A stretch of DNA of 47,861 bases. It comes from Candidatus Omnitrophota bacterium. Its GTDB lineage: Bacteria; Omnitrophota; Gorgyraeia; Zapsychrales; Fredricksoniimonadaceae. Both the position numbers and the translations under genes were made by a program. The stretch is from positions 1-47,861 of the forward strand of contig JAGWOI010000018.1 of the NCBI GenBank assembly GCA_028870995.1, in the 5' to 3' direction. This document shows, piece after piece, positions 1 to 47,861 of this stretch (within the stretch, counting starts at the first letter, position 1; each line of letters begins with the position of its first letter). The notes beneath the pieces are model-generated. The model saw nothing but the letters and a program-made list of their open reading frames with translations, was not told where the DNA came from and did no database searches.

Positions 1-37
1 TCACTTAAGCTCCTGCGGGAGCAAGGAGAGGGAGATT

Positions 38-406
38 ATGCCAAAAACAGAGGCCGCAAACGGTGTGCAAAAGAAGTTCCTGGTATTTTTTATCAGCTTG
101 GTGCTGGTGCTGCTCTTGTTTTCATTCATGCTGGTCCATCCGGCCCATGGACAGGCCGTTCACGAAATAGCTGAAACAGCCGCCTCGGACTCGGCCAGGC
201 TCGGTGCTTTTTGGTCATCGGCGCTAGCCGTAGGTTTAAGTTCCCTGGCCGCTGGTTTTGCTGTGGCTTATGTGGGAGCGGCAGCAGTCGGCGCCATCAG
301 CGAAAAACCGGAAATCGTTGGCCGGGCGCTTATCTTTGTAGGGCTAGCGGAGGGGATAGCAATTTACGGATTGATCATAGCCCTCATCATTTTAAGCCGT
401 ATTTAA
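38..406 (+). CDS. ntpK: V/A-type ATPase proteolipid subunit K (c-ring)
   Basis: This is the membrane rotor subunit that carries ions across the inner membrane in the V/A-type ATPase. The 122-residue protein has an N-terminal hydrophobic segment (about 14-34), probably a signal or leader helix, and then a single helical hairpin: helix 1 about 58-86 and helix 2 about 97-120. The ion-binding carboxylate is Glu105 in GLAEGIAIYG. It has one hairpin, not the duplicated four-helix form of many V-type K subunits. Helix 1 has no Gln, and Glu105 is followed by Gly rather than Ser or Thr, which argues mildly for protons over sodium. A strong AAGGAG precedes the ATG. A TAA at 6-8 may end an upstream gene, plausibly subunit I, but that is outside the window. 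Fourteen bases separate it from subunit F. Confidence 0.93.
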   Translation: MPKTEAANGVQKKFLVFFISLVLVLLLFSFMLVHPAHGQAVHEIAETAASDSARLGAFWSSALAVGLSSLAAGFAVAYVGAAAVGAISEKPEIVGRALIFVGLAEGIAIYGLIIALIILSRI

Positions 407-420
407 CCAAGGGAAGGCTG

Positions 421-726
421 ATGAAAGTCTTTTGTATTGCTGATGAAGATACCGTGACGGGATTCCGGCTGGCCGGTGTGCAGGGGCATGCCGCCACTAC
501 CCCCGGCCAGGCCAGGGATTTGGTTTTATCAGCCGCCGCCAGGCCGGAGGTCGGTCTCATCATCATCAGCGAGAAGACGGCAGGCATGATTCGTCCTGAA
601 ATAGACGCGTTCTTATTAGACCGGGAAGGCCCATTGATCGTTGAGGTTCCGGACGCCCAGGGACCGGCCCATGAAAGAAAAACCGTCGCCGATATTGTCC
701 GTGGGGCTGTGGGGATCAGCCTATGA
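421..726 (+). CDS. V/A-type ATPase subunit F
   Basis: Central-stalk subunit F of the V/A-type ATPase, which binds subunit D and helps regulate catalysis. The 101-residue protein has the expected small Rossmann-like pattern: MKVFCIADEDTVTGFRLAG at the start, LIIISEKTAGMI near residue 50, and PLIVEVPD near 70-80. I chose the ATG at 421 because it matches the family N-terminus and follows a GGGAAGG ribosome site; the reading frame stays open further upstream, but that part has no family character. Its stop overlaps the start of subunit E in an ATGA, so translation is coupled. Confidence 0.88.
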   Translation: MKVFCIADEDTVTGFRLAGVQGHAATTPGQARDLVLSAAARPEVGLIIISEKTAGMIRPEIDAFLLDREGPLIVEVPDAQGPAHERKTVADIVRGAVGISL

Positions 727-1373
727 AGATCCAGCCGATCCCATCAGGGTCCATTGAGGGGCTTTGCACTCAAATAAGCAAGGATGCGCTGGATGATGCC
801 AGGAGAATTTTTGCCCAAGCCCGGGATGAGATACGTAAGATCACTGAGGAAGGCGCCAAAGAGTCTGAGGCGATGTGCCGCCGGATCGAAGAATCAGCAC
901 AGAAAGAGGTAAAATCCTGTAGGCAAAAGATAATGGGAGCAGTAAACCTGGAAGTTCGCCGCACCATCCTGGGGGCCAGGGAAGAGGTTTTTGGCCAAAT
1001 CATGGCCGCCGTCAAGGCAAAGGCCGCTGATTACCGGCGATCCGGGGAATACCCGCAATATTTAAAAACGAAAATTATCGAAGGGCTGCTTGTCCTTCAG
1101 GCGGATTGTGTGGAAATATTGGGCGGCAGCATCGAGAAAAGTATCCTCAATGATGATTTTCTGGCAGGCATCGAGCAAGAGTTCAAAGAAAAGCACGGGC
1201 TTGGCGTGACTTTGGAATTTAAAACCAGGATGGACTGGAATGAAATGGGCTTTATATTGCGCTCCAGGGATGGGCGCCTGCTGTTTGATAATACCTTTTC
1301 GGCGCATTTGGCCAGGCATTACGAAGAAATCCGTTCAACGGTTTTGAAGGAACTTTATGGCAAATCCCTTTAA
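723..1373 (+). CDS. ntpE: V/A-type ATPase subunit E (peripheral stalk)
   Basis: Peripheral-stalk subunit E, which with G/H-type subunits holds the catalytic head still relative to the membrane stator. The 216-residue protein starts with a charged, Ala- and Glu-rich helix (about 15-75) that should form the right-handed coiled coil, followed by a mixed C-terminal domain. Overall sequence similarity in this family is low, so the call rests on length, the helical N-terminus and its place between F and A. The ATG overlaps the end of F, and its own end overlaps the start of subunit A by 17 bases. No separate G/H-type stalk gene is seen in the window. Confidence 0.82.
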   Translation: MKIQPIPSGSIEGLCTQISKDALDDARRIFAQARDEIRKITEEGAKESEAMCRRIEESAQKEVKSCRQKIMGAVNLEVRRTILGAREEVFGQIMAAVKAKAADYRRSGEYPQYLKTKIIEGLLVLQADCVEILGGSIEKSILNDDFLAGIEQEFKEKHGLGVTLEFKTRMDWNEMGFILRSRDGRLLFDNTFSAHLARHYEEIRSTVLKELYGKSL

Positions 1374-3126
1374 GGTCATCGGTTCGGTCGTGCGGGTGGC
1401 AGGACCTTTGGTTGAAGCTGAAGGCGGCCTTCATGCGCATATGCTGGAGATGGTGGAGGTGGGTGATAACCGGGTGGTAGGGGAGATCGTGCGCCTGCAG
1501 GGAAACAGGATAAAAATACAGGTTTATGAAGATACGACTTCATTGAAGCCTGGTGCGCCGGTGTACGGTTCGGGAATGCCGCTGGCTGTCGAGCTGGGGC
1601 CCGGTCTTATCGGTGCTATTTACGACGGGATCCAGCGGCCCTTGGAGGTCATCAGGGCTTCCTCAGGACAATACGTCCAAAAGGGGATCCATGCTCTTGC
1701 CCTTGATAGGAAAAGGAAATGGCGCTTCCAGCCGGTTTTAAAGCCGGGCGCCACGGCAGGCGGCGGCACGATCATCGGCCTGGTCCCGGAGACAGCGCTT
1801 ATCGAGCACCGGGTCCTTGTCCCCCCAGGCGTGCAGGGGAAGGTGAAGGCGATTGCCGCGGAAGGCGATTATACCATCGATGAGGAAGTGGCCGTTATCC
1901 TTGATAATAATGATCAAGAACACACCGTCAGCATGTGTCAACGCTGGCCGGTGCGTCAGGGCCGGCCTTTTCTTGCCAAGCTTCGCCTGTCAGAGCCTTT
2001 GATCACCGGCCAAAGGGTCATTGATACGCTGTTTCCGGTGCCCAAGGGCGGGGCCGTGGCTGTACCCGGCGGGTTCGGCACGGGAAAGACCGTCGTGCAG
2101 CACCAGATCGCCAAGTGGTGCGATGCCCGGATCATCGTGTTTATCGGCTGCGGGGAGCGCGGCAATGAAATGACGGATGTCCTGGTCAATTTTCCCAAGC
2201 TCACTGACCCCCGCAGTCAACGGCCGTTGATGGAAAGGACGATCCTGATCGCCAATACCTCCAATATGCCGGTGGCGGCCAGGGAAGCCAGTATTTATAC
2301 TGGCATTACCATGGCAGAATACTATCGTGACATGGGCTACAGTGTCGCGGTCATGGCCGATTCCACGTCACGCTGGGCCGAAGCGCTGCGCGAGCTTTCT
2401 GGACGTATGGAGGAGTTGCCGGCGGACGAAGGCTTTCCCGCCTATCTTCCCACCCGGCTGGCGGAATTTTATGAGCGGGCAGGGAGCGTCAACACCTTGT
2501 CGGGAAAGCCGGGTTCGATCACCATCATCGGTTCGATCTCTCCTCCGGGAGGGGATTTCTCCGAGCCCGTGACCCAGCATTCCAAACGCTATGTCCGCTG
2601 TTTCTGGTCCCTGGACCGGGACCTGGCCAATGCCCGTCATTATCCGGCCGTCAGCTGGACCGACAGCTATTCCGAGTACCTCAGTGATGTTGCCGTTTGG
2701 TGGGACGGGAATTTCGATCCCCAATGGCTTTCCATGAGAAATAGGATCATCGAACTCCTGCAGCAGGAGGCCCGCTTGCAGCAGGTGGCCAAACTGGTGG
2801 GACCGGACGCCTTGCCGGACGCGCAAAAGATCGTCCTCGAAGCCGCCGCCATATTTAGGAACGGCTTTTTGCAGCAAAGCGCCTTTGATAAGGTCGACAC
2901 CTTTTCCGTGCCGGCCAAACAGATAAAAATGCTCAAGATCATCCTGACGTTCTATGAAAAAAGCCTTGAGGCGGTCAAGGCCGGCGCTTCACTCGCAGAC
3001 GTGCAGAGATCACCGCTGCGTTCTGCGGTTTTGCGGATGAAATCGGCTTGTTCCAACGAAGAGATCGAAAAACTCGACGCCTTATTGAAAGAGGTTGGGA
3101 ATTTTAAGGTGGAGGCCGGGGTCTGA
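1357..3126 (+). CDS. ntpA: V/A-type ATPase catalytic subunit A
   Basis: Catalytic subunit of the V/A-type ATPase head (EC 7.1.2.2 or the sodium-pumping equivalent), which hydrolyses or makes ATP at A/B interfaces. At 589 residues it has the usual family length. The N-terminal beta barrel covers about 1-75 and the bulge domain unique to A subunits about 110-190. The P-loop is GGFGTGKT at about 238-245, with GCGERGNEM holding the catalytic glutamate. MADSTSRWAEALRE and the SGRMEELPADEGFPAYL segment are classic. The P-loop form GGFGTGKT differs a little from the more common GPFGSGKT. The start lies inside subunit E, and the stop overlaps the start of B by one base. Confidence 0.96.
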   Translation: MANPFKVIGSVVRVAGPLVEAEGGLHAHMLEMVEVGDNRVVGEIVRLQGNRIKIQVYEDTTSLKPGAPVYGSGMPLAVELGPGLIGAIYDGIQRPLEVIRASSGQYVQKGIHALALDRKRKWRFQPVLKPGATAGGGTIIGLVPETALIEHRVLVPPGVQGKVKAIAAEGDYTIDEEVAVILDNNDQEHTVSMCQRWPVRQGRPFLAKLRLSEPLITGQRVIDTLFPVPKGGAVAVPGGFGTGKTVVQHQIAKWCDARIIVFIGCGERGNEMTDVLVNFPKLTDPRSQRPLMERTILIANTSNMPVAAREASIYTGITMAEYYRDMGYSVAVMADSTSRWAEALRELSGRMEELPADEGFPAYLPTRLAEFYERAGSVNTLSGKPGSITIIGSISPPGGDFSEPVTQHSKRYVRCFWSLDRDLANARHYPAVSWTDSYSEYLSDVAVWWDGNFDPQWLSMRNRIIELLQQEARLQQVAKLVGPDALPDAQKIVLEAAAIFRNGFLQQSAFDKVDTFSVPAKQIKMLKIILTFYEKSLEAVKAGASLADVQRSPLRSAVLRMKSACSNEEIEKLDALLKEVGNFKVEAGV

Positions 3127-4520
3127 TGGCAGTATCGTCATTGAGTTTCGGGGACCGTGAATATGTCGGCATCCAGGAGGTGCAGGGGCCGCTTTTTGTG
3201 ATTGAAGGCATCCATGATGTCGGCTATAACGAGCTGGTCGAGATCGTCGATGACAGCGGCTTGCGGAAATTGGGCATCACCCTGGAGGTCGCCAAGGGCA
3301 AGGCCGTTGTCCAAGTTTTCGGCACCACCGGCGGGCTTTCCCTGGCCGGCTCACGGGTCAAATTCAAAGGACGGCCTTTTGAATTAGGGGTCGGCTCAGG
3401 CATGCTGGGAAGGATTTTCAACGGCTTGGGAGCGCCTATCGATGAGATGCCGGCGCCGGTGCCGGAAAAAATCTCGGACGTCAACGGACTTCCCATTAAT
3501 CCCACAGCCAGGGACTATCCCCGTAAATTCATCCAGACAGGGATCTCTTCAATAGACATCATGACAACGCTGGTGAGGGGGCAGAAATTGCCCATTTTTT
3601 CGGGCAACGGTCTGCCGCACGATATCCTGTCGGCACAGATCGCCAGGCAGGCCAAAATTATCGGGGAAACGCAGGGTTTCGCCGTGGTCTTCGCGGCCAT
3701 GGGGGTCAAGCACGACGTGGCGCGGTTTTTTATAGATTCTTTTCAGGAAAGCGGTGCCCTCGCGGATGCGGCCGTATTTTTAAGCCTGGCTGATGCGCCT
3801 TCGATCGAGCGGATCATTACACCAAGGGTGGCCTTGACCTGTGCCGAGTTCCTTGCTTTTGAGAAGGGGATGCACATCCTGGTCATCATGACGGACATGG
3901 GCAATTATTGCGAGGCTTTACGCGAGATCTCTACCTTGCGCGGCGAGATTCCGGCCAGAAAAGGTTATCCCGGTTATCTTTATAGCGATCTTTCCAGCCT
4001 GTATGAACGCGCCGGCCTTATCAAAGGCCGCGAAGGTTCGATCACGCAGATGCCGATATTGACCATGCCTAATGATGATATCACCCATCCAGTGCCGGAC
4101 CTGACGGGGTACATCACCGAGGGGCAGGTAGTCCTGGAAAGAGAACTGTCGCAAAAGGGTGTTTATCCGCCGATCGCGGGCCTGCCGTCGTTGTCGCGGC
4201 TCATGAAGGATAATATCGGCAGCGGCCTGACGCGGGACGATCATCCGCACCTGGCCAGCCAGTTGTTTGCCTGTTACGCCCGGGTCAAGGATGTGCGGGC
4301 TTTAAGCCTGGTCATCGGCCGGGAAGAGCTGAGCGCTTTGGACCGTCAATATCTCGAATTCGGAGATGTATTTGAAAAGCAGTTCCTTTCTCAGGGAGAA
4401 CAGGAGGAGCGCAGCCTTGAGCAGAGTTTGGGTTTAGGGTGGAAGATCCTTACGCTGCTGCCCAAGGAAGAGCTCCATAGGATCAGCGCCGATGAAACGG
4501 CCCAATATTACGGTAAATGA
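3126..4520 (+). CDS. ntpB: V/A-type ATPase non-catalytic subunit B
   Basis: Non-catalytic partner of subunit A in the ATPase hexamer; it contributes an arginine side to the nucleotide site. The 464-residue length is normal. As expected for B, the P-loop position reads FSGNGLPHDILSAQIARQ rather than a Walker A motif. ILTMPNDDITHPVPDLTGYITEGQ is the conserved family segment, and PPIAGLPSLSRLMKDNIG follows. Its ATG uses the last base of the A stop codon, and its TGA lies in the ATGA that starts subunit D. These tight overlaps imply equimolar, coupled translation of A, B and D. Confidence 0.96.
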   Translation: MAVSSLSFGDREYVGIQEVQGPLFVIEGIHDVGYNELVEIVDDSGLRKLGITLEVAKGKAVVQVFGTTGGLSLAGSRVKFKGRPFELGVGSGMLGRIFNGLGAPIDEMPAPVPEKISDVNGLPINPTARDYPRKFIQTGISSIDIMTTLVRGQKLPIFSGNGLPHDILSAQIARQAKIIGETQGFAVVFAAMGVKHDVARFFIDSFQESGALADAAVFLSLADAPSIERIITPRVALTCAEFLAFEKGMHILVIMTDMGNYCEALREISTLRGEIPARKGYPGYLYSDLSSLYERAGLIKGREGSITQMPILTMPNDDITHPVPDLTGYITEGQVVLERELSQKGVYPPIAGLPSLSRLMKDNIGSGLTRDDHPHLASQLFACYARVKDVRALSLVIGREELSALDRQYLEFGDVFEKQFLSQGEQEERSLEQSLGLGWKILTLLPKEELHRISADETAQYYGK

Positions 4521-5146
4521 CCATGGCACGATACAAGGTGGCCCCCACCAAAACAAATCTTTTCACGTTGAGACGCGAAGAACAATTCGCCAGGGAGGGT
4601 CACCGTTTCCTGGAGGAAAAGAGGGACGTCCTGATGTTGGAATTGATGACGGCTGCGGTCAAGACCGGGGATATGCAGAAAAAAGTAGATGATGCGCTCA
4701 AGGAGGCTTTTGGCGCGCTTGAGCAGGCCATGGTCAGGATGGGGCGCGGCGGGGTCAAGGCTGCAGCCTTGGCTGTGGATGCAGATGGGGATATAAATAT
4801 CCGGATGAGGCAGGTCATGGGCACGCGTGTGCCGCTCATCGAGATGAGGACCGGGGAACTTAAACCCTGCTACAGCCTCATGGATACCAGCATCACGCTT
4901 GATGATGCCGCCGTGCGTTTCAGGAAGGTCTTAGGATTGACTGTTCAACTGGCCCAGCTGCGTACCGGCGTCTTGCGGCTTTCAGCGGCGGTGCGCAAGA
5001 CCACCCGGAGGGTGAATGCCCTGGAAAAGATCCATCTGCCTGATTACCAAGAGACCATCAAATACATCAACGATATTCTGGAAAACCAGGGCCGTGAAGG
5101 TTTCTTTATTTTAAAATTACTTAAATCGCGCCTGATGGAGCGATAA
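4517..5146 (+). CDS. ntpD: V/A-type ATPase central-stalk subunit D
   Basis: Central rotor shaft subunit D, the functional counterpart of F-type gamma. The 209-residue protein is mostly helical. It has the family N-terminus ARYKVAPTKTNLF, where most homologues keep a P(T/S)K..L signature, and a C-terminal helix with RVNALEKIHLPDYQETIKYI that returns along the shaft. The start could be the ATG at 4517, which overlaps the B stop, or the in-frame ATG at 4523; the second gives the more typical MARYKV start. It is the last ATPase gene here, and a new promoter follows at once. No subunit C gene lies between E and A or after D. Confidence 0.92.
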   Translation: MTMARYKVAPTKTNLFTLRREEQFAREGHRFLEEKRDVLMLELMTAAVKTGDMQKKVDDALKEAFGALEQAMVRMGRGGVKAAALAVDADGDINIRMRQVMGTRVPLIEMRTGELKPCYSLMDTSITLDDAAVRFRKVLGLTVQLAQLRTGVLRLSAAVRKTTRRVNALEKIHLPDYQETIKYINDILENQGREGFFILKLLKSRLMER

Positions 5147-5152
5147 TTCAAC

Positions 5153-5182
5153 TTGTCTAAAGGCCTCCGCCGCTGTTAGAAT
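5153..5182 (+). promoter_or_regulatory. Sigma70-type promoter with extended -10
   Basis: TTGTCT at 5153-5158 and TAGAAT at 5177-5182 are 18 bases apart, and TG at 5174-5175 gives an extended -10. The start codon of the next gene is at 5189, so the predicted transcript would begin at or very near the ATG. No ribosome binding site is visible. Confidence 0.55.
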
Positions 5183-5188
5183 ATAGCC

Positions 5189-5650
5189 ATGTTTTTAAGA
5201 TCGGTCATCCTCCTCTTGCTTCTGCTGCTGCCGGCCTCCTATGCCCAGGCTTCGCTTTATGATCTGATTGTCGGAGGGACGATCAAGACCCTGGCCAAGG
5301 TCTACGTGAAGACTTCCAACCTGCCGAAGTTAAAAGCCAAATATATCAAGAAAATTTCCGGCATGAGGGAGGATAAATTCCGTAAATACTATATGAAGTT
5401 TTTTGTGGTGTATCAACAGCTGCCGTCGAATCTCAAGCAGACCTATGCGTTTACGGAAAAAACCACCAGATCGCAAGTGATCCGCATGATCAACGGTGTC
5501 AATAAAAGAGACATATTAACTGTTATCAATAAGGTTCCCACCGAGTTTATTGTCAGGCAAACCAGGTATTATTCCCATCCGCCTCAACATCGTGTTCCGG
5601 CTCATCCGCCTGAAATGTTTCTCTGGCGCCATATCATGCAAATGATTTAA
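5189..5650 (+). CDS. Secreted protein of unknown function
   Basis: I do not recognise this 153-residue protein. It starts with a clear signal peptide (polyleucine core at about 8-14, likely cleavage after the Ala-Gln-Ala at 19-21), so it should be exported. The mature part is basic (pI likely high) and rich in Lys, Arg and Tyr, with PKLKAKYIKKISGMREDKFR near residues 45-65 and a proline- and histidine-rich tail (about 129-142). No Cys occurs in the mature part, and no enzyme motif is visible. It appears to be transcribed alone from the promoter that abuts its ATG, and it lacks a ribosome binding site, which suggests leaderless translation. Confidence 0.7.
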   Translation: MFLRSVILLLLLLLPASYAQASLYDLIVGGTIKTLAKVYVKTSNLPKLKAKYIKKISGMREDKFRKYYMKFFVVYQQLPSNLKQTYAFTEKTTRSQVIRMINGVNKRDILTVINKVPTEFIVRQTRYYSHPPQHRVPAHPPEMFLWRHIMQMI

Positions 5651-5768
5651 CCCCGCGGGAAATTTGCCGTTTTTCTCATCTTATTTTCATCTTCTCTTCA
5701 TTTGTCCTTTGCCAAAATAAGCCCGTTTTTGATTTTCATGGAAGATTAAGCGATAAGGAGCTGATCCT

Positions 5769-7610
5769 ATGAGATATATGTGTAACTTTATCCTGATAGT
5801 AACTTTTTTTACCTCGACGTTGACCTTCGCGCAGGACGATAAGATCCCGCCTGCCGTTCCTCCTCAAAAAGCCATCCCCGCTCCAGTGCCGTCTTCTCCG
5901 GCACCGACCCCAGCGGTCAGGCCATCGATTACAGTCCCAAAGCCGGAGCCTCAAGCCGCACCGGCTGCCGCTGTTGCCGCCAAAGAAAATGCCGCGAAGA
6001 GTCCTGCTTCCGGCAGTGCCGTCTCAACAATGGAGGCTGGACTGGCCGCCTCCGTCCTTCCGCGCAGTGCCGCTCAAGCGCCGGGGTTGAACCTGCCCAG
6101 GGTCTACATTCCCAAGGATGCCTATCAGATAGGCATTGACGACGTTCTTGCGATCAGCGTCATCAAACCTATTCCATTCATCACCAGGGAAATTGTGACC
6201 TCCGACGGCAATATAACCTTTCCCTATATAGGGGCCGTGCGGGCCAAAGGGCGTACGCTCGCGGATATCCAATCGGAAATCCAGGAGCGGCTTTCATCCT
6301 ATATGGATTATCCGGTGGTGTCCGTGTCCTTGCTGGAAGCGCGCAGTAAGAAATTCACCATTTATGGCCAGGTTATCCGCCCCGGCGCCTATCCGGTGGA
6401 AGCCAATATGTCGCTATTGCGTGCCATCAGCCTGGCCGGCGGTTTAAGCGTCCCGGGTTCAACCTGCATGGTCAAGGTGTTGCGCACGCAGAAAGACGGT
6501 AAAAGCAAATCCCTTATTTTCCAATCCGAGATCACGGCCGTACTCAATGGTTCTAAACAAGACGTGGTCATTTTACCCGGTGATACGGTGGTCGTGACCA
6601 TAGATAAATTTTTTATTTATGGCGAAGTCAACAAGCCGGGCAGCTACTACCTGGAAGAGAACATGTCCTTGCTTGACGCCATCACCATGGCCGGGAGCTT
6701 CATCGAGCGCGGTTCCACGGGGGTGGTCAGGCTTTCAAGGGCCAAAGGCGGCGAGATCACCCTGGACATCAAGGATATTTTGGGCGGCAAGGACCGCGGG
6801 GTGACCATCCAGGCCGGAGACACCATCAATGTTACGGTGGATAAGTTTTATATCTACGGGCAGATCGCCCGGCCCGGGGCTTATCCGGTTCGCAACAACA
6901 TGAGCATCATGTATGCTATCACGGCCGCTGGAGGGCTCATCCAGTCAGGTTCCATGGGCCGGATCAAGCTTTTCCGTGCCAAGCCGGAAGCCGGGGAGGG
7001 GCCGGTCTTCGAATCCGATATTAAATCGATTTTGAGCGGTGACAACCAAAACGTCAGGGTAAGGGCAGGCGATACGATCGTCGTCTCCCTGGATAAGTTC
7101 TTCGTGACAGGGCAGGTCAATCACCCGGGTGCTTATCCGGTGGAAGAACATATGTCCTTGATCAATGCCATCACTACGGCCGGCGGCCTGGCAGCCTCAA
7201 GCACCAGCGGGAAGATAAAGCTGCTTCGCTCCGGAGGGGCAGGCGGGAAGCAGGAGGCGTTTGAGACGGATTTTAGTTCTGTCTTAAGCGGCAATGTGCC
7301 CGACATCACCATCCGTCCTTTGGATACCATTGTGGTTACCGCCGATAATTTTTATGTTTATGGGGAAGTCAACCGGCCGGGAATGTATCCGCTGGGGTCT
7401 AAAACCACAGCCTTGGCCGCCATTTCCATGGCCGGCGGTTTCACCAGGTTCGGTTCTGCCGGCAAGGTCAAGATCCTGAGGATGAATGACAAAACAGGGG
7501 CCTATGGTGTCATCAGGGTCAATATCAAGGCAGTCACCGCCGGCAATTCCAAGGTCGATGTCCCGCTGTTGCCCGGCGATGTGGTGGTTGTTTCAGAGGG
7601 GGTATTTTAG
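5769..7610 (+). CDS. SLBB-repeat polysaccharide export protein
   Basis: An outer-membrane or periplasmic Wza-like export protein. After a signal peptide (1-21) comes a long Pro/Ala linker (about 24-95). A Poly_export domain then begins near YQIGIDDVLAISV (about 118-195). Five SLBB repeats follow, starting near residues 197, 280, 359, 444 and 527; each reads like YGQVIRPGAYPV followed by MSLLRAISLAGG. The spacing of about 80-85 residues is regular. Typical Wza-type proteins have two SLBB copies and about 380 residues, so 613 residues with five is expanded. No lipobox is present. A good AAGGAG precedes the ATG. No glycosyltransferase or Wzc kinase gene is adjacent, so the exported substrate cannot be inferred. 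Confidence 0.88.
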   Translation: MRYMCNFILIVTFFTSTLTFAQDDKIPPAVPPQKAIPAPVPSSPAPTPAVRPSITVPKPEPQAAPAAAVAAKENAAKSPASGSAVSTMEAGLAASVLPRSAAQAPGLNLPRVYIPKDAYQIGIDDVLAISVIKPIPFITREIVTSDGNITFPYIGAVRAKGRTLADIQSEIQERLSSYMDYPVVSVSLLEARSKKFTIYGQVIRPGAYPVEANMSLLRAISLAGGLSVPGSTCMVKVLRTQKDGKSKSLIFQSEITAVLNGSKQDVVILPGDTVVVTIDKFFIYGEVNKPGSYYLEENMSLLDAITMAGSFIERGSTGVVRLSRAKGGEITLDIKDILGGKDRGVTIQAGDTINVTVDKFYIYGQIARPGAYPVRNNMSIMYAITAAGGLIQSGSMGRIKLFRAKPEAGEGPVFESDIKSILSGDNQNVRVRAGDTIVVSLDKFFVTGQVNHPGAYPVEEHMSLINAITTAGGLAASSTSGKIKLLRSGGAGGKQEAFETDFSSVLSGNVPDITIRPLDTIVVTADNFYVYGEVNRPGMYPLGSKTTALAAISMAGGFTRFGSAGKVKILRMNDKTGAYGVIRVNIKAVTAGNSKVDVPLLPGDVVVVSEGVF

Positions 7611-7613
7611 GGG

Positions 7614-7679
7614 ATGAAAAAGTTTTTCGTGATAGTCCTGCTGATATCCGTGGCCGGCTGCGCCACGGATATCAGGTAG
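7614..7679 (+). CDS. Possible 21-residue lipoprotein remnant or mini-lipoprotein
   Basis: Three bases after the SLBB gene, an ATG preceded by a run of G opens a 21-codon frame. It encodes MKKFFVIVLLISVAGCATDIR, a perfect lipoprotein signal peptide with lipobox VAGC and only five residues after the modified Cys16. Downstream periplasmic genes of this kind often start this way, so it may be the 5' stump of a lost lipoprotein gene. It could also be a real entericidin-like micro-lipoprotein. Its last 13 codons form a 14-base-pair hairpin that acts as a terminator candidate. Without comparative data I cannot choose between these. Confidence 0.35.
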   Translation: MKKFFVIVLLISVAGCATDIR

Positions 7680-7684
7680 TTTTT
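7641..7684 (+). terminator. Strong hairpin terminator inside the mini-ORF
   Basis: A perfect 14-base-pair inverted repeat spans 7641-7654 and 7662-7675 (arm TGATATCCGTGGC plus one further pair) with a 7-base loop. It is followed by GGTAG and five T. It should end transcription of the SLBB operon. Confidence 0.7.
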
Positions 7685-7767
7685 GGCACCGCCGGGCCCT
7701 CCGACCACCAGTATTAATTCTTCCCAATCCCGCCTTCTCATTCCGATTAAATCGGTGCAGAATAGGA

Positions 7768-7794
7768 TTGACAAAGGATGTTTTGTGTTATATT
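7768..7794 (+). promoter_or_regulatory. Promoter of the structured leader
   Basis: A consensus TTGACA at 7768-7773 stands 15 bases before TATATT at 7789-7794. TG at 7786-7787 makes an extended -10, which can offset the short spacer. Transcription would start near 7801, at the 18-base palindrome. A separate CCGAT-TAA-ATCGG palindrome lies just upstream at 7743-7755 and may bind a regulator. Confidence 0.55.
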
Positions 7795-7799
7795 GTAAA

Positions 7800-7817
7800 A
7801 GTAAGCATATGCTTACT
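7800..7817. repeat. Perfect 18-base palindrome at predicted transcript start
   Basis: AGTAAGCATATGCTTACT is a perfect palindrome placed directly after the -10 element. It could be an operator for a dimeric repressor, or it could form a short 5' hairpin in the RNA. Confidence 0.6.
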
Positions 7818-7917
7818 AGCTGGGGCTCATGACCCTCGGCGCCTAGTTTAAACTCAGGCCTTCTCCTCCTGGGCTTTAAGCCTTCCCTTCCGGGGAAGGG
7901 GCGCCGGGGGTTTTTTT
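7800..7917 (+). ncRNA. Structured leader or small RNA with intrinsic terminator
   Basis: About 118 bases of predicted RNA between the promoter and the kinase-like gene hold several pairings. GGG and CCC (7822-7835) can form a 5' hairpin, and GCCTAGT can pair with ACTCAGGC near 7841-7859. CCCTTC-CGGG-GAAGGG (7885-7900) is a tight hairpin. CCCTCGGCGCC (7833-7843) can pair fully, allowing one G-U, with GGCGCCGGGGG (7900-7910), which runs straight into seven T. The first and last pairings share bases 7833-7835, as in an antiterminator/terminator switch. A CTTCTCCTCC stretch (7860-7869) resembles an anti-Shine-Dalgarno loop. The element ends ten bases before the next ATG. It may be an attenuator or a free small RNA; it matches no riboswitch class I know. 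Confidence 0.45.
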
Positions 7918-7926
7918 GAAAGGGAT

Positions 7927-8607
7927 ATGGTGGACCAATACCAACAAGAGAGGCGTTGGGAAAGGCCTTTTGTAACGGTTTCTTATGAATTGGGGGCCTG
8001 TGCCAAAAGCATTTTGACAAGCCTTCAGGAATATTTAACCAGGAAGGAAAGGCGCAGGACAGGCATTTGGCAGCTCTTTGACGGCAATCTGCTCGAAGAA
8101 GTGATCAATGACCATCAGCTTTCATCGGATGTTCTGCCTTATCTGGGCACGGCGGCCTCTGAGCTGGAAGACATCATTGAAGAAGTCATCGGCCTGCATC
8201 CTTCCCGTCACGTGCTGGTCCATAAGATGAACAAGACCATCCTGCGCTTGTCCCAACGAGGTTACGTGATCCTGGTGGGCAGGGGGGCCAACGTGGTTAC
8301 CGGCCAAATGCCCCGCGGTGTCCATGTGCGGTTGATCGGCTCCGTCGACAGGAGAGTGCGCTACCTCATGGAATATTATAAAATAGGGGAAGGTCAGGCT
8401 AAACAGTATATTATCCGGGAAGGCCGTAAACGCAGGGAGTATTACCGCAAGTATTTTCATCAAGATATCAATGACCCCCGGCTTTATGATTTGATCATCA
8501 ATACCGACAAGCTTTCCGTCCAGGACATTATCGGTATGATAGGAGCTTTAGTATTTAATGCAAAAAGCAATTCTTTACACCATCGGACATTCGACCCAGC
8601 CGCTTGA
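7927..8607 (+). CDS. Cytidylate-kinase-like protein
   Basis: A 226-residue member of the cytidylate-kinase-like family (PF13189 type), P-loop kinase-fold proteins of unclear substrate. Recognisable parts are the N-terminal beta strand FVTVSYELG (about 15-23), ILVGRGANVVTGQMP (about 115-129), VHVRLIGSVDRRVRYLM, and the lid-like arginine-rich RKRREYYRKYF. Family members usually carry SREYGSGG at the N-terminal loop; here it reads SYELGACAKS, so phosphate binding is doubtful and the protein may be regulatory. AAAGGG precedes the ATG, directly after the T-run of the leader. Its 3' end overlaps the DUF488 gene by 50 bases in another frame, so the C-terminal 17 residues may be poorly conserved. Confidence 0.72.
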   Translation: MVDQYQQERRWERPFVTVSYELGACAKSILTSLQEYLTRKERRRTGIWQLFDGNLLEEVINDHQLSSDVLPYLGTAASELEDIIEEVIGLHPSRHVLVHKMNKTILRLSQRGYVILVGRGANVVTGQMPRGVHVRLIGSVDRRVRYLMEYYKIGEGQAKQYIIREGRKRREYYRKYFHQDINDPRLYDLIINTDKLSVQDIIGMIGALVFNAKSNSLHHRTFDPAA

Positions 8608-9085
8608 AGAATTAATTGAAACGCTTAGGGGCTTCCATGTGGCCAAGCTTATTGACGTGCGGACCCTGCCGAAGTCCAGGTTCAATCCGCAGTTCAATAT
8701 CGAAAACCTTTCACAAAAGCTTCCTGCCCAGGGCATTTTGTATGAACATATGCGCGGCTTGGGAGGCTTAAGGCCGCCTAAAAACGACTCCGTTAACCTG
8801 GGGTGGCGCAACGCCTCCTTCAGGGGCTACGCGGATTATATGCAAACCCAGGAGTTCGAGGATAACCTGCAAGAACTGATCAAGCAGGCCCGTGAGCAAG
8901 TGGTGGCCATCATGTGCGCGGAAGCCGTCCCCTGGCGCTGCCACCGTTCCCTGATCGCCGATGCTTTGCTGGTGCATGGTTTCGAGGCCGTGGACATCAT
9001 GAGCCGGGGCAAGTCAAATCCCCATAAGATCAATCCCATGGCCAAAATTTCCGGCAAGAAATTGCATTACCCTCCGCAATCCTAA
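8558..9085 (+). CDS. DUF488 family protein
   Basis: A 175-residue DUF488 protein, a widespread family without an assigned reaction. Family hallmarks are clear: the N-terminal LYTIGHSTQPLEELI, IDVRTLPKSRFNPQFN (about 32-47), the YEHMRGLGGLR stretch, and the C-terminal MCAEAVPWRCHRSLIADAL, whose Cys, Arg and CHR are usually conserved. I chose the ATG at 8558 because it begins the IYTIGHS motif and has TAGGAG about a dozen bases upstream. Expression is probably linked to the overlapping kinase-like gene. No membrane segment or signal peptide is seen, so it should be cytoplasmic. Confidence 0.88.
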   Translation: MQKAILYTIGHSTQPLEELIETLRGFHVAKLIDVRTLPKSRFNPQFNIENLSQKLPAQGILYEHMRGLGGLRPPKNDSVNLGWRNASFRGYADYMQTQEFEDNLQELIKQAREQVVAIMCAEAVPWRCHRSLIADALLVHGFEAVDIMSRGKSNPHKINPMAKISGKKLHYPPQS

Positions 9086-9154
9086 CAAGGCTTAATTTTC
9101 GTTTAATGCCCGCTTCATCTGTTTTTTTATAAAAGAAAGGACAAGGAGGTGGGT

Positions 9155-9625
9155 ATGCGTAAAATTTTATCGATTCTACTGGCTTTAATGTTCCCTTGGA
9201 GCGGGTCGGGGTGGGCGGCCAATTACAACAATCCCATTGACGGCGTTTTTCGGGCCGCCTACGGCAACACCGTCACCATTGATGTTCCTTCCGTGGTGGG
9301 CAAATCGCCTTCGGCAGCGGATGAGGGCGGAGGCCTGACCTTCCGTTTGTCGCCCAGCACCAGTTATGTCAACTTCAACCAGTTGTCGGATCTCAGGGAC
9401 GGCGATGCCGTAAGGGTCTATTATGCTCAAGACCCTGCACGCAAGAACAGTGAAATGCTGGCCAGGACCATTACCAAGCTGTCCAATACAACGGCAGTAA
9501 AGGTGCCGGAGACCGTCGGCATCACCGTTCCTTCAGGCAGCAGCCGCACGACCACGACCAGCGGCGGCAATCCGACGGTAACGACCACGACAACCAGCAC
9601 CACGACAAGGTCCGGTTCCCCTTGA
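9155..9625 (+). CDS. Secreted protein with Ser/Thr-rich tail, unknown function
   Basis: A 156-residue exported protein I cannot place in a named family. The signal peptide is MRKILSILLALMFPWSGSGWAA (cleavage after about 21-22). The mature domain (about 25-110) looks like a small beta barrel: DGVFRAAYGNTVTID, TFRLSPSTSYVNF and DGDAVRVYYAQD suggest an OB-like fold that follows ionic or nucleotide cues, but this is a guess. The last 30 residues are almost only Thr, Ser, Gly and Pro, a flexible tail. AAGGAGG at 9143-9149 fixes the ATG at 9155 over the GTG inside that site. It converges on the P-II gene with just ten bases between stops. Confidence 0.68.
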   Translation: MRKILSILLALMFPWSGSGWAANYNNPIDGVFRAAYGNTVTIDVPSVVGKSPSAADEGGGLTFRLSPSTSYVNFNQLSDLRDGDAVRVYYAQDPARKNSEMLARTITKLSNTTAVKVPETVGITVPSGSSRTTTTSGGNPTVTTTTTSTTTRSGSP

Positions 9626-9635
9626 GGGGGCTGTC

Positions 9636-9977
9636 TTAGCCGATGGCTTCCGAACCGCGCTCGCCGGTACGGATGCGGACGCATTCTTTAAGGTCCATGA
9701 CGAAGACTTTTCCGTCTCCGACCTTGCCGGTCTGGGCGCCTTTCATGATGGCGGCGATCGTCGGTTCAACGAAACTTTCATTGACCGCGATCTCCAGGCG
9801 GATTTTGCGCAGCAGGTTGCCGGTTTCCTTGACCCCGCGGTAATATTCGGTTACGCCTTTTTGGCGGCCGTGGCCAAGGACCTCGCTGACGGTGATCAAA
9901 TTGACTTCTTTGGCATAAAGGGCTTTTTTAACCTCTTCCAGCCTGTAGGGCTGGATGATCGCAACGATCAGTTTCAT
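9636..9977 (-). CDS. glnK: P-II nitrogen regulatory protein (GlnK/GlnB type)
   Basis: A 113-residue P-II signal protein that senses 2-oxoglutarate and ATP/ADP and gates the ammonium channel. It aligns without gaps to the E. coli protein across the T-loop: GRQKGVTEYYRG at 37-48 keeps Gln39, Tyr46 and Arg47, the last being the residue that plugs AmtB. The B- and C-loop motifs TGKVGDGKVFV and RIRTGE are intact. Position 51, the uridylylated tyrosine of enteric P-II proteins, is Glu here, so classical GlnD control is unlikely. It lies 31 bases downstream of the transporter gene on the same strand, which fits a GlnK role. The order amt then glnK is the reverse of the usual glnK-amtB. Confidence 0.94.
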   Translation of the reverse strand: MKLIVAIIQPYRLEEVKKALYAKEVNLITVSEVLGHGRQKGVTEYYRGVKETGNLLRKIRLEIAVNESFVEPTIAAIMKGAQTGKVGDGKVFVMDLKECVRIRTGERGSEAIG

Positions 9978-10008
9978 AGTTTCTCCTCAAAAATCCAGGT
10001 CATTTCAG

Positions 10009-11247
10009 TTATTCAAGCAGGGTGTAGGCGTTTTCCCGGTGTTGGGCCAGGTCAAGGCCTATGCTTTCATCCTGCTCGCCGATCCTCACCCCTAAAAATA
10101 TGTTAACGAATTTGCATATGATAAAGGTGACGGCCGTGGTATAAAGGATAACCGCCAACAGGCCTGTCAGTTGGGTGATCAATAACTGCGGGTTGCCGTA
10201 GAACAGGCCGTCGGCACCGCTGGTATTGACGGATTTGGTGGCGAAAAGACCCACACAGACCACTCCTAAAATGCCGCCCACGCCGTGCACGCCGAAGACG
10301 TCCAGGGAATCGTCATAGCCGTATTTCGGCTTGATGATGGCCACGGCAATAAAGCATAAAATGCTGGCAAAGGCGCCGATGATCATGGATGAGCCGACAC
10401 TGACAAAGCCTGCGCCCGGCGTGATCGTGGCCAGGCCCGCGACACAGCCCGTGATGACGCCGAATACCGTCGGCCGGCCGTTGCGGATCCATTCCAGCAG
10501 GGTCCAGACAAGGCCTGCCGTTGCCGCCGCGGTATTGGTGGTGATAAAGGCATTGACCGCAACCTCATTGACCCCCAGGGCGCTGCCTGCGTTAAAACCA
10601 AACCAGCCGAACCACAATAACCCCGTGCCCAGGACGACCAGCGGCAGGTTATGCGGGGCAGGGGAATGAAAAAGGTTCCTGCGTTTGCCGATGACGATGG
10701 TGGTGACCAGGGCCGCCACGCCGGCCGTGGCATGGACCACGATCCCGCCGGCAAAGTCCAGCACGCCCCGTTGTTTCAGCCATCCGCCGCTGCCCCATAC
10801 CCAGTGGCAGACGGGCGCGTAGACAAAGGTGGCCCACAGCAGGGTAAAAACGATATAGGCAGAGAATTTCATCCTTTCGGCAAAGGCGCCGATGATCAGG
10901 GCCGGTGTAATGACGGCAAACATGGCCTGGAAGATCATGAAGACCCGGTTCGGGACGGTGGATGAATAATCCGGCATGGGCGCATACCCGACACCCTTCA
11001 AGCCCAACCAGCCCAGACCTCCCCAAAAGCCGTTGCTGGGGCAGAAGGAAAGGCTGTAGCCCACCAGCACCCACCAAACATTCAAAACGCACATGGCCGC
11101 AAAACACTGGATAAGAACGCTTAAAATATTCTTTCGTCGGACCATGCCTCCATAGAACAAGGCCAATCCGGGCGTCATCAACATGACCAACGCCGCTGAC
11201 AAGAGAACAAAGACCGTATCAACAGGATTAATGGAAATGCTGTTCAT
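10009..11247 (-). CDS. amt: Ammonium transporter Amt
   Basis: Inner-membrane ammonium channel of the Amt/Mep/Rh family, 412 residues and about 11 membrane helices. The twin pore histidines are present: His172 in VVHATAGVAAL and His321 in FGVHGVGG. The N-terminal PGLALFYGGMVRRKN is the classic first-helix signature. No long cytoplasmic extension is seen, and the C-terminal tail (RIGEQDESIGLDLAQHRE) keeps the GLD and HGE-like elements that contact P-II. A good AAGGAG (reverse strand) precedes the ATG. It is transcribed away from marR and is followed by glnK, so the two likely form one nitrogen-uptake operon. Confidence 0.96.
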   Translation of the reverse strand: MNSISINPVDTVFVLLSAALVMLMTPGLALFYGGMVRRKNILSVLIQCFAAMCVLNVWWVLVGYSLSFCPSNGFWGGLGWLGLKGVGYAPMPDYSSTVPNRVFMIFQAMFAVITPALIIGAFAERMKFSAYIVFTLLWATFVYAPVCHWVWGSGGWLKQRGVLDFAGGIVVHATAGVAALVTTIVIGKRRNLFHSPAPHNLPLVVLGTGLLWFGWFGFNAGSALGVNEVAVNAFITTNTAAATAGLVWTLLEWIRNGRPTVFGVITGCVAGLATITPGAGFVSVGSSMIIGAFASILCFIAVAIIKPKYGYDDSLDVFGVHGVGGILGVVCVGLFATKSVNTSGADGLFYGNPQLLITQLTGLLAVILYTTAVTFIICKFVNIFLGVRIGEQDESIGLDLAQHRENAYTLLE

Positions 11248-11429
11248 TTTTGCTCCTTAAAATTTGAAAAAAGGGACAGTTCTTACGTTGATATACCGCC
11301 GGCGGGACACGTCGATGCGTCCCCCTAGACAATCAGGGACGTCAATGCTCCTGAAGGAACGTCTAAGGTCAAGCACATCATTGCACTTGAAGAATGTCCA
11401 ATCATACTATGGAAGAAAGTGTTTTTCCA

Positions 11430-11445
11430 TAAGTAATATTACTTA
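11430..11445. promoter_or_regulatory. Palindromic operator candidate O2
   Basis: TAAGTAATATTACTTA is a perfect 16-base palindrome about 45 bases upstream of the second palindrome. It shares the TAAGTA half-site core with that element, as expected for a MarR-type dimer. Confidence 0.45.
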
Positions 11446-11477
11446 ATCAAGCGCACAGGCATTTAGTCAATGAATTA

Positions 11478-11518
11478 ATTGTTAAGTACTTGACAATATT
11501 CCGGTGGGATTGTATGCT
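11478..11518 (+). promoter_or_regulatory. marR promoter with overlapping operator O1
   Basis: TTGACA at 11490-11495 and TATGCT at 11513-11518 are 17 bases apart. The 20-base near-perfect palindrome ATTGTTAAGTACTTGACAAT (11478-11497, one mismatched pair) covers the -35 box, so a repressor bound there would block polymerase. This is the usual plan for MarR autoregulation. Confidence 0.65.
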
Positions 11519-11538
11519 TTAATCATCGAGGAGGAGCA

Positions 11539-12057
11539 ATGGCGACACCTAAAATTGACCGCAGGGAAGAATATTATTGGAGCCAGGTCAAAAAGCATGG
11601 CGCCCAATATCCGTCTTTTGATTGGCCGGCCGTGGAAATGTTCCTGAATTTGACCTATACCTATGATGTCCTTAACGGTCAAATTGCAGGCCTTATAACC
11701 CCTTATGGCATCACCCGGGCCGGGTTCAATGTTCTGAGGATATTGAGCCGCAGTCAGGGCAAGGCGTGTAAGCAAAATGAGATCAGCCAGTTGATGCTGG
11801 TTAGCCGTGCCAATATCACCGGTCTGGTGGACAGTCTGTCCCGTAAAGGCCTGGTTGAGCGCATCGATGATCCGAATGACCGAAGGGTCAACATGATCAA
11901 GCTGCTGCCCAAGGGGGAAAGGCTTCTGGATGCCGTTTTGCCGGGTTTTTATAAATTTATGCACAACATGTGCGCGGTTTTCAGTACTAGTGACAAAAAA
12001 GTCTTTAATGATGTCTTGATACGGTTAAGGAACAGGAGCAGGGAGGTTAAAGGCTAG
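11539..12057 (+). CDS. MarR-family transcriptional regulator
   Basis: A 172-residue winged-helix repressor of the MarR family. The DNA-binding part is clear: the recognition helix SRANITGLVDSLSRKGLVER (about 96-115) and the wing DDPNDRRVNMIKL (about 117-129) follow the family pattern, and helices at both ends should form the dimer. A very strong GAGGAGGAG stands four bases before the ATG. Genes for a membrane fusion protein and an efflux pump follow with 13- and -4-base gaps, so by established precedent it probably represses its own operon and is released by a toxic ligand. The ligand is unknown. Confidence 0.9.
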   Translation: MATPKIDRREEYYWSQVKKHGAQYPSFDWPAVEMFLNLTYTYDVLNGQIAGLITPYGITRAGFNVLRILSRSQGKACKQNEISQLMLVSRANITGLVDSLSRKGLVERIDDPNDRRVNMIKLLPKGERLLDAVLPGFYKFMHNMCAVFSTSDKKVFNDVLIRLRNRSREVKG

Positions 12058-12070
12058 TCTGCCCAAGGCT

Positions 12071-12964
12071 ATGGTCAACAAGTTATTCAGCAAGGTCTAC
12101 GAGCTTCACCGCAGGTATTGGAAAATCGCCGCCGTGCTTACGGTGCTTGTTACGGTGGCATTGATTTTTATTTTTCATTATATTTTTACTCACGAATCCA
12201 GCGATGATGCTTTCATCGAGGGAGATGTCACGGTCATCAGCCCCAAGGTTTCGGGTTATGTCGATAAGGTTTATGTCAAGGATAACCAGCCTGTCAAGGC
12301 CGGGACCCTGCTTTGTGCTATTGATCCCCGTGATTTTCAAACCAGCCTTGATATGGCACAAGCCCAGCTGCTTGCCGCCCAGCTGGAGGAGCAGCAGGCC
12401 GGGCAGGATGTGGAGCGCTACAAAGCACTGCTGGCCTCTAAGGATATTTCCCAGCGCCAGTTTGATATGGTCCTCCTGCGCTGGAAAACCGGCAATGCCA
12501 AGCTGGATGCCGCACAGGCCCGTCTTCAACAGGCGCAATTGAATTTATCCTATACGAAGATCACGGCTCCTGTCGATGGGATCGTGACCCGTAAAAGCGT
12601 TGAACCAGGCATGTTTGTGCAGCAGGACCAGGCTTTGATGTCCATCGTCCTGCCGGACCGTTGGGTGATTGATAATTTGGAGGAAACCCAAATGGCCCAT
12701 ATCCACCCCGGGCTTCGGGTGGACATGCGGGTGGATGCTTATCCCGGGGTTGTTTATCGCGGCCATGTGGACAGCATCCAGCAGGGTACCGGTTCCAGGT
12801 TCAGCCTGCTGCCTGCCGAAAATGCCACGGGTAATTACATTAAGGTGGTCCAGCGTGTGCCGGTCAAGATCGTTTTTGACGGTCCCCCTGACCCTCAAAG
12901 GCCTTTGGTCTTGGGCATGTCGGTCGTGCCTGTCATAGACCTGGCTTCCGGCAAGAAAAAATGA
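12071..12964 (+). CDS. emrA: EmrA/HlyD-type membrane fusion protein
   Basis: Periplasmic adaptor that links an inner-membrane pump to an outer-membrane channel. The 297-residue protein has one N-terminal membrane helix (about 18-38), then the lipoyl-like half motif VSGYVDKVYVKDNQPVKAG (about 60-78). A coiled-coil hairpin (about 95-160) is followed by the second half motif APVDGIVTRKSVEPGMFV and a beta-barrel domain. It is somewhat shorter than E. coli EmrA (about 390), mainly in the coiled coil, which may mean a shorter periplasmic reach. Its stop overlaps the transporter start in an ATGA. No outer-membrane TolC-type gene lies in the window. Confidence 0.9.
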   Translation: MVNKLFSKVYELHRRYWKIAAVLTVLVTVALIFIFHYIFTHESSDDAFIEGDVTVISPKVSGYVDKVYVKDNQPVKAGTLLCAIDPRDFQTSLDMAQAQLLAAQLEEQQAGQDVERYKALLASKDISQRQFDMVLLRWKTGNAKLDAAQARLQQAQLNLSYTKITAPVDGIVTRKSVEPGMFVQQDQALMSIVLPDRWVIDNLEETQMAHIHPGLRVDMRVDAYPGVVYRGHVDSIQQGTGSRFSLLPAENATGNYIKVVQRVPVKIVFDGPPDPQRPLVLGMSVVPVIDLASGKKK

Positions 12965-14544
12965 ATGCGCAAAGATCCGTCAAAACCGAATACAAACCCA
13001 ATAAATGGGCGGTAGCCATATCCGTCATGATCGGCGCCTTTATGGGCGTCATGGATGTCAGCGTAGTCAATGTGGCCCTGCCGCACATGATGGGATCCTT
13101 CGGACAGAATCTGTCGGCCATTACCTGGGTTGCCACCAGCTACAGCATCGCCGCGGTCATCATGTTGACCATGTCCGGCTGGTGGGCGACCTTGATGGGC
13201 CGCAAAAATTTTTATCTATTATCGTTCGTGATTTTCACCGTCGGATCCATCCTGGCCGGCATGTCGCATACTTTTCCTGAGATGATCATCTGCCGCGTCC
13301 TGCAGGGCATGGGCGGAGGCAGCCTGGTGCCTCTGGCCCAGGCCATTTTGCGCGAGACCTTTCCCAAGAACGAGCAGGGCATGGCCATGGCCATGTTTTC
13401 CATGGGGGTGGTAGTGGCGCCGGCCATTGGTCCGGTCCTTGGCGGGTGGCTGACCGACCAATACGGGTGGGAATGGATATTTTTTATCAATATCCCGGTG
13501 AGCGTGGTGGGCATGTTCATGGTCAGCATTTTTGTGCAAGACCCTCCCTACCTTCGCCGGGGGATAAAGAGCATCGATGTCGGGGGCATCATTCTGCTGA
13601 CCCTCGGCCTGACGGGCCTGCAGGTCGTTCTTGAAAGAGGCCAGGAGGAAAATTGGTTCCAGTCTCCCTGGATCGTGTGGATGGCTGTCCTGACGGCAGC
13701 CGCTCTTCTGGCCTTGGTGCTGTGGGAATTGTTTGAGCCTGAACCCGTCGTGAATTTCAAGATTTTTAAGAACCCTCAATTCCGCATGGGTGCCCTGGTG
13801 ATCCTTTTGTTCGGTGTGGCGTTGTACGGCACCACCTTTATTTTACCGCAGTTTACCCAGCAGCTTCTTAATTATCCGGCTTACCAGGCGGGGCTGGTCC
13901 TGATGCCCCGGGCCATTGCCTTGATGTGCGTGTTGCCCATCGTCGGAAGATTATATAATCTCATTGACCCGCGGGCCTTGATCATTTACGGTATCATTGT
14001 CGTCAATATCTCCTATTTTCAACTGGCCCATCTGGCCACGACGGCAGCACAGGGCACCATCGTGCCCATCCTTTTATTGATGGGAAGCGGCCTGCCATTT
14101 GTTTTTGTTACCCTGTCCACCGTGGCGTTGAGTTCCGTGGAAAAGGAGAATATGACATCCGCTTCGGGCCTGTTTAATCTTTTTCAGCAGGTAGGGGGCA
14201 ACATTGGTTATGCCGTCATGGCCACCCTGGTCGAAAGGAATTCCCAGATCCACCATGCCTACCTGGCCGAACATATCAGTCGGTTTGATTTTAATTTTGT
14301 GCAATTTTATCATCAGACGGCTGCCTTTATGCACCAGCAGGGCATGGCCGTCAACCAGGCTCACCAGGCGGCGATGGCATTGGTCAATTCTTTGGTGACG
14401 CGGCAGGCCCAAATGATGGCCTATAATGATATCTCATTATTTTTGATGCTCATGTTCCTGATCTGCGTTCCCTTTGTCCTGATGATACCGGTTGGAAAAG
14501 GGCACTTCGAGACGGCTTCAATGGGGGAAAGCATGGCATCTTAA
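12961..14544 (+). CDS. emrB: EmrB/QacA-type MFS drug exporter (DHA2, 14 helices)
   Basis: Proton-driven multidrug exporter of the DHA2 branch of the major facilitator superfamily, 527 residues with about 14 membrane helices. The first helix has GAFMGVMDVSVVNVALPHM, the classic motif D1 with Asp. RVLQGMGGGSLVPLAQA (motif B, with Arg) and the antiporter motif C GPVLGGWL are intact. Helices 13-14 end in a short cytoplasmic tail. It is co-translated with emrA (four-base overlap), so together they should pump hydrophobic compounds. The substrate cannot be predicted from sequence. Confidence 0.94.
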   Translation: MNAQRSVKTEYKPNKWAVAISVMIGAFMGVMDVSVVNVALPHMMGSFGQNLSAITWVATSYSIAAVIMLTMSGWWATLMGRKNFYLLSFVIFTVGSILAGMSHTFPEMIICRVLQGMGGGSLVPLAQAILRETFPKNEQGMAMAMFSMGVVVAPAIGPVLGGWLTDQYGWEWIFFINIPVSVVGMFMVSIFVQDPPYLRRGIKSIDVGGIILLTLGLTGLQVVLERGQEENWFQSPWIVWMAVLTAAALLALVLWELFEPEPVVNFKIFKNPQFRMGALVILLFGVALYGTTFILPQFTQQLLNYPAYQAGLVLMPRAIALMCVLPIVGRLYNLIDPRALIIYGIIVVNISYFQLAHLATTAAQGTIVPILLLMGSGLPFVFVTLSTVALSSVEKENMTSASGLFNLFQQVGGNIGYAVMATLVERNSQIHHAYLAEHISRFDFNFVQFYHQTAAFMHQQGMAVNQAHQAAMALVNSLVTRQAQMMAYNDISLFLMLMFLICVPFVLMIPVGKGHFETASMGESMAS

Positions 14545-14572
14545 ATGTTTTTCCTTTTGTCCGCTTTTTTTG

Positions 14573-14581
14573 TGCTATAAT
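14573..14581 (+). promoter_or_regulatory. Extended -10 promoter
   Basis: TGC followed by a consensus TATAAT (14576-14581) forms an extended -10. The only TTG-like -35 (14557) is too close at 13 bases, so recognition would rest on the extended -10. Confidence 0.5.
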
Positions 14582-14623
14582 AACAGCTATTCAAGATATT
14601 TTTTCTCAATGAAAGGGTGGGAT

Positions 14624-14857
14624 ATGGCCTCCATTGCGAATGATCAGCTGTTGAAAGACAAGGATGTTTTGGAAGAGATCAATAAGCACAAATGGATCGA
14701 GAGCGAAAAATGCGGTAAGGATATCGGTTTCGAAAGGGCTTCCAGAGAGTGGATACATGCTTATGCCAAACAGTACCTCACCGAGCACCCGGCGAAATCC
14801 GCCAAGCTGTGGATCCAATCCCAGCCTTTGTACGACGTTTTAACAAAGGAATTTTAG
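14624..14857 (+). CDS. Small conserved-looking cytoplasmic protein
   Basis: A 77-residue acidic and helical protein of unknown function. It has no signal peptide or membrane segment. The central stretch KHKWIESEKCGKDIGFERAS followed by EWIHAYAKQYL resembles a short motif that recurs in small proteins and in DUF4032-like tails, with W, SEK, G-D-IG and W-I as the fixed points. That recollection is weak. The ATG at 14624 is preferred because GGGTGGG lies just upstream; an in-frame ATG at 14609 would add five residues. It is a single-gene unit between its own promoter and a strong terminator. Confidence 0.62.
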   Translation: MASIANDQLLKDKDVLEEINKHKWIESEKCGKDIGFERASREWIHAYAKQYLTEHPAKSAKLWIQSQPLYDVLTKEF

Positions 14858-14880
14858 GAGGTTGGGAGAGGATGATTTAT

Positions 14881-14911
14881 AAAAGACCATCTGGCCATCA
14901 GGTGGTCTTTT
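14881..14911. terminator. Bidirectional-looking intrinsic terminator
   Basis: AAAAGACCATCTG (14881-14893) pairs with CAGGTGGTCTTTT (14899-14911) with a single T-G wobble and a 5-base loop, giving 13 pairs with A/T flanks on both sides. It closes the small-protein gene. Confidence 0.8.
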
Positions 14912-14955
14912 AATATGTGGGGAACTTTTAAGTAAACATTCTTGTCTAAGGAGGG

Positions 14956-15339
14956 ATGGTGGATAAAACGGATAAAAGAGCGACCTGCCTTAATTGTATG
15001 GATGGCCGTGTGCAGTTGCCCGTATTGCATTGGATCAAGGACAACTATGCCGTTGATTTTGTGGATGTGATCACGGAAGCGGGCATGGACAATGTGCTGG
15101 CCACGCAGAAATATATTGGAGAAGTGCTGCGCAGCATCACTGTTTCGGTCAATATCAATAAATCAGCGCTGATCTTCGTGGTCGGGCATTATGATTGCCG
15201 CGGCAATCCGGTGGAAGAAAGTGTCCATCGCCGCCAGATTGGCGAGGCTGTCGGGCGTTTAAAGGAGCATTGGCCTTCCCTGCAAATCGTCGGACTTTGG
15301 GTCAATAAAAACTGGGCGGTGGAAACGGTCGTGCCGTAA
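14956..15339 (+). CDS. Minimal beta-carbonic-anhydrase-like protein
   Basis: A 127-residue protein with the zinc site of beta-carbonic anhydrases in reduced form. Cys14-x-Asp16-x-Arg18 (CMDGR) matches the C-x-D-x-R motif, and His78-x2-Cys81 (GHYDC) matches the H-x2-C motif, so all three zinc ligands and the Asp/Arg dyad are present. A second Cys11 makes CxxC with Cys14. Typical beta-class enzymes have 170-220 residues, so outer helices are missing. Activity in CO2 hydration is possible but unproven. AAGGAGGG ends one base before the ATG, which is too close, so the next codon (GTG at 14959) may be the real start. Confidence 0.72.
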   Translation: MVDKTDKRATCLNCMDGRVQLPVLHWIKDNYAVDFVDVITEAGMDNVLATQKYIGEVLRSITVSVNINKSALIFVVGHYDCRGNPVEESVHRRQIGEAVGRLKEHWPSLQIVGLWVNKNWAVETVVP

Positions 15340-15350
15340 AGGCGGATATT

Positions 15351-15359
15351 TGGTATAAT
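15351..15359 (+). promoter_or_regulatory. Extended -10 promoter of glycine-zipper lipoprotein gene
   Basis: TGG plus consensus TATAAT (15354-15359) just upstream of AAGGAG and the ATG at 15380. The leader would be about 14 bases. No clear -35 is present. Confidence 0.55.
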
Positions 15360-15379
15360 GCTAAGAAGGAGATTTAAAA

Positions 15380-15826
15380 ATGAAAAAATGTCTCTATGGC
15401 TTGACGGTGTTTTTTTTAATGGCCGTTCTGGCCGGCTGTAACCCTTATAATAACGCCGGTGAAGGCGCGGCCACGGGTGGCGCGGTGGGTATGCTGGCCG
15501 GCGGGATCATAGGTCATCAAAGCCATGATACCGGCGCCGGGATGCTGATCGGCGGGGCCCTGGGTGCTGTTACCGGTGCTGCCGTGGGTTCCCAAATCCA
15601 AAAACCCGTGGTGGAAGAGCCGGCACCGGCGCCCGTTGCGGTTCAGCCGGCTGTGCCGACTACCACCTACGCAGGGGATACGGTCACGGTCAATATTCCC
15701 AATTCCACGGGAGGATATACAGCAGTCGTGCTTAAAAGAACAGGCAACGGCTATATCGGGCCGCAAGGCGAGTACTACGATCAGATACCCTCCACGGAAC
15801 AGCTGCAGGCCATGTACGGCCGGTAA
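15380..15826 (+). CDS. Glycine-zipper lipoprotein with shared C-terminal module
   Basis: A 148-residue predicted outer-membrane lipoprotein. The signal peptide ends in lipobox LAGC with modified Cys20. Residues 25-75 form a glycine zipper (GAATGGAVGMLAGGIIG and a second copy, GMLIGGALGAVTGAAVG), a membrane-associated helix pair. A Pro/Ala/Val linker (76-92) leads to a C-terminal module (about 98-148) with VNIPNSTGGYTAVVLK, GPQGEYYDQIP and QLQAMYGR. The same module ends the secreted protein at 22997-23497, although the two N-termini are unrelated. Its role is unknown; glycine-zipper lipoproteins often affect envelope stability. Confidence 0.8.
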   Translation: MKKCLYGLTVFFLMAVLAGCNPYNNAGEGAATGGAVGMLAGGIIGHQSHDTGAGMLIGGALGAVTGAAVGSQIQKPVVEEPAPAPVAVQPAVPTTTYAGDTVTVNIPNSTGGYTAVVLKRTGNGYIGPQGEYYDQIPSTEQLQAMYGR

Positions 15827-15848
15827 AAAAGGGGACAGTCTTTTTTTA

Positions 15849-16178
15849 TTACCATTTTTTAAAAACAAAGAACACGGCCACGACCATAAACGCGAACCCC
15901 ACAATCACATTCCATTTTAAATCCGCTTTCAAATAAAAAATTGAGAAGATGCTGAAGACAACCAGGGTGATCACCTCCTGGATTGTCTTGAGCTGGGCCG
16001 CATTAAACTCACCGTAGCCAAAACGGTTGGCGGGAACCTGGAAGCAATACTCGAAAAAAGCAATAAGCCAACTGACCACAATAGCCAGCCATAAGGGCGC
16101 GCTCTTGTATTTCAGATGCCCATACCAGGCAAAGGTCATGAAAATGTTGGAAATGGTCAACAATATGATGGTGCGCAT
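15849..16178 (-). CDS. DUF486 (DMT-type) membrane protein
   Basis: A 109-residue protein with four hydrophobic helices, matching the DUF486 family of the drug/metabolite transporter group. SNIFMTFAWYGHLK (about 10-23) and AFFEYCFQVPANRFGYGEF (about 40-58), followed by AAQLKTIQEVITL, are near-invariant family segments. No substrate is established for this family. It lies 11 bases downstream of the protease gene on the same strand and likely shares its transcript. It converges on the lipoprotein gene with 22 bases between stops; that gap contains a GGGGACAGTC stretch but no hairpin terminator. Confidence 0.9.
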   Translation of the reverse strand: MRTIILLTISNIFMTFAWYGHLKYKSAPLWLAIVVSWLIAFFEYCFQVPANRFGYGEFNAAQLKTIQEVITLVVFSIFSIFYLKADLKWNVIVGFAFMVVAVFFVFKKW

Positions 16179-16189
16179 ACATTCTCCTG

Positions 16190-16876
16190 TTAGTTGGGAA
16201 GGTTTTGTTGATAATTCATGTATTCCTGATGGATCTTGTTGGAAGCGATGGCGTAGCTTTTATCGTTATGGCTTTCTTGCCGGCCCATAATTAACCCTAA
16301 TAAGTGCCCCTCGCTGTCTAATAGGGGGCCGCCGCTGTCGCCATGCACCAGGGGAAGATTTAGCTCAAAAGCTTCCGTTTGTCCTGAATCAACGCCGCTG
16401 ATGGGGTTGGTGATCTCGCCGCCCAGGATGTGCTGGCCGTCATCCGCCGTGGTCAGGGCTATGACGGGGGTGCCGGCGCGGGCCAGGGAAGAATCAGCCC
16501 AGGTGATGGGGTCGAGGGGATGGGGAGGCTGCACCTTGATAAAACTGAAATCCGCATCGCTGGAATAAACCCGCTTGGCCTCCAGTACGGTCCCGTCGGA
16601 GAGGCCCACCATGATACGCGGTGTGTTGGCGATGATGTGGGTGTTGGTGACAATGGTGCCGTAGGAGTCGAGGATGACGCCCGAACCTTGGGCGTGGTAA
16701 GTTTCAAGGGCGGTGTGACCGTTATTGTCATTCACGGTCCTGGTGTCAATGCCGCGCACTTCCACCAGCGATGAGCGTACGTTGTCCAACAGCTGGACGG
16801 CCGTTTGGTCCTGGGCCAGGGCCGGGGTGCAGGCAAAGGCCGTAATCAGGCAAAGAATAAATAAATTCTTCCTCAT
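16190..16876 (-). CDS. Secreted trypsin-like (HtrA-related) serine protease
   Basis: A 228-residue exported protease domain of the S1 chymotrypsin fold. The signal peptide is cleaved after about Ala21 (PALA-QD). The catalytic triad is visible: His80 in TNTHIIAN, Asp109 in DADFSFI, and Ser181 in GDSGGPLL. It lacks the PDZ domains of DegP/HtrA and ends soon after the protease domain, so substrate choice must rest on the protease fold itself or partners. It should act in the periplasm, perhaps in protein quality control. The DUF486 gene follows closely. A long hairpin lies just upstream of its start. Confidence 0.88.
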   Translation of the reverse strand: MRKNLFILCLITAFACTPALAQDQTAVQLLDNVRSSLVEVRGIDTRTVNDNNGHTALETYHAQGSGVILDSYGTIVTNTHIIANTPRIMVGLSDGTVLEAKRVYSSDADFSFIKVQPPHPLDPITWADSSLARAGTPVIALTTADDGQHILGGEITNPISGVDSGQTEAFELNLPLVHGDSGGPLLDSEGHLLGLIMGRQESHNDKSYAIASNKIHQEYMNYQQNLPN

Positions 16877-16896
16877 GGGTATATTTTATATAAAAA

Positions 16897-16948
16897 CCGG
16901 GACACATTGACTTTTTATTAAAAAAATCAATGTGTCCCGGGTTTTTTT
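16897..16948. terminator. Long hairpin with T-runs on both strands
   Basis: CCGGGACACATTGA (16897-16910) pairs perfectly with TCAATGTGTCCCGG (16927-16940); the A/T-rich middle can extend the pairing. A GTTTTTTT tail follows on plus, and GGTTTTTA follows on minus. It sits between two divergent genes, where a terminator is not expected. Confidence 0.6.
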
Positions 16949-16956
16949 GCTGGGTC

Positions 16957-16985
16957 TTGTATTGGCTGCCTTCTTAAGTTAAAAT
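16957..16985 (+). promoter_or_regulatory. Promoter of the exbB-exbD-VWA operon
   Basis: TTGTAT (16957-16962) and TAAAAT (16980-16985) stand 17 bases apart. The ATG of exbB is 38 bases further on, preceded by AGGGGGAT. The promoter lies just after the long hairpin, which would insulate it from upstream transcription. Confidence 0.6.
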
Positions 16986-17023
16986 GGCTCCATAGATTTT
17001 AAAAACAATCAGGGGGATTTAAA

Positions 17024-17767
17024 ATGATCAGTTCAAAAAATGTGTGCGGTTGTGTCTGGGGCATGTTGGTGGTGTTGTTGTTTATGCATTATGGAACATC
17101 GGCTGCTGATGCGCAGACAGCGGCCCTGCCTCCGGGGGCGGAAATGCCCGCGGAAATGACCTTGTGGCAGATGATCAAGGCCGGCGGCTTCACCATGATC
17201 GGGATAGGTTTCCTGTCGATAGCGGCCCTGGCCATCATGGTCTACGATGCCATGATGCTCAACGTCAACAAACTTTGCCCCCGGCGGCAATATGATGAGG
17301 TCATGAGCAAACTCAAGGCCCGCGACTTTAACGGGGCCCAGACCGTCTGCCAGCAGGAGAATAATACTATCATCGCCAAGGTGGTGCTGGCCGGTCTGGA
17401 GCGGCGTAATCCCCTGGATGATTCCGCCCGCGAAGCCATGGAAAACACCGCCCGCGTGGAAGTGACCAATCTTTGGCAGAACATCAGCTATCTTTCCGAT
17501 ATTGTCGCGGTAGCGCCGCTTTTGGGGCTGCTCGGCACGGTGTTCGGCATGATCCAGGCCTTTCATGCTGTGCCCCTGCAATCCGCCAGCCTCAAAACCA
17601 CGATGCTGGCCGCGGGTATTTCCAAGGCCATGGTGACGACGGCCTCCGGGCTTATTGTCGCCATTCCGGCCCTGATGGCGTATTCGTATTTCCGCGGCCA
17701 CGTGCAGCAGATCACCAATATGGTGGAGATCTACAGCACGGACATCATCAAAAAAATCCAGGGTTGA
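17024..17767 (+). CDS. exbB: ExbB/TolQ/MotA-family proton channel protein
   Basis: Inner-membrane stator subunit that with ExbD turns proton flow into force on a TonB-like protein. The 247-residue protein has an N-terminal signal-like segment (about 10-30), helix 1 about 52-73 (GGFTMIGIGFLSIAALAIM), a cytoplasmic domain, helix 2 about 150-172 (IVAVAPLLGLLGTVFGMIQAF) and helix 3 about 192-215 (AAGISKAMVTTASGLIVAIP). The segment APLLGLLGTVFGMI is the family hallmark, and the Thr-rich helix 3 lines the proton path. The cleavable or extra N-terminal segment is common outside enterics. It starts a five-gene operon; ExbD follows after 16 bases. Confidence 0.92.
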   Translation: MISSKNVCGCVWGMLVVLLFMHYGTSAADAQTAALPPGAEMPAEMTLWQMIKAGGFTMIGIGFLSIAALAIMVYDAMMLNVNKLCPRRQYDEVMSKLKARDFNGAQTVCQQENNTIIAKVVLAGLERRNPLDDSAREAMENTARVEVTNLWQNISYLSDIVAVAPLLGLLGTVFGMIQAFHAVPLQSASLKTTMLAAGISKAMVTTASGLIVAIPALMAYSYFRGHVQQITNMVEIYSTDIIKKIQG

Positions 17768-17783
17768 TCGAACGGGAGCTTTT

Positions 17784-18206
17784 ATGAAATTTGATTTTTC
17801 CGAATACCAGCGCCAACGGCCGATGATCCAGCTGGCCCCTTTGGTGGATATCGCATTTTGGGCGCTTATGTTCTTTATGATCATCGCTGTCTTTAACCAG
17901 ATGGAAGCCCAGGTCAACCTGACGCTGCCCAAATCCAAAACAGCGGTCCAGTCCGCCCAGAGCACGGGCAAGATCGTCATCAACGTGACCAGGGACGGCC
18001 GCTTTATCGTCAATCAGAAGCAGTACAGTGATGACGGTTTGGCGGTCATGCTGACCAAGGTGTCCAAATTGTTTCCCAATCAGCAGGTCATTATCCGGGC
18101 TGACGAGCTGGCCTATCAGAAATATGTGATCAAAGCCCTGGATGCCTGCGGCCGTGCCAGTCTGTCGGATATTTCATTTTCAACGATCAAGGATGAATCA
18201 CCGTAA
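17784..18206 (+). CDS. exbD: ExbD/TolR-family biopolymer transport protein
   Basis: Partner of ExbB with one membrane helix and a periplasmic domain, 140 residues. The helix (about 17-40) holds Asp22 in LAPLVDIAFWALM, the residue that is protonated during the cycle. Periplasmic residues 45-135 form the usual small alpha/beta dimer domain (VNLTLPKSKTA, IVINVTRDGRF and the QQVIIRADELAYQKYV strand-helix). The following TPR gene starts at the very next base after its stop, so the genes are clearly co-translated. Confidence 0.92.
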   Translation: MKFDFSEYQRQRPMIQLAPLVDIAFWALMFFMIIAVFNQMEAQVNLTLPKSKTAVQSAQSTGKIVINVTRDGRFIVNQKQYSDDGLAVMLTKVSKLFPNQQVIIRADELAYQKYVIKALDACGRASLSDISFSTIKDESP

Positions 18207-20546
18207 ATGAATCTTAAAGCTTTTTTTATCACCATGGTCCTTTCCGTGGGATTGACGGCCACATCCGTTTATGCCCATGCCCAAAACTCCGTCAGGGAGA
18301 CCGAAGAGTTGGACTTTGCCCAGGGGCTGCTTTCCCGCGGCATGTATGACATGGCCATTTCCCAGTATCGGAAATTCATTGCCGAATATCCCCATAGCGC
18401 TTCTCTGCCCGAGGCCTACTTGTACTTGGGCGAGGGATATTTTTTGTCTCAAAATTTCGTCAAGGCCATGGATATTTTTCATCAATTCATCCAGCTTTTT
18501 CCCCATTCGGACAAGTTGCCGGTGAGCGTGCTGCGTTTGGGGCAGATCGACATCGAACAGAATAAGTATGATGAGGCCTTAAAGGAATTAACCTCCATTG
18601 ACGGGCAGCAGCTGAAAGGGCAGATGCTGCAATCCTTTGATTTTTATACGGCCCAAGCCTATCTGGGCAAGAAGGACATGCCTGATGCCTTGTCTTTTTT
18701 TCAAAAAGCCGCCCAGGTGGTGGGCGCCTCTGATTACAGCGCCTATGCCTTCAAGGAAATTGGCAAGATTTATGCCCAGCAGGCCCATTACCAGGATGCC
18801 CTGGATGCCTACAACAAGGCCTTGACCCTGGCTGCGGACGATCCTCTCAAAGGAGAATTGCTTTATAGGATCGCCGAAATCCAATTCTTATCGGGACGGT
18901 ATCCGGAGGCCGTCAAGGCCTTTGAGCGGGTCATCGAAAAATATCCTTCGCTGGGCTTCGATCAGGACGCCTTGGCCAACACGCTGCTGGCTTATTTTAA
19001 CATGGGACAGTACGGCCAAGTGCTCCAGGTTTACCAGCAATACGCCAAGCTCATCAAGAACGACGTTGCGTTTTTTCCAGTACATCTGGCGGCGGCCATG
19101 GCCTATATCGAGCTGGCCCAATATGATAAGGCCAATAAGCTGCTGGACCGCATGCTGGCCTTTGGCGGGCTTAAACCCTGGCAGAATGCCAGGATCTTTA
19201 TTAAAAAGGCGGATATCCTGATCAGGCAGAAAAATTATAAGGACGGGCTGGCGCTGCTGGACGCGTATTCCTCGGCGAACACGGATAATGCCGACGAGAA
19301 TTTTTTTCTTAAAGGCCAGTGTTATTTCGGCATGGGTCATTATGACAAGGCCTTCAATCTTTTTGAGAACGTCTATTTGAATTTTCCCAACTCCCGTTTT
19401 TATAAGGCGGCGTTGTTGGGCGAGGCTCATTGCCGGCGTCAGACCGGCCGCTTTAAAGAAGCCCAGGCTTTATTTTCAAAGTACTACGACCTCCAGGACC
19501 AGCCCGATTTAAAGGCCGAGGCCTTATATGATTCGATCGTGATGGACGTCCAGACAGGCAATGTGCAGGAAACGATCGGTAGCGCCCGGGAATATTTGAA
19601 GAATTTTCCCCAAGGCCCGCAATATGCCGATGTCCTGCTTTTGCTGGCGGACAGTTTGGCCAAGAACGATCAACCGCAGGAGGCGGTCAAATGGCTGGAG
19701 GGGTATTTAAGTTCGGCTTCGGTCGCAAGGCCCAATGCCGCCAATTTTTTGTTAGGCTATAATTTTCAGTTGTTGGGTGATACCGATCAGGCGTTGGCGG
19801 CCTATGCGAAGGTCGATCCTGCCAAGGAGAACGGCAAATTTTATACCGAGGCCGTCAAGAATATGGCCGTTATTTGTCTGGAAAAGAAAAATTTTGACCA
19901 AGCCAGGGTCTTTTTTGACCGCCTGATCAACCAGCCCGGATCCAGCGGCCTTCAGCTTCAAACCTATGTCTGGGTCTGCAACGAGTATCTCAAGAGGCAG
20001 CAATATCTGGATGTCTTGCGGGTGGCGGCCAGCGCGGAAAAACAATTTCCCGCCGGGGATTTGACGGAGATCAGTTATTTTAAGGCCGAGGCCTTCCGTG
20101 CGCTGGGCCGCTGCGATGAGGCGGTCAAAGAGTATGACCTTGTTACGGCCTCAAAGGCCAAGAATGCATTTACAGGCAGCGCGCATATCGGCCATGGGTT
20201 GTGTCTGGAGGCGCAGCAGCGGTTTGACGAGGCCAAAAAGGAGTTTAAGAAGTCTCTGGACGAAAATCCGGATGATTACACGGTCACCGCGCATGCCCGG
20301 TTCGAAATGGCCAATGCCGATTATGCCCAGGGGAATCTGGATGAGGCGGCCAGGCTTTATCTGCTTGTGGCCACCATTTACGACGATGAACACTATTGTT
20401 CCCAGAGCCTGTTAAAAGCTGCCGGCATTTTTGAGCGCCAGCATCGCAAGGCGGACGCCTTAAAAGCTTATTCGGAGATCCTGACCAAATATAAAAACAG
20501 CCCGGCAGCCGCTGCCGCCAGGCAAAAGATAGGCCTTTTAAAGTGA
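18207..20546 (+). CDS. Large periplasmic TPR-repeat protein
   Basis: A 779-residue exported protein with a signal peptide (cleavage after about Ala25, near AHAQN) and tetratricopeptide repeats along almost its full length. Units such as AYLYLGEGYFLSQNFVKAM, AYKEIGKIYAQQAHYQDAL-like segments, and ARFEMANADYAQGNLDEAA show the repeating W/L-G-Y-A-F-A-P pattern; I estimate 15 or more repeats. Such solenoids bind other proteins, and in Tol-Pal and Bat systems TPR proteins act as periplasmic scaffolds. Position between exbD and the TonB-like/VWA gene suggests it is a core partner. Its stop overlaps the next GTG start in a GTGA. Confidence 0.88.
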   Translation: MNLKAFFITMVLSVGLTATSVYAHAQNSVRETEELDFAQGLLSRGMYDMAISQYRKFIAEYPHSASLPEAYLYLGEGYFLSQNFVKAMDIFHQFIQLFPHSDKLPVSVLRLGQIDIEQNKYDEALKELTSIDGQQLKGQMLQSFDFYTAQAYLGKKDMPDALSFFQKAAQVVGASDYSAYAFKEIGKIYAQQAHYQDALDAYNKALTLAADDPLKGELLYRIAEIQFLSGRYPEAVKAFERVIEKYPSLGFDQDALANTLLAYFNMGQYGQVLQVYQQYAKLIKNDVAFFPVHLAAAMAYIELAQYDKANKLLDRMLAFGGLKPWQNARIFIKKADILIRQKNYKDGLALLDAYSSANTDNADENFFLKGQCYFGMGHYDKAFNLFENVYLNFPNSRFYKAALLGEAHCRRQTGRFKEAQALFSKYYDLQDQPDLKAEALYDSIVMDVQTGNVQETIGSAREYLKNFPQGPQYADVLLLLADSLAKNDQPQEAVKWLEGYLSSASVARPNAANFLLGYNFQLLGDTDQALAAYAKVDPAKENGKFYTEAVKNMAVICLEKKNFDQARVFFDRLINQPGSSGLQLQTYVWVCNEYLKRQQYLDVLRVAASAEKQFPAGDLTEISYFKAEAFRALGRCDEAVKEYDLVTASKAKNAFTGSAHIGHGLCLEAQQRFDEAKKEFKKSLDENPDDYTVTAHARFEMANADYAQGNLDEAARLYLLVATIYDDEHYCSQSLLKAAGIFERQHRKADALKAYSEILTKYKNSPAAAAARQKIGLLK

Positions 20547-22255
20547 CTCCCATTGTTCAGCGCCGCATTATGATCGCCCTGGCGATTTCCCTGTCCGCGC
20601 ATACCGGATTTTTGATCTGGAGTTACTTTGTCAGGATCCTGCCGGCCATGTCCTTGCCCGAGAAACCCGAAGCGGTTTTCCATGTCCGGATTGCCAAGGA
20701 AGAGCAGGTAGGGTCCCAGAAGGTAAGATTTGCCAATGAGGCCCGCAAAACTCCTAAGCCGGACAATCCCTTCCTTGAAAACCTGATCAGCAAGCCCAAG
20801 ATCCAGTCGGAAGAGCTGGTCAAGAACAACATCGAGTCCTCCATTCAACAAAACAAACAGTCCTTGGTGCCTTCATCGGTGAAACCGGCCGAGCTCCTCA
20901 AGAAGTCCGATTTCAACGATATTGTCACCACCAAAAGGGTGCGTCATGCTATAAGGGAGAATTTGGTGCAACTGGGTGAAATCCCCAATGAAAGCTTTTC
21001 TTCCGGGGCGCCGGTGCTGGTTTCGGGAGAGGACATCTCAAGGAATTTCCTCGACAAAAGCTCTGTGCCGGCCAGGGCTCAGATGGCCTCATCCTTGCGC
21101 AGTGCCAATACCGAAAGCGAATTTCAGGTCATGAAAAGGAGTCCTTCGGGCCTGGCGACTGAAACCAAGATGGCTGACCTGGGCACGTCGTTGACTTATC
21201 AACTTTTCAAGTATAAGGCGCCTTCCGGTGAAAAATATTTTAAGCTTATCGTCAAGGTCAGGGATGCCACCCTGAATTTTCCGGTCATCCCCAAGGAGGT
21301 TATTTTCCTGCTGGATGCCTCAGGCAGCATTGGGAAGGAGCGCCTAAGCCAGGTCAAGGCCGGCATCGCCTACAGCCTGAAACACCTTAATCCCCAGGAC
21401 CGTTTTAATATCGTTGTTTTTAAAGACAAATCCGTCAGCTTCAGTCCATCGTCCCTAAAGCCTGATGCTGCCAACATTAAAAATGCGTTGGTTTTTCTTC
21501 ATGACCTGAAATCATGGTCCACGACGGACATCTACGGCGCCCTGCGCTCCAGCATCACCATGCCTCATCCCTTTGTGCCGTCCTACAGGGTTTTGATCAG
21601 CGATGGAATTCCAACGGCAGGCATCGTGGATGACCGGCATGTGATCAATGAAATCTCATACATCAATGACAACAAGGTCAGTATTTTCACCTTTGGGGGC
21701 GGTGCGGACGTGGACCCCTACATGCTTGATTTCATTGCGTTCAAAAACCGCGGTTGGTCCACGGTGGTTGACCGGGAATATTCTATGGGCCGCCAGCTGG
21801 ATAGGCTTTATGACCAGATCAAGGATCCGTTGCTCTTGCATGTGCGCTATTATGTCAGCGGCCTGGATGAGAATGAAATTTTTCCCCGTGTCATGCCGGA
21901 TTTTTTCAAAGGCTCCCAGTTTGTGATTTACGGCCGGTATACCCATGAAGACCAGTTCGCCATTCAGATCAGGGGAGATATGGCTACGGAAAAGAAGGAG
22001 TTCATGGTGGCAGGGTCTCTGAGCCGGGCCCAGATGGGTGATAAACAGATAGGCCGGGACTGGGCCTTTCACAAGGTCTATTATTTGATCAGCCGGCTGC
22101 AATATAATGCGGACAATGGTCCGCTCATTGAGGCCATCCATAAGCTCTGCCGCGAATTTCATATCGTTACGCCGTATTCTTTCAGGGATCACAAGCCTCA
22201 TCAGCCATCCCGGGCTGCGAAAGCGGCGTTTAAGAAAAAGGTCGTTCAAAAATGA
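20543..22255 (+). CDS. TonB-like-anchored VWA domain protein
   Basis: A 570-residue inner-membrane-anchored periplasmic protein. The N-terminus looks like TonB: Arg7-Arg8, then a single membrane helix (about 9-30) with Ser16-x3-His20, the motif TonB uses to engage ExbB/ExbD. A long polar linker (about 40-215) follows. A VWA domain begins near residue 250 with FLLDASGSIG: MIDAS residues are Asp258, Ser260, Ser262, Thr328 (STTDIYG) and Asp354 (ISDGIPT). The region before it (LIVKVRDATLNFPVIPKEV) resembles inter-alpha-trypsin-inhibitor-type proteins. No TonB C-terminal domain is present; the basic tail ends in Lys-rich sequence. The GTG start overlaps the TPR gene. I infer ExbBD-driven movement of a metal-dependent adhesion or ligand-binding domain. 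Confidence 0.8.
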   Translation: MTPIVQRRIMIALAISLSAHTGFLIWSYFVRILPAMSLPEKPEAVFHVRIAKEEQVGSQKVRFANEARKTPKPDNPFLENLISKPKIQSEELVKNNIESSIQQNKQSLVPSSVKPAELLKKSDFNDIVTTKRVRHAIRENLVQLGEIPNESFSSGAPVLVSGEDISRNFLDKSSVPARAQMASSLRSANTESEFQVMKRSPSGLATETKMADLGTSLTYQLFKYKAPSGEKYFKLIVKVRDATLNFPVIPKEVIFLLDASGSIGKERLSQVKAGIAYSLKHLNPQDRFNIVVFKDKSVSFSPSSLKPDAANIKNALVFLHDLKSWSTTDIYGALRSSITMPHPFVPSYRVLISDGIPTAGIVDDRHVINEISYINDNKVSIFTFGGGADVDPYMLDFIAFKNRGWSTVVDREYSMGRQLDRLYDQIKDPLLLHVRYYVSGLDENEIFPRVMPDFFKGSQFVIYGRYTHEDQFAIQIRGDMATEKKEFMVAGSLSRAQMGDKQIGRDWAFHKVYYLISRLQYNADNGPLIEAIHKLCREFHIVTPYSFRDHKPHQPSRAAKAAFKKKVVQK

Positions 22256-22860
22256 CATTAAAGGGTCTTGTTGCCGGGGCGGTTTTTTGCATCAGCCTGC
22301 TGTTGATTCTATTCCCGGCGACATCGTCTTCCGCCGATGAAAGTGACATCATCAAGGCTGACCGCCAGGCGCTGGCTGAGGCCAGGGCCTCGGGGAGTTC
22401 TTCAAAAATTCTTGCCGCCAAGGAGCAATTGAGCGATGACTTGAACATGGAAGAACAGCAGAGGCGCCGGGACATCGAAGGGGTGTCGATACCCCTGGTT
22501 GCAGATGATCATGGTCACCTGGCGGCTGACGTTGTGATCAATTACAGAACCCATGCCTCCTTGGTCGTCGACACAGGCTCTCCCGTTATTTTATTAGGTT
22601 CCGCTTTTGCTCAAAAGCTCGGCCTTGATCTGACGCATTCCCAGATAGGATACGTGGAAGTGCTGAACGGTAAATACAAAGCAGCCGCCGTGTCCTTGAA
22701 CAGCGTCCAACTGGGGCAAATGCAGGCCAGGGACGTGCATGCCGTTGTTTTACTTCAAGACAATAAGGAGATCAAAGACGGCTTGTTGGGGATGTCCTTC
22801 CTAAGCAAATTCCACTTCACGCTGGACCAGGCCGGTCAAAAGCTGGTTTTAAGAAAATAG
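22252..22860 (+). CDS. Exported retropepsin-like aspartic protease
   Basis: A 202-residue protein with an N-terminal signal or anchor helix (about 6-27), a charged helical spacer (30-75) and one retropepsin-like domain (about 78-202). The catalytic motif is VVDTGSPVILL with Asp107, and the usual second signature DGLLGMSFLSKFHFTLDQ is near residues 174-191. Single-domain proteases of this clan (AA, TIGR02281-like) work as homodimers. It overlaps the VWA gene by four bases, so it is part of the ExbBD operon. It might process the VWA or TPR protein, or a target they deliver; this is inference. Confidence 0.85.
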   Translation: MTLKGLVAGAVFCISLLLILFPATSSSADESDIIKADRQALAEARASGSSSKILAAKEQLSDDLNMEEQQRRRDIEGVSIPLVADDHGHLAADVVINYRTHASLVVDTGSPVILLGSAFAQKLGLDLTHSQIGYVEVLNGKYKAAAVSLNSVQLGQMQARDVHAVVLLQDNKEIKDGLLGMSFLSKFHFTLDQAGQKLVLRK

Positions 22861-22921
22861 CTCAAAAAGCGTTTTATAAAGGAACTTTTCAGCGCCTGCT
22901 GCTGTCTAAGCTAGCGAAGAC

Positions 22922-22950
22922 TTGACCTCTTAAATGGGAGGTATTAAAAT
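22922..22950 (+). promoter_or_regulatory. Promoter with hairpin leader
   Basis: TTGACC (22922-22927) and TAAAAT (22945-22950), 17 bases apart. The leader carries a GCCTGTC-CTAA-GACAGGC hairpin (22967-22984) directly before the ribosome site of the next gene. Confidence 0.6.
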
Positions 22951-22996
22951 TAGGTGTGGTTTTAGAGCCTGTCCTAAGACAGGCAGGGAGGCGGTT

Positions 22997-23497
22997 ATGA
23001 AAACGACGCTGAAAATATTTTTTCTCTTATGCTGCTTTAGCTTGCTGACGATCCCTTCTTCTTACGCCTATTGGCGCGGCCATACCCACGTTTGGTTCAG
23101 TGCCGGATGGCCGGGGCCTGACTATTACTATCCCTATTATCCTTATTATTATCCGCCGGCCTACTATTACCCGCCTGACTACGTGATCGATACGTCCACT
23201 TTTCAGCCGGTGGTGATCAATGGTGTTACGTACTATACCAATAATGGGGTCTACTATACCTATGGCCAGTATGGTTATCAGGCGGTGGCGGCACCCGTGG
23301 GTGCGCCGGCCGCGCCGGCTACACCGCAGGTCACGACCGCCTCAGACGACACGATTACCATTAATATTCCCAACAGCAAAGGGGGATACACGCCGGTTAT
23401 TTTAAAGAAGTCGGGTAAAGGTTTTGTCGGTCCCCAAGGCGAGTTTTATTCGGAATTTCCTAAGGTGTCGCAGCTCCAAACCATGTATGGGAAATGA
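22997..23497 (+). CDS. Secreted Tyr/Pro-rich protein with shared C-terminal module
   Basis: A 166-residue exported protein. The signal peptide ends after about residue 25 (SSYA-YW). A Tyr- and Pro-rich stretch follows (YYYPYYPYYYPPAYYYPP, about 42-60), then a small repeat-like VVINGVTYYTNNGVYYTYG (about 70-89). After an Ala/Pro linker comes the C-terminal module (about 116-166): INIPNSKGGYTPVILK, GFVGPQGEFYSEFP and QLQTMYGK. The module matches the lipoprotein at 15380-15826. The architecture resembles DUF6515-type proteins, as far as I recall. I chose the ATG at 22997 because GGGAGGCGG precedes it and the signal peptide starts there. Confidence 0.78.
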   Translation: MKTTLKIFFLLCCFSLLTIPSSYAYWRGHTHVWFSAGWPGPDYYYPYYPYYYPPAYYYPPDYVIDTSTFQPVVINGVTYYTNNGVYYTYGQYGYQAVAAPVGAPAAPATPQVTTASDDTITINIPNSKGGYTPVILKKSGKGFVGPQGEFYSEFPKVSQLQTMYGK

Positions 23498-23514
23498 TTT
23501 TAGCGGGGGTTTCT

Positions 23515-23883
23515 ATGCGTAAAAAAATATTATGGTTGGGTGTTAGTCTCTTAGTTTTAGCAGGATGTGCCACCAGTTCAAGGTATGTAGGTTATACCTA
23601 TCATAGATTCCCCCCTAAGGATAAAAATTATAGTGTCAGCGTATATCCCCAAACACTCTCTGCCGGCCGCTCTTATTATGTGATCGGCAAGGTGTCGGTT
23701 GAGGGTTTTGTCAGCGATGGCGTCACTCCCACGCGTTTGACCAACGATGCCAGAGAAATTGCCCGAAAGAGGGGAGCGGATGCCATCATCAACGCTAAAA
23801 CCACCACGTATCGCTATTACTATGGTGATTCCCTCTTGAGATTTACAGGGGAGTTGATTGTCTTTACTCCAGCCGTAAAATAG
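23515..23883 (+). CDS. Lipoprotein of unknown function
   Basis: A 122-residue predicted lipoprotein with lipobox LAGC and modified Cys18. The mature part has a YSVSVYPQTLSAGRSYYVIG stretch and a later segment ARKRGADAIINAKTTTYRYYYG. That second part resembles YbjQ/DUF4156-like lipoproteins in which a heavy-metal-binding-like beta-alpha fold places A-D-A-I-I-N-A near the core; I hold this loosely. The ATG at 23515 is chosen because it begins the signal peptide and follows AGCGGGGG; the frame also opens at an ATG 21 bases earlier, overlapping the previous gene. It is probably co-transcribed with the Tyr/Pro-rich gene. Confidence 0.7.
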   Translation: MRKKILWLGVSLLVLAGCATSSRYVGYTYHRFPPKDKNYSVSVYPQTLSAGRSYYVIGKVSVEGFVSDGVTPTRLTNDAREIARKRGADAIINAKTTTYRYYYGDSLLRFTGELIVFTPAVK

Positions 23884-23927
23884 GCCTTTTATCTTAAGTC
23901 CCTGTCAATAAAGGCCCTACGAATCCC

Positions 23928-23956
23928 TTGTAACTTGCTCCTACTTGCCGTATAAT
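23928..23956 (+). promoter_or_regulatory. Promoter of glgP
   Basis: TTGTAA (23928-23933) and a consensus TATAAT (23951-23956) at the ideal 17-base spacing. AAGGAG lies at 23988-23993, before the ATG at 24002. Confidence 0.75.
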
Positions 23957-24001
23957 TAAAAACACTATTATTCATTGTCATTATTCTTAAGGAGTTTGCC
24001 T

Positions 24002-26482
24002 ATGCCGCAAGACGTTAACCTCAAAAAAGAAGCCGAGTGGTTTGCCTCCAACAAAGAAATGACCAAGGAGGCGATGAAGCTTTCCTTCCAGATGAACCGT
24101 GAATATACCCTTTCCAAGGACCAGTATACAGCCACCATGCGTGATAACTTTCTGGCCCTTTCGCTGGCGGTCCGTGAACGCATTGTAGAAAGATGGATCA
24201 AATCGCAGCAGAGTTACCATAAAAAGAACGTACGCAGGGTCTATTACCTGTCCATGGAATTCCTGATCGGCCGCCTGCTCGGCAATAACATGTACAGTTT
24301 AGGCATAGAAAAGCAATCTGCCGATGCTTTGGATGAGTTGGGGCTTGATATCGAAGAAGTCAGGGAAGAGGAGATCGATGCGGGTTTGGGAAACGGCGGC
24401 CTGGGAAGGCTGGCGGCGTGTTTCCTTGATTCCATGGCCAGTCTGGGCATCCCGGCCCATGGTTACGGGATCCGCTATGAATATGGGATATTCAATCAAA
24501 AGATCCAAAATGGTTTTCAAATGGAACGCCCGGATGAATGGCTTCAGGCCGGCAATCCCTGGGAATTCGCAAGGCCGGAATATACCGTGCGGGTCTGTTA
24601 TTACGGCAACGTAGTGACCGAACATGACAGCAAGGGTAGCCCCAAGCAAAAATGGGTCGATACCCAGGACGTGCTGGCTGTTCCTTATGATTTTCCTGTC
24701 GTGGGGTATAAGAACGATGTGGTCAATACCTTGCGCCTTTGGTCGGCGCGGGGGACCGAGGAGTTCGATTTCGATTATTTCAAATCCGGAGACTATGAGC
24801 ACGCGGTTTATAAGAAAATCCTTTCGGAGAATATTTCCAAGGTCTTGTATCCCTCCGACGACAAAAGTCAGGGCAGGGAATTGCGTTTAAAGCAGGAATA
24901 TTTCTTTACTGCCGCCTCCATGGCTGACATTATCAGGCGTTTTAAGTCGGAAAATTCCAATCTGGCCGACCTGGCCAAAAAAGTGGCCATTCAATTAAAC
25001 GACACGCATCCTACCTTGGCCATTGTTGAATTGATGAGGCTTTTGATCGACGAATATGATTACGCCTTCGAGGAGGCCTGGGACATCACCACCAGGGTTT
25101 TTGCCTACACCAACCACACCCTGATGCCCGAGGCCCTTGAAAGCTGGAGTGTCGAGCTTTTCGGCAGGCTCTTGCCGCGCCATCTGCAGATCATTTATGA
25201 GATCAACGCCCATTTCCTCAAAGAAGTCGCTTTGCGGTATCCGGGCGATTCGGACCGCCTGCGCCGCATGTCGCTCATTGAAGAGAGCAATCCCAAGAGG
25301 GTCCGCATGGCCTACCTGGCCATCATCGGCAGTTTCTCGGTTAATGGCGTCTCCCAGTTGCATTCAGAGCTTCTCAAGCAACACCTGTTTAAAGACTTTT
25401 ATGAGTTTTCTCCCGAAAAGTTCAACAACAAGACCAACGGCATCACCCAGCGCCGCTGGCTCTTGAAAGCCAACCCGCGGCTTTCCAATCTGCTTCTCGA
25501 AAAGACAGGTGACGATTGGATCAAGGATCTGAATAAGCTCTCCAAGATCGAAAACTTTAAGAACAATCAAGCCTTCCGCGAGCAATGGATGGACATCAAA
25601 AGCCAGAACAAGAAGGCCCTGTCCCGTTATATCAAGTCCACGATGAATATCAGCCTTGATCCGGAATCCATTTTCGACGTGCAGATAAAGCGCATTCATG
25701 AATACAAGCGCCAGATGCTTTTTGCTTTTTATATCATTTCCCAATATTTGAGGCTGAAACATAACCCGAAGGAATTCATTTATCCGCGCACTTTTATGAT
25801 CGGCGGCAAGGCGGCCCCGTCCTATTACATGGCCAAATTGACCATCAAGTTCATCAACAGCATCGCGGACATCATCAATAAGGACAAAAGCGTCAATGAT
25901 AAGATCAGGCTTATTTTTCTTGAGAACTATCGTGTTTCACTGGCGGAAAAAGTTTTTCCGGCCAGCGACCTTTCCGAGCAGATCTCCCTGGCCGGTACCG
26001 AGGCTTCGGGCACGGGCAACATGAAGTTTATGATGAACGGCGCACTGACCATTGGCACGCTCGATGGGGCCAACATCGAAATAGCCAAGATGGTGGGTGC
26101 GGAGAATATTTTTATTTTTGGTCTCAAGGCCCATGAGGTCGAGGATTTGAGGGCCCGCAGCTATGACCCGCATCAATTCATCGTAAAAAGTCCCATGCTG
26201 CAGGAGATCTTTAAGTTGATCCAGAGCGGATTTTTCAGTTCGCCGGACGCCAATCTTTTTATGCCCATCGTGGACTCATTGACAGGGCATGACCATTACA
26301 TGGTGTGCGCGGATTTCAATGCCTACTGCCAGATGCAGGATAAGGTCTCCAGGGCTTATTTGGACAGGGAACAATGGGCCCAGAGGTCCATCATCAATGT
26401 GGCCAACAGCGGCTTTTTCTCCTCAGACCGCACCATCCGGGAATATGCCAAGGACATCTGGAAGGTTCCTTTCAGTTCTTAA
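24002..26482 (+). CDS. glgP: Glycogen/starch phosphorylase
   Basis: Releases glucose-1-phosphate from the non-reducing ends of alpha-1,4-glucans using phosphate and pyridoxal phosphate (EC 2.4.1.1), a GT35 enzyme of the cytoplasm. At 826 residues it matches the bacterial family. N-terminal VYYLSMEFLIGRLLGNN and GLGNGGLGRLAACFLDSMA are conserved; NNKTNGITQRRWLLKANP and PSYYMAKLTIKFIN are substrate-site parts. The PLP lysine is Lys675 in GTGNMKFMMNGALTIGTLDG. The ATG at 24002 is supported by AAGGAG and by the usual short N-terminus; the frame opens 27 bases earlier. It is a single-gene unit with its own promoter and a strong terminator. Confidence 0.97.
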   Translation: MPQDVNLKKEAEWFASNKEMTKEAMKLSFQMNREYTLSKDQYTATMRDNFLALSLAVRERIVERWIKSQQSYHKKNVRRVYYLSMEFLIGRLLGNNMYSLGIEKQSADALDELGLDIEEVREEEIDAGLGNGGLGRLAACFLDSMASLGIPAHGYGIRYEYGIFNQKIQNGFQMERPDEWLQAGNPWEFARPEYTVRVCYYGNVVTEHDSKGSPKQKWVDTQDVLAVPYDFPVVGYKNDVVNTLRLWSARGTEEFDFDYFKSGDYEHAVYKKILSENISKVLYPSDDKSQGRELRLKQEYFFTAASMADIIRRFKSENSNLADLAKKVAIQLNDTHPTLAIVELMRLLIDEYDYAFEEAWDITTRVFAYTNHTLMPEALESWSVELFGRLLPRHLQIIYEINAHFLKEVALRYPGDSDRLRRMSLIEESNPKRVRMAYLAIIGSFSVNGVSQLHSELLKQHLFKDFYEFSPEKFNNKTNGITQRRWLLKANPRLSNLLLEKTGDDWIKDLNKLSKIENFKNNQAFREQWMDIKSQNKKALSRYIKSTMNISLDPESIFDVQIKRIHEYKRQMLFAFYIISQYLRLKHNPKEFIYPRTFMIGGKAAPSYYMAKLTIKFINSIADIINKDKSVNDKIRLIFLENYRVSLAEKVFPASDLSEQISLAGTEASGTGNMKFMMNGALTIGTLDGANIEIAKMVGAENIFIFGLKAHEVEDLRARSYDPHQFIVKSPMLQEIFKLIQSGFFSSPDANLFMPIVDSLTGHDHYMVCADFNAYCQMQDKVSRAYLDREQWAQRSIINVANSGFFSSDRTIREYAKDIWKVPFSS

Positions 26483-26493
26483 AAAAGCAAAAT

Positions 26494-26533
26494 AGGGGCA
26501 GTCCCTTTTTATAAAAGGGGCTGTCCTTTTTTT
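26494..26533 (+). terminator. Intrinsic terminator of glgP
   Basis: A 16-pair stem (26494-26509 with 26513-26528, including three G-T wobbles) with a 3-base loop, followed by T-run. Its arm AGGGGCAGTCCC resembles the GGGGACAGTC stretches at 15830 and 11275. Confidence 0.8.
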
Positions 26534-26534
26534 A

Positions 26535-26585
26535 TTGACATTTTGGCGGGGGAGGATATTATAAACAGAAATAATTTCTGTTTAT
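26535..26585 (+). promoter_or_regulatory. Promoter and perfect 25-base Fur/Zur-type operator
   Basis: TTGACA (26535-26540) and TATTAT (26557-26562) are 16 bases apart. A perfect palindrome, ATAAACAGAAAT, central A, ATTTCTGTTTAT, fills 26561-26585: it starts in the -10 box and ends in the first two bases of the regulator's start codon. Position, length and symmetry fit autorepression by the Fur-family protein. No ribosome site separates it from the ATG. Confidence 0.75.
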
Positions 26586-27000
26586 GAATGCCGACTATCT
26601 TCAACAATTAAAAAAAGGCCGATTCAAGATCACCCCCAAACGCCGGGCAATTCTGGAGCTTTTTGACCAAAAGGACAAGTGTTTGTCGCCGGAGGCTATT
26701 TGGGACCATCTTAAAAAAACTTTCAAGCGGTCGGGGCTTCCCAGCGTTTACCGTAATCTTGAAATTTTCGTCAAGCAGGGGATCCTGGTCAGGGTTGACC
26801 GGGAAGGGCGCAAGCGTTATTACGCCCTGTGTCATGATCACAGCGGCCATCATCACCACCATATTGTTTGTGTCGATTGCGGCAAGGTCGACGATCTTCC
26901 CGAATGTCCTTTGCCTGACTTGAAGGGGATCAAGGGGTTTAAAATTTTAAACCATTCGATGCAGATCAACGGTATTTGTAACGAGTGCAGCAGTAAGTAA
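26584..27000 (+). CDS. Fur-family metal regulator (probably Zur)
   Basis: A 138-residue metal-dependent repressor. The winged-helix part includes RFKITPKRRAILELF (about 13-27) and the recognition helix SVYRNLEIFVKQG (about 54-66). The metal part has HDHSGHHHHH at 84-93, Cys96-x2-Cys99 (CVDC) and Cys132-x2-Cys135 (CNEC), the structural zinc pairs. Fur, Zur and Mur cannot be told apart surely from sequence, but the downstream Zn/Mn-type ABC importer favours Zur. The palindrome over its promoter implies autorepression, and the same operator would control the following genes. Translation may be near-leaderless. Confidence 0.9.
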   Translation: MNADYLQQLKKGRFKITPKRRAILELFDQKDKCLSPEAIWDHLKKTFKRSGLPSVYRNLEIFVKQGILVRVDREGRKRYYALCHDHSGHHHHHIVCVDCGKVDDLPECPLPDLKGIKGFKILNHSMQINGICNECSSK

Positions 27001-27016
27001 TAATTTTTAGGTGTAA

Positions 27017-27937
27017 ATGAAAATAATTTCTATTGAGAAAAACGCAATTTATAAATTTGCCTGGTTAATGCTGTTTGCGAGTGTCATTTTGACTTTTCCG
27101 GCAGATGTTCACGCGGCAAAGATCAACATTGTCGCTACGACCAGCATTATCGGTGATGTGGTGAGGAACGTGACGGGCAATGCCGTTGACCTGGTTGTCC
27201 TTGTCGGTCCCAACGGGGATGCGCATGAATATGAGCCTACACCGGCGGCTTCCGTCGATCTGGCCAAGGCGGGCGTCATTTTTGAAAACGGTTTGGGCCT
27301 GGAGCATTGGCTGGATAAATTGTACAGTGCCAGCGGTTCGTCTGCCCGTCGGGTGGTGCTCTCCAAGGGGGTGCCTTTAAGGGTTTTTAAGGATAATCCT
27401 CAAGACATAGACCCCCATGTCTGGCAGAATGTTGCTAATGTAATAATTTTCACTAAAAATATTCGTGAGGCCATGGAAAGGGTTGACCCTGTCCATAAAG
27501 ATCTGTACGAAGCCAATGCCTATCGGTATATCCAACAGCTCCAGGGATTGGATGCGTGGGTCCGCAAACAGGTGGCCGCCATTCCTGCGGATAAGCGTAA
27601 ACTGGTCACCAATCACGATGCCCTGGGCTATTTTGCACAGGCGTATGGTTTTCAGGTCATCGGCACGGTGATCCCGTCAGCAACCACTGAGGCGGCCGAT
27701 CCTTCCGCCAAGGAAACGGCCCGGCTGTTGAATGTCGTCAGGGCCCAGGGTGTTCATGCTGTCTTTTCTGAAAATATCGCCAGTTCCAAACTGGCCAGGG
27801 CCCTATCCAAGGAAGCGGGGGTTGTCGTGGCGCCGGATTTGTACACCGATGCCCTGGGACCGGCGGGCAGTGCGGGGGAGACCTATATCAAAATGATCTG
27901 TTATAATGTTGAGCTTTTGAAGAAATATTTGAAATAA
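27017..27937 (+). CDS. znuA: Zn/Mn ABC importer, substrate-binding protein
   Basis: Periplasmic metal-binding protein of the cluster A-I family (ZnuA/TroA/PsaA). The 306-residue protein has a signal peptide cleaved near Ala33-Ala34. Metal ligands by position are His70 (GDAHEYEP), His134 (DPHVW), His200 (TNHDALGYF) and Asp278 (LYTDALG), the 3-His/1-Asp set of TroA, which binds zinc and manganese. The Glu at the third position typical of Mn-only proteins is absent, and the His-rich loop of many ZnuA proteins is absent too. A long backbone helix links two lobes. Zinc is my first choice because of the regulator. Confidence 0.92.
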   Translation: MKIISIEKNAIYKFAWLMLFASVILTFPADVHAAKINIVATTSIIGDVVRNVTGNAVDLVVLVGPNGDAHEYEPTPAASVDLAKAGVIFENGLGLEHWLDKLYSASGSSARRVVLSKGVPLRVFKDNPQDIDPHVWQNVANVIIFTKNIREAMERVDPVHKDLYEANAYRYIQQLQGLDAWVRKQVAAIPADKRKLVTNHDALGYFAQAYGFQVIGTVIPSATTEAADPSAKETARLLNVVRAQGVHAVFSENIASSKLARALSKEAGVVVAPDLYTDALGPAGSAGETYIKMICYNVELLKKYLK

Positions 27938-27943
27938 ACCTGT

Positions 27944-28696
27944 ATGATTTTCCCTTATTGCCAACACCGTCACAGTTCTCCTGACCGCCAGGCCCCTGCT
28001 TTGAAAATCCGGTCTTTAAGGGTTTCTTATTCTTCCGAGGATAAATTTGCTTTAAAGGATTTTGATATCAGCATTCCGGCAGGTTCAGCCACGGCCCTGG
28101 TGGGGCCAAATGGTGCCGGTAAATCGACTTTATTTAAGGCTGTTTGCGGTCTTTTGCCGGTCCGGAACGGAAGTATCGAGGTTTTCGGCCGCGCTCTGGG
28201 CGCCTGCCATCACCGCGTGGTCTATCTTCCCCAGCGCAGCGCCATTGACTGGTTTTTCCCTATCAGCGTCCTGGAATTGGTGTTGATGGGGCGCTATGTT
28301 TATTTGGGGTGGTTTAAGCGTCCCGTTAAAGCGGATGTCGATTTGGCCCGCCAGAGTTTGAAAGAAATGAATGCCTTGGATTTGGCCGGTCGCCAGATCA
28401 GTAAGCTTTCCGGGGGCCAGCAGCAGCGGGTTTTGATCGCCCGCGCGCTGGCGCAAGACGCGGATTTACTTTTGTTGGATGAGCCCCTCAATGCGGTTGA
28501 TGCCTCCACCAGGGAGACGGTGGCCAACGTGCTTCATAAAGTAAAGTCCCAAGGCAAGACCGTGATCGTGGCCACCCATTATTACGACCAGGAAGAAGGC
28601 CGTTATGACCAGGCCGTTTATTTGAAAGACGGTAAAAAAGTAGACCCTGAACAGGGCGAGGATGATTCAGGCCACAAGGATTGCGATTGCAGGTAG
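27944..28696 (+). CDS. znuC: Zn/Mn ABC importer, ATPase
   Basis: Cytoplasmic ATPase of the importer, 250 residues. Walker A is GPNGAGKST (about 54-62), the signature LSGGQQQR (about 155-162), Walker B LLLLDEP (about 174-180) and the switch His in THYY. Both ends are unusual: the N-terminus has YCQHRHSS and the C-terminus SGHKDCDCR, Cys/His patches that could bind a metal ion. If translation began later (for example near codon 20) the first patch would vanish. It starts six bases after znuA and is overlapped in part by an earlier possible start of the permease. Confidence 0.92.
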   Translation: MIFPYCQHRHSSPDRQAPALKIRSLRVSYSSEDKFALKDFDISIPAGSATALVGPNGAGKSTLFKAVCGLLPVRNGSIEVFGRALGACHHRVVYLPQRSAIDWFFPISVLELVLMGRYVYLGWFKRPVKADVDLARQSLKEMNALDLAGRQISKLSGGQQQRVLIARALAQDADLLLLDEPLNAVDASTRETVANVLHKVKSQGKTVIVATHYYDQEEGRYDQAVYLKDGKKVDPEQGEDDSGHKDCDCR

Positions 28697-28700
28697 AGTT

Positions 28701-29516
28701 ATGCATTTTTTGACCGATCCATTACAGTATCTATTCATACAGCGCGCCATAATGTCGGCGGTGATCATAGGCCTGCTTTGCGCCTGCCTGGGGACTTTTG
28801 TGGTCCTGCGGCGAATGGCGGTGGTGGGGCACGCCTTGACGCACAGCGCTTTGCCTGGACTGGTCATTGCCTATTTGATGGGGGGCAATCTCATGACCGG
28901 CGCGCTGGCCGCCACGGTTGCGACGGCTTTCGGTATTGGTTTCTTAAGCCGTGACGAGTCGGTTTACGAGGATACAATGGTGGGTATGGTCCCCAATGTC
29001 ATGTTCGCTTTTGGTGTCCTTCTTATCAGCACTTCCCGGTCATTCCGTGACCTTTTTTCGATGCTCTTCGGCAATATCCTGGGGATCACCGCCGGGGATC
29101 TTCATTTTATTATCGTCATCGCCGTCGTCTCCCTGTTCTTCATCCTTCTCTTTTTCAAGGAATTGAAATTGTTTTCAGTCGATCCGAACTATGCCCAGAC
29201 CATCGGCATGCCGGTCAAGTTGATGCATTACGGCCTGCTTTTTTTTCTGTCCCTGACCGTGGTGGCGGGTATCCAGGCGATAGGGACAGTGCTGACCAAT
29301 GCGCTCTTGGTCATTCCGGTGGCAGCGGCCAGGATTTTGACGGACCGGCTTAAGTTTATTATAATGCTTTCGTGCGTTTTTGCGGTGGTGTCTGCCATTG
29401 GAGGCATTTATTTTTCCTATTATATTGGTTCATCGTCAGGCGCCTCGATCGTGATGTTTGCCGCTGTCATTTTCGGCATTGTCTGGGTTTATAAATTCAT
29501 TCGAACATCCATCTAA
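28701..29516 (+). CDS. znuB: Zn/Mn ABC importer, permease
   Basis: Membrane permease of the ABC-3 family, 271 residues with eight or more membrane helices. Typical segments are LGTFVVLRRMAVVGHALTHSALPG (read in two parts: FVVLRRMAVVGHAL and THSALPG) and the coupling-helix region IGTVLTNALLVIPVAAARIL. I prefer the ATG at 28701, which has AGGTAGAG upstream; the frame is open to an earlier ATG (28662) inside znuC, which would add 13 polar residues. With znuA and znuC it forms a complete high-affinity importer. Cytochrome and copper genes follow after 19 bases. Confidence 0.92.
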   Translation: MHFLTDPLQYLFIQRAIMSAVIIGLLCACLGTFVVLRRMAVVGHALTHSALPGLVIAYLMGGNLMTGALAATVATAFGIGFLSRDESVYEDTMVGMVPNVMFAFGVLLISTSRSFRDLFSMLFGNILGITAGDLHFIIVIAVVSLFFILLFFKELKLFSVDPNYAQTIGMPVKLMHYGLLFFLSLTVVAGIQAIGTVLTNALLVIPVAAARILTDRLKFIIMLSCVFAVVSAIGGIYFSYYIGSSSGASIVMFAAVIFGIVWVYKFIRTSI

Positions 29517-29535
29517 ATTTTGAAGTGCTTATTAA

Positions 29536-29901
29536 ATGAACAGGGCTATATTGATCTTATGTTATTTAAGCGTTCTTCCTTCCATGGCCCTGGCGGATAC
29601 CGGCAAGGGCCGGCAGTTATACCTGTCTTACGGCTGCGCCTTGTGCCACGGGCTTGATGGGCGGGGGGATGGTCTTAATGCGTCCAAATTCGATCCTCCG
29701 CCTACCAATTTTCATGACCTGCGTACCTACCGTCATGGCAGCGGCAGGGACAGCCTCAGAAGCGCCATCAGTTACGGCATCAAGGAAGAAGGGAGCATTA
29801 TGCCCTCTTTTGAACATATTCCACCGGGTGAAATGGATCAAATTATTGATTACCTGCAATCTTTAAAGCAAAAACCGCTTCTCAATCAAAGTAAAACGTA
29901 A
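29536..29901 (+). CDS. Periplasmic c-type cytochrome
   Basis: A 121-residue class I cytochrome c. The signal peptide ends after about Ala20. Haem is attached through Cys34-x2-Cys37-His38 (CALCH), and Met89 in SIMPSFEH is the likely sixth ligand. GRGDGLNASKFDPPPTNF is typical of small mono-haem cytochromes near copper or oxidase genes. It could pass electrons to a terminal oxidase or serve in metal redox control; no oxidase subunit genes are in the window. It lies 19 bases after the permease gene and 20 before the copper chaperone gene. Confidence 0.9.
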   Translation: MNRAILILCYLSVLPSMALADTGKGRQLYLSYGCALCHGLDGRGDGLNASKFDPPPTNFHDLRTYRHGSGRDSLRSAISYGIKEEGSIMPSFEHIPPGEMDQIIDYLQSLKQKPLLNQSKT

Positions 29902-29921
29902 TTTTAAAGAAGGAGTTCGGA

Positions 29922-30356
29922 ATGAGAAAACTTTTATGTTTAACGGGTGTTTTCGCCTTGCTGGCTTCTTCCGCCGCTTACGCGGCAGCGGCCGGCAAGA
30001 TTTCCGTTACCGATGCCTGGGTGCAGGCCATGCCGCCTTCCAGCTCCATCAGTGCGGCCTACATGACGATTACCAACAATTCTTCGCAAAATGTTGTGCT
30101 GTCGTCAGCGTCATGCGACATTGCGGGCGCCGCAGAGATCCATCAGATGAAGGATGACGGAGGAATGATGCGCATGTCCATGGTGGCCAGCTTGACCATC
30201 CCCCCCCAAGGGAAGGTCACCTTAAAGCCCGGCGGTTATCATCTCATGCTTATTGATCTAAAAAAACCCGTCAATAATGGCGATGTTGTTCCGATCAGCC
30301 TTCATTTTAAAGACGGAGAAACCATAAAGGTCAATGCTCATGCGCGTAATCAATAA
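29922..30356 (+). CDS. PCu(A)C copper chaperone
   Basis: A 144-residue periplasmic Cu(I) chaperone that helps fill the CuA site of cytochrome oxidase. The signal peptide is cleaved near residue 21-24. The family copper motif H-x10-M-x21-H-x-M is met exactly: His74, Met85, His107 and Met109. The family motif around GGYHLMLIDLKKP is typical. Its 3' end overlaps the SCO1 gene by 23 bases, so the two are translated together, as their shared job would require. AGGAG precedes the ATG. Confidence 0.93.
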   Translation: MRKLLCLTGVFALLASSAAYAAAAGKISVTDAWVQAMPPSSSISAAYMTITNNSSQNVVLSSASCDIAGAAEIHQMKDDGGMMRMSMVASLTIPPQGKVTLKPGGYHLMLIDLKKPVNNGDVVPISLHFKDGETIKVNAHARNQ

Positions 30357-30945
30357 ATTCAGCTTGGTTTTATTGTTGGGTGTATGTTTATCCGCCGTCA
30401 ATTGCACCAAGCAGGTTGCTCAATCCGTCTCGGGTTACGGCGTTCTTAATCCTCAACGGGATTTTGTCCTCCACGATCAGGACGGCCGTATCTTTCATCT
30501 GAAGGACCATCGGGGACAAATGGTCCTTTTATTTTTTGGATATACCAGTTGCCCCGATATTTGTCCTACGACCCTGTCAAAATTGGCGCGGGTGTACGAG
30601 CTTTTGGGGCCGCAAATGCGTTCACAGTTGTTGACCGTATTTGTCAGCATCGATCCCCAGCGCGATACGCCGCAAAAGCTCAAGGAATATCTGCGGTATT
30701 TTAAAATCAATGCCGTTGGCTTGACCGGAACGAAGGCTGAAATTGATACGGTGATCAACGCTTATAAAGCCTCATACACCAAAGAGGAAACGAGTTCTTC
30801 GGCCATGGGGTACATGTTCGATCATACGGACCTTCTTTACCTGATCGACCGCCGGGGCAAGACCATACACCTTTTCCATTTGGAGGATCCGGCGGAACAA
30901 ATCGCTAAAATAATACAGGGAAAGGCTGCTTTATCTCATGGCTAA
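30334..30945 (+). CDS. SCO1/SenC copper-delivery protein
   Basis: A 203-residue thioredoxin-fold protein that works with PCu(A)C in assembly of the oxidase CuA centre. The copper ligands are Cys73-x3-Cys77 (CPDIC) and His164 (DHTDLLYL). GSYTSCPDICPT-like segments read GYTSCPDICPTTLSK here. The N-terminus is a signal peptide with Cys24 in AVNC; an Asn at -1 is atypical for a lipobox, so lipidation is uncertain. An alternative ATG lies six bases downstream. It overlaps the chaperone gene upstream and the Smr gene downstream by eight bases. Confidence 0.93.
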   Translation: MLMRVINKFSLVLLLGVCLSAVNCTKQVAQSVSGYGVLNPQRDFVLHDQDGRIFHLKDHRGQMVLLFFGYTSCPDICPTTLSKLARVYELLGPQMRSQLLTVFVSIDPQRDTPQKLKEYLRYFKINAVGLTGTKAEIDTVINAYKASYTKEETSSSAMGYMFDHTDLLYLIDRRGKTIHLFHLEDPAEQIAKIIQGKAALSHG

Positions 30946-31189
30946 ACTCAAGCTGGATTTACACGACATTTTTAATAAGGGTCAGGCCATCGAAACGGAA
31001 CTTAACAGGGTCATCCGGGAAGCGGTGGATAAAAAGATCACTTTGGTCGAAATTATTCCCGGTAAAGGCAGCGGACAGTTAAAGAAGCATGTGCTGCGTT
31101 TTCTGGAACAGAAGCATATCAAAGCCCTATACCATCGCATTGAAAAGGATGATAAGAATTTTGGCAGGATTTTTGTCCATTTTAGGTGA
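30938..31189 (+). CDS. Stand-alone Smr domain protein
   Basis: An 83-residue Smr (small MutS-related) domain. The family motifs LDLHDI (about 6-11), IIPGKGSGQLKKHVLRFL (about 39-56) and a closing strand FGRIFVHF are all present. Smr domains nick or bind DNA or cleave RNA; single-domain versions occur widely with little known function. It overlaps the SCO1 gene by eight bases, so it is the last gene of the metal operon, though its link to metals is unclear. Confidence 0.88.
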   Translation: MAKLKLDLHDIFNKGQAIETELNRVIREAVDKKITLVEIIPGKGSGQLKKHVLRFLEQKHIKALYHRIEKDDKNFGRIFVHFR

Positions 31190-31231
31190 TTTTATTTTTA
31201 AATGGACCGCCATGCGCCCGTCCTTTTTTCC

Positions 31232-31260
31232 TTGCCCTTTTAGGATTACGCGGGTAGAAT
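31232..31260 (+). promoter_or_regulatory. Promoter of PilZ gene
   Basis: TTGCCC (31232-31237) and TAGAAT (31255-31260) with a 17-base spacer. The ATG at 31272 follows after 11 bases without a ribosome site, so the transcript would be almost leaderless. Confidence 0.6.
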
Positions 31261-31271
31261 AGTGCCCAGAT

Positions 31272-31652
31272 ATGTTTGAAAACCGTCGACATTTCCGTTT
31301 AAGGGAATTTTTGGATGTCTCCTGGAAGGTGGATGGACAGGACGCCTCGGGTGAGGGGACGGTCGTCAATATCTCGGCTTCCGGTCTTTTGCTGCAAACC
31401 GACAAGGTATTCCAGCCGTCGGATAATTGCGTGTTATCCATTGAATCCGGGGCCGAGGACCTGCCCTTTGCCGCTAAAAAGGGGAAAATGGTGTGGTTTC
31501 AGCGGATCCGTACCCCGCAGGATCGTTTTTTGTGCGGGATACAGTTTCTTTCGGAAAAGCCCGATAACAGTCTTCAACAGTGGTTGGAAATGAAGATCAG
31601 CCGCTTAAGCGAGGCCGGAGACGCAAAAATTCTAAGTAATCTGGCATTTTAA
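31272..31652 (+). CDS. PilZ domain protein (c-di-GMP receptor candidate)
   Basis: A 126-residue single PilZ domain. Both ligand motifs are present: Arg5-x3-Arg9 (RRHFR) and Asn33-x-Ser35-x2-Gly38 (NISASG), so it should bind cyclic di-GMP. The rest follows the six-strand barrel with FLCGIQFL near the end. The charged tail may reach a partner. No cyclase or phosphodiesterase gene lies in the window. It is transcribed from its own promoter just after the metal operon, and a coiled-coil membrane protein gene follows 42 bases later. Confidence 0.9.
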   Translation: MFENRRHFRLREFLDVSWKVDGQDASGEGTVVNISASGLLLQTDKVFQPSDNCVLSIESGAEDLPFAAKKGKMVWFQRIRTPQDRFLCGIQFLSEKPDNSLQQWLEMKISRLSEAGDAKILSNLAF

Positions 31653-31694
31653 GCAAGAAGGAATTTAGCAGCAAAAACAATAGGGGGTATTGAA

Positions 31695-32495
31695 GTGGCC
31701 GAGTCATTATTGAACCAGCAGGAATCGAAACCGGAACAAGAACTTGATACTCAACGCCAGAATGGCCATTTAAAAAGGATCGTAGGCGTTGTGCTTTCCT
31801 TGGTGATGATCGCTCTGACGGTTTATGTGCTGAACCTGCAGCATCAGAACTACAACATCCTGTCACAATCCACCGGCATCGCCCTTTCCGCCAGCGGGCA
31901 TGCCTCCCAAAATTACATGGCTTATGTCGGTAAATATAGGGAAACGAAAATTGAATTGGACGAAACCACCCGTAAATTGGAAGCTGTCAACCGCCAGCTG
32001 GATCAGGTGACGGCCCAGTTGAACTCCACACGGGACATGCTTTCTCAAACCGAGGGGATGCTCGGCCAGGCCCAGGCGGAGAATACAAAGTTGAAGCTGG
32101 AATTGCAGGGCTTGGACAATCTCCGTAGCACGGAAAATGTCCAAAATATTGGCCAATTACAGACCAAGATCAATGCTTTAAAAGACCGTGACTCCCAAAT
32201 CAGCACACAGTTGGCCGATCTCAGGAGCCAATTGCGGGCTTTCCACGGCGAATTTTCAAACCTTAAGGAAGGGCGGTCTCTTATCGTCCTGTTCCAGAAC
32301 AAGATCAGGCTGGTCAAACAGCATATGCGTTTCCTGAAGCATGAAGCCTACCTGGCCAAGGTCGCCGCCCAGAAAGAAAAAGACCGTCTGGCCACCTTGA
32401 ACGGCAATGATGGCTATGTGGTGCATAACGGGCAGGTACAAAAGCCTAACGGCACCAATAAAAGCTTTGCCATCGATGTCAAGGTTGTCCAATAA
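31695..32495 (+). CDS. Membrane-anchored coiled-coil protein
   Basis: A 266-residue protein with one membrane helix (about 34-52, IVGVVLSLVMIALTVYVLNL) after a short charged N-terminus, so the bulk should lie in the periplasm. Residues about 80-190 are a heptad-rich coiled coil (LDETTRKLEAVNRQLDQV and following). The C-terminal 50 residues are polar and basic. I know no family for it; the layout recalls envelope spacer or division-associated proteins. I accept GTG as the start: AGGGGG is seven bases upstream, and no better start is near. A terminator closes the unit. Confidence 0.75.
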   Translation: MAESLLNQQESKPEQELDTQRQNGHLKRIVGVVLSLVMIALTVYVLNLQHQNYNILSQSTGIALSASGHASQNYMAYVGKYRETKIELDETTRKLEAVNRQLDQVTAQLNSTRDMLSQTEGMLGQAQAENTKLKLELQGLDNLRSTENVQNIGQLQTKINALKDRDSQISTQLADLRSQLRAFHGEFSNLKEGRSLIVLFQNKIRLVKQHMRFLKHEAYLAKVAAQKEKDRLATLNGNDGYVVHNGQVQKPNGTNKSFAIDVKVVQ

Positions 32496-32516
32496 TTCCC
32501 TTATTTGATTAATTCC

Positions 32517-32546
32517 AAGCCCGCCTTGCACTTACGGCGGGCTTTT
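32517..32546 (+). terminator. Intrinsic terminator
   Basis: AAGCCCGCC (32517-32525) pairs with GGCGGGCTT (32536-32544), 10-base loop, T-run after. It ends the PilZ/coiled-coil unit. Confidence 0.85.
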
Positions 32547-32565
32547 CATTACTTGGCATAAAGTG

Positions 32566-32594
32566 TTGAAATCCCGTCATAAAATCGTTAATAT
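32566..32594 (+). promoter_or_regulatory. Promoter of YqeY-like/ppc operon
   Basis: TTGAAA (32566-32571) and TAATAT (32589-32594) with a 17-base spacer, followed by AGGGAGGG and the ATG at 32628. Confidence 0.65.
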
Positions 32595-32627
32595 ATTGGG
32601 AATTTTAAAACCCTAGGGAGGGACCGT

Positions 32628-33080
32628 ATGTCATTGGAAGACAAAATCAGCCAGGATTATGTCCAGGCCATGAAGGCCAGGGACACCTTAACTTCATCCG
32701 TCTTGAGCTTTTTACGGGCTCAAATTAAAAACGTCAAGGTCGACAAACGGCTGGAGGCTGTGGCTGATGAGGAGGTCCTTGGTGTCATCAAAAAGCAGGT
32801 CAAGCAGCGCCTGGATTCCATCGCCCAATTCAAGGCCGGGGCCCGCGCGGATTTGGCGGATAAAGAAGAGAAGGAGTTAAATATATTAAAGAAGTACCTT
32901 CCGCCTGAAATGTCCGCTGAGCAGTTGAAGGCCATTATTGAAGAAGTGATCGCTGCTCATGGTGCCGCTTCCATGAAAGACATGGGCAAGGTGATGAAGG
33001 ATGTTTTGGCCCGCGCGGCAGGCCAGGCGGACAATCAGACCGTAAGCGCTCTTGTCAAGGAACGTTTAGCCAAGATATAG
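32628..33080 (+). CDS. GatB/YqeY domain protein
   Basis: A 150-residue stand-alone YqeY domain, the helical tRNA-binding tail also found in GatB amidotransferase subunits. The start SLEDKISQDYVQAMKARD and the following SVLSFLRAQIKNVKVDKR are highly typical, as are LKKYLPPEMSAEQL and GKVMKDVLARAAGQADN. Its exact function on its own is not established; a role with tRNA is suspected. AGGGAGGG gives a strong start. It opens a five-gene run whose next gene, a polysaccharide deacetylase, begins six bases after its stop. Confidence 0.93.
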   Translation: MSLEDKISQDYVQAMKARDTLTSSVLSFLRAQIKNVKVDKRLEAVADEEVLGVIKKQVKQRLDSIAQFKAGARADLADKEEKELNILKKYLPPEMSAEQLKAIIEEVIAAHGAASMKDMGKVMKDVLARAAGQADNQTVSALVKERLAKI

Positions 33081-33086
33081 GTTGGT

Positions 33087-33908
33087 ATGGGGAATTTAAA
33101 AAAATCTTTGCTGGCCTCATGTTTGATCCTTGCAGTTTTTGGCCTTGCCTTTTTATTTTGGCCGCGTAGTCATTACGTCGTTCCCATTTTAATGTATCAC
33201 AGTATCGGCAACCCTCCGTCTCCCCGGTGTCGTCTTAATTCCGTCAGCTCTGAGTCTTTTAATTATCAGATGAGCTTTTTGAAACGCCATGGTTATCACG
33301 TTATTAGTTTTGACGACCTGGTATCAGGGCTCAAAAAAGGGCAATCGTTTTCTCATAATACGGTTGTCATAGAATTTGATGACGGCTACGAAAATAATTA
33401 TACGCGGGCTTTTCCCATTCTAAAAAAGTACGGTTTCCCGGCAACGATATTTTTGGTTTCCGGTTGGGTCGGGAAAAAGGGCATGCTCACCTGGGATGAA
33501 GTCAAGGAAATGGAAAAAAGCAACATTACCATGGGCGCCCATACGCAGCATCATCCTTATTTGCCCAGGCTGTCACTGGCCCAGGCGCAGTCTGAAATAG
33601 CCGGCAGCAAGAAGATCATTGAGCAGCATCTGGGGCATCCCGTCGATTATTTTTGTTATCCTGTGGGCGGATTTACCGAAGAGATCAAGCGTATGGTCCA
33701 ACGGGACGGATATAAGGCCGCCGTCACCACCAATCGCGGCACGGATAGGTTTGACCACGACCTTTATGAGCTCAAACGTATCCATATCAATAATTCCGAC
33801 GACAGGTACTGGGGCCTGATCCTCTGGGCCAAATTTTCTGGTTACTATAATCTATTTCGCCATTTCAAATGCGAGGGGGGCAGGTTGAAAGGATATTTAT
33901 ATGAATAA
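33087..33908 (+). CDS. Membrane-anchored polysaccharide deacetylase
   Basis: A 273-residue NodB-type (CE4) deacetylase anchored by an N-terminal helix (about 5-25) and facing the periplasm. Motif 1 is EFDDGYENN with Asp98 as base and Asp99 as metal ligand; motif 2 is HTQHH with His152 and His156. Motif 3 appears as CYPVGGF, where most members have R-x-P-(Y/F)-G, so the Arg is replaced by Cys; such change is seen in the PgaB/IcaB-like branch. It would remove acetyl groups from an amino-sugar polymer. Its end overlaps the glycoside phosphorylase gene by eight bases. Confidence 0.88.
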   Translation: MGNLKKSLLASCLILAVFGLAFLFWPRSHYVVPILMYHSIGNPPSPRCRLNSVSSESFNYQMSFLKRHGYHVISFDDLVSGLKKGQSFSHNTVVIEFDDGYENNYTRAFPILKKYGFPATIFLVSGWVGKKGMLTWDEVKEMEKSNITMGAHTQHHPYLPRLSLAQAQSEIAGSKKIIEQHLGHPVDYFCYPVGGFTEEIKRMVQRDGYKAAVTTNRGTDRFDHDLYELKRIHINNSDDRYWGLILWAKFSGYYNLFRHFKCEGGRLKGYLYE

Positions 33909-36900
33909 GCGTTACTATGTGGATGAAAGCGGCGCTTTTGTCATCGAGGATTACCAGCACGCCAAGCTGTTCTCAGATTTTTTTCCCGGGATCGCGGGCC
34001 TTTACGGGGTGCCCATGTGGGCCTTTTACGTGAATCGGGGCCAGGCCATCAGCTCCTTCGGCATTGAGTCCAAGGACAAGGCCATCATGGAATTCTACCC
34101 GGCCAACAAGGCCCCGCGTGTATGTTCCATCCGCGGCTTCAGGACTTTTTTGAAGGTCGGCACCGGCGGCAAACGATATTTTTACGAGCCTTTTGACAAC
34201 AGCCTTACTTCCCCTTATAAGATCCAGCAGCGCATGCGGATCACCAGCCATGACTTGACCATTGAGGAAATCAATAAGACCCTCGGGCTTAGAATAGCCG
34301 TCAATTATTTCACCATGCCTCAGGAGCCTTTCGCAGCCTTGGTCCGGCGGGTCACGGTCGAAAACATAGGAGGCAGGTCTTTGGATATCAGCGGCGTCGA
34401 TGGGCTGCCTGTCATCAACCCTTATGGACTTAAGGATTGGCTGGCCAAACACATGGGTCGTACCGTCGAGGCCTGGGTCAAGGTGCATAACAACGCCCAT
34501 AAGGCGCCTTTTTATCAGTTGAAGGTGGAGGTTGCCGATACGCCGCAGGTCACGCCCATCAAGGAAGGGAATTTCTATTTTGCTTTTGATGAGTCTTCGG
34601 GAAAACTTTTAGACACGGTGGTGGAAGCTTCCTGTGTTTTTGGACAGGCTACAGATTTCTTGGTGCCGGAGAACTTTCTGGCCCAAAAGAATTTTTCGGT
34701 ACCTGTCCGCCAGCAGACGTCCAACCGTACGCCGTCAGCCATGAGCGTTTTCCATTTTTCACTTGGCAAGGGCAGGCATCGTTCATTGACGGCCCTGGCG
34801 GGTTTTGCCCATGATCTTGCGGAATTAAAGAAGGTGGTCGCTAAGTCTACCGTCAAGAATTATATTGATACCAAGGCCGGGCTTAACCGCCGGATCATCG
34901 ATCAGATCAAGGATTATTGTTTTACCCATAGCGCCCGTGATGAATTCAACCAGTATTGCGGCCAAAACTTCCTGGACAATGTCCTTCGCGGAGGTTTGCC
35001 GGTGACCTTGAACAGCGCTCAAGGCCCTGTGGCTTTTAATGTCTTCGGTCGCAAGCATGGTGACCTGGAACGCGATTATAACTTTTTTATGCTCAGCCCC
35101 ACCTTCTTGTCCCAGGGCAACGGCAATTACAGGGACGTCAATCAAAACCGGCGCAATGATGTGTGGTTCAATAGGGACGTCGGGGACAGCAGTCTCATTA
35201 ATTTCTTCAATTTGATCCAGGCTGACGGCTATAACCCCCTTGTCATCAAGGGTACCACCTTTGTGGTCAAGGACGAAGAGAACATCCAGGGGCTTCTGGA
35301 TGAATACGGTGTCAGCAAAGGTGCTGGAGCCCTGAAGGATATGCTTAAAAAAGGCTTTATGCCGGGAGACCTGTTGAAGCTGGTGATGCGCGAGGCCCCG
35401 ATCAAGGGCAAAGCCGATGATTTCCTCACCAAGGTTTTAGGCATGTGTGTCAAGCATGAATCCGCCGATCCCGGTGAAGGTTTCTGGACGGATCATTGGA
35501 CTTATAACTTGGACCTTATAGAAAGTTATCTTAGGCTTTATCCCGAGAATTTAAGGCAAATTCTATGGGAGAAGAAAGCCTTTCATTTCTTCCTGAATGA
35601 TTTTTATGTGCTGCCGCGGGAAGCGCGTTTGGTCCTGACGCCTGCAGGTGTCCGGCAATACCATTCGGTGGCGGAGCATGACAAAGAGGTCAAGGCCCGT
35701 GCCAAAGGATACCGGCTGCGGACGGCCGGAGGGCAAGGTGAGGTTTATACCACGATCCTGTTGGTCAAACTCATGTGTCTCTTGGCCAATAAGGTGGCGA
35801 CGCTCGATCCCAGCGGCATCGGGATTGAAATGGAGGCGAACAAGCCTAATTGGTACGATGCTCTTAACGGCCTGCCTGGATTGCTGGGCTCATCCATTTC
35901 CGAGACCCTTGAGGTCAAACGTTTCGCCGCTTTTCTTAAGGAAGCAATAGGGAGGTTGGGCTTGGATCCTAAGACCCCGGTGCCGGTTTTTGAGGAGCTG
36001 GCGGGTTTTGTTCTTGGGCTTGTCCCGATCTTATCGGCTGAAAATGATCCCTTGAAATATTGGCAGAGGGCCAACGATCTTAAAGAGCAATTCCGTCAGT
36101 CTGTACGCTACGGCATCAAGGGGCAGGAGGAGCTGTTGTCCATCGGCGATATAGGCAAATTCCTGGACGGTTGCATTGATAAATGTAATGCCGGCATTGC
36201 CAGGGCCAAACGGCCTGACGGAGTTTTCGCCACTTATTATTATCATGAAGTGGTTCAATACGATATTTTGGAAAAGTCTCATCACGGCCATTCTCAGGTC
36301 AGCCCAAAGGCCTTCCGCCGACATGACCTACCGTTGTTTTTAGAAGGTTTTGTGCATGCCTTGCGTGTCGAGAATGAATTTTCGCAGGTCAAGGCCTTAT
36401 ATAAAGCGGTTAAATCAAGTTCCCTATACGATCGCGGGTTGGCCATGTATAAGGTCAATGCTGACCTTTCCAGGGAATCCGATGAGATCGGCCGCACCCG
36501 GATCTTTCCGGCAGGATGGCTTGAAAATGAATCGGTTTGGCTGCACATGGAGTACAAATACCTGTTGGAATTGCTCCGGGACGGGCTGGTTGAAGAATTT
36601 TATGCCGGGATCCGCAAGGCCTTGATTCCCTTTTTGGATCCCGAAGTCTACGGCCGCAGTATTTTACAGAACTCCTCATTCATTGTGTCGTCGGCCCATG
36701 AAGACAGGCAATTGCACGGCCAGGGATTTGTGGCGCGGCTTTCGGGCAGCACCGCTGAATTTTTGCATATGTGGCTGCTCATGAACTTAGGGTTAAAGCC
36801 TTTCGGCGTCGACGAGCAGGGCTTGATCATGGATTTCAAACCGCTATTGCCGGCGTGGCTGTTTACTTCAAAGGCCAAGGGGGAATTTCCGGCCAAGACC

Positions 36901-37113
36901 TATGCCTTCAAATTGTTTGCCAAAACAATGGTGGTTTATCATAATCCTAAATTGAAGGACACCTTCTCAAGCCATGGGGTGAAGGCGCATAAAATAATAT
37001 TGACCTATCCCAAGGGTCGCCGGGTTGAGATCAACGGCGGGCGTTTGAGCGGGACTTATGCCTTGGATGCGCGCCAGGGCGCGCTTTCGCGTATTGACGT
37101 GTTTTTAAATTAA
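33901..37113 (+). CDS. Large GH94-type glycoside phosphorylase
   Basis: A 1070-residue cytoplasmic protein related to cellobiose and beta-1,3-glucan phosphorylases (GH94/GH149/GH161 group, clan GH-Q), which split beta-glucosides with phosphate to give glucose-1-phosphate. The start FSDFFPGIAGLYGVPMWAFYVNRGQ (read as GIAGLYGVPMWAFYVNRGQ) and SFGIESKDKAIMEFYPANKA are recognised family segments. NKPNWYDALNGLPGLLGSS (about 640-658) probably holds the general-acid Asp, in the position of the NGDWND motif of GH94. Length and sequence fit the long subgroup of about 1,100 residues. No signal peptide is present. The exact sugar is unknown. It overlaps the deacetylase gene, hinting at a shared polysaccharide. 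Confidence 0.8.
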   Translation: MNKRYYVDESGAFVIEDYQHAKLFSDFFPGIAGLYGVPMWAFYVNRGQAISSFGIESKDKAIMEFYPANKAPRVCSIRGFRTFLKVGTGGKRYFYEPFDNSLTSPYKIQQRMRITSHDLTIEEINKTLGLRIAVNYFTMPQEPFAALVRRVTVENIGGRSLDISGVDGLPVINPYGLKDWLAKHMGRTVEAWVKVHNNAHKAPFYQLKVEVADTPQVTPIKEGNFYFAFDESSGKLLDTVVEASCVFGQATDFLVPENFLAQKNFSVPVRQQTSNRTPSAMSVFHFSLGKGRHRSLTALAGFAHDLAELKKVVAKSTVKNYIDTKAGLNRRIIDQIKDYCFTHSARDEFNQYCGQNFLDNVLRGGLPVTLNSAQGPVAFNVFGRKHGDLERDYNFFMLSPTFLSQGNGNYRDVNQNRRNDVWFNRDVGDSSLINFFNLIQADGYNPLVIKGTTFVVKDEENIQGLLDEYGVSKGAGALKDMLKKGFMPGDLLKLVMREAPIKGKADDFLTKVLGMCVKHESADPGEGFWTDHWTYNLDLIESYLRLYPENLRQILWEKKAFHFFLNDFYVLPREARLVLTPAGVRQYHSVAEHDKEVKARAKGYRLRTAGGQGEVYTTILLVKLMCLLANKVATLDPSGIGIEMEANKPNWYDALNGLPGLLGSSISETLEVKRFAAFLKEAIGRLGLDPKTPVPVFEELAGFVLGLVPILSAENDPLKYWQRANDLKEQFRQSVRYGIKGQEELLSIGDIGKFLDGCIDKCNAGIARAKRPDGVFATYYYHEVVQYDILEKSHHGHSQVSPKAFRRHDLPLFLEGFVHALRVENEFSQVKALYKAVKSSSLYDRGLAMYKVNADLSRESDEIGRTRIFPAGWLENESVWLHMEYKYLLELLRDGLVEEFYAGIRKALIPFLDPEVYGRSILQNSSFIVSSAHEDRQLHGQGFVARLSGSTAEFLHMWLLMNLGLKPFGVDEQGLIMDFKPLLPAWLFTSKAKGEFPAKTYAFKLFAKTMVVYHNPKLKDTFSSHGVKAHKIILTYPKGRRVEINGGRLSGTYALDARQGALSRIDVFLN

Positions 37114-37132
37114 ATTCTAAGAAAGGATTTTT

Positions 37133-37651
37133 ATGAAAAAGCCTCTGGTCGGTATCGTGATGGGAAGTCAGTCTGATCTAAAATTGATGAGCGCGGCAGC
37201 GCAGGTTTTGGATGAGTTCGGCATTCCCAATGAAGTCAATGTTATTTCAGCCCACCGTGCTCCTGACCTGACGGTGGACTACGCTTCCAAGGCGGCTTCC
37301 AGGGGGCTTAAAGTGATCATTGCGGGTGCCGGCGGAGCGGCCCATTTGCCCGGTGTGATCGCCGCTTTGACGACCCTGCCTGTCATTGGCGTTCCGGTCA
37401 AATCATCCAATTCCATCGTCGGCTTGGATTCATTACTGTCCATCGTGCAAATGCCCGAGGGTGTTCCTGTGGCCACGGTGGCCGTGGACGGTGCCAAGAA
37501 TGCAGGCATTCTGGCCGCCCAGATCATCTCCACCGGCGATAAAGTTCTGGCCGAAAAGATCAAGGTCCATAAAGAACGTTTAAGAAAGAAAATTGAAGAG
37601 GTCGGACAGAAGATTAATGTAAACGGTTATCAATCACTGCTGAATGTTTAA
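37133..37651 (+). CDS. purE: N5-CAIR mutase PurE
   Basis: Carries out the N5-CAIR to CAIR step in purine synthesis (EC 5.4.99.18), 172 residues, class [14 protein letters not shown] (about 7-19) is the phosphate loop, His41 in SAHRAPD is the catalytic acid/base, and [10 protein letters not shown] (about 66-75) binds the carboxylate. No purK, which makes N5-CAIR, is nearby, so it is either elsewhere or the enzyme uses CO2 directly. AAGGA precedes the ATG. Its end overlaps the PEP carboxylase gene by eight bases. Confidence 0.96.
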
Positions 37652-40391
37652 AGAAGAACTGGTACCTTTCACACCTTCCCAGAATCAGTTGCGCCAGGAT
37701 ATCCGTTTCTTGACCAGGCTCTTGACTGAGATCATCCGCGAGCAGGAGGGCGAAGACCTTTTGCTTAAGATCGAGGAGATCCGCACCCTGGCCCAGGAGA
37801 TCAGGGACAAGCGCGAGTCTCTGATGATCGAGTCGCAAAAGAAACTGATCCGCTCGCTTTCCCTTGATGAGGCCTACAAGGTGGCCCGTGCGTTTACCAT
37901 TTATTTTCAGATGGTCAATATCGCCGAGGAAGTCCAGCGTATCCGCCGCCTGCGGGATTATGAGCGTTCACCGGACGTCTTTCATGAGATGTCACTCAAG
38001 AAATTGTTCAAGGACCTCATGGAAGAGGGGTATAGCCCTAAGCAAATCCTAGATTTCTTAAGCTCCTGCGACATAGGCCCTGTCTTGACGGCTCACCCCA
38101 CCGAAGCCAAGCGCCGCACGGTCCTGGAGCACCTTTTTTTTATCACCGGTCAATTGCTCCAGCTCAACCGTCAGGACCTGACCATCCCCGAGCATGATCT
38201 GCTGACCAGGCGCATTAAAGAAAGCCTGGAGATCCTTTGGCAAACATCCGAAGTGCGCCACCGTAAGGTGGAGGTGATGGATGAAGTGGACAATACCCTG
38301 TATTATTTCGAGCGCACCATCATCAGCCTATTGGCCAATATCCATGAAAAAATACAACGTTCCTTCCAGGCCCTGGGTGCCGGCTCCCAGGAGGAGATCG
38401 ACCCTTTTATCCATTTCGGTTCATGGGTGGGCGCCGACCGCGACGGCAACCCCAATGTGACTCCGGAGACCACCTTAATTACGGCCAAAAAGCAAAGAAG
38501 GCTCATCATTAAATTTTACCTGCTGTCGATCGAGGATTTCATCCGCAAGTTCAGCCAATCGACGGAATATATCAGCGTCGGCAAGAGAATGCTCGATTCC
38601 CTGGAAGCCGATATGAGAAAAATGCCCCAACAGGCCCGTGAGTTGGAGCGTTACGAGGCAACCGAGATCTACCGTAAAAAATTTTCATTTATCCACCACC
38701 GCTTGGAATGCACGCTGGCTGGGAAACCCGGCCGCTATAAAGACGCCGACGAGTTTATCGCCGATCTGTTGACGATCCAGGAAAGTTTAAAGAAGAACAG
38801 GGGTTACAATGCCTCCCGCGGCGACTTGAGGCGTCTTATCATCCAGGCCAAGGCTTTCCGCTTCTTTCTGGCGCGCCTCGATTTCAGGGATCATGCCCGT
38901 AAAGTCCACATCACCCTCAAGGAAATCCTGGGTCCTGAAGGCATGGACCCGGCGGTGCTGTTGCATAAGATCGCCGGTGTAAAGGTAAGAAACGTAAAGG
39001 CTTCTTCTGCGGAAGCCAAGGATGTGCTGGGCCAATTTAAAACTTTCCGGCAGCTCAAGGAGTTTTTTGACAGGGACATCGTCGATTCTTATATTTTAAG
39101 CATGACCGAGTCTTCCGCCGACCTGCTGGCCCTGCTGTATTTGGCCAAACATGAGGGGCTTGTTGTCGTCTCCCGTCAGCGGGTCAAGAAGGCTGTCATA
39201 GGTGTTGTCCCCTTGTTTGAGACCATCAGTGCCTTGCACAATTGTCCCTTGATCATGGAAGAGCTTTTTGCCTGTCCCTTATACCGTTCCTACCTTAAGG
39301 TAAGGAATGATGTGCAGGAGATCATGCTTGGCTATTCCGACAGCAGCAAGGACGGAGGGTACCTGGCCGCCAACTGGCATTTGTATCTGGCCCAGCAAAA
39401 TTTATATAAGGTGGCGGAAAAATATGGGGTAAAGATCAAGTTTTTCCACGGTAAGGGGGGTACCATTGACCGGGGCGGCGGGGAGTCGCACCGTGCGATC
39501 CTGGGCCAGCCATTTTCCGCGGTGGGCGGCCGCATCAAGATCACCGAGCAGGGCGAGGTCGTTTCCCAAAAATACGCCACCCCCATGGTGGCCAAACGCA
39601 ATATGGAACAGCTGATTACGGCGGTGGCCTGGACCAATCTTGTCACCAACCGCGAGATCAAGAGGAACCCCAAATTGGCGGGTTGGGAGAAACTCATGGT
39701 CCAGTTGTCAGAAAACTCCTTCAGGTTTTATCGCAGCCTGGTTTTTGAAACTCCCGGATTCCTGGACTTTTACAATCAGGCCACGCCTATCAACATCCTT
39801 AAGATCACCAAGATCGGATCCAGACCGACCACCCGCGGGGCCTCCCAAAGTTTTGAACAGCTGCGCGCCATTCCCTGGGTCTTCAGCTGGGTGCAATCCC
39901 GCTATATCATTTCTGCCTGGTACGGTGTGGGGCATGCCTTTAAGAAATTCATGGACGAAAATCCTGAAGGATTGGATGCTTTGCGGCAGATGTATAAACA
40001 ATGGCCATTCTTTTCTTCCATTATTCACAACCTGCAGATCTCTTTGGCCAAGACGGACCTTTATATTGCCGAGCTTTACTCGGAGGTGGTCAGCGACGAA
40101 ACCCTGCGCAAAAATATCCACCAGGCTATCGAACGGGAGCACCAGGCTGCGGTCGAGAGCGTGCTGTTGATTTCTGAGCAAAAGCAGCTGCTGGATTACC
40201 ATAAAGTCCTGAAGGAATCGATCAAGCTTCGCAATCCTTATGTGGACCCGCTCAATTATATTCAAGTCAGATTCCTGCAGGAAAAAGAACAATTAGGGGA
40301 TGCTGCTTCCGCTTCCTGCCGTTCCCAAGTTGACGCCATCCTTTTATTGACGGTCAACGGCATTGCTTCAGGCATGAAAAGTACCGGGTAG
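37644..40391 (+). CDS. ppc: Phosphoenolpyruvate carboxylase
   Basis: Fixes bicarbonate onto phosphoenolpyruvate to make oxaloacetate (EC 4.1.1.31), 915 residues, bacterial type. The catalytic His151 lies in [12 protein letters not shown] (E. coli His138). [33 protein letters not shown] and the C-terminal [11 protein letters not shown] are clear. Two key places differ: the glycine-rich loop reads [16 protein letters not shown] where E. coli has FHGRGGSIGRGG, and the tail reads KSTG where E. coli has RNTG, placing Ser at the aspartate-binding Asn881. Thus allosteric control may be altered. It is the last gene of its operon. Confidence 0.96.
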
Positions 40392-40424
40392 TCAATCCTC
40401 AAGGGTTAGAAAAATCTAATCTGC

Positions 40425-40452
40425 TTGCATTGTATTTCCATTTTTTTATAAT
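40425..40452 (+). promoter_or_regulatory. Promoter of the moxR-bat operon
   Basis: TTGCAT (40425-40430) and a consensus TATAAT (40447-40452), 16 bases apart, 66 bases before the moxR ATG, which has AAGGAGGCG upstream. Confidence 0.7.
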
Positions 40453-40518
40453 ATTTTTACTGCTGTTTATTCTTCAGTCTTTCTTAAAAAATAATCTGCA
40501 TCTAAGGAGGCGTTAAGC

Positions 40519-41514
40519 ATGGCTGGTACAGGCGTCAGTCTCATCAATGAAAAGGTCAAAAAGGAATCGGGAATCATAGACGCGATACGTTTTGAAACAT
40601 CCAAGGTGATCGTGGGCCAAAGCGTATTGATCGACCGCCTTTTAATCGGTATTTTAGCCAATGGCCATGTGCTGGTGGAAGGGGTGCCGGGACTGGCTAA
40701 AACCACGGCGGTCAAGACCCTGGCGGCCACCATCCAGGCCGCCTTTCACCGTTTGCAATTCACCCCTGACATGCTGCCGGCTGATTTGACGGGCACGCTC
40801 ATCTATGATCAGCGCACCGGGGTTTTTAATGTTAAAAAAGGCCCGGTATTCGCTAATATCATCCTGGCCGATGAGATCAACCGGGCCCCGGCCAAGGTGC
40901 AAAGCGCCTTATTGGAGGCCATGCAGGAGAGACAGGTCACGATCGGCGAGGAGACCTTGAAATTGGATGACCCCTTTTTGGTGCTGGCCACTCAAAACCC
41001 CATTGAGCAGGAGGGGACCTATCCTTTGCCTGAGGCTCAGGTTGACCGCTTCATGCTCAAGGTCAAGATCACCTATCCCGCCATGGACGAAGAATTAAAG
41101 ATCCTTAAACGCATGGCCACCACCCGCCAGTCCTTTTCGGTGCAAGCCGTGGCAACACCTCAGGACATCGTGCGTTTACGCAGTGTCGTGGATGAGATTT
41201 ATACCGATGAGAAGATAGAAGATTATATTGTCCGTATCGTGGAAGCCACCCGGAGCCCGGAAAGGTACAAACTCGATGATTTGAAAGGACTGATCCTTTA
41301 CGGCGCCAGCCCCAGGGCCACCATCAATCTGGCCCTGGCGGCCAAGGCGCATGCGTTTATCCAGGGACGGGGATTCGTGACGCCCCAGGACGTCAAATCC
41401 ATAGGCATGGACGTCCTGCGTCACCGGGTCATTCCCAGCTATGAAGCCGAGGCCGAGGGCAAGACGCCGGAAGACCTGGTGAAACGGGTACTGGAAGAGG
41501 TCGAAGTCCCTTAA
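40519..41514 (+). CDS. moxR: MoxR-family AAA+ ATPase
   Basis: A 331-residue AAA+ chaperone ATPase of the MoxR (MRP/APE2220-like) group. Walker A is GVPGLAKT at 55-62, where the family has G-x-P-G-x-x-K-T; Walker B is LADEINRAP with Asp118 and Glu119. The sensor ATQNPIEQEGTYPLPEAQ and the arginine finger region QVDRF are intact. MoxR proteins act with VWA partners to insert metals or to mature complexes; the six following genes encode those partners. It opens the Bat operon. Confidence 0.95.
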   Translation: MAGTGVSLINEKVKKESGIIDAIRFETSKVIVGQSVLIDRLLIGILANGHVLVEGVPGLAKTTAVKTLAATIQAAFHRLQFTPDMLPADLTGTLIYDQRTGVFNVKKGPVFANIILADEINRAPAKVQSALLEAMQERQVTIGEETLKLDDPFLVLATQNPIEQEGTYPLPEAQVDRFMLKVKITYPAMDEELKILKRMATTRQSFSVQAVATPQDIVRLRSVVDEIYTDEKIEDYIVRIVEATRSPERYKLDDLKGLILYGASPRATINLALAAKAHAFIQGRGFVTPQDVKSIGMDVLRHRVIPSYEAEAEGKTPEDLVKRVLEEVEVP

Positions 41515-41520
41515 AAGAAA

Positions 41521-42411
41521 ATGCTGCCCAAAGAAATTCTCGAAAAGATCCTGCGCATCGATATCACCACCAACCGCCTGGTGACGGACGTGTTTGCCGG
41601 CGCCTATCACAGTGTCTTTAAGGGCAGGGGGATGGAATTCGATGAGGTGCGCGAATACCAGCCGGGCGATGATATCCGATCCATCGATTGGAACGTTACC
41701 GCACGCACCGGCCTGGCCCATGTCAAAAAATATATCGAAGAGCGGGAGCTCACCGTCATGATCCTGGTGGATGCTTCAGCATCTGTGCATTTTGCCTCCA
41801 CCAATCAAATGAAGAACAAGCTGGCCGCGGAGATCGCCGCAGTGCTGGCCTTCGCCGCCATTCGTAACAACGACAAGGTGGGGCTTTTAATGTTCACTGA
41901 CGGCCCTGAACTGTTCATCCCGCCTAAAAAGGGCAAGGCCCATGTGTTGAGGGTGATCCGGGAAATTTTGTATTTTAAGCCGCAGGGCCGGGCAACAAAT
42001 TTACCCAAGGTGCTTGAACATTTGATCAAGGTGCTGCACCGGCGCTCAACTGTATTTATTATCTCGGATTTTCTGGACCCTAAAGACGATTCGTTGCGCA
42101 AATCCATGCGGATTGCGGATCAGCACCATGACCTGATTGCCGTTACCCTGACCGATCCGAGAGAAATCGATTTGCCGGATTGCGGCCTGGTGGAGTTGAT
42201 GGACGCGGAAACCGGATCCAGAACGGTAGTTGATACCTCGAATGCGGCTTTGCGCAAGGTCTACCATAATAAAGCCTCCAACAGGCTCAAGGCCCGCAAC
42301 CGCTTGTTCGAGACAATCGGTATCGACCATATTGATATTTCAACGGATGTGCCTTATACCAAGGCTTTGGTAGGATTCTTTGCCAAAAGGCGCCGCCGTT
42401 TGAACCGATAA
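41521..42411 (+). CDS. DUF58 (VWA-like) protein of the Bat operon
   Basis: A 296-residue DUF58 protein, a VWA-like partner that always tracks with MoxR. The family motif is YQPGDDIRSIDWNVTAR (about 46-62). The MIDAS-like LVDASASVHF has Asp84, Ser86 and Ser88, a true D-x-S-x-S. RSTVFIISDFLDP is the later strand. No membrane segment is present, so it is cytoplasmic, where it can meet MoxR. It starts six bases after moxR; its ribosome site is weak, so coupling to moxR translation is likely. Confidence 0.92.
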   Translation: MLPKEILEKILRIDITTNRLVTDVFAGAYHSVFKGRGMEFDEVREYQPGDDIRSIDWNVTARTGLAHVKKYIEERELTVMILVDASASVHFASTNQMKNKLAAEIAAVLAFAAIRNNDKVGLLMFTDGPELFIPPKKGKAHVLRVIREILYFKPQGRATNLPKVLEHLIKVLHRRSTVFIISDFLDPKDDSLRKSMRIADQHHDLIAVTLTDPREIDLPDCGLVELMDAETGSRTVVDTSNAALRKVYHNKASNRLKARNRLFETIGIDHIDISTDVPYTKALVGFFAKRRRRLNR

Positions 42412-42414
42412 CGT

Positions 42415-42915
42415 ATGAATGATATTAGAGACGTTAAACCTCCTGTCGGTTTGCCTGATTTTTGGTGGTTGCTGTGGGTGGCCCTTGGTTTAATAGCCGC
42501 TGCCGCACTTATTTATCTCTTCCGCCGCTATTCTAAAAAAAACAACCAGGCTTTGTTAGTGACGCCGGTGCCGGAATTGTCCGCTTGGGAAAAGGCCTAC
42601 CAGCAACTGGAAGCTTTGCGCCGGGAGAATTTGCCGGACAAAGGGGTTTTCAAGGAATTCTTCACCAGGGTTGCGGACATCGTTCGTCAATACATGGAAA
42701 ACCGCTTTGATATCCGCGCGCCGCACATGTCTACGGAAGAATTTTTGTATTTCTTAAAGGTAAGCGGGCATTTGAATGAATCCCAAAAGAACGCTTTAAA
42801 GGAGTTCTTAAATTCATGCGACATGGTCAAGTTTGCCAAATATGACCCGACACTTAAAGAAGCTTCGACGAATTTTGATTTAGCTAAAAGGCTGGTGGAT
42901 GATACCCGAATTTAA
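42415..42915 (+). CDS. DUF4381-like membrane protein of the Bat operon
   Basis: A 166-residue protein with one membrane helix (about 17-38, FWWLLWVALGLIAAAALIYLF) and a cytoplasmic helical domain. In gene clusters of this kind a DUF4381 protein stands between DUF58 and BatA, and PVGLPDFWWLLW with W-E-K-A-Y-Q-Q-L-E-A-L-R fits that type. The C-terminal YMENRFDIRAPHMSTEEFL is a recurring segment that also appears in the BatD tail. The start follows the DUF58 stop by three bases; its end overlaps batA by 17. Confidence 0.75.
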   Translation: MNDIRDVKPPVGLPDFWWLLWVALGLIAAAALIYLFRRYSKKNNQALLVTPVPELSAWEKAYQQLEALRRENLPDKGVFKEFFTRVADIVRQYMENRFDIRAPHMSTEEFLYFLKVSGHLNESQKNALKEFLNSCDMVKFAKYDPTLKEASTNFDLAKRLVDDTRI

Positions 42916-43900
42916 AACACCTTTGATTTTGTTGTTGATTCCGGCACTGCTGGTCTTGTTAGGGTACGCCTACCGGCGCCGGCAGGGCATGCCTTTAAAA
43001 TTTTCATCCCTCTTGCTGGTGCATGAGCTGCCGGTTACCTGGCGGGTGCGCTGGAAATTCTTACCAACGGTAATAAGGATATTGGTGCTGGTTTTTTTAT
43101 TCGTTGCGCTGGCCGGTCCTCAAAAATACCTAGGCTCCTCCAAGGTCAGCAGCGAAGGGATCGATATAGCTTTGGCCCTTGATGTCTCGGGCAGCATGTC
43201 GGCCCTGGATTACCAGATGAACGGCAGGCGCATCAGCCGTCTCGATATTGTTAAAAAGACGGTCGAGAATTTTATTAAACAGCGCCCTGACGACCGGATA
43301 GGTCTGATCGTTTTCGGCTCCCAGGCCTATACGGTTTGTCCCCTGACCATGGACCACGACTGGCTGCTGGAAAACCTCAAAGCGGTACGCATTGGGCTCA
43401 TCCAGGATGCGACCGCGATCGGGTCAGGGATCGCTACATCCTTGCTGAGGCTGCAAAAGAGTAAAGCCAAGTCCAAGATCATCGTGCTTTTGACCGATGG
43501 CGTCAATAATTCAGGCACGATAGCGCCCTTGGCTGCCGCCAAAATGGCCCAAGCTTTAGGCATCAAAATTTATACGATCGGTGCCGGTACAGGCGGCATT
43601 GTGCCTTTTCCTGTGACAGACCAATTCGGCAACATCCATTATGAACAGGCCCAGTTTGATCTGGATGAGGATACCCTCAAGAAAATAGCGGACATGACGG
43701 GCGGTGAATATTTCAGGGCGGCGGATACCGCCTCCTTGAAGAATATTTATGCCAGAATAAACAAACTTGAGAAGACCAAGGTCGAGCAAAAAGGCTACAA
43801 GATCTATAAGCCGCTGTTTTGGTGCTGGGTGGACGCGGCCCTGGCCCTGTTGGCCCTGGAGATCATTTTAACCAATACGTTGTTTTTAAAGATCCCATGA
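42899..43900 (+). CDS. batA: BatA-type VWA membrane protein
   Basis: A 333-residue membrane protein with two N-terminal helices (about 8-22 and 58-75), a VWA domain and a C-terminal helix (about 305-327). The MIDAS motif LDVSGSMSA has Asp95, Ser97 and Ser99, and LLTDGVNNSG supplies the later Asp. RISRLDIVKKTVENFI and DRIGLIVFGSQAY are typical of BatA. By precedent, Bat proteins support envelope integrity and stress resistance in Bacteroides and others, though their mechanism is unsettled. Overlap with the flanking genes shows co-translation. Confidence 0.92.
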   Translation: MIPEFKTPLILLLIPALLVLLGYAYRRRQGMPLKFSSLLLVHELPVTWRVRWKFLPTVIRILVLVFLFVALAGPQKYLGSSKVSSEGIDIALALDVSGSMSALDYQMNGRRISRLDIVKKTVENFIKQRPDDRIGLIVFGSQAYTVCPLTMDHDWLLENLKAVRIGLIQDATAIGSGIATSLLRLQKSKAKSKIIVLLTDGVNNSGTIAPLAAAKMAQALGIKIYTIGAGTGGIVPFPVTDQFGNIHYEQAQFDLDEDTLKKIADMTGGEYFRAADTASLKNIYARINKLEKTKVEQKGYKIYKPLFWCWVDAALALLALEIILTNTLFLKIP

Positions 43901-44907
43901 ATTTCGCCAATCCTCAAGCCTTGCATTTACTATGGCTCTTGCCTTTGATCGCAGCGGTCTTGCACTGGTTTTACCAATACCGCTGCCGAATGATGTCCCG
44001 GTTCGCTCAGGAGCACCTATTAAGTGAATTGGCTTACCGGGGGAGCAAAAAACTTTACAGGTGGAAGGCCCTGCTGGTCATGGGCGCTTTTGTGCTGATG
44101 GTCTTCGCGTTAAGTCGTCCCCAGTGGGGATTCCATATGCGCTCCATTAAGCGTCATGGCTTGGATATTATGGTGGCCATCGATGTTTCCAAAAGCATGC
44201 TGACCCAGGACGTTAAACCTTCGCGCCTGGAGCGCACCAAATTCGCCGTCAAGGATCTGGTCATGAAGCTGGACGGTTCAGACCATATCGGTCTCATTGC
44301 CTTTGCAGGAGATGCGATGTTGATGTGCCCATTTACTTATGATTACAACGGTTTTTTGTTAAGCCTTGATGATCTGGGCGTTGATTCCATTCCCCGCGGA
44401 GGCACGGACATCGGGGCGGCCATTGATGAGAGCATCAAGGCCTATAAGGGCTTGATTGATTCTGACAAGGCCGTTGTTTTGATTACTGACGGAGAAGAGG
44501 AAGAGGGGGATGCGCTGGCGGCGGCCCGCAGGGCCAAACAAAAGGGCATACGGATCTTTACGGTCGGCGTTGGCACCCGGGAAGGGGATTTGATCCAGGT
44601 GCCCGGCAGCGATGGTCAAATGGAATTTTTGAAAGACGCCAATGGGGATGTGGTCAAATCGCATTTGAACGAAAACTTGCTGCAACAGATCGCCTATATC
44701 ACCGGCGGGGCCTATATCCGCAGCGGCGCGGAGCAATTCGGGCTCGACTACCTGTATGACCGGCAGTTGTCCAAACTTAAAAAACATGACGCCCAGGTCA
44801 AGATGGCCAAGCTGTATGATGACAGGTATCAGTGGCCGCTTACAGGGGCGTTTGTTCTGTTGCTGATCGAAATGTTTATTTTGACCCGAAGGAAAACTTA
44901 TGCGTAG
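43897..44907 (+). CDS. batB: BatB-type VWA membrane protein
   Basis: A 336-residue paralogue of BatA. It has two N-terminal helices (about 8-25 and 60-76), a VWA domain with AIDVSKSMLTQDVKPSRLERTK (MIDAS Asp96, Ser98, Ser100) and VLITDGEEEEGD, and a C-terminal helix (about 310-328). TQDVKPSRLERTK (read after SML) is a BatB hallmark. I place the start at the ATG of 43897, where it overlaps the batA stop as ATGA; an open frame continues 78 bases upstream inside batA without any family character. The two VWA proteins probably form a heteromer. Confidence 0.92.
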   Translation: MNFANPQALHLLWLLPLIAAVLHWFYQYRCRMMSRFAQEHLLSELAYRGSKKLYRWKALLVMGAFVLMVFALSRPQWGFHMRSIKRHGLDIMVAIDVSKSMLTQDVKPSRLERTKFAVKDLVMKLDGSDHIGLIAFAGDAMLMCPFTYDYNGFLLSLDDLGVDSIPRGGTDIGAAIDESIKAYKGLIDSDKAVVLITDGEEEEGDALAAARRAKQKGIRIFTVGVGTREGDLIQVPGSDGQMEFLKDANGDVVKSHLNENLLQQIAYITGGAYIRSGAEQFGLDYLYDRQLSKLKKHDAQVKMAKLYDDRYQWPLTGAFVLLLIEMFILTRRKTYA

Positions 44908-45748
44908 GCCTATGGAAATCATTCTTTCAACCATGCTGGCGATGTTTTTTCTGCCTTCTTTGGGCTTCGCTTCGGTCGCCGGCGATGTCAACCGGGCCAA
45001 TCACTTGTATGAGCATGGCCAATTCGATGACGCCCTCGACCTTTATCAAAAGGCTCTGGCTAAGGATGATAAGTCTCCGGTGGTTAAATATGATTTGGGA
45101 ACGGATTTTTACAAGAAGGGTGATTATACCAAGGCCCTTGAATATTTAAGGCAAGCTTCCCAGGAAAAGGATCTTAAGATAAAATCTAAGGCGCAGTATA
45201 ATTTGGGTAACGCGCTTTTTAAGTCCGGTGTGGGCAAAGAAGCCGGTGATGTCAATGGCGCGCTCAAAACCCTGCAGGATTCGTTGGGGCAATACGAACA
45301 AGTCATTAAGGACGATCCTAAAGACCAGGATGCTGTTTTTAATGAAGGTGTGGTCAAAAAGGAGATTGAACGGCTGAAGCGCCGGCAACAGCAGCAACAG
45401 CAGCGACAGCAGCAAAATCAACAGCGGAATCGGTCGAAAAAGAACCAACAGCGGAACAGTCAAAATCAACACAATCAACAGGACCAGGAGAACCAGCCCA
45501 AACAGCAAAAGCAAAATCAACAGCAGGGTCAACAAAACCGGCAGCGTCAACAAAATCAGCAAGAACAGCCTTCCGGACAGGCGCAGCCTCAAAGCCGGCA
45601 ATCACAGGCAGGGGAGAGCCCCCAAGAACTTGACCGCAAGCAGGCTGAAGACATGCTGGAAGACTACCGGGAGAACGAAGAGCCCAGGAAGCTTCTGAAT
45701 TATATGTCCGGTAAAATCGATACCAGGCCTGTATTGAAGGATTGGTGA
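44900..45748 (+). CDS. batC: BatC-type TPR protein with Gln-rich tail
   Basis: A 282-residue exported TPR protein. The signal peptide ends near Ala24 (GFA-SV). TPR units run from about 28 to 160 (ANHLYEHGQFDDALDLYQKA, DLGTDFYKKGDYTKALEYL). Residues about 165-235 are extremely rich in Gln, Asn and Arg, and were surely hard to keep stable in copying. The end, QAEDMLEDYRENEEPRKLLN, is the conserved BatC tail. TPR modules here likely hold BatA, BatB and BatD together. The start at 44900 overlaps batB by eight bases; an in-frame ATG at 44912 is also possible. Confidence 0.88.
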   Translation: MRRPMEIILSTMLAMFFLPSLGFASVAGDVNRANHLYEHGQFDDALDLYQKALAKDDKSPVVKYDLGTDFYKKGDYTKALEYLRQASQEKDLKIKSKAQYNLGNALFKSGVGKEAGDVNGALKTLQDSLGQYEQVIKDDPKDQDAVFNEGVVKKEIERLKRRQQQQQQRQQQNQQRNRSKKNQQRNSQNQHNQQDQENQPKQQKQNQQQGQQNRQRQQNQQEQPSGQAQPQSRQSQAGESPQELDRKQAEDMLEDYRENEEPRKLLNYMSGKIDTRPVLKDW

Positions 45749-45756
45749 TATTGTCC

Positions 45757-47547
45757 ATGAAGAGAATATTTATTACTAGTTTGATATTGATCGTAACATC
45801 CGTGACAGCCTGGGCCGAGGCTGTAAACTTTCAGGCCACGGTCAACTCCAACGAGATATCGATGGACGAGGTCTTGCAATTGACCTTGACCTTTACGGGC
45901 GTCAATCAGGATTTGAATCCGGTGAGTTTGCCTAATGTGGACGGATTCTCGGCTAAATATTTGGGGCCTTCGACCAGTGTTTCCATCGTCAACGGCGTCT
46001 ACAGCAGTTCCCGTTCGTTTATTTATGACCTGTTTCCCAACAAGACCGGTCATTTTCAAATCCCCCCCATAACGGCAACGGTCAACGGCCAGACCTACGC
46101 GACCATGCCTATCGAGGTAGATGTGGTCAAAAATGCCTCAGAGTCCCAGGCGCCGGCATCCGGCGATCAACCGCCCGGCACAGAGAGCCTTCAAGACAGG
46201 GTCAAGGTGCTTGTTTCGGTCGATCAGAAGGATGTCTATCTAAACCAGCGGGTGCTTTTGACGGTGAAGCTTTTGATCAATAACGTGCCCACCTTGCGGG
46301 ATGTGCAGATGCCGCAATTTGACCAGCAGGGCATTACCGTTGATGATTTTGCCAAACCGCAGCAATATTCCGGTGTCATCAATGGGGTCAGGTATGATGA
46401 GGTGGTCTTTAAGACCTATATCTATCCCAACAGGCTGGGGGATTTGACCCTGGGTCCGGTACGGATCCGGGGCAATGTGCTTTATAAGACAGGAGGGGAC
46501 AATAATCCCTTTGACCAGGGCGTGTTCGGGGATGCTTTTAAGGGTTTTTTTGATTCCTATGCCGCTAGGTCATTGACTGTCAGCTCTCAGCCGCTGGTCC
46601 TGCATGTTTCCGCCCTGTCTCAAGCAAACCGGCCTGAGGATTTTTCAGGGGGCATAGGGCAGTTTGATTTTCAAGCCAGCGTGTCGCCTTTACAGGTCAA
46701 AGCCGGCGATCCGTTGACCTTGAAAATGCAATTACGGGGCAACGGTAATTTTAAGGACGTAAAGATTCCGGATTTTCAGGCCCCTGGTTTTAAATCTTAC
46801 GAGCCGCAAATCAAGGGCAGTGAGAACGGCAAGGCAGCGGAAGAAGTGATCATTCCCACCTCGCCTGCGGTCAAAATAGTGCCGGCGCTGCATTTTTCCT
46901 ATTTTGATCCTTCATTGAAAACTTATAAAACCATCACTCAGGGGCCTTTCGCCATAAAGGTCACCGCGCCTAACCCCGATCAGCAATTTAAGGCTGTCGG
47001 CTTTACGGATATAAGCAAGACACCGGCCGCTGCCGACCGTTTCTCATTCGGCCAAATGCTGGGTGATCTGTTCCATATGTTTAGAAAACTTTTCAGCTTT
47101 TTGCTGTTTTGGATTATTTCAGGAATTATTTTGGCCGCCGGAATTTTTTACTTTTTATGGAGGCGTTTTCAGGACCGCCTTGCCCATGACACGGCCTTTG
47201 CCCGCAGGCTTAAGGCGTTTTCTCAAGCCAGAAAAATTTTAATTCAGGCGGAAGCGGTGATCGCAGGAGGGAGTCCCAAGGATTTTTATACGCTTTTATC
47301 AAAGGCTTTGCGTGATTACCTGGCTGATAAATGGGATGAGCCTTCCGCTGTTCTTGGCATCAACGATATTTTAAACCGTTTGAGGCATGCCGGTTTGCAA
47401 GACGATATCCCTACGCGCATTCAACATCTTTTGGAACAAAGCGATCTGGTCTGTTTTGCCAATGCCACCCGCAATGCTTCCCAGATGAAAGCTGACCTCT
47501 CCGAAGCGCAAGATCTCATGGCCCGCCTTGAAAAATCCATAAAATGA
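45757..47547 (+). CDS. batD: BatD-type membrane protein
   Basis: A 596-residue BatD protein with a signal peptide (cleavage near Ala20), a large periplasmic part with repeated immunoglobulin-like folds (FQATVNSNEISMDEVLQL, VLVSVDQKDVYLNQRVLL and FQASVSPLQVKAGDPLTL begin three of them), a membrane helix (about 445-470), and a helical cytoplasmic tail (TLLSKALRDYLADKW and DILNRLRHAGL). BatD is thought to aid envelope stress tolerance. The start is the ATG at 45757, which gives a proper signal peptide; the frame is open upstream through a GTG and TTG. It closes the operon. Confidence 0.9.
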   Translation: MKRIFITSLILIVTSVTAWAEAVNFQATVNSNEISMDEVLQLTLTFTGVNQDLNPVSLPNVDGFSAKYLGPSTSVSIVNGVYSSSRSFIYDLFPNKTGHFQIPPITATVNGQTYATMPIEVDVVKNASESQAPASGDQPPGTESLQDRVKVLVSVDQKDVYLNQRVLLTVKLLINNVPTLRDVQMPQFDQQGITVDDFAKPQQYSGVINGVRYDEVVFKTYIYPNRLGDLTLGPVRIRGNVLYKTGGDNNPFDQGVFGDAFKGFFDSYAARSLTVSSQPLVLHVSALSQANRPEDFSGGIGQFDFQASVSPLQVKAGDPLTLKMQLRGNGNFKDVKIPDFQAPGFKSYEPQIKGSENGKAAEEVIIPTSPAVKIVPALHFSYFDPSLKTYKTITQGPFAIKVTAPNPDQQFKAVGFTDISKTPAAADRFSFGQMLGDLFHMFRKLFSFLLFWIISGIILAAGIFYFLWRRFQDRLAHDTAFARRLKAFSQARKILIQAEAVIAGGSPKDFYTLLSKALRDYLADKWDEPSAVLGINDILNRLRHAGLQDDIPTRIQHLLEQSDLVCFANATRNASQMKADLSEAQDLMARLEKSIK

Positions 47548-47563
47548 GGCCTCGGCCGCTTAT

Positions 47564-47592
47564 TTGCCTTTAGTTTAAATATAAGACATACT
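47564..47592 (+). promoter_or_regulatory. Weak promoter candidate before the last gene
   Basis: TTGCCT (47564-47569) and CATACT (47587-47592) with 17 bases between. The next ATG is ten bases after the -10, again with no ribosome site. The -10 match is only four of six. Confidence 0.3.
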
Positions 47593-47601
47593 TTAGCTGG
47601 T

Positions 47602-47861
47602 ATGAAAAAGGCCCCATTTCTATCCTTTTTTGTTTTGTTGGTTTTTGCTTTGAATACCCTCGGCCCGTTACCGGCAAAAGCTGACGATCTTCTGGTGCCG
47701 CAACCCGGCATGATGGTAGCCTTAAGCCCTCCGGAAGACCCGCCTTTGCTCAAAGGCATCAAGGTGCACGCGGAGGATCCCTTCAGGTTCGACTTCATCC
47801 TGGACAAAGGCGACAGCGAACTTAGTGCTGATGAGCTCAAAGATGAATCCAGCCGCTTGAT
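47602..47861 (+). CDS. Secreted protein, 3' end beyond window
   Basis: The window holds only the first 86 codons of this gene. The start gives a clean signal peptide (MKKAPFLSFFVLLVFALN, cleavage near the AKA before DD). The mature part, which has MVALSPPEDPPLLKGIKVH, DPFRFDFILDKGDSEL and DELKDESSRL, recalls the N-terminus of large secreted proteins common in Omnitrophota genomes, in which the pattern M-V-x-L-S..P..LKGI..H..NPF.FDFI.D.GD is typical. That is from memory and unverified. The function is unknown. It appears to have its own weak promoter. Confidence 0.6.
   Translation, partial: MKKAPFLSFFVLLVFALNTLGPLPAKADDLLVPQPGMMVALSPPEDPPLLKGIKVHAEDPFRFDFILDKGDSELSADELKDESSRL

Follow-up and report, generated by a model that had tools for sequence, protein, structure and literature searches.

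A conserved three-way-junction RNA next to a putative TetR operator in the leader of a cytidylate-kinase-like gene of Omnitrophota

The locus and its predicted transcription unit

The window, a 47.9-kb stretch of an Omnitrophota metagenome-assembled genome (G000), carries a gene for a Cytidylate_kin2-like protein of 226 aa (PF13189; 7927-8607), the end of which is overlapped by the gene for a DUF488 protein (8558-9085); these genes and the promoter and RNA features of this region lie on the forward strand. Further upstream, an ATP synthase-like operon that reads as V/A-type (38-5146) is followed by a gene for an SLBB-domain polysaccharide export protein (5769-7610) and by a lipoprotein-like ORF of 21 codons (7614-7679; MKKFFVIVLLISVAGCATDIR), whose second half provides the stem of a terminator-like hairpin at 7641-7675. 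Because this terminator-like site belongs to the preceding operon, the element described here appears as a separate transcription unit, and the region looks like the independent start of one. A sigma-70-type promoter was located at 7768-7796, with TTGACA at 7768-7773 and the TG-extended -10 box of the original prediction, TGTTATATT, at 7786-7794; an alternative -10 box, TATTGT at 7791-7796, gives a spacer of 17. Both TTGACA and TATATT are kept in G006, a second species of the same genus, and similar promoters precede the TetR orthologs discussed below. Downstream of the promoter, an 18-bp perfect palindrome (AGTAAGCATATGCTTACT, 7800-7817) overlaps the predicted transcription start, as had been noted from the sequence, and is followed by a three-way-junction RNA at 7833-7910 and a run of seven T at 7911-7917, nine bases before the kinase ATG at 7927. 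All features of the original prediction are present where it had placed them.

The order of operator-like palindrome, RNA element, kinase-like gene and DUF488 gene is common to G006 and the genome of the window, and the genes farther upstream differ. The Pfam match of the kinase-like protein begins at profile position 26, leaving the P-loop part of the profile unmatched, and the protein has SYELGACAKSI where a P-loop is usual (SYELGARAKSV in the G006 ortholog, which is 57% identical); on these two grounds, kinase activity is doubtful. The loci surrounding other Cytidylate_kin2 paralogs are without the three-way-junction element, and a literature search for Omnitrophota riboswitches or Cytidylate_kin2 under those names returned no paper.

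Fold and conservation of the three-way junction

The junction, as delineated from its fold, pairing counts and recurrences, is closed by P1 (7833-7843 with 7900-7910; 11 pairs) and contains two hairpins, P2 at 7847-7879 (TTTAAACTCAGG-CCTTCTCCT-CCTGGGCTTTAA) and P3 at 7882-7898 (7882-7888 with 7892-7898). The P2 loop, CCTTCTCCT at 7859-7867, is anti-Shine-Dalgarno-like; the stretch CTTCTCCTCC that had been assigned to a loop is indeed looped there, except for its last two C, which lie in the stem. The region 7801-7926 folds at -57.3 kcal/mol (z = -3.07; 1 of 200 shuffles was equally stable), with -48.9 kcal/mol for the junction alone. GC-rich P1 runs straight into the seven T, giving the element the layout of an intrinsic terminator, in agreement with the original description of this stem. 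A possible competitor hairpin against the 5' strand of P1 (7819-7840; -10.5 kcal/mol) was found in the window sequence only and has no counterpart in the G006 leader. It corresponds to the mutually exclusive pairing initially proposed (7822-7835 versus 7833-7843/7900-7910), and a switch between the two was discarded because the 5' pairing is not conserved. Among the copies, no conserved antiterminator or alternative pairing of the kind expected for a riboswitch expression platform was found.

The nearest relative with the element is isolate REEB160. In the leader of G006, the element lies directly before the kinase ortholog with 82% identity over 7833-7915, and all 33 bases of P2 are identical, whereas DNA identity between the kinase genes is 69% and their longest identical run is 11 bases; such conservation before the same gene makes chance unlikely. 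All 29 pairs form in both sequences, two of them changed on both sides, including a compensatory C-G/U-A change in P3, and three on one side; a shuffle control with only these two sequences was uninformative (121/500). BLAST among the relatives yielded no DNA homologue except that of G006, the other short matches being attributable to chance on inspection. A covariance model, R1, built from the two leaders matched a copy in another genus, G019 (G019:C58:801-889; E 1.9e-10), and a second copy in G006 (G006:C55:18014-18095; E 6.7e-6); the E-values of such home-made models are rough. Across the four copies, pairing holds in 93.1% of pair cells, and both sides have changed in 9 of the 29 pairs, compared with at most 58.6% pairing and at most two both-side changes in a partner-slid control; none of 500 shuffles matched these values, which are somewhat favoured by an alignment fitted to the structure. 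The sequence of P1 varies freely, while the UUUAA/UUAAA base of P2 (its UUUAA stem is invariant in 4/4 copies), the AGG/CCU region at the P2 tip and CUUC/GAAG of P3 are nearly fixed, as would be expected for a recognised RNA fold. U-rich tails follow the other three copies as well. The loop motif UUCUCCU is retained in three copies (window, G006 kinase leader and G019), and the G006:C55 copy carries a different loop, UUUCCGCU.

The genes that follow the element are of three types, namely kinase, ClC and glucodextranase-like. The G006:C55 copy lies between a TetR gene and a ClC gene that starts about 36 bases downstream (locus L040: TetR gene 901-1494, element 1501-1582); at the same TetR-ClC junction in G000, neither the element nor a terminator was found. 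The G019 copy precedes a glycoside hydrolase (glucodextranase-like) gene, and both it and the G006:C55 copy lie directly 3' of a gene. The structured, intrinsic-terminator-like element predicted before the kinase gene is borne out by pairings conserved in homologues; the covariance search suggested with that prediction added two further copies, and the element does recur before other genes.

The known copies number four, in three incomplete metagenome genomes. Covariance searches of 384 class genomes (11 candidates scored per genome) and 32 family genomes gave no further convincing member. Class matches with E above 1e-5 (G366, G086, G395 and G055) proved to be coding sequence or plain hairpins, and weaker family matches (E 0.01-0.84) were taken as noise as a group rather than inspected one by one. 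When a 21-base hairpin pattern was run with two mismatches against the 384 class genomes, the extra hits in G232 and G290 were coding and did not adopt the fold. Exact-pattern scans returned only the same-genus REEB160 among approximately 85,000 species genomes and nothing in viral contigs. None of 4227 Rfam families reached its gathering threshold in the window; with permissive filters to E = 5, the best match at 7780-7940 scored 14.1 bits against a gathering threshold of 49.5, and nhaA-I, nhaA-II, Na+-I and DUF1646 gave no match in this region. Genuine nhaA-I copies reach 49-50 bits in scans of this type. The element thus matches no known riboswitch class in Rfam, as had been supposed. Judged from these sequence comparisons, the three-way junction is a real, small and new conserved RNA family, without an Rfam entry and from a phylum whose gene regulation has scarcely been studied.

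The palindrome as a putative TetR operator

The original prediction had treated the palindrome as part of an RNA device. Its sequence is better explained as a DNA operator of the TetR/FadR type, and the reading as an RNA hairpin was set aside. The predicted operator core, 7801-7816, follows the consensus GTAASCAnnTGSTTAC and scores 21.9 bits, the best value in the window, with a matrix derived exclusively from the promoters of TetR and ClC-TetR; the random maximum was 16.5 bits over 1.9 million positions. Matching operator-like sites precede the FadR-like TetR gene in three relatives (G006, G007 and G020). In G006, the kinase leader has two copies of the palindrome and the TetR promoter has one, right after its -10 box; the second RNA copy lies downstream of this same TetR gene. 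The orthologs in G007 and G020 (two copies) have the site GTRAGCACTTGCTTAC at the equivalent place, and the G024 ortholog has a diverged palindrome. In the genome of the window, the TetR ortholog (G000:C33:2429-3007, 77% identical to that of G006) belongs to a ClC-TetR-ClC operon whose promoter is followed by GTAACCAAGCGCTTAC. The palindrome at 7800-7817 is therefore best read as the putative operator of a FadR-like TetR repressor.

Two observations concern the sites themselves. The doubled operator in the G006 kinase leader (L002 near 1420-1500, reverse strand) consists of GTAAGCATTTGTTTAC and GTAAGCAAATGGTTAC, 5 bases apart, and the two copies could pair with each other as RNA. The ClC-TetR-ClC operon of G000:C33 (L105:519-534 onward) lies behind two tRNA genes, with the operator-like palindrome after its promoter.

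The regulator combines TetR_N (PF00440) with TetR_C_4, YsiA-like (PF08359), and its best solved-structure match is 3whb, a fatty acid metabolism regulator (E 1.5e-14). It resembles FadR/YsiA-type repressors in these domains, in a palindrome at the start site and in an autoregulation layout, but differs in an NCBIfam FadR score of 84.7, below the cut-off of 200, and in a regulon that here comprises ClC, kinase and trehalose-phosphate-synthase-like genes; the operator GTAASCAnnTGSTTAC presumably also differs from the Bacillus FadR site. Since the RNA is tied to a defined repressor, operator and regulon, its ligand and mode of action become testable on concrete genes.

The regulon also includes an RNA of known class. 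An operator-like site at G000:C39:172704 (19.7 bits) precedes an nhaA-I RNA and a trehalose-phosphate-synthase-like gene; the nhaA-I match (RF03057; L042:1502-1612, G000:C39 about 172705-172815) scores 49.0 bits, above gathering. In G020, an nhaA-I RNA lies just 3' of each of two FadR-like TetR genes (L094:2098-2151 and L108:1015-1067), again above gathering. The two RNAs are therefore found in the same two settings, namely leaders under repressor control and the stretch that separates TetR from its downstream neighbour. By analogy, this parallel gives the strongest indication that the element of the window may be cis-regulatory. nhaA-I RNAs are Li+-I riboswitches, of which terminator-type variants sense Na+ (Na+-II), and Li+-I riboswitches are associated with trehalose-phosphate synthase (PMC9646797). 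The element of the window resembles nhaA-I (Li+-I / Na+-II, RF03057) as a structured leader at the same two positions of the same TetR-operator regulon but differs in fold and sequence, in that its three-way junction is itself the terminator stem and lacks an RF03057 match.

Possible modes of action

From the promoter, operator match, conserved structure, terminator layout and recurrence before other genes computed here, we infer TetR binding, a regulated termination event, a ligand and a cis function; together these describe a cis-acting, riboswitch-like terminator leader under TetR repression, the likeliest reading, for which belief and doubt are nevertheless evenly balanced because no conserved antiterminator was found. 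A FadR-like TetR repressor would bind 7800-7817 and block initiation at the start site until a ligand, possibly acyl-CoA as in FadR, released it. The transcript would then open with the three-way junction, in which P1 and the following U7 would act as an intrinsic terminator just before the kinase ribosome-binding site, so that expression of the kinase-like and DUF488 genes would need read-through of the element, and the gene would be turned on by a signal that destabilises P1 or keeps it from forming. An ionic or osmotic signal is no more than a guess, prompted by the ClC channels in the regulon and by nhaA-I before the trehalose-phosphate-synthase-like gene. The positions of the element before the kinase-like gene and before the G006 ClC gene imply that both genes are read through it or have an unseen promoter. 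Given the stability of the junction, P1 may alternatively be a constitutive terminator. In G019, the copy is followed by a promoter-like site near the next gene, so that the element there could simply end the upstream gene.

Such a leader would share with terminator-type riboswitches a promoter, a structured RNA and a GC stem with a U-run just before the start codon, but would differ in using a single closing stem for both the aptamer-like junction and the terminator, with no conserved antiterminator found. The further step, to a new riboswitch class so far confined to one Omnitrophota family, with a three-way-junction aptamer doubling as terminator stem and gating an ion- or osmotic-stress regulon of ClC channels and the cytidylate-kinase-like gene together with the FadR-like repressor in parallel to nhaA-I, is unlikely on present evidence. 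If the element were a riboswitch, it would represent a compact class with aptamer and terminator in a single stem, and it might place the degenerate cytidylate-kinase-like family in a physiological context for the first time. It is very improbable that the element is instead a member of a known riboswitch or attenuator class, for example a relative of alkali-cation aptamers (nhaA-I, Na+-I), that has diverged beyond the reach of Rfam thresholds: nhaA-I RNAs do occupy equivalent positions in the same regulon, but the scan to E = 5 gives no nhaA-I, nhaA-II or DUF1646 match here, and scans of this type detect true nhaA-I.

Apart from the cis-acting leader, the element might be an independent small RNA, about 115 nt long, that starts at 7801-7803, ends at the T-run and is controlled by TetR. 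Its C/U-rich P2 loop (CCUUCUCCU) would base-pair with the Shine-Dalgarno regions of other transcripts, and the kinase gene would be read through or adjacent by chance. Small RNAs with C-rich anti-Shine-Dalgarno loops include the CcsR or 'cuckoo' RNAs, FsrA and RsaE, and the element resembles them in its pyrimidine-rich hairpin loop, its own strong promoter and its intrinsic terminator. The persistence of UUCUCCU in three copies while P1 drifts would suit such a role, and the two copies directly 3' of a gene recall 3'-UTR-derived small RNAs; the weak sub-threshold Rfam similarities, at chance level, are also mostly to small RNAs, including CcsR1 (11.9 bits against a gathering threshold of 65.3) with its CCUCCUCCC motif. 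A small RNA would not, however, need the invariant UUUAA/UUAAA stem. The loop differs in the G006:C55 copy, and both species keep the element immediately in front of their kinase gene, at a distance of nine bases from the ATG in the window. In contrast to those small RNAs, the loop here is part of a three-way junction, which occupies a fixed position in front of a single gene in two species. We regard this explanation, the chief alternative, as possible, if on the unlikely side.

It is quite unlikely that the element is an unregulated compound intrinsic terminator, serving as an insulator or 3'-end element and owing its conserved sequence to recent shared ancestry or to copying. In favour of this reading, all four copies end with a GC stem and a U-run, two of them lie just after a gene end, and the fold is very stable. 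Against it, P2 is identical over 33 bases between species whose kinase genes are 69% identical, and UUUAA is invariant in all four copies beside a variable P1. A terminator that separates a promoter from the sole gene which this promoter can serve also makes little sense, except where termination is regulated or where a small RNA is what the promoter is there to make.
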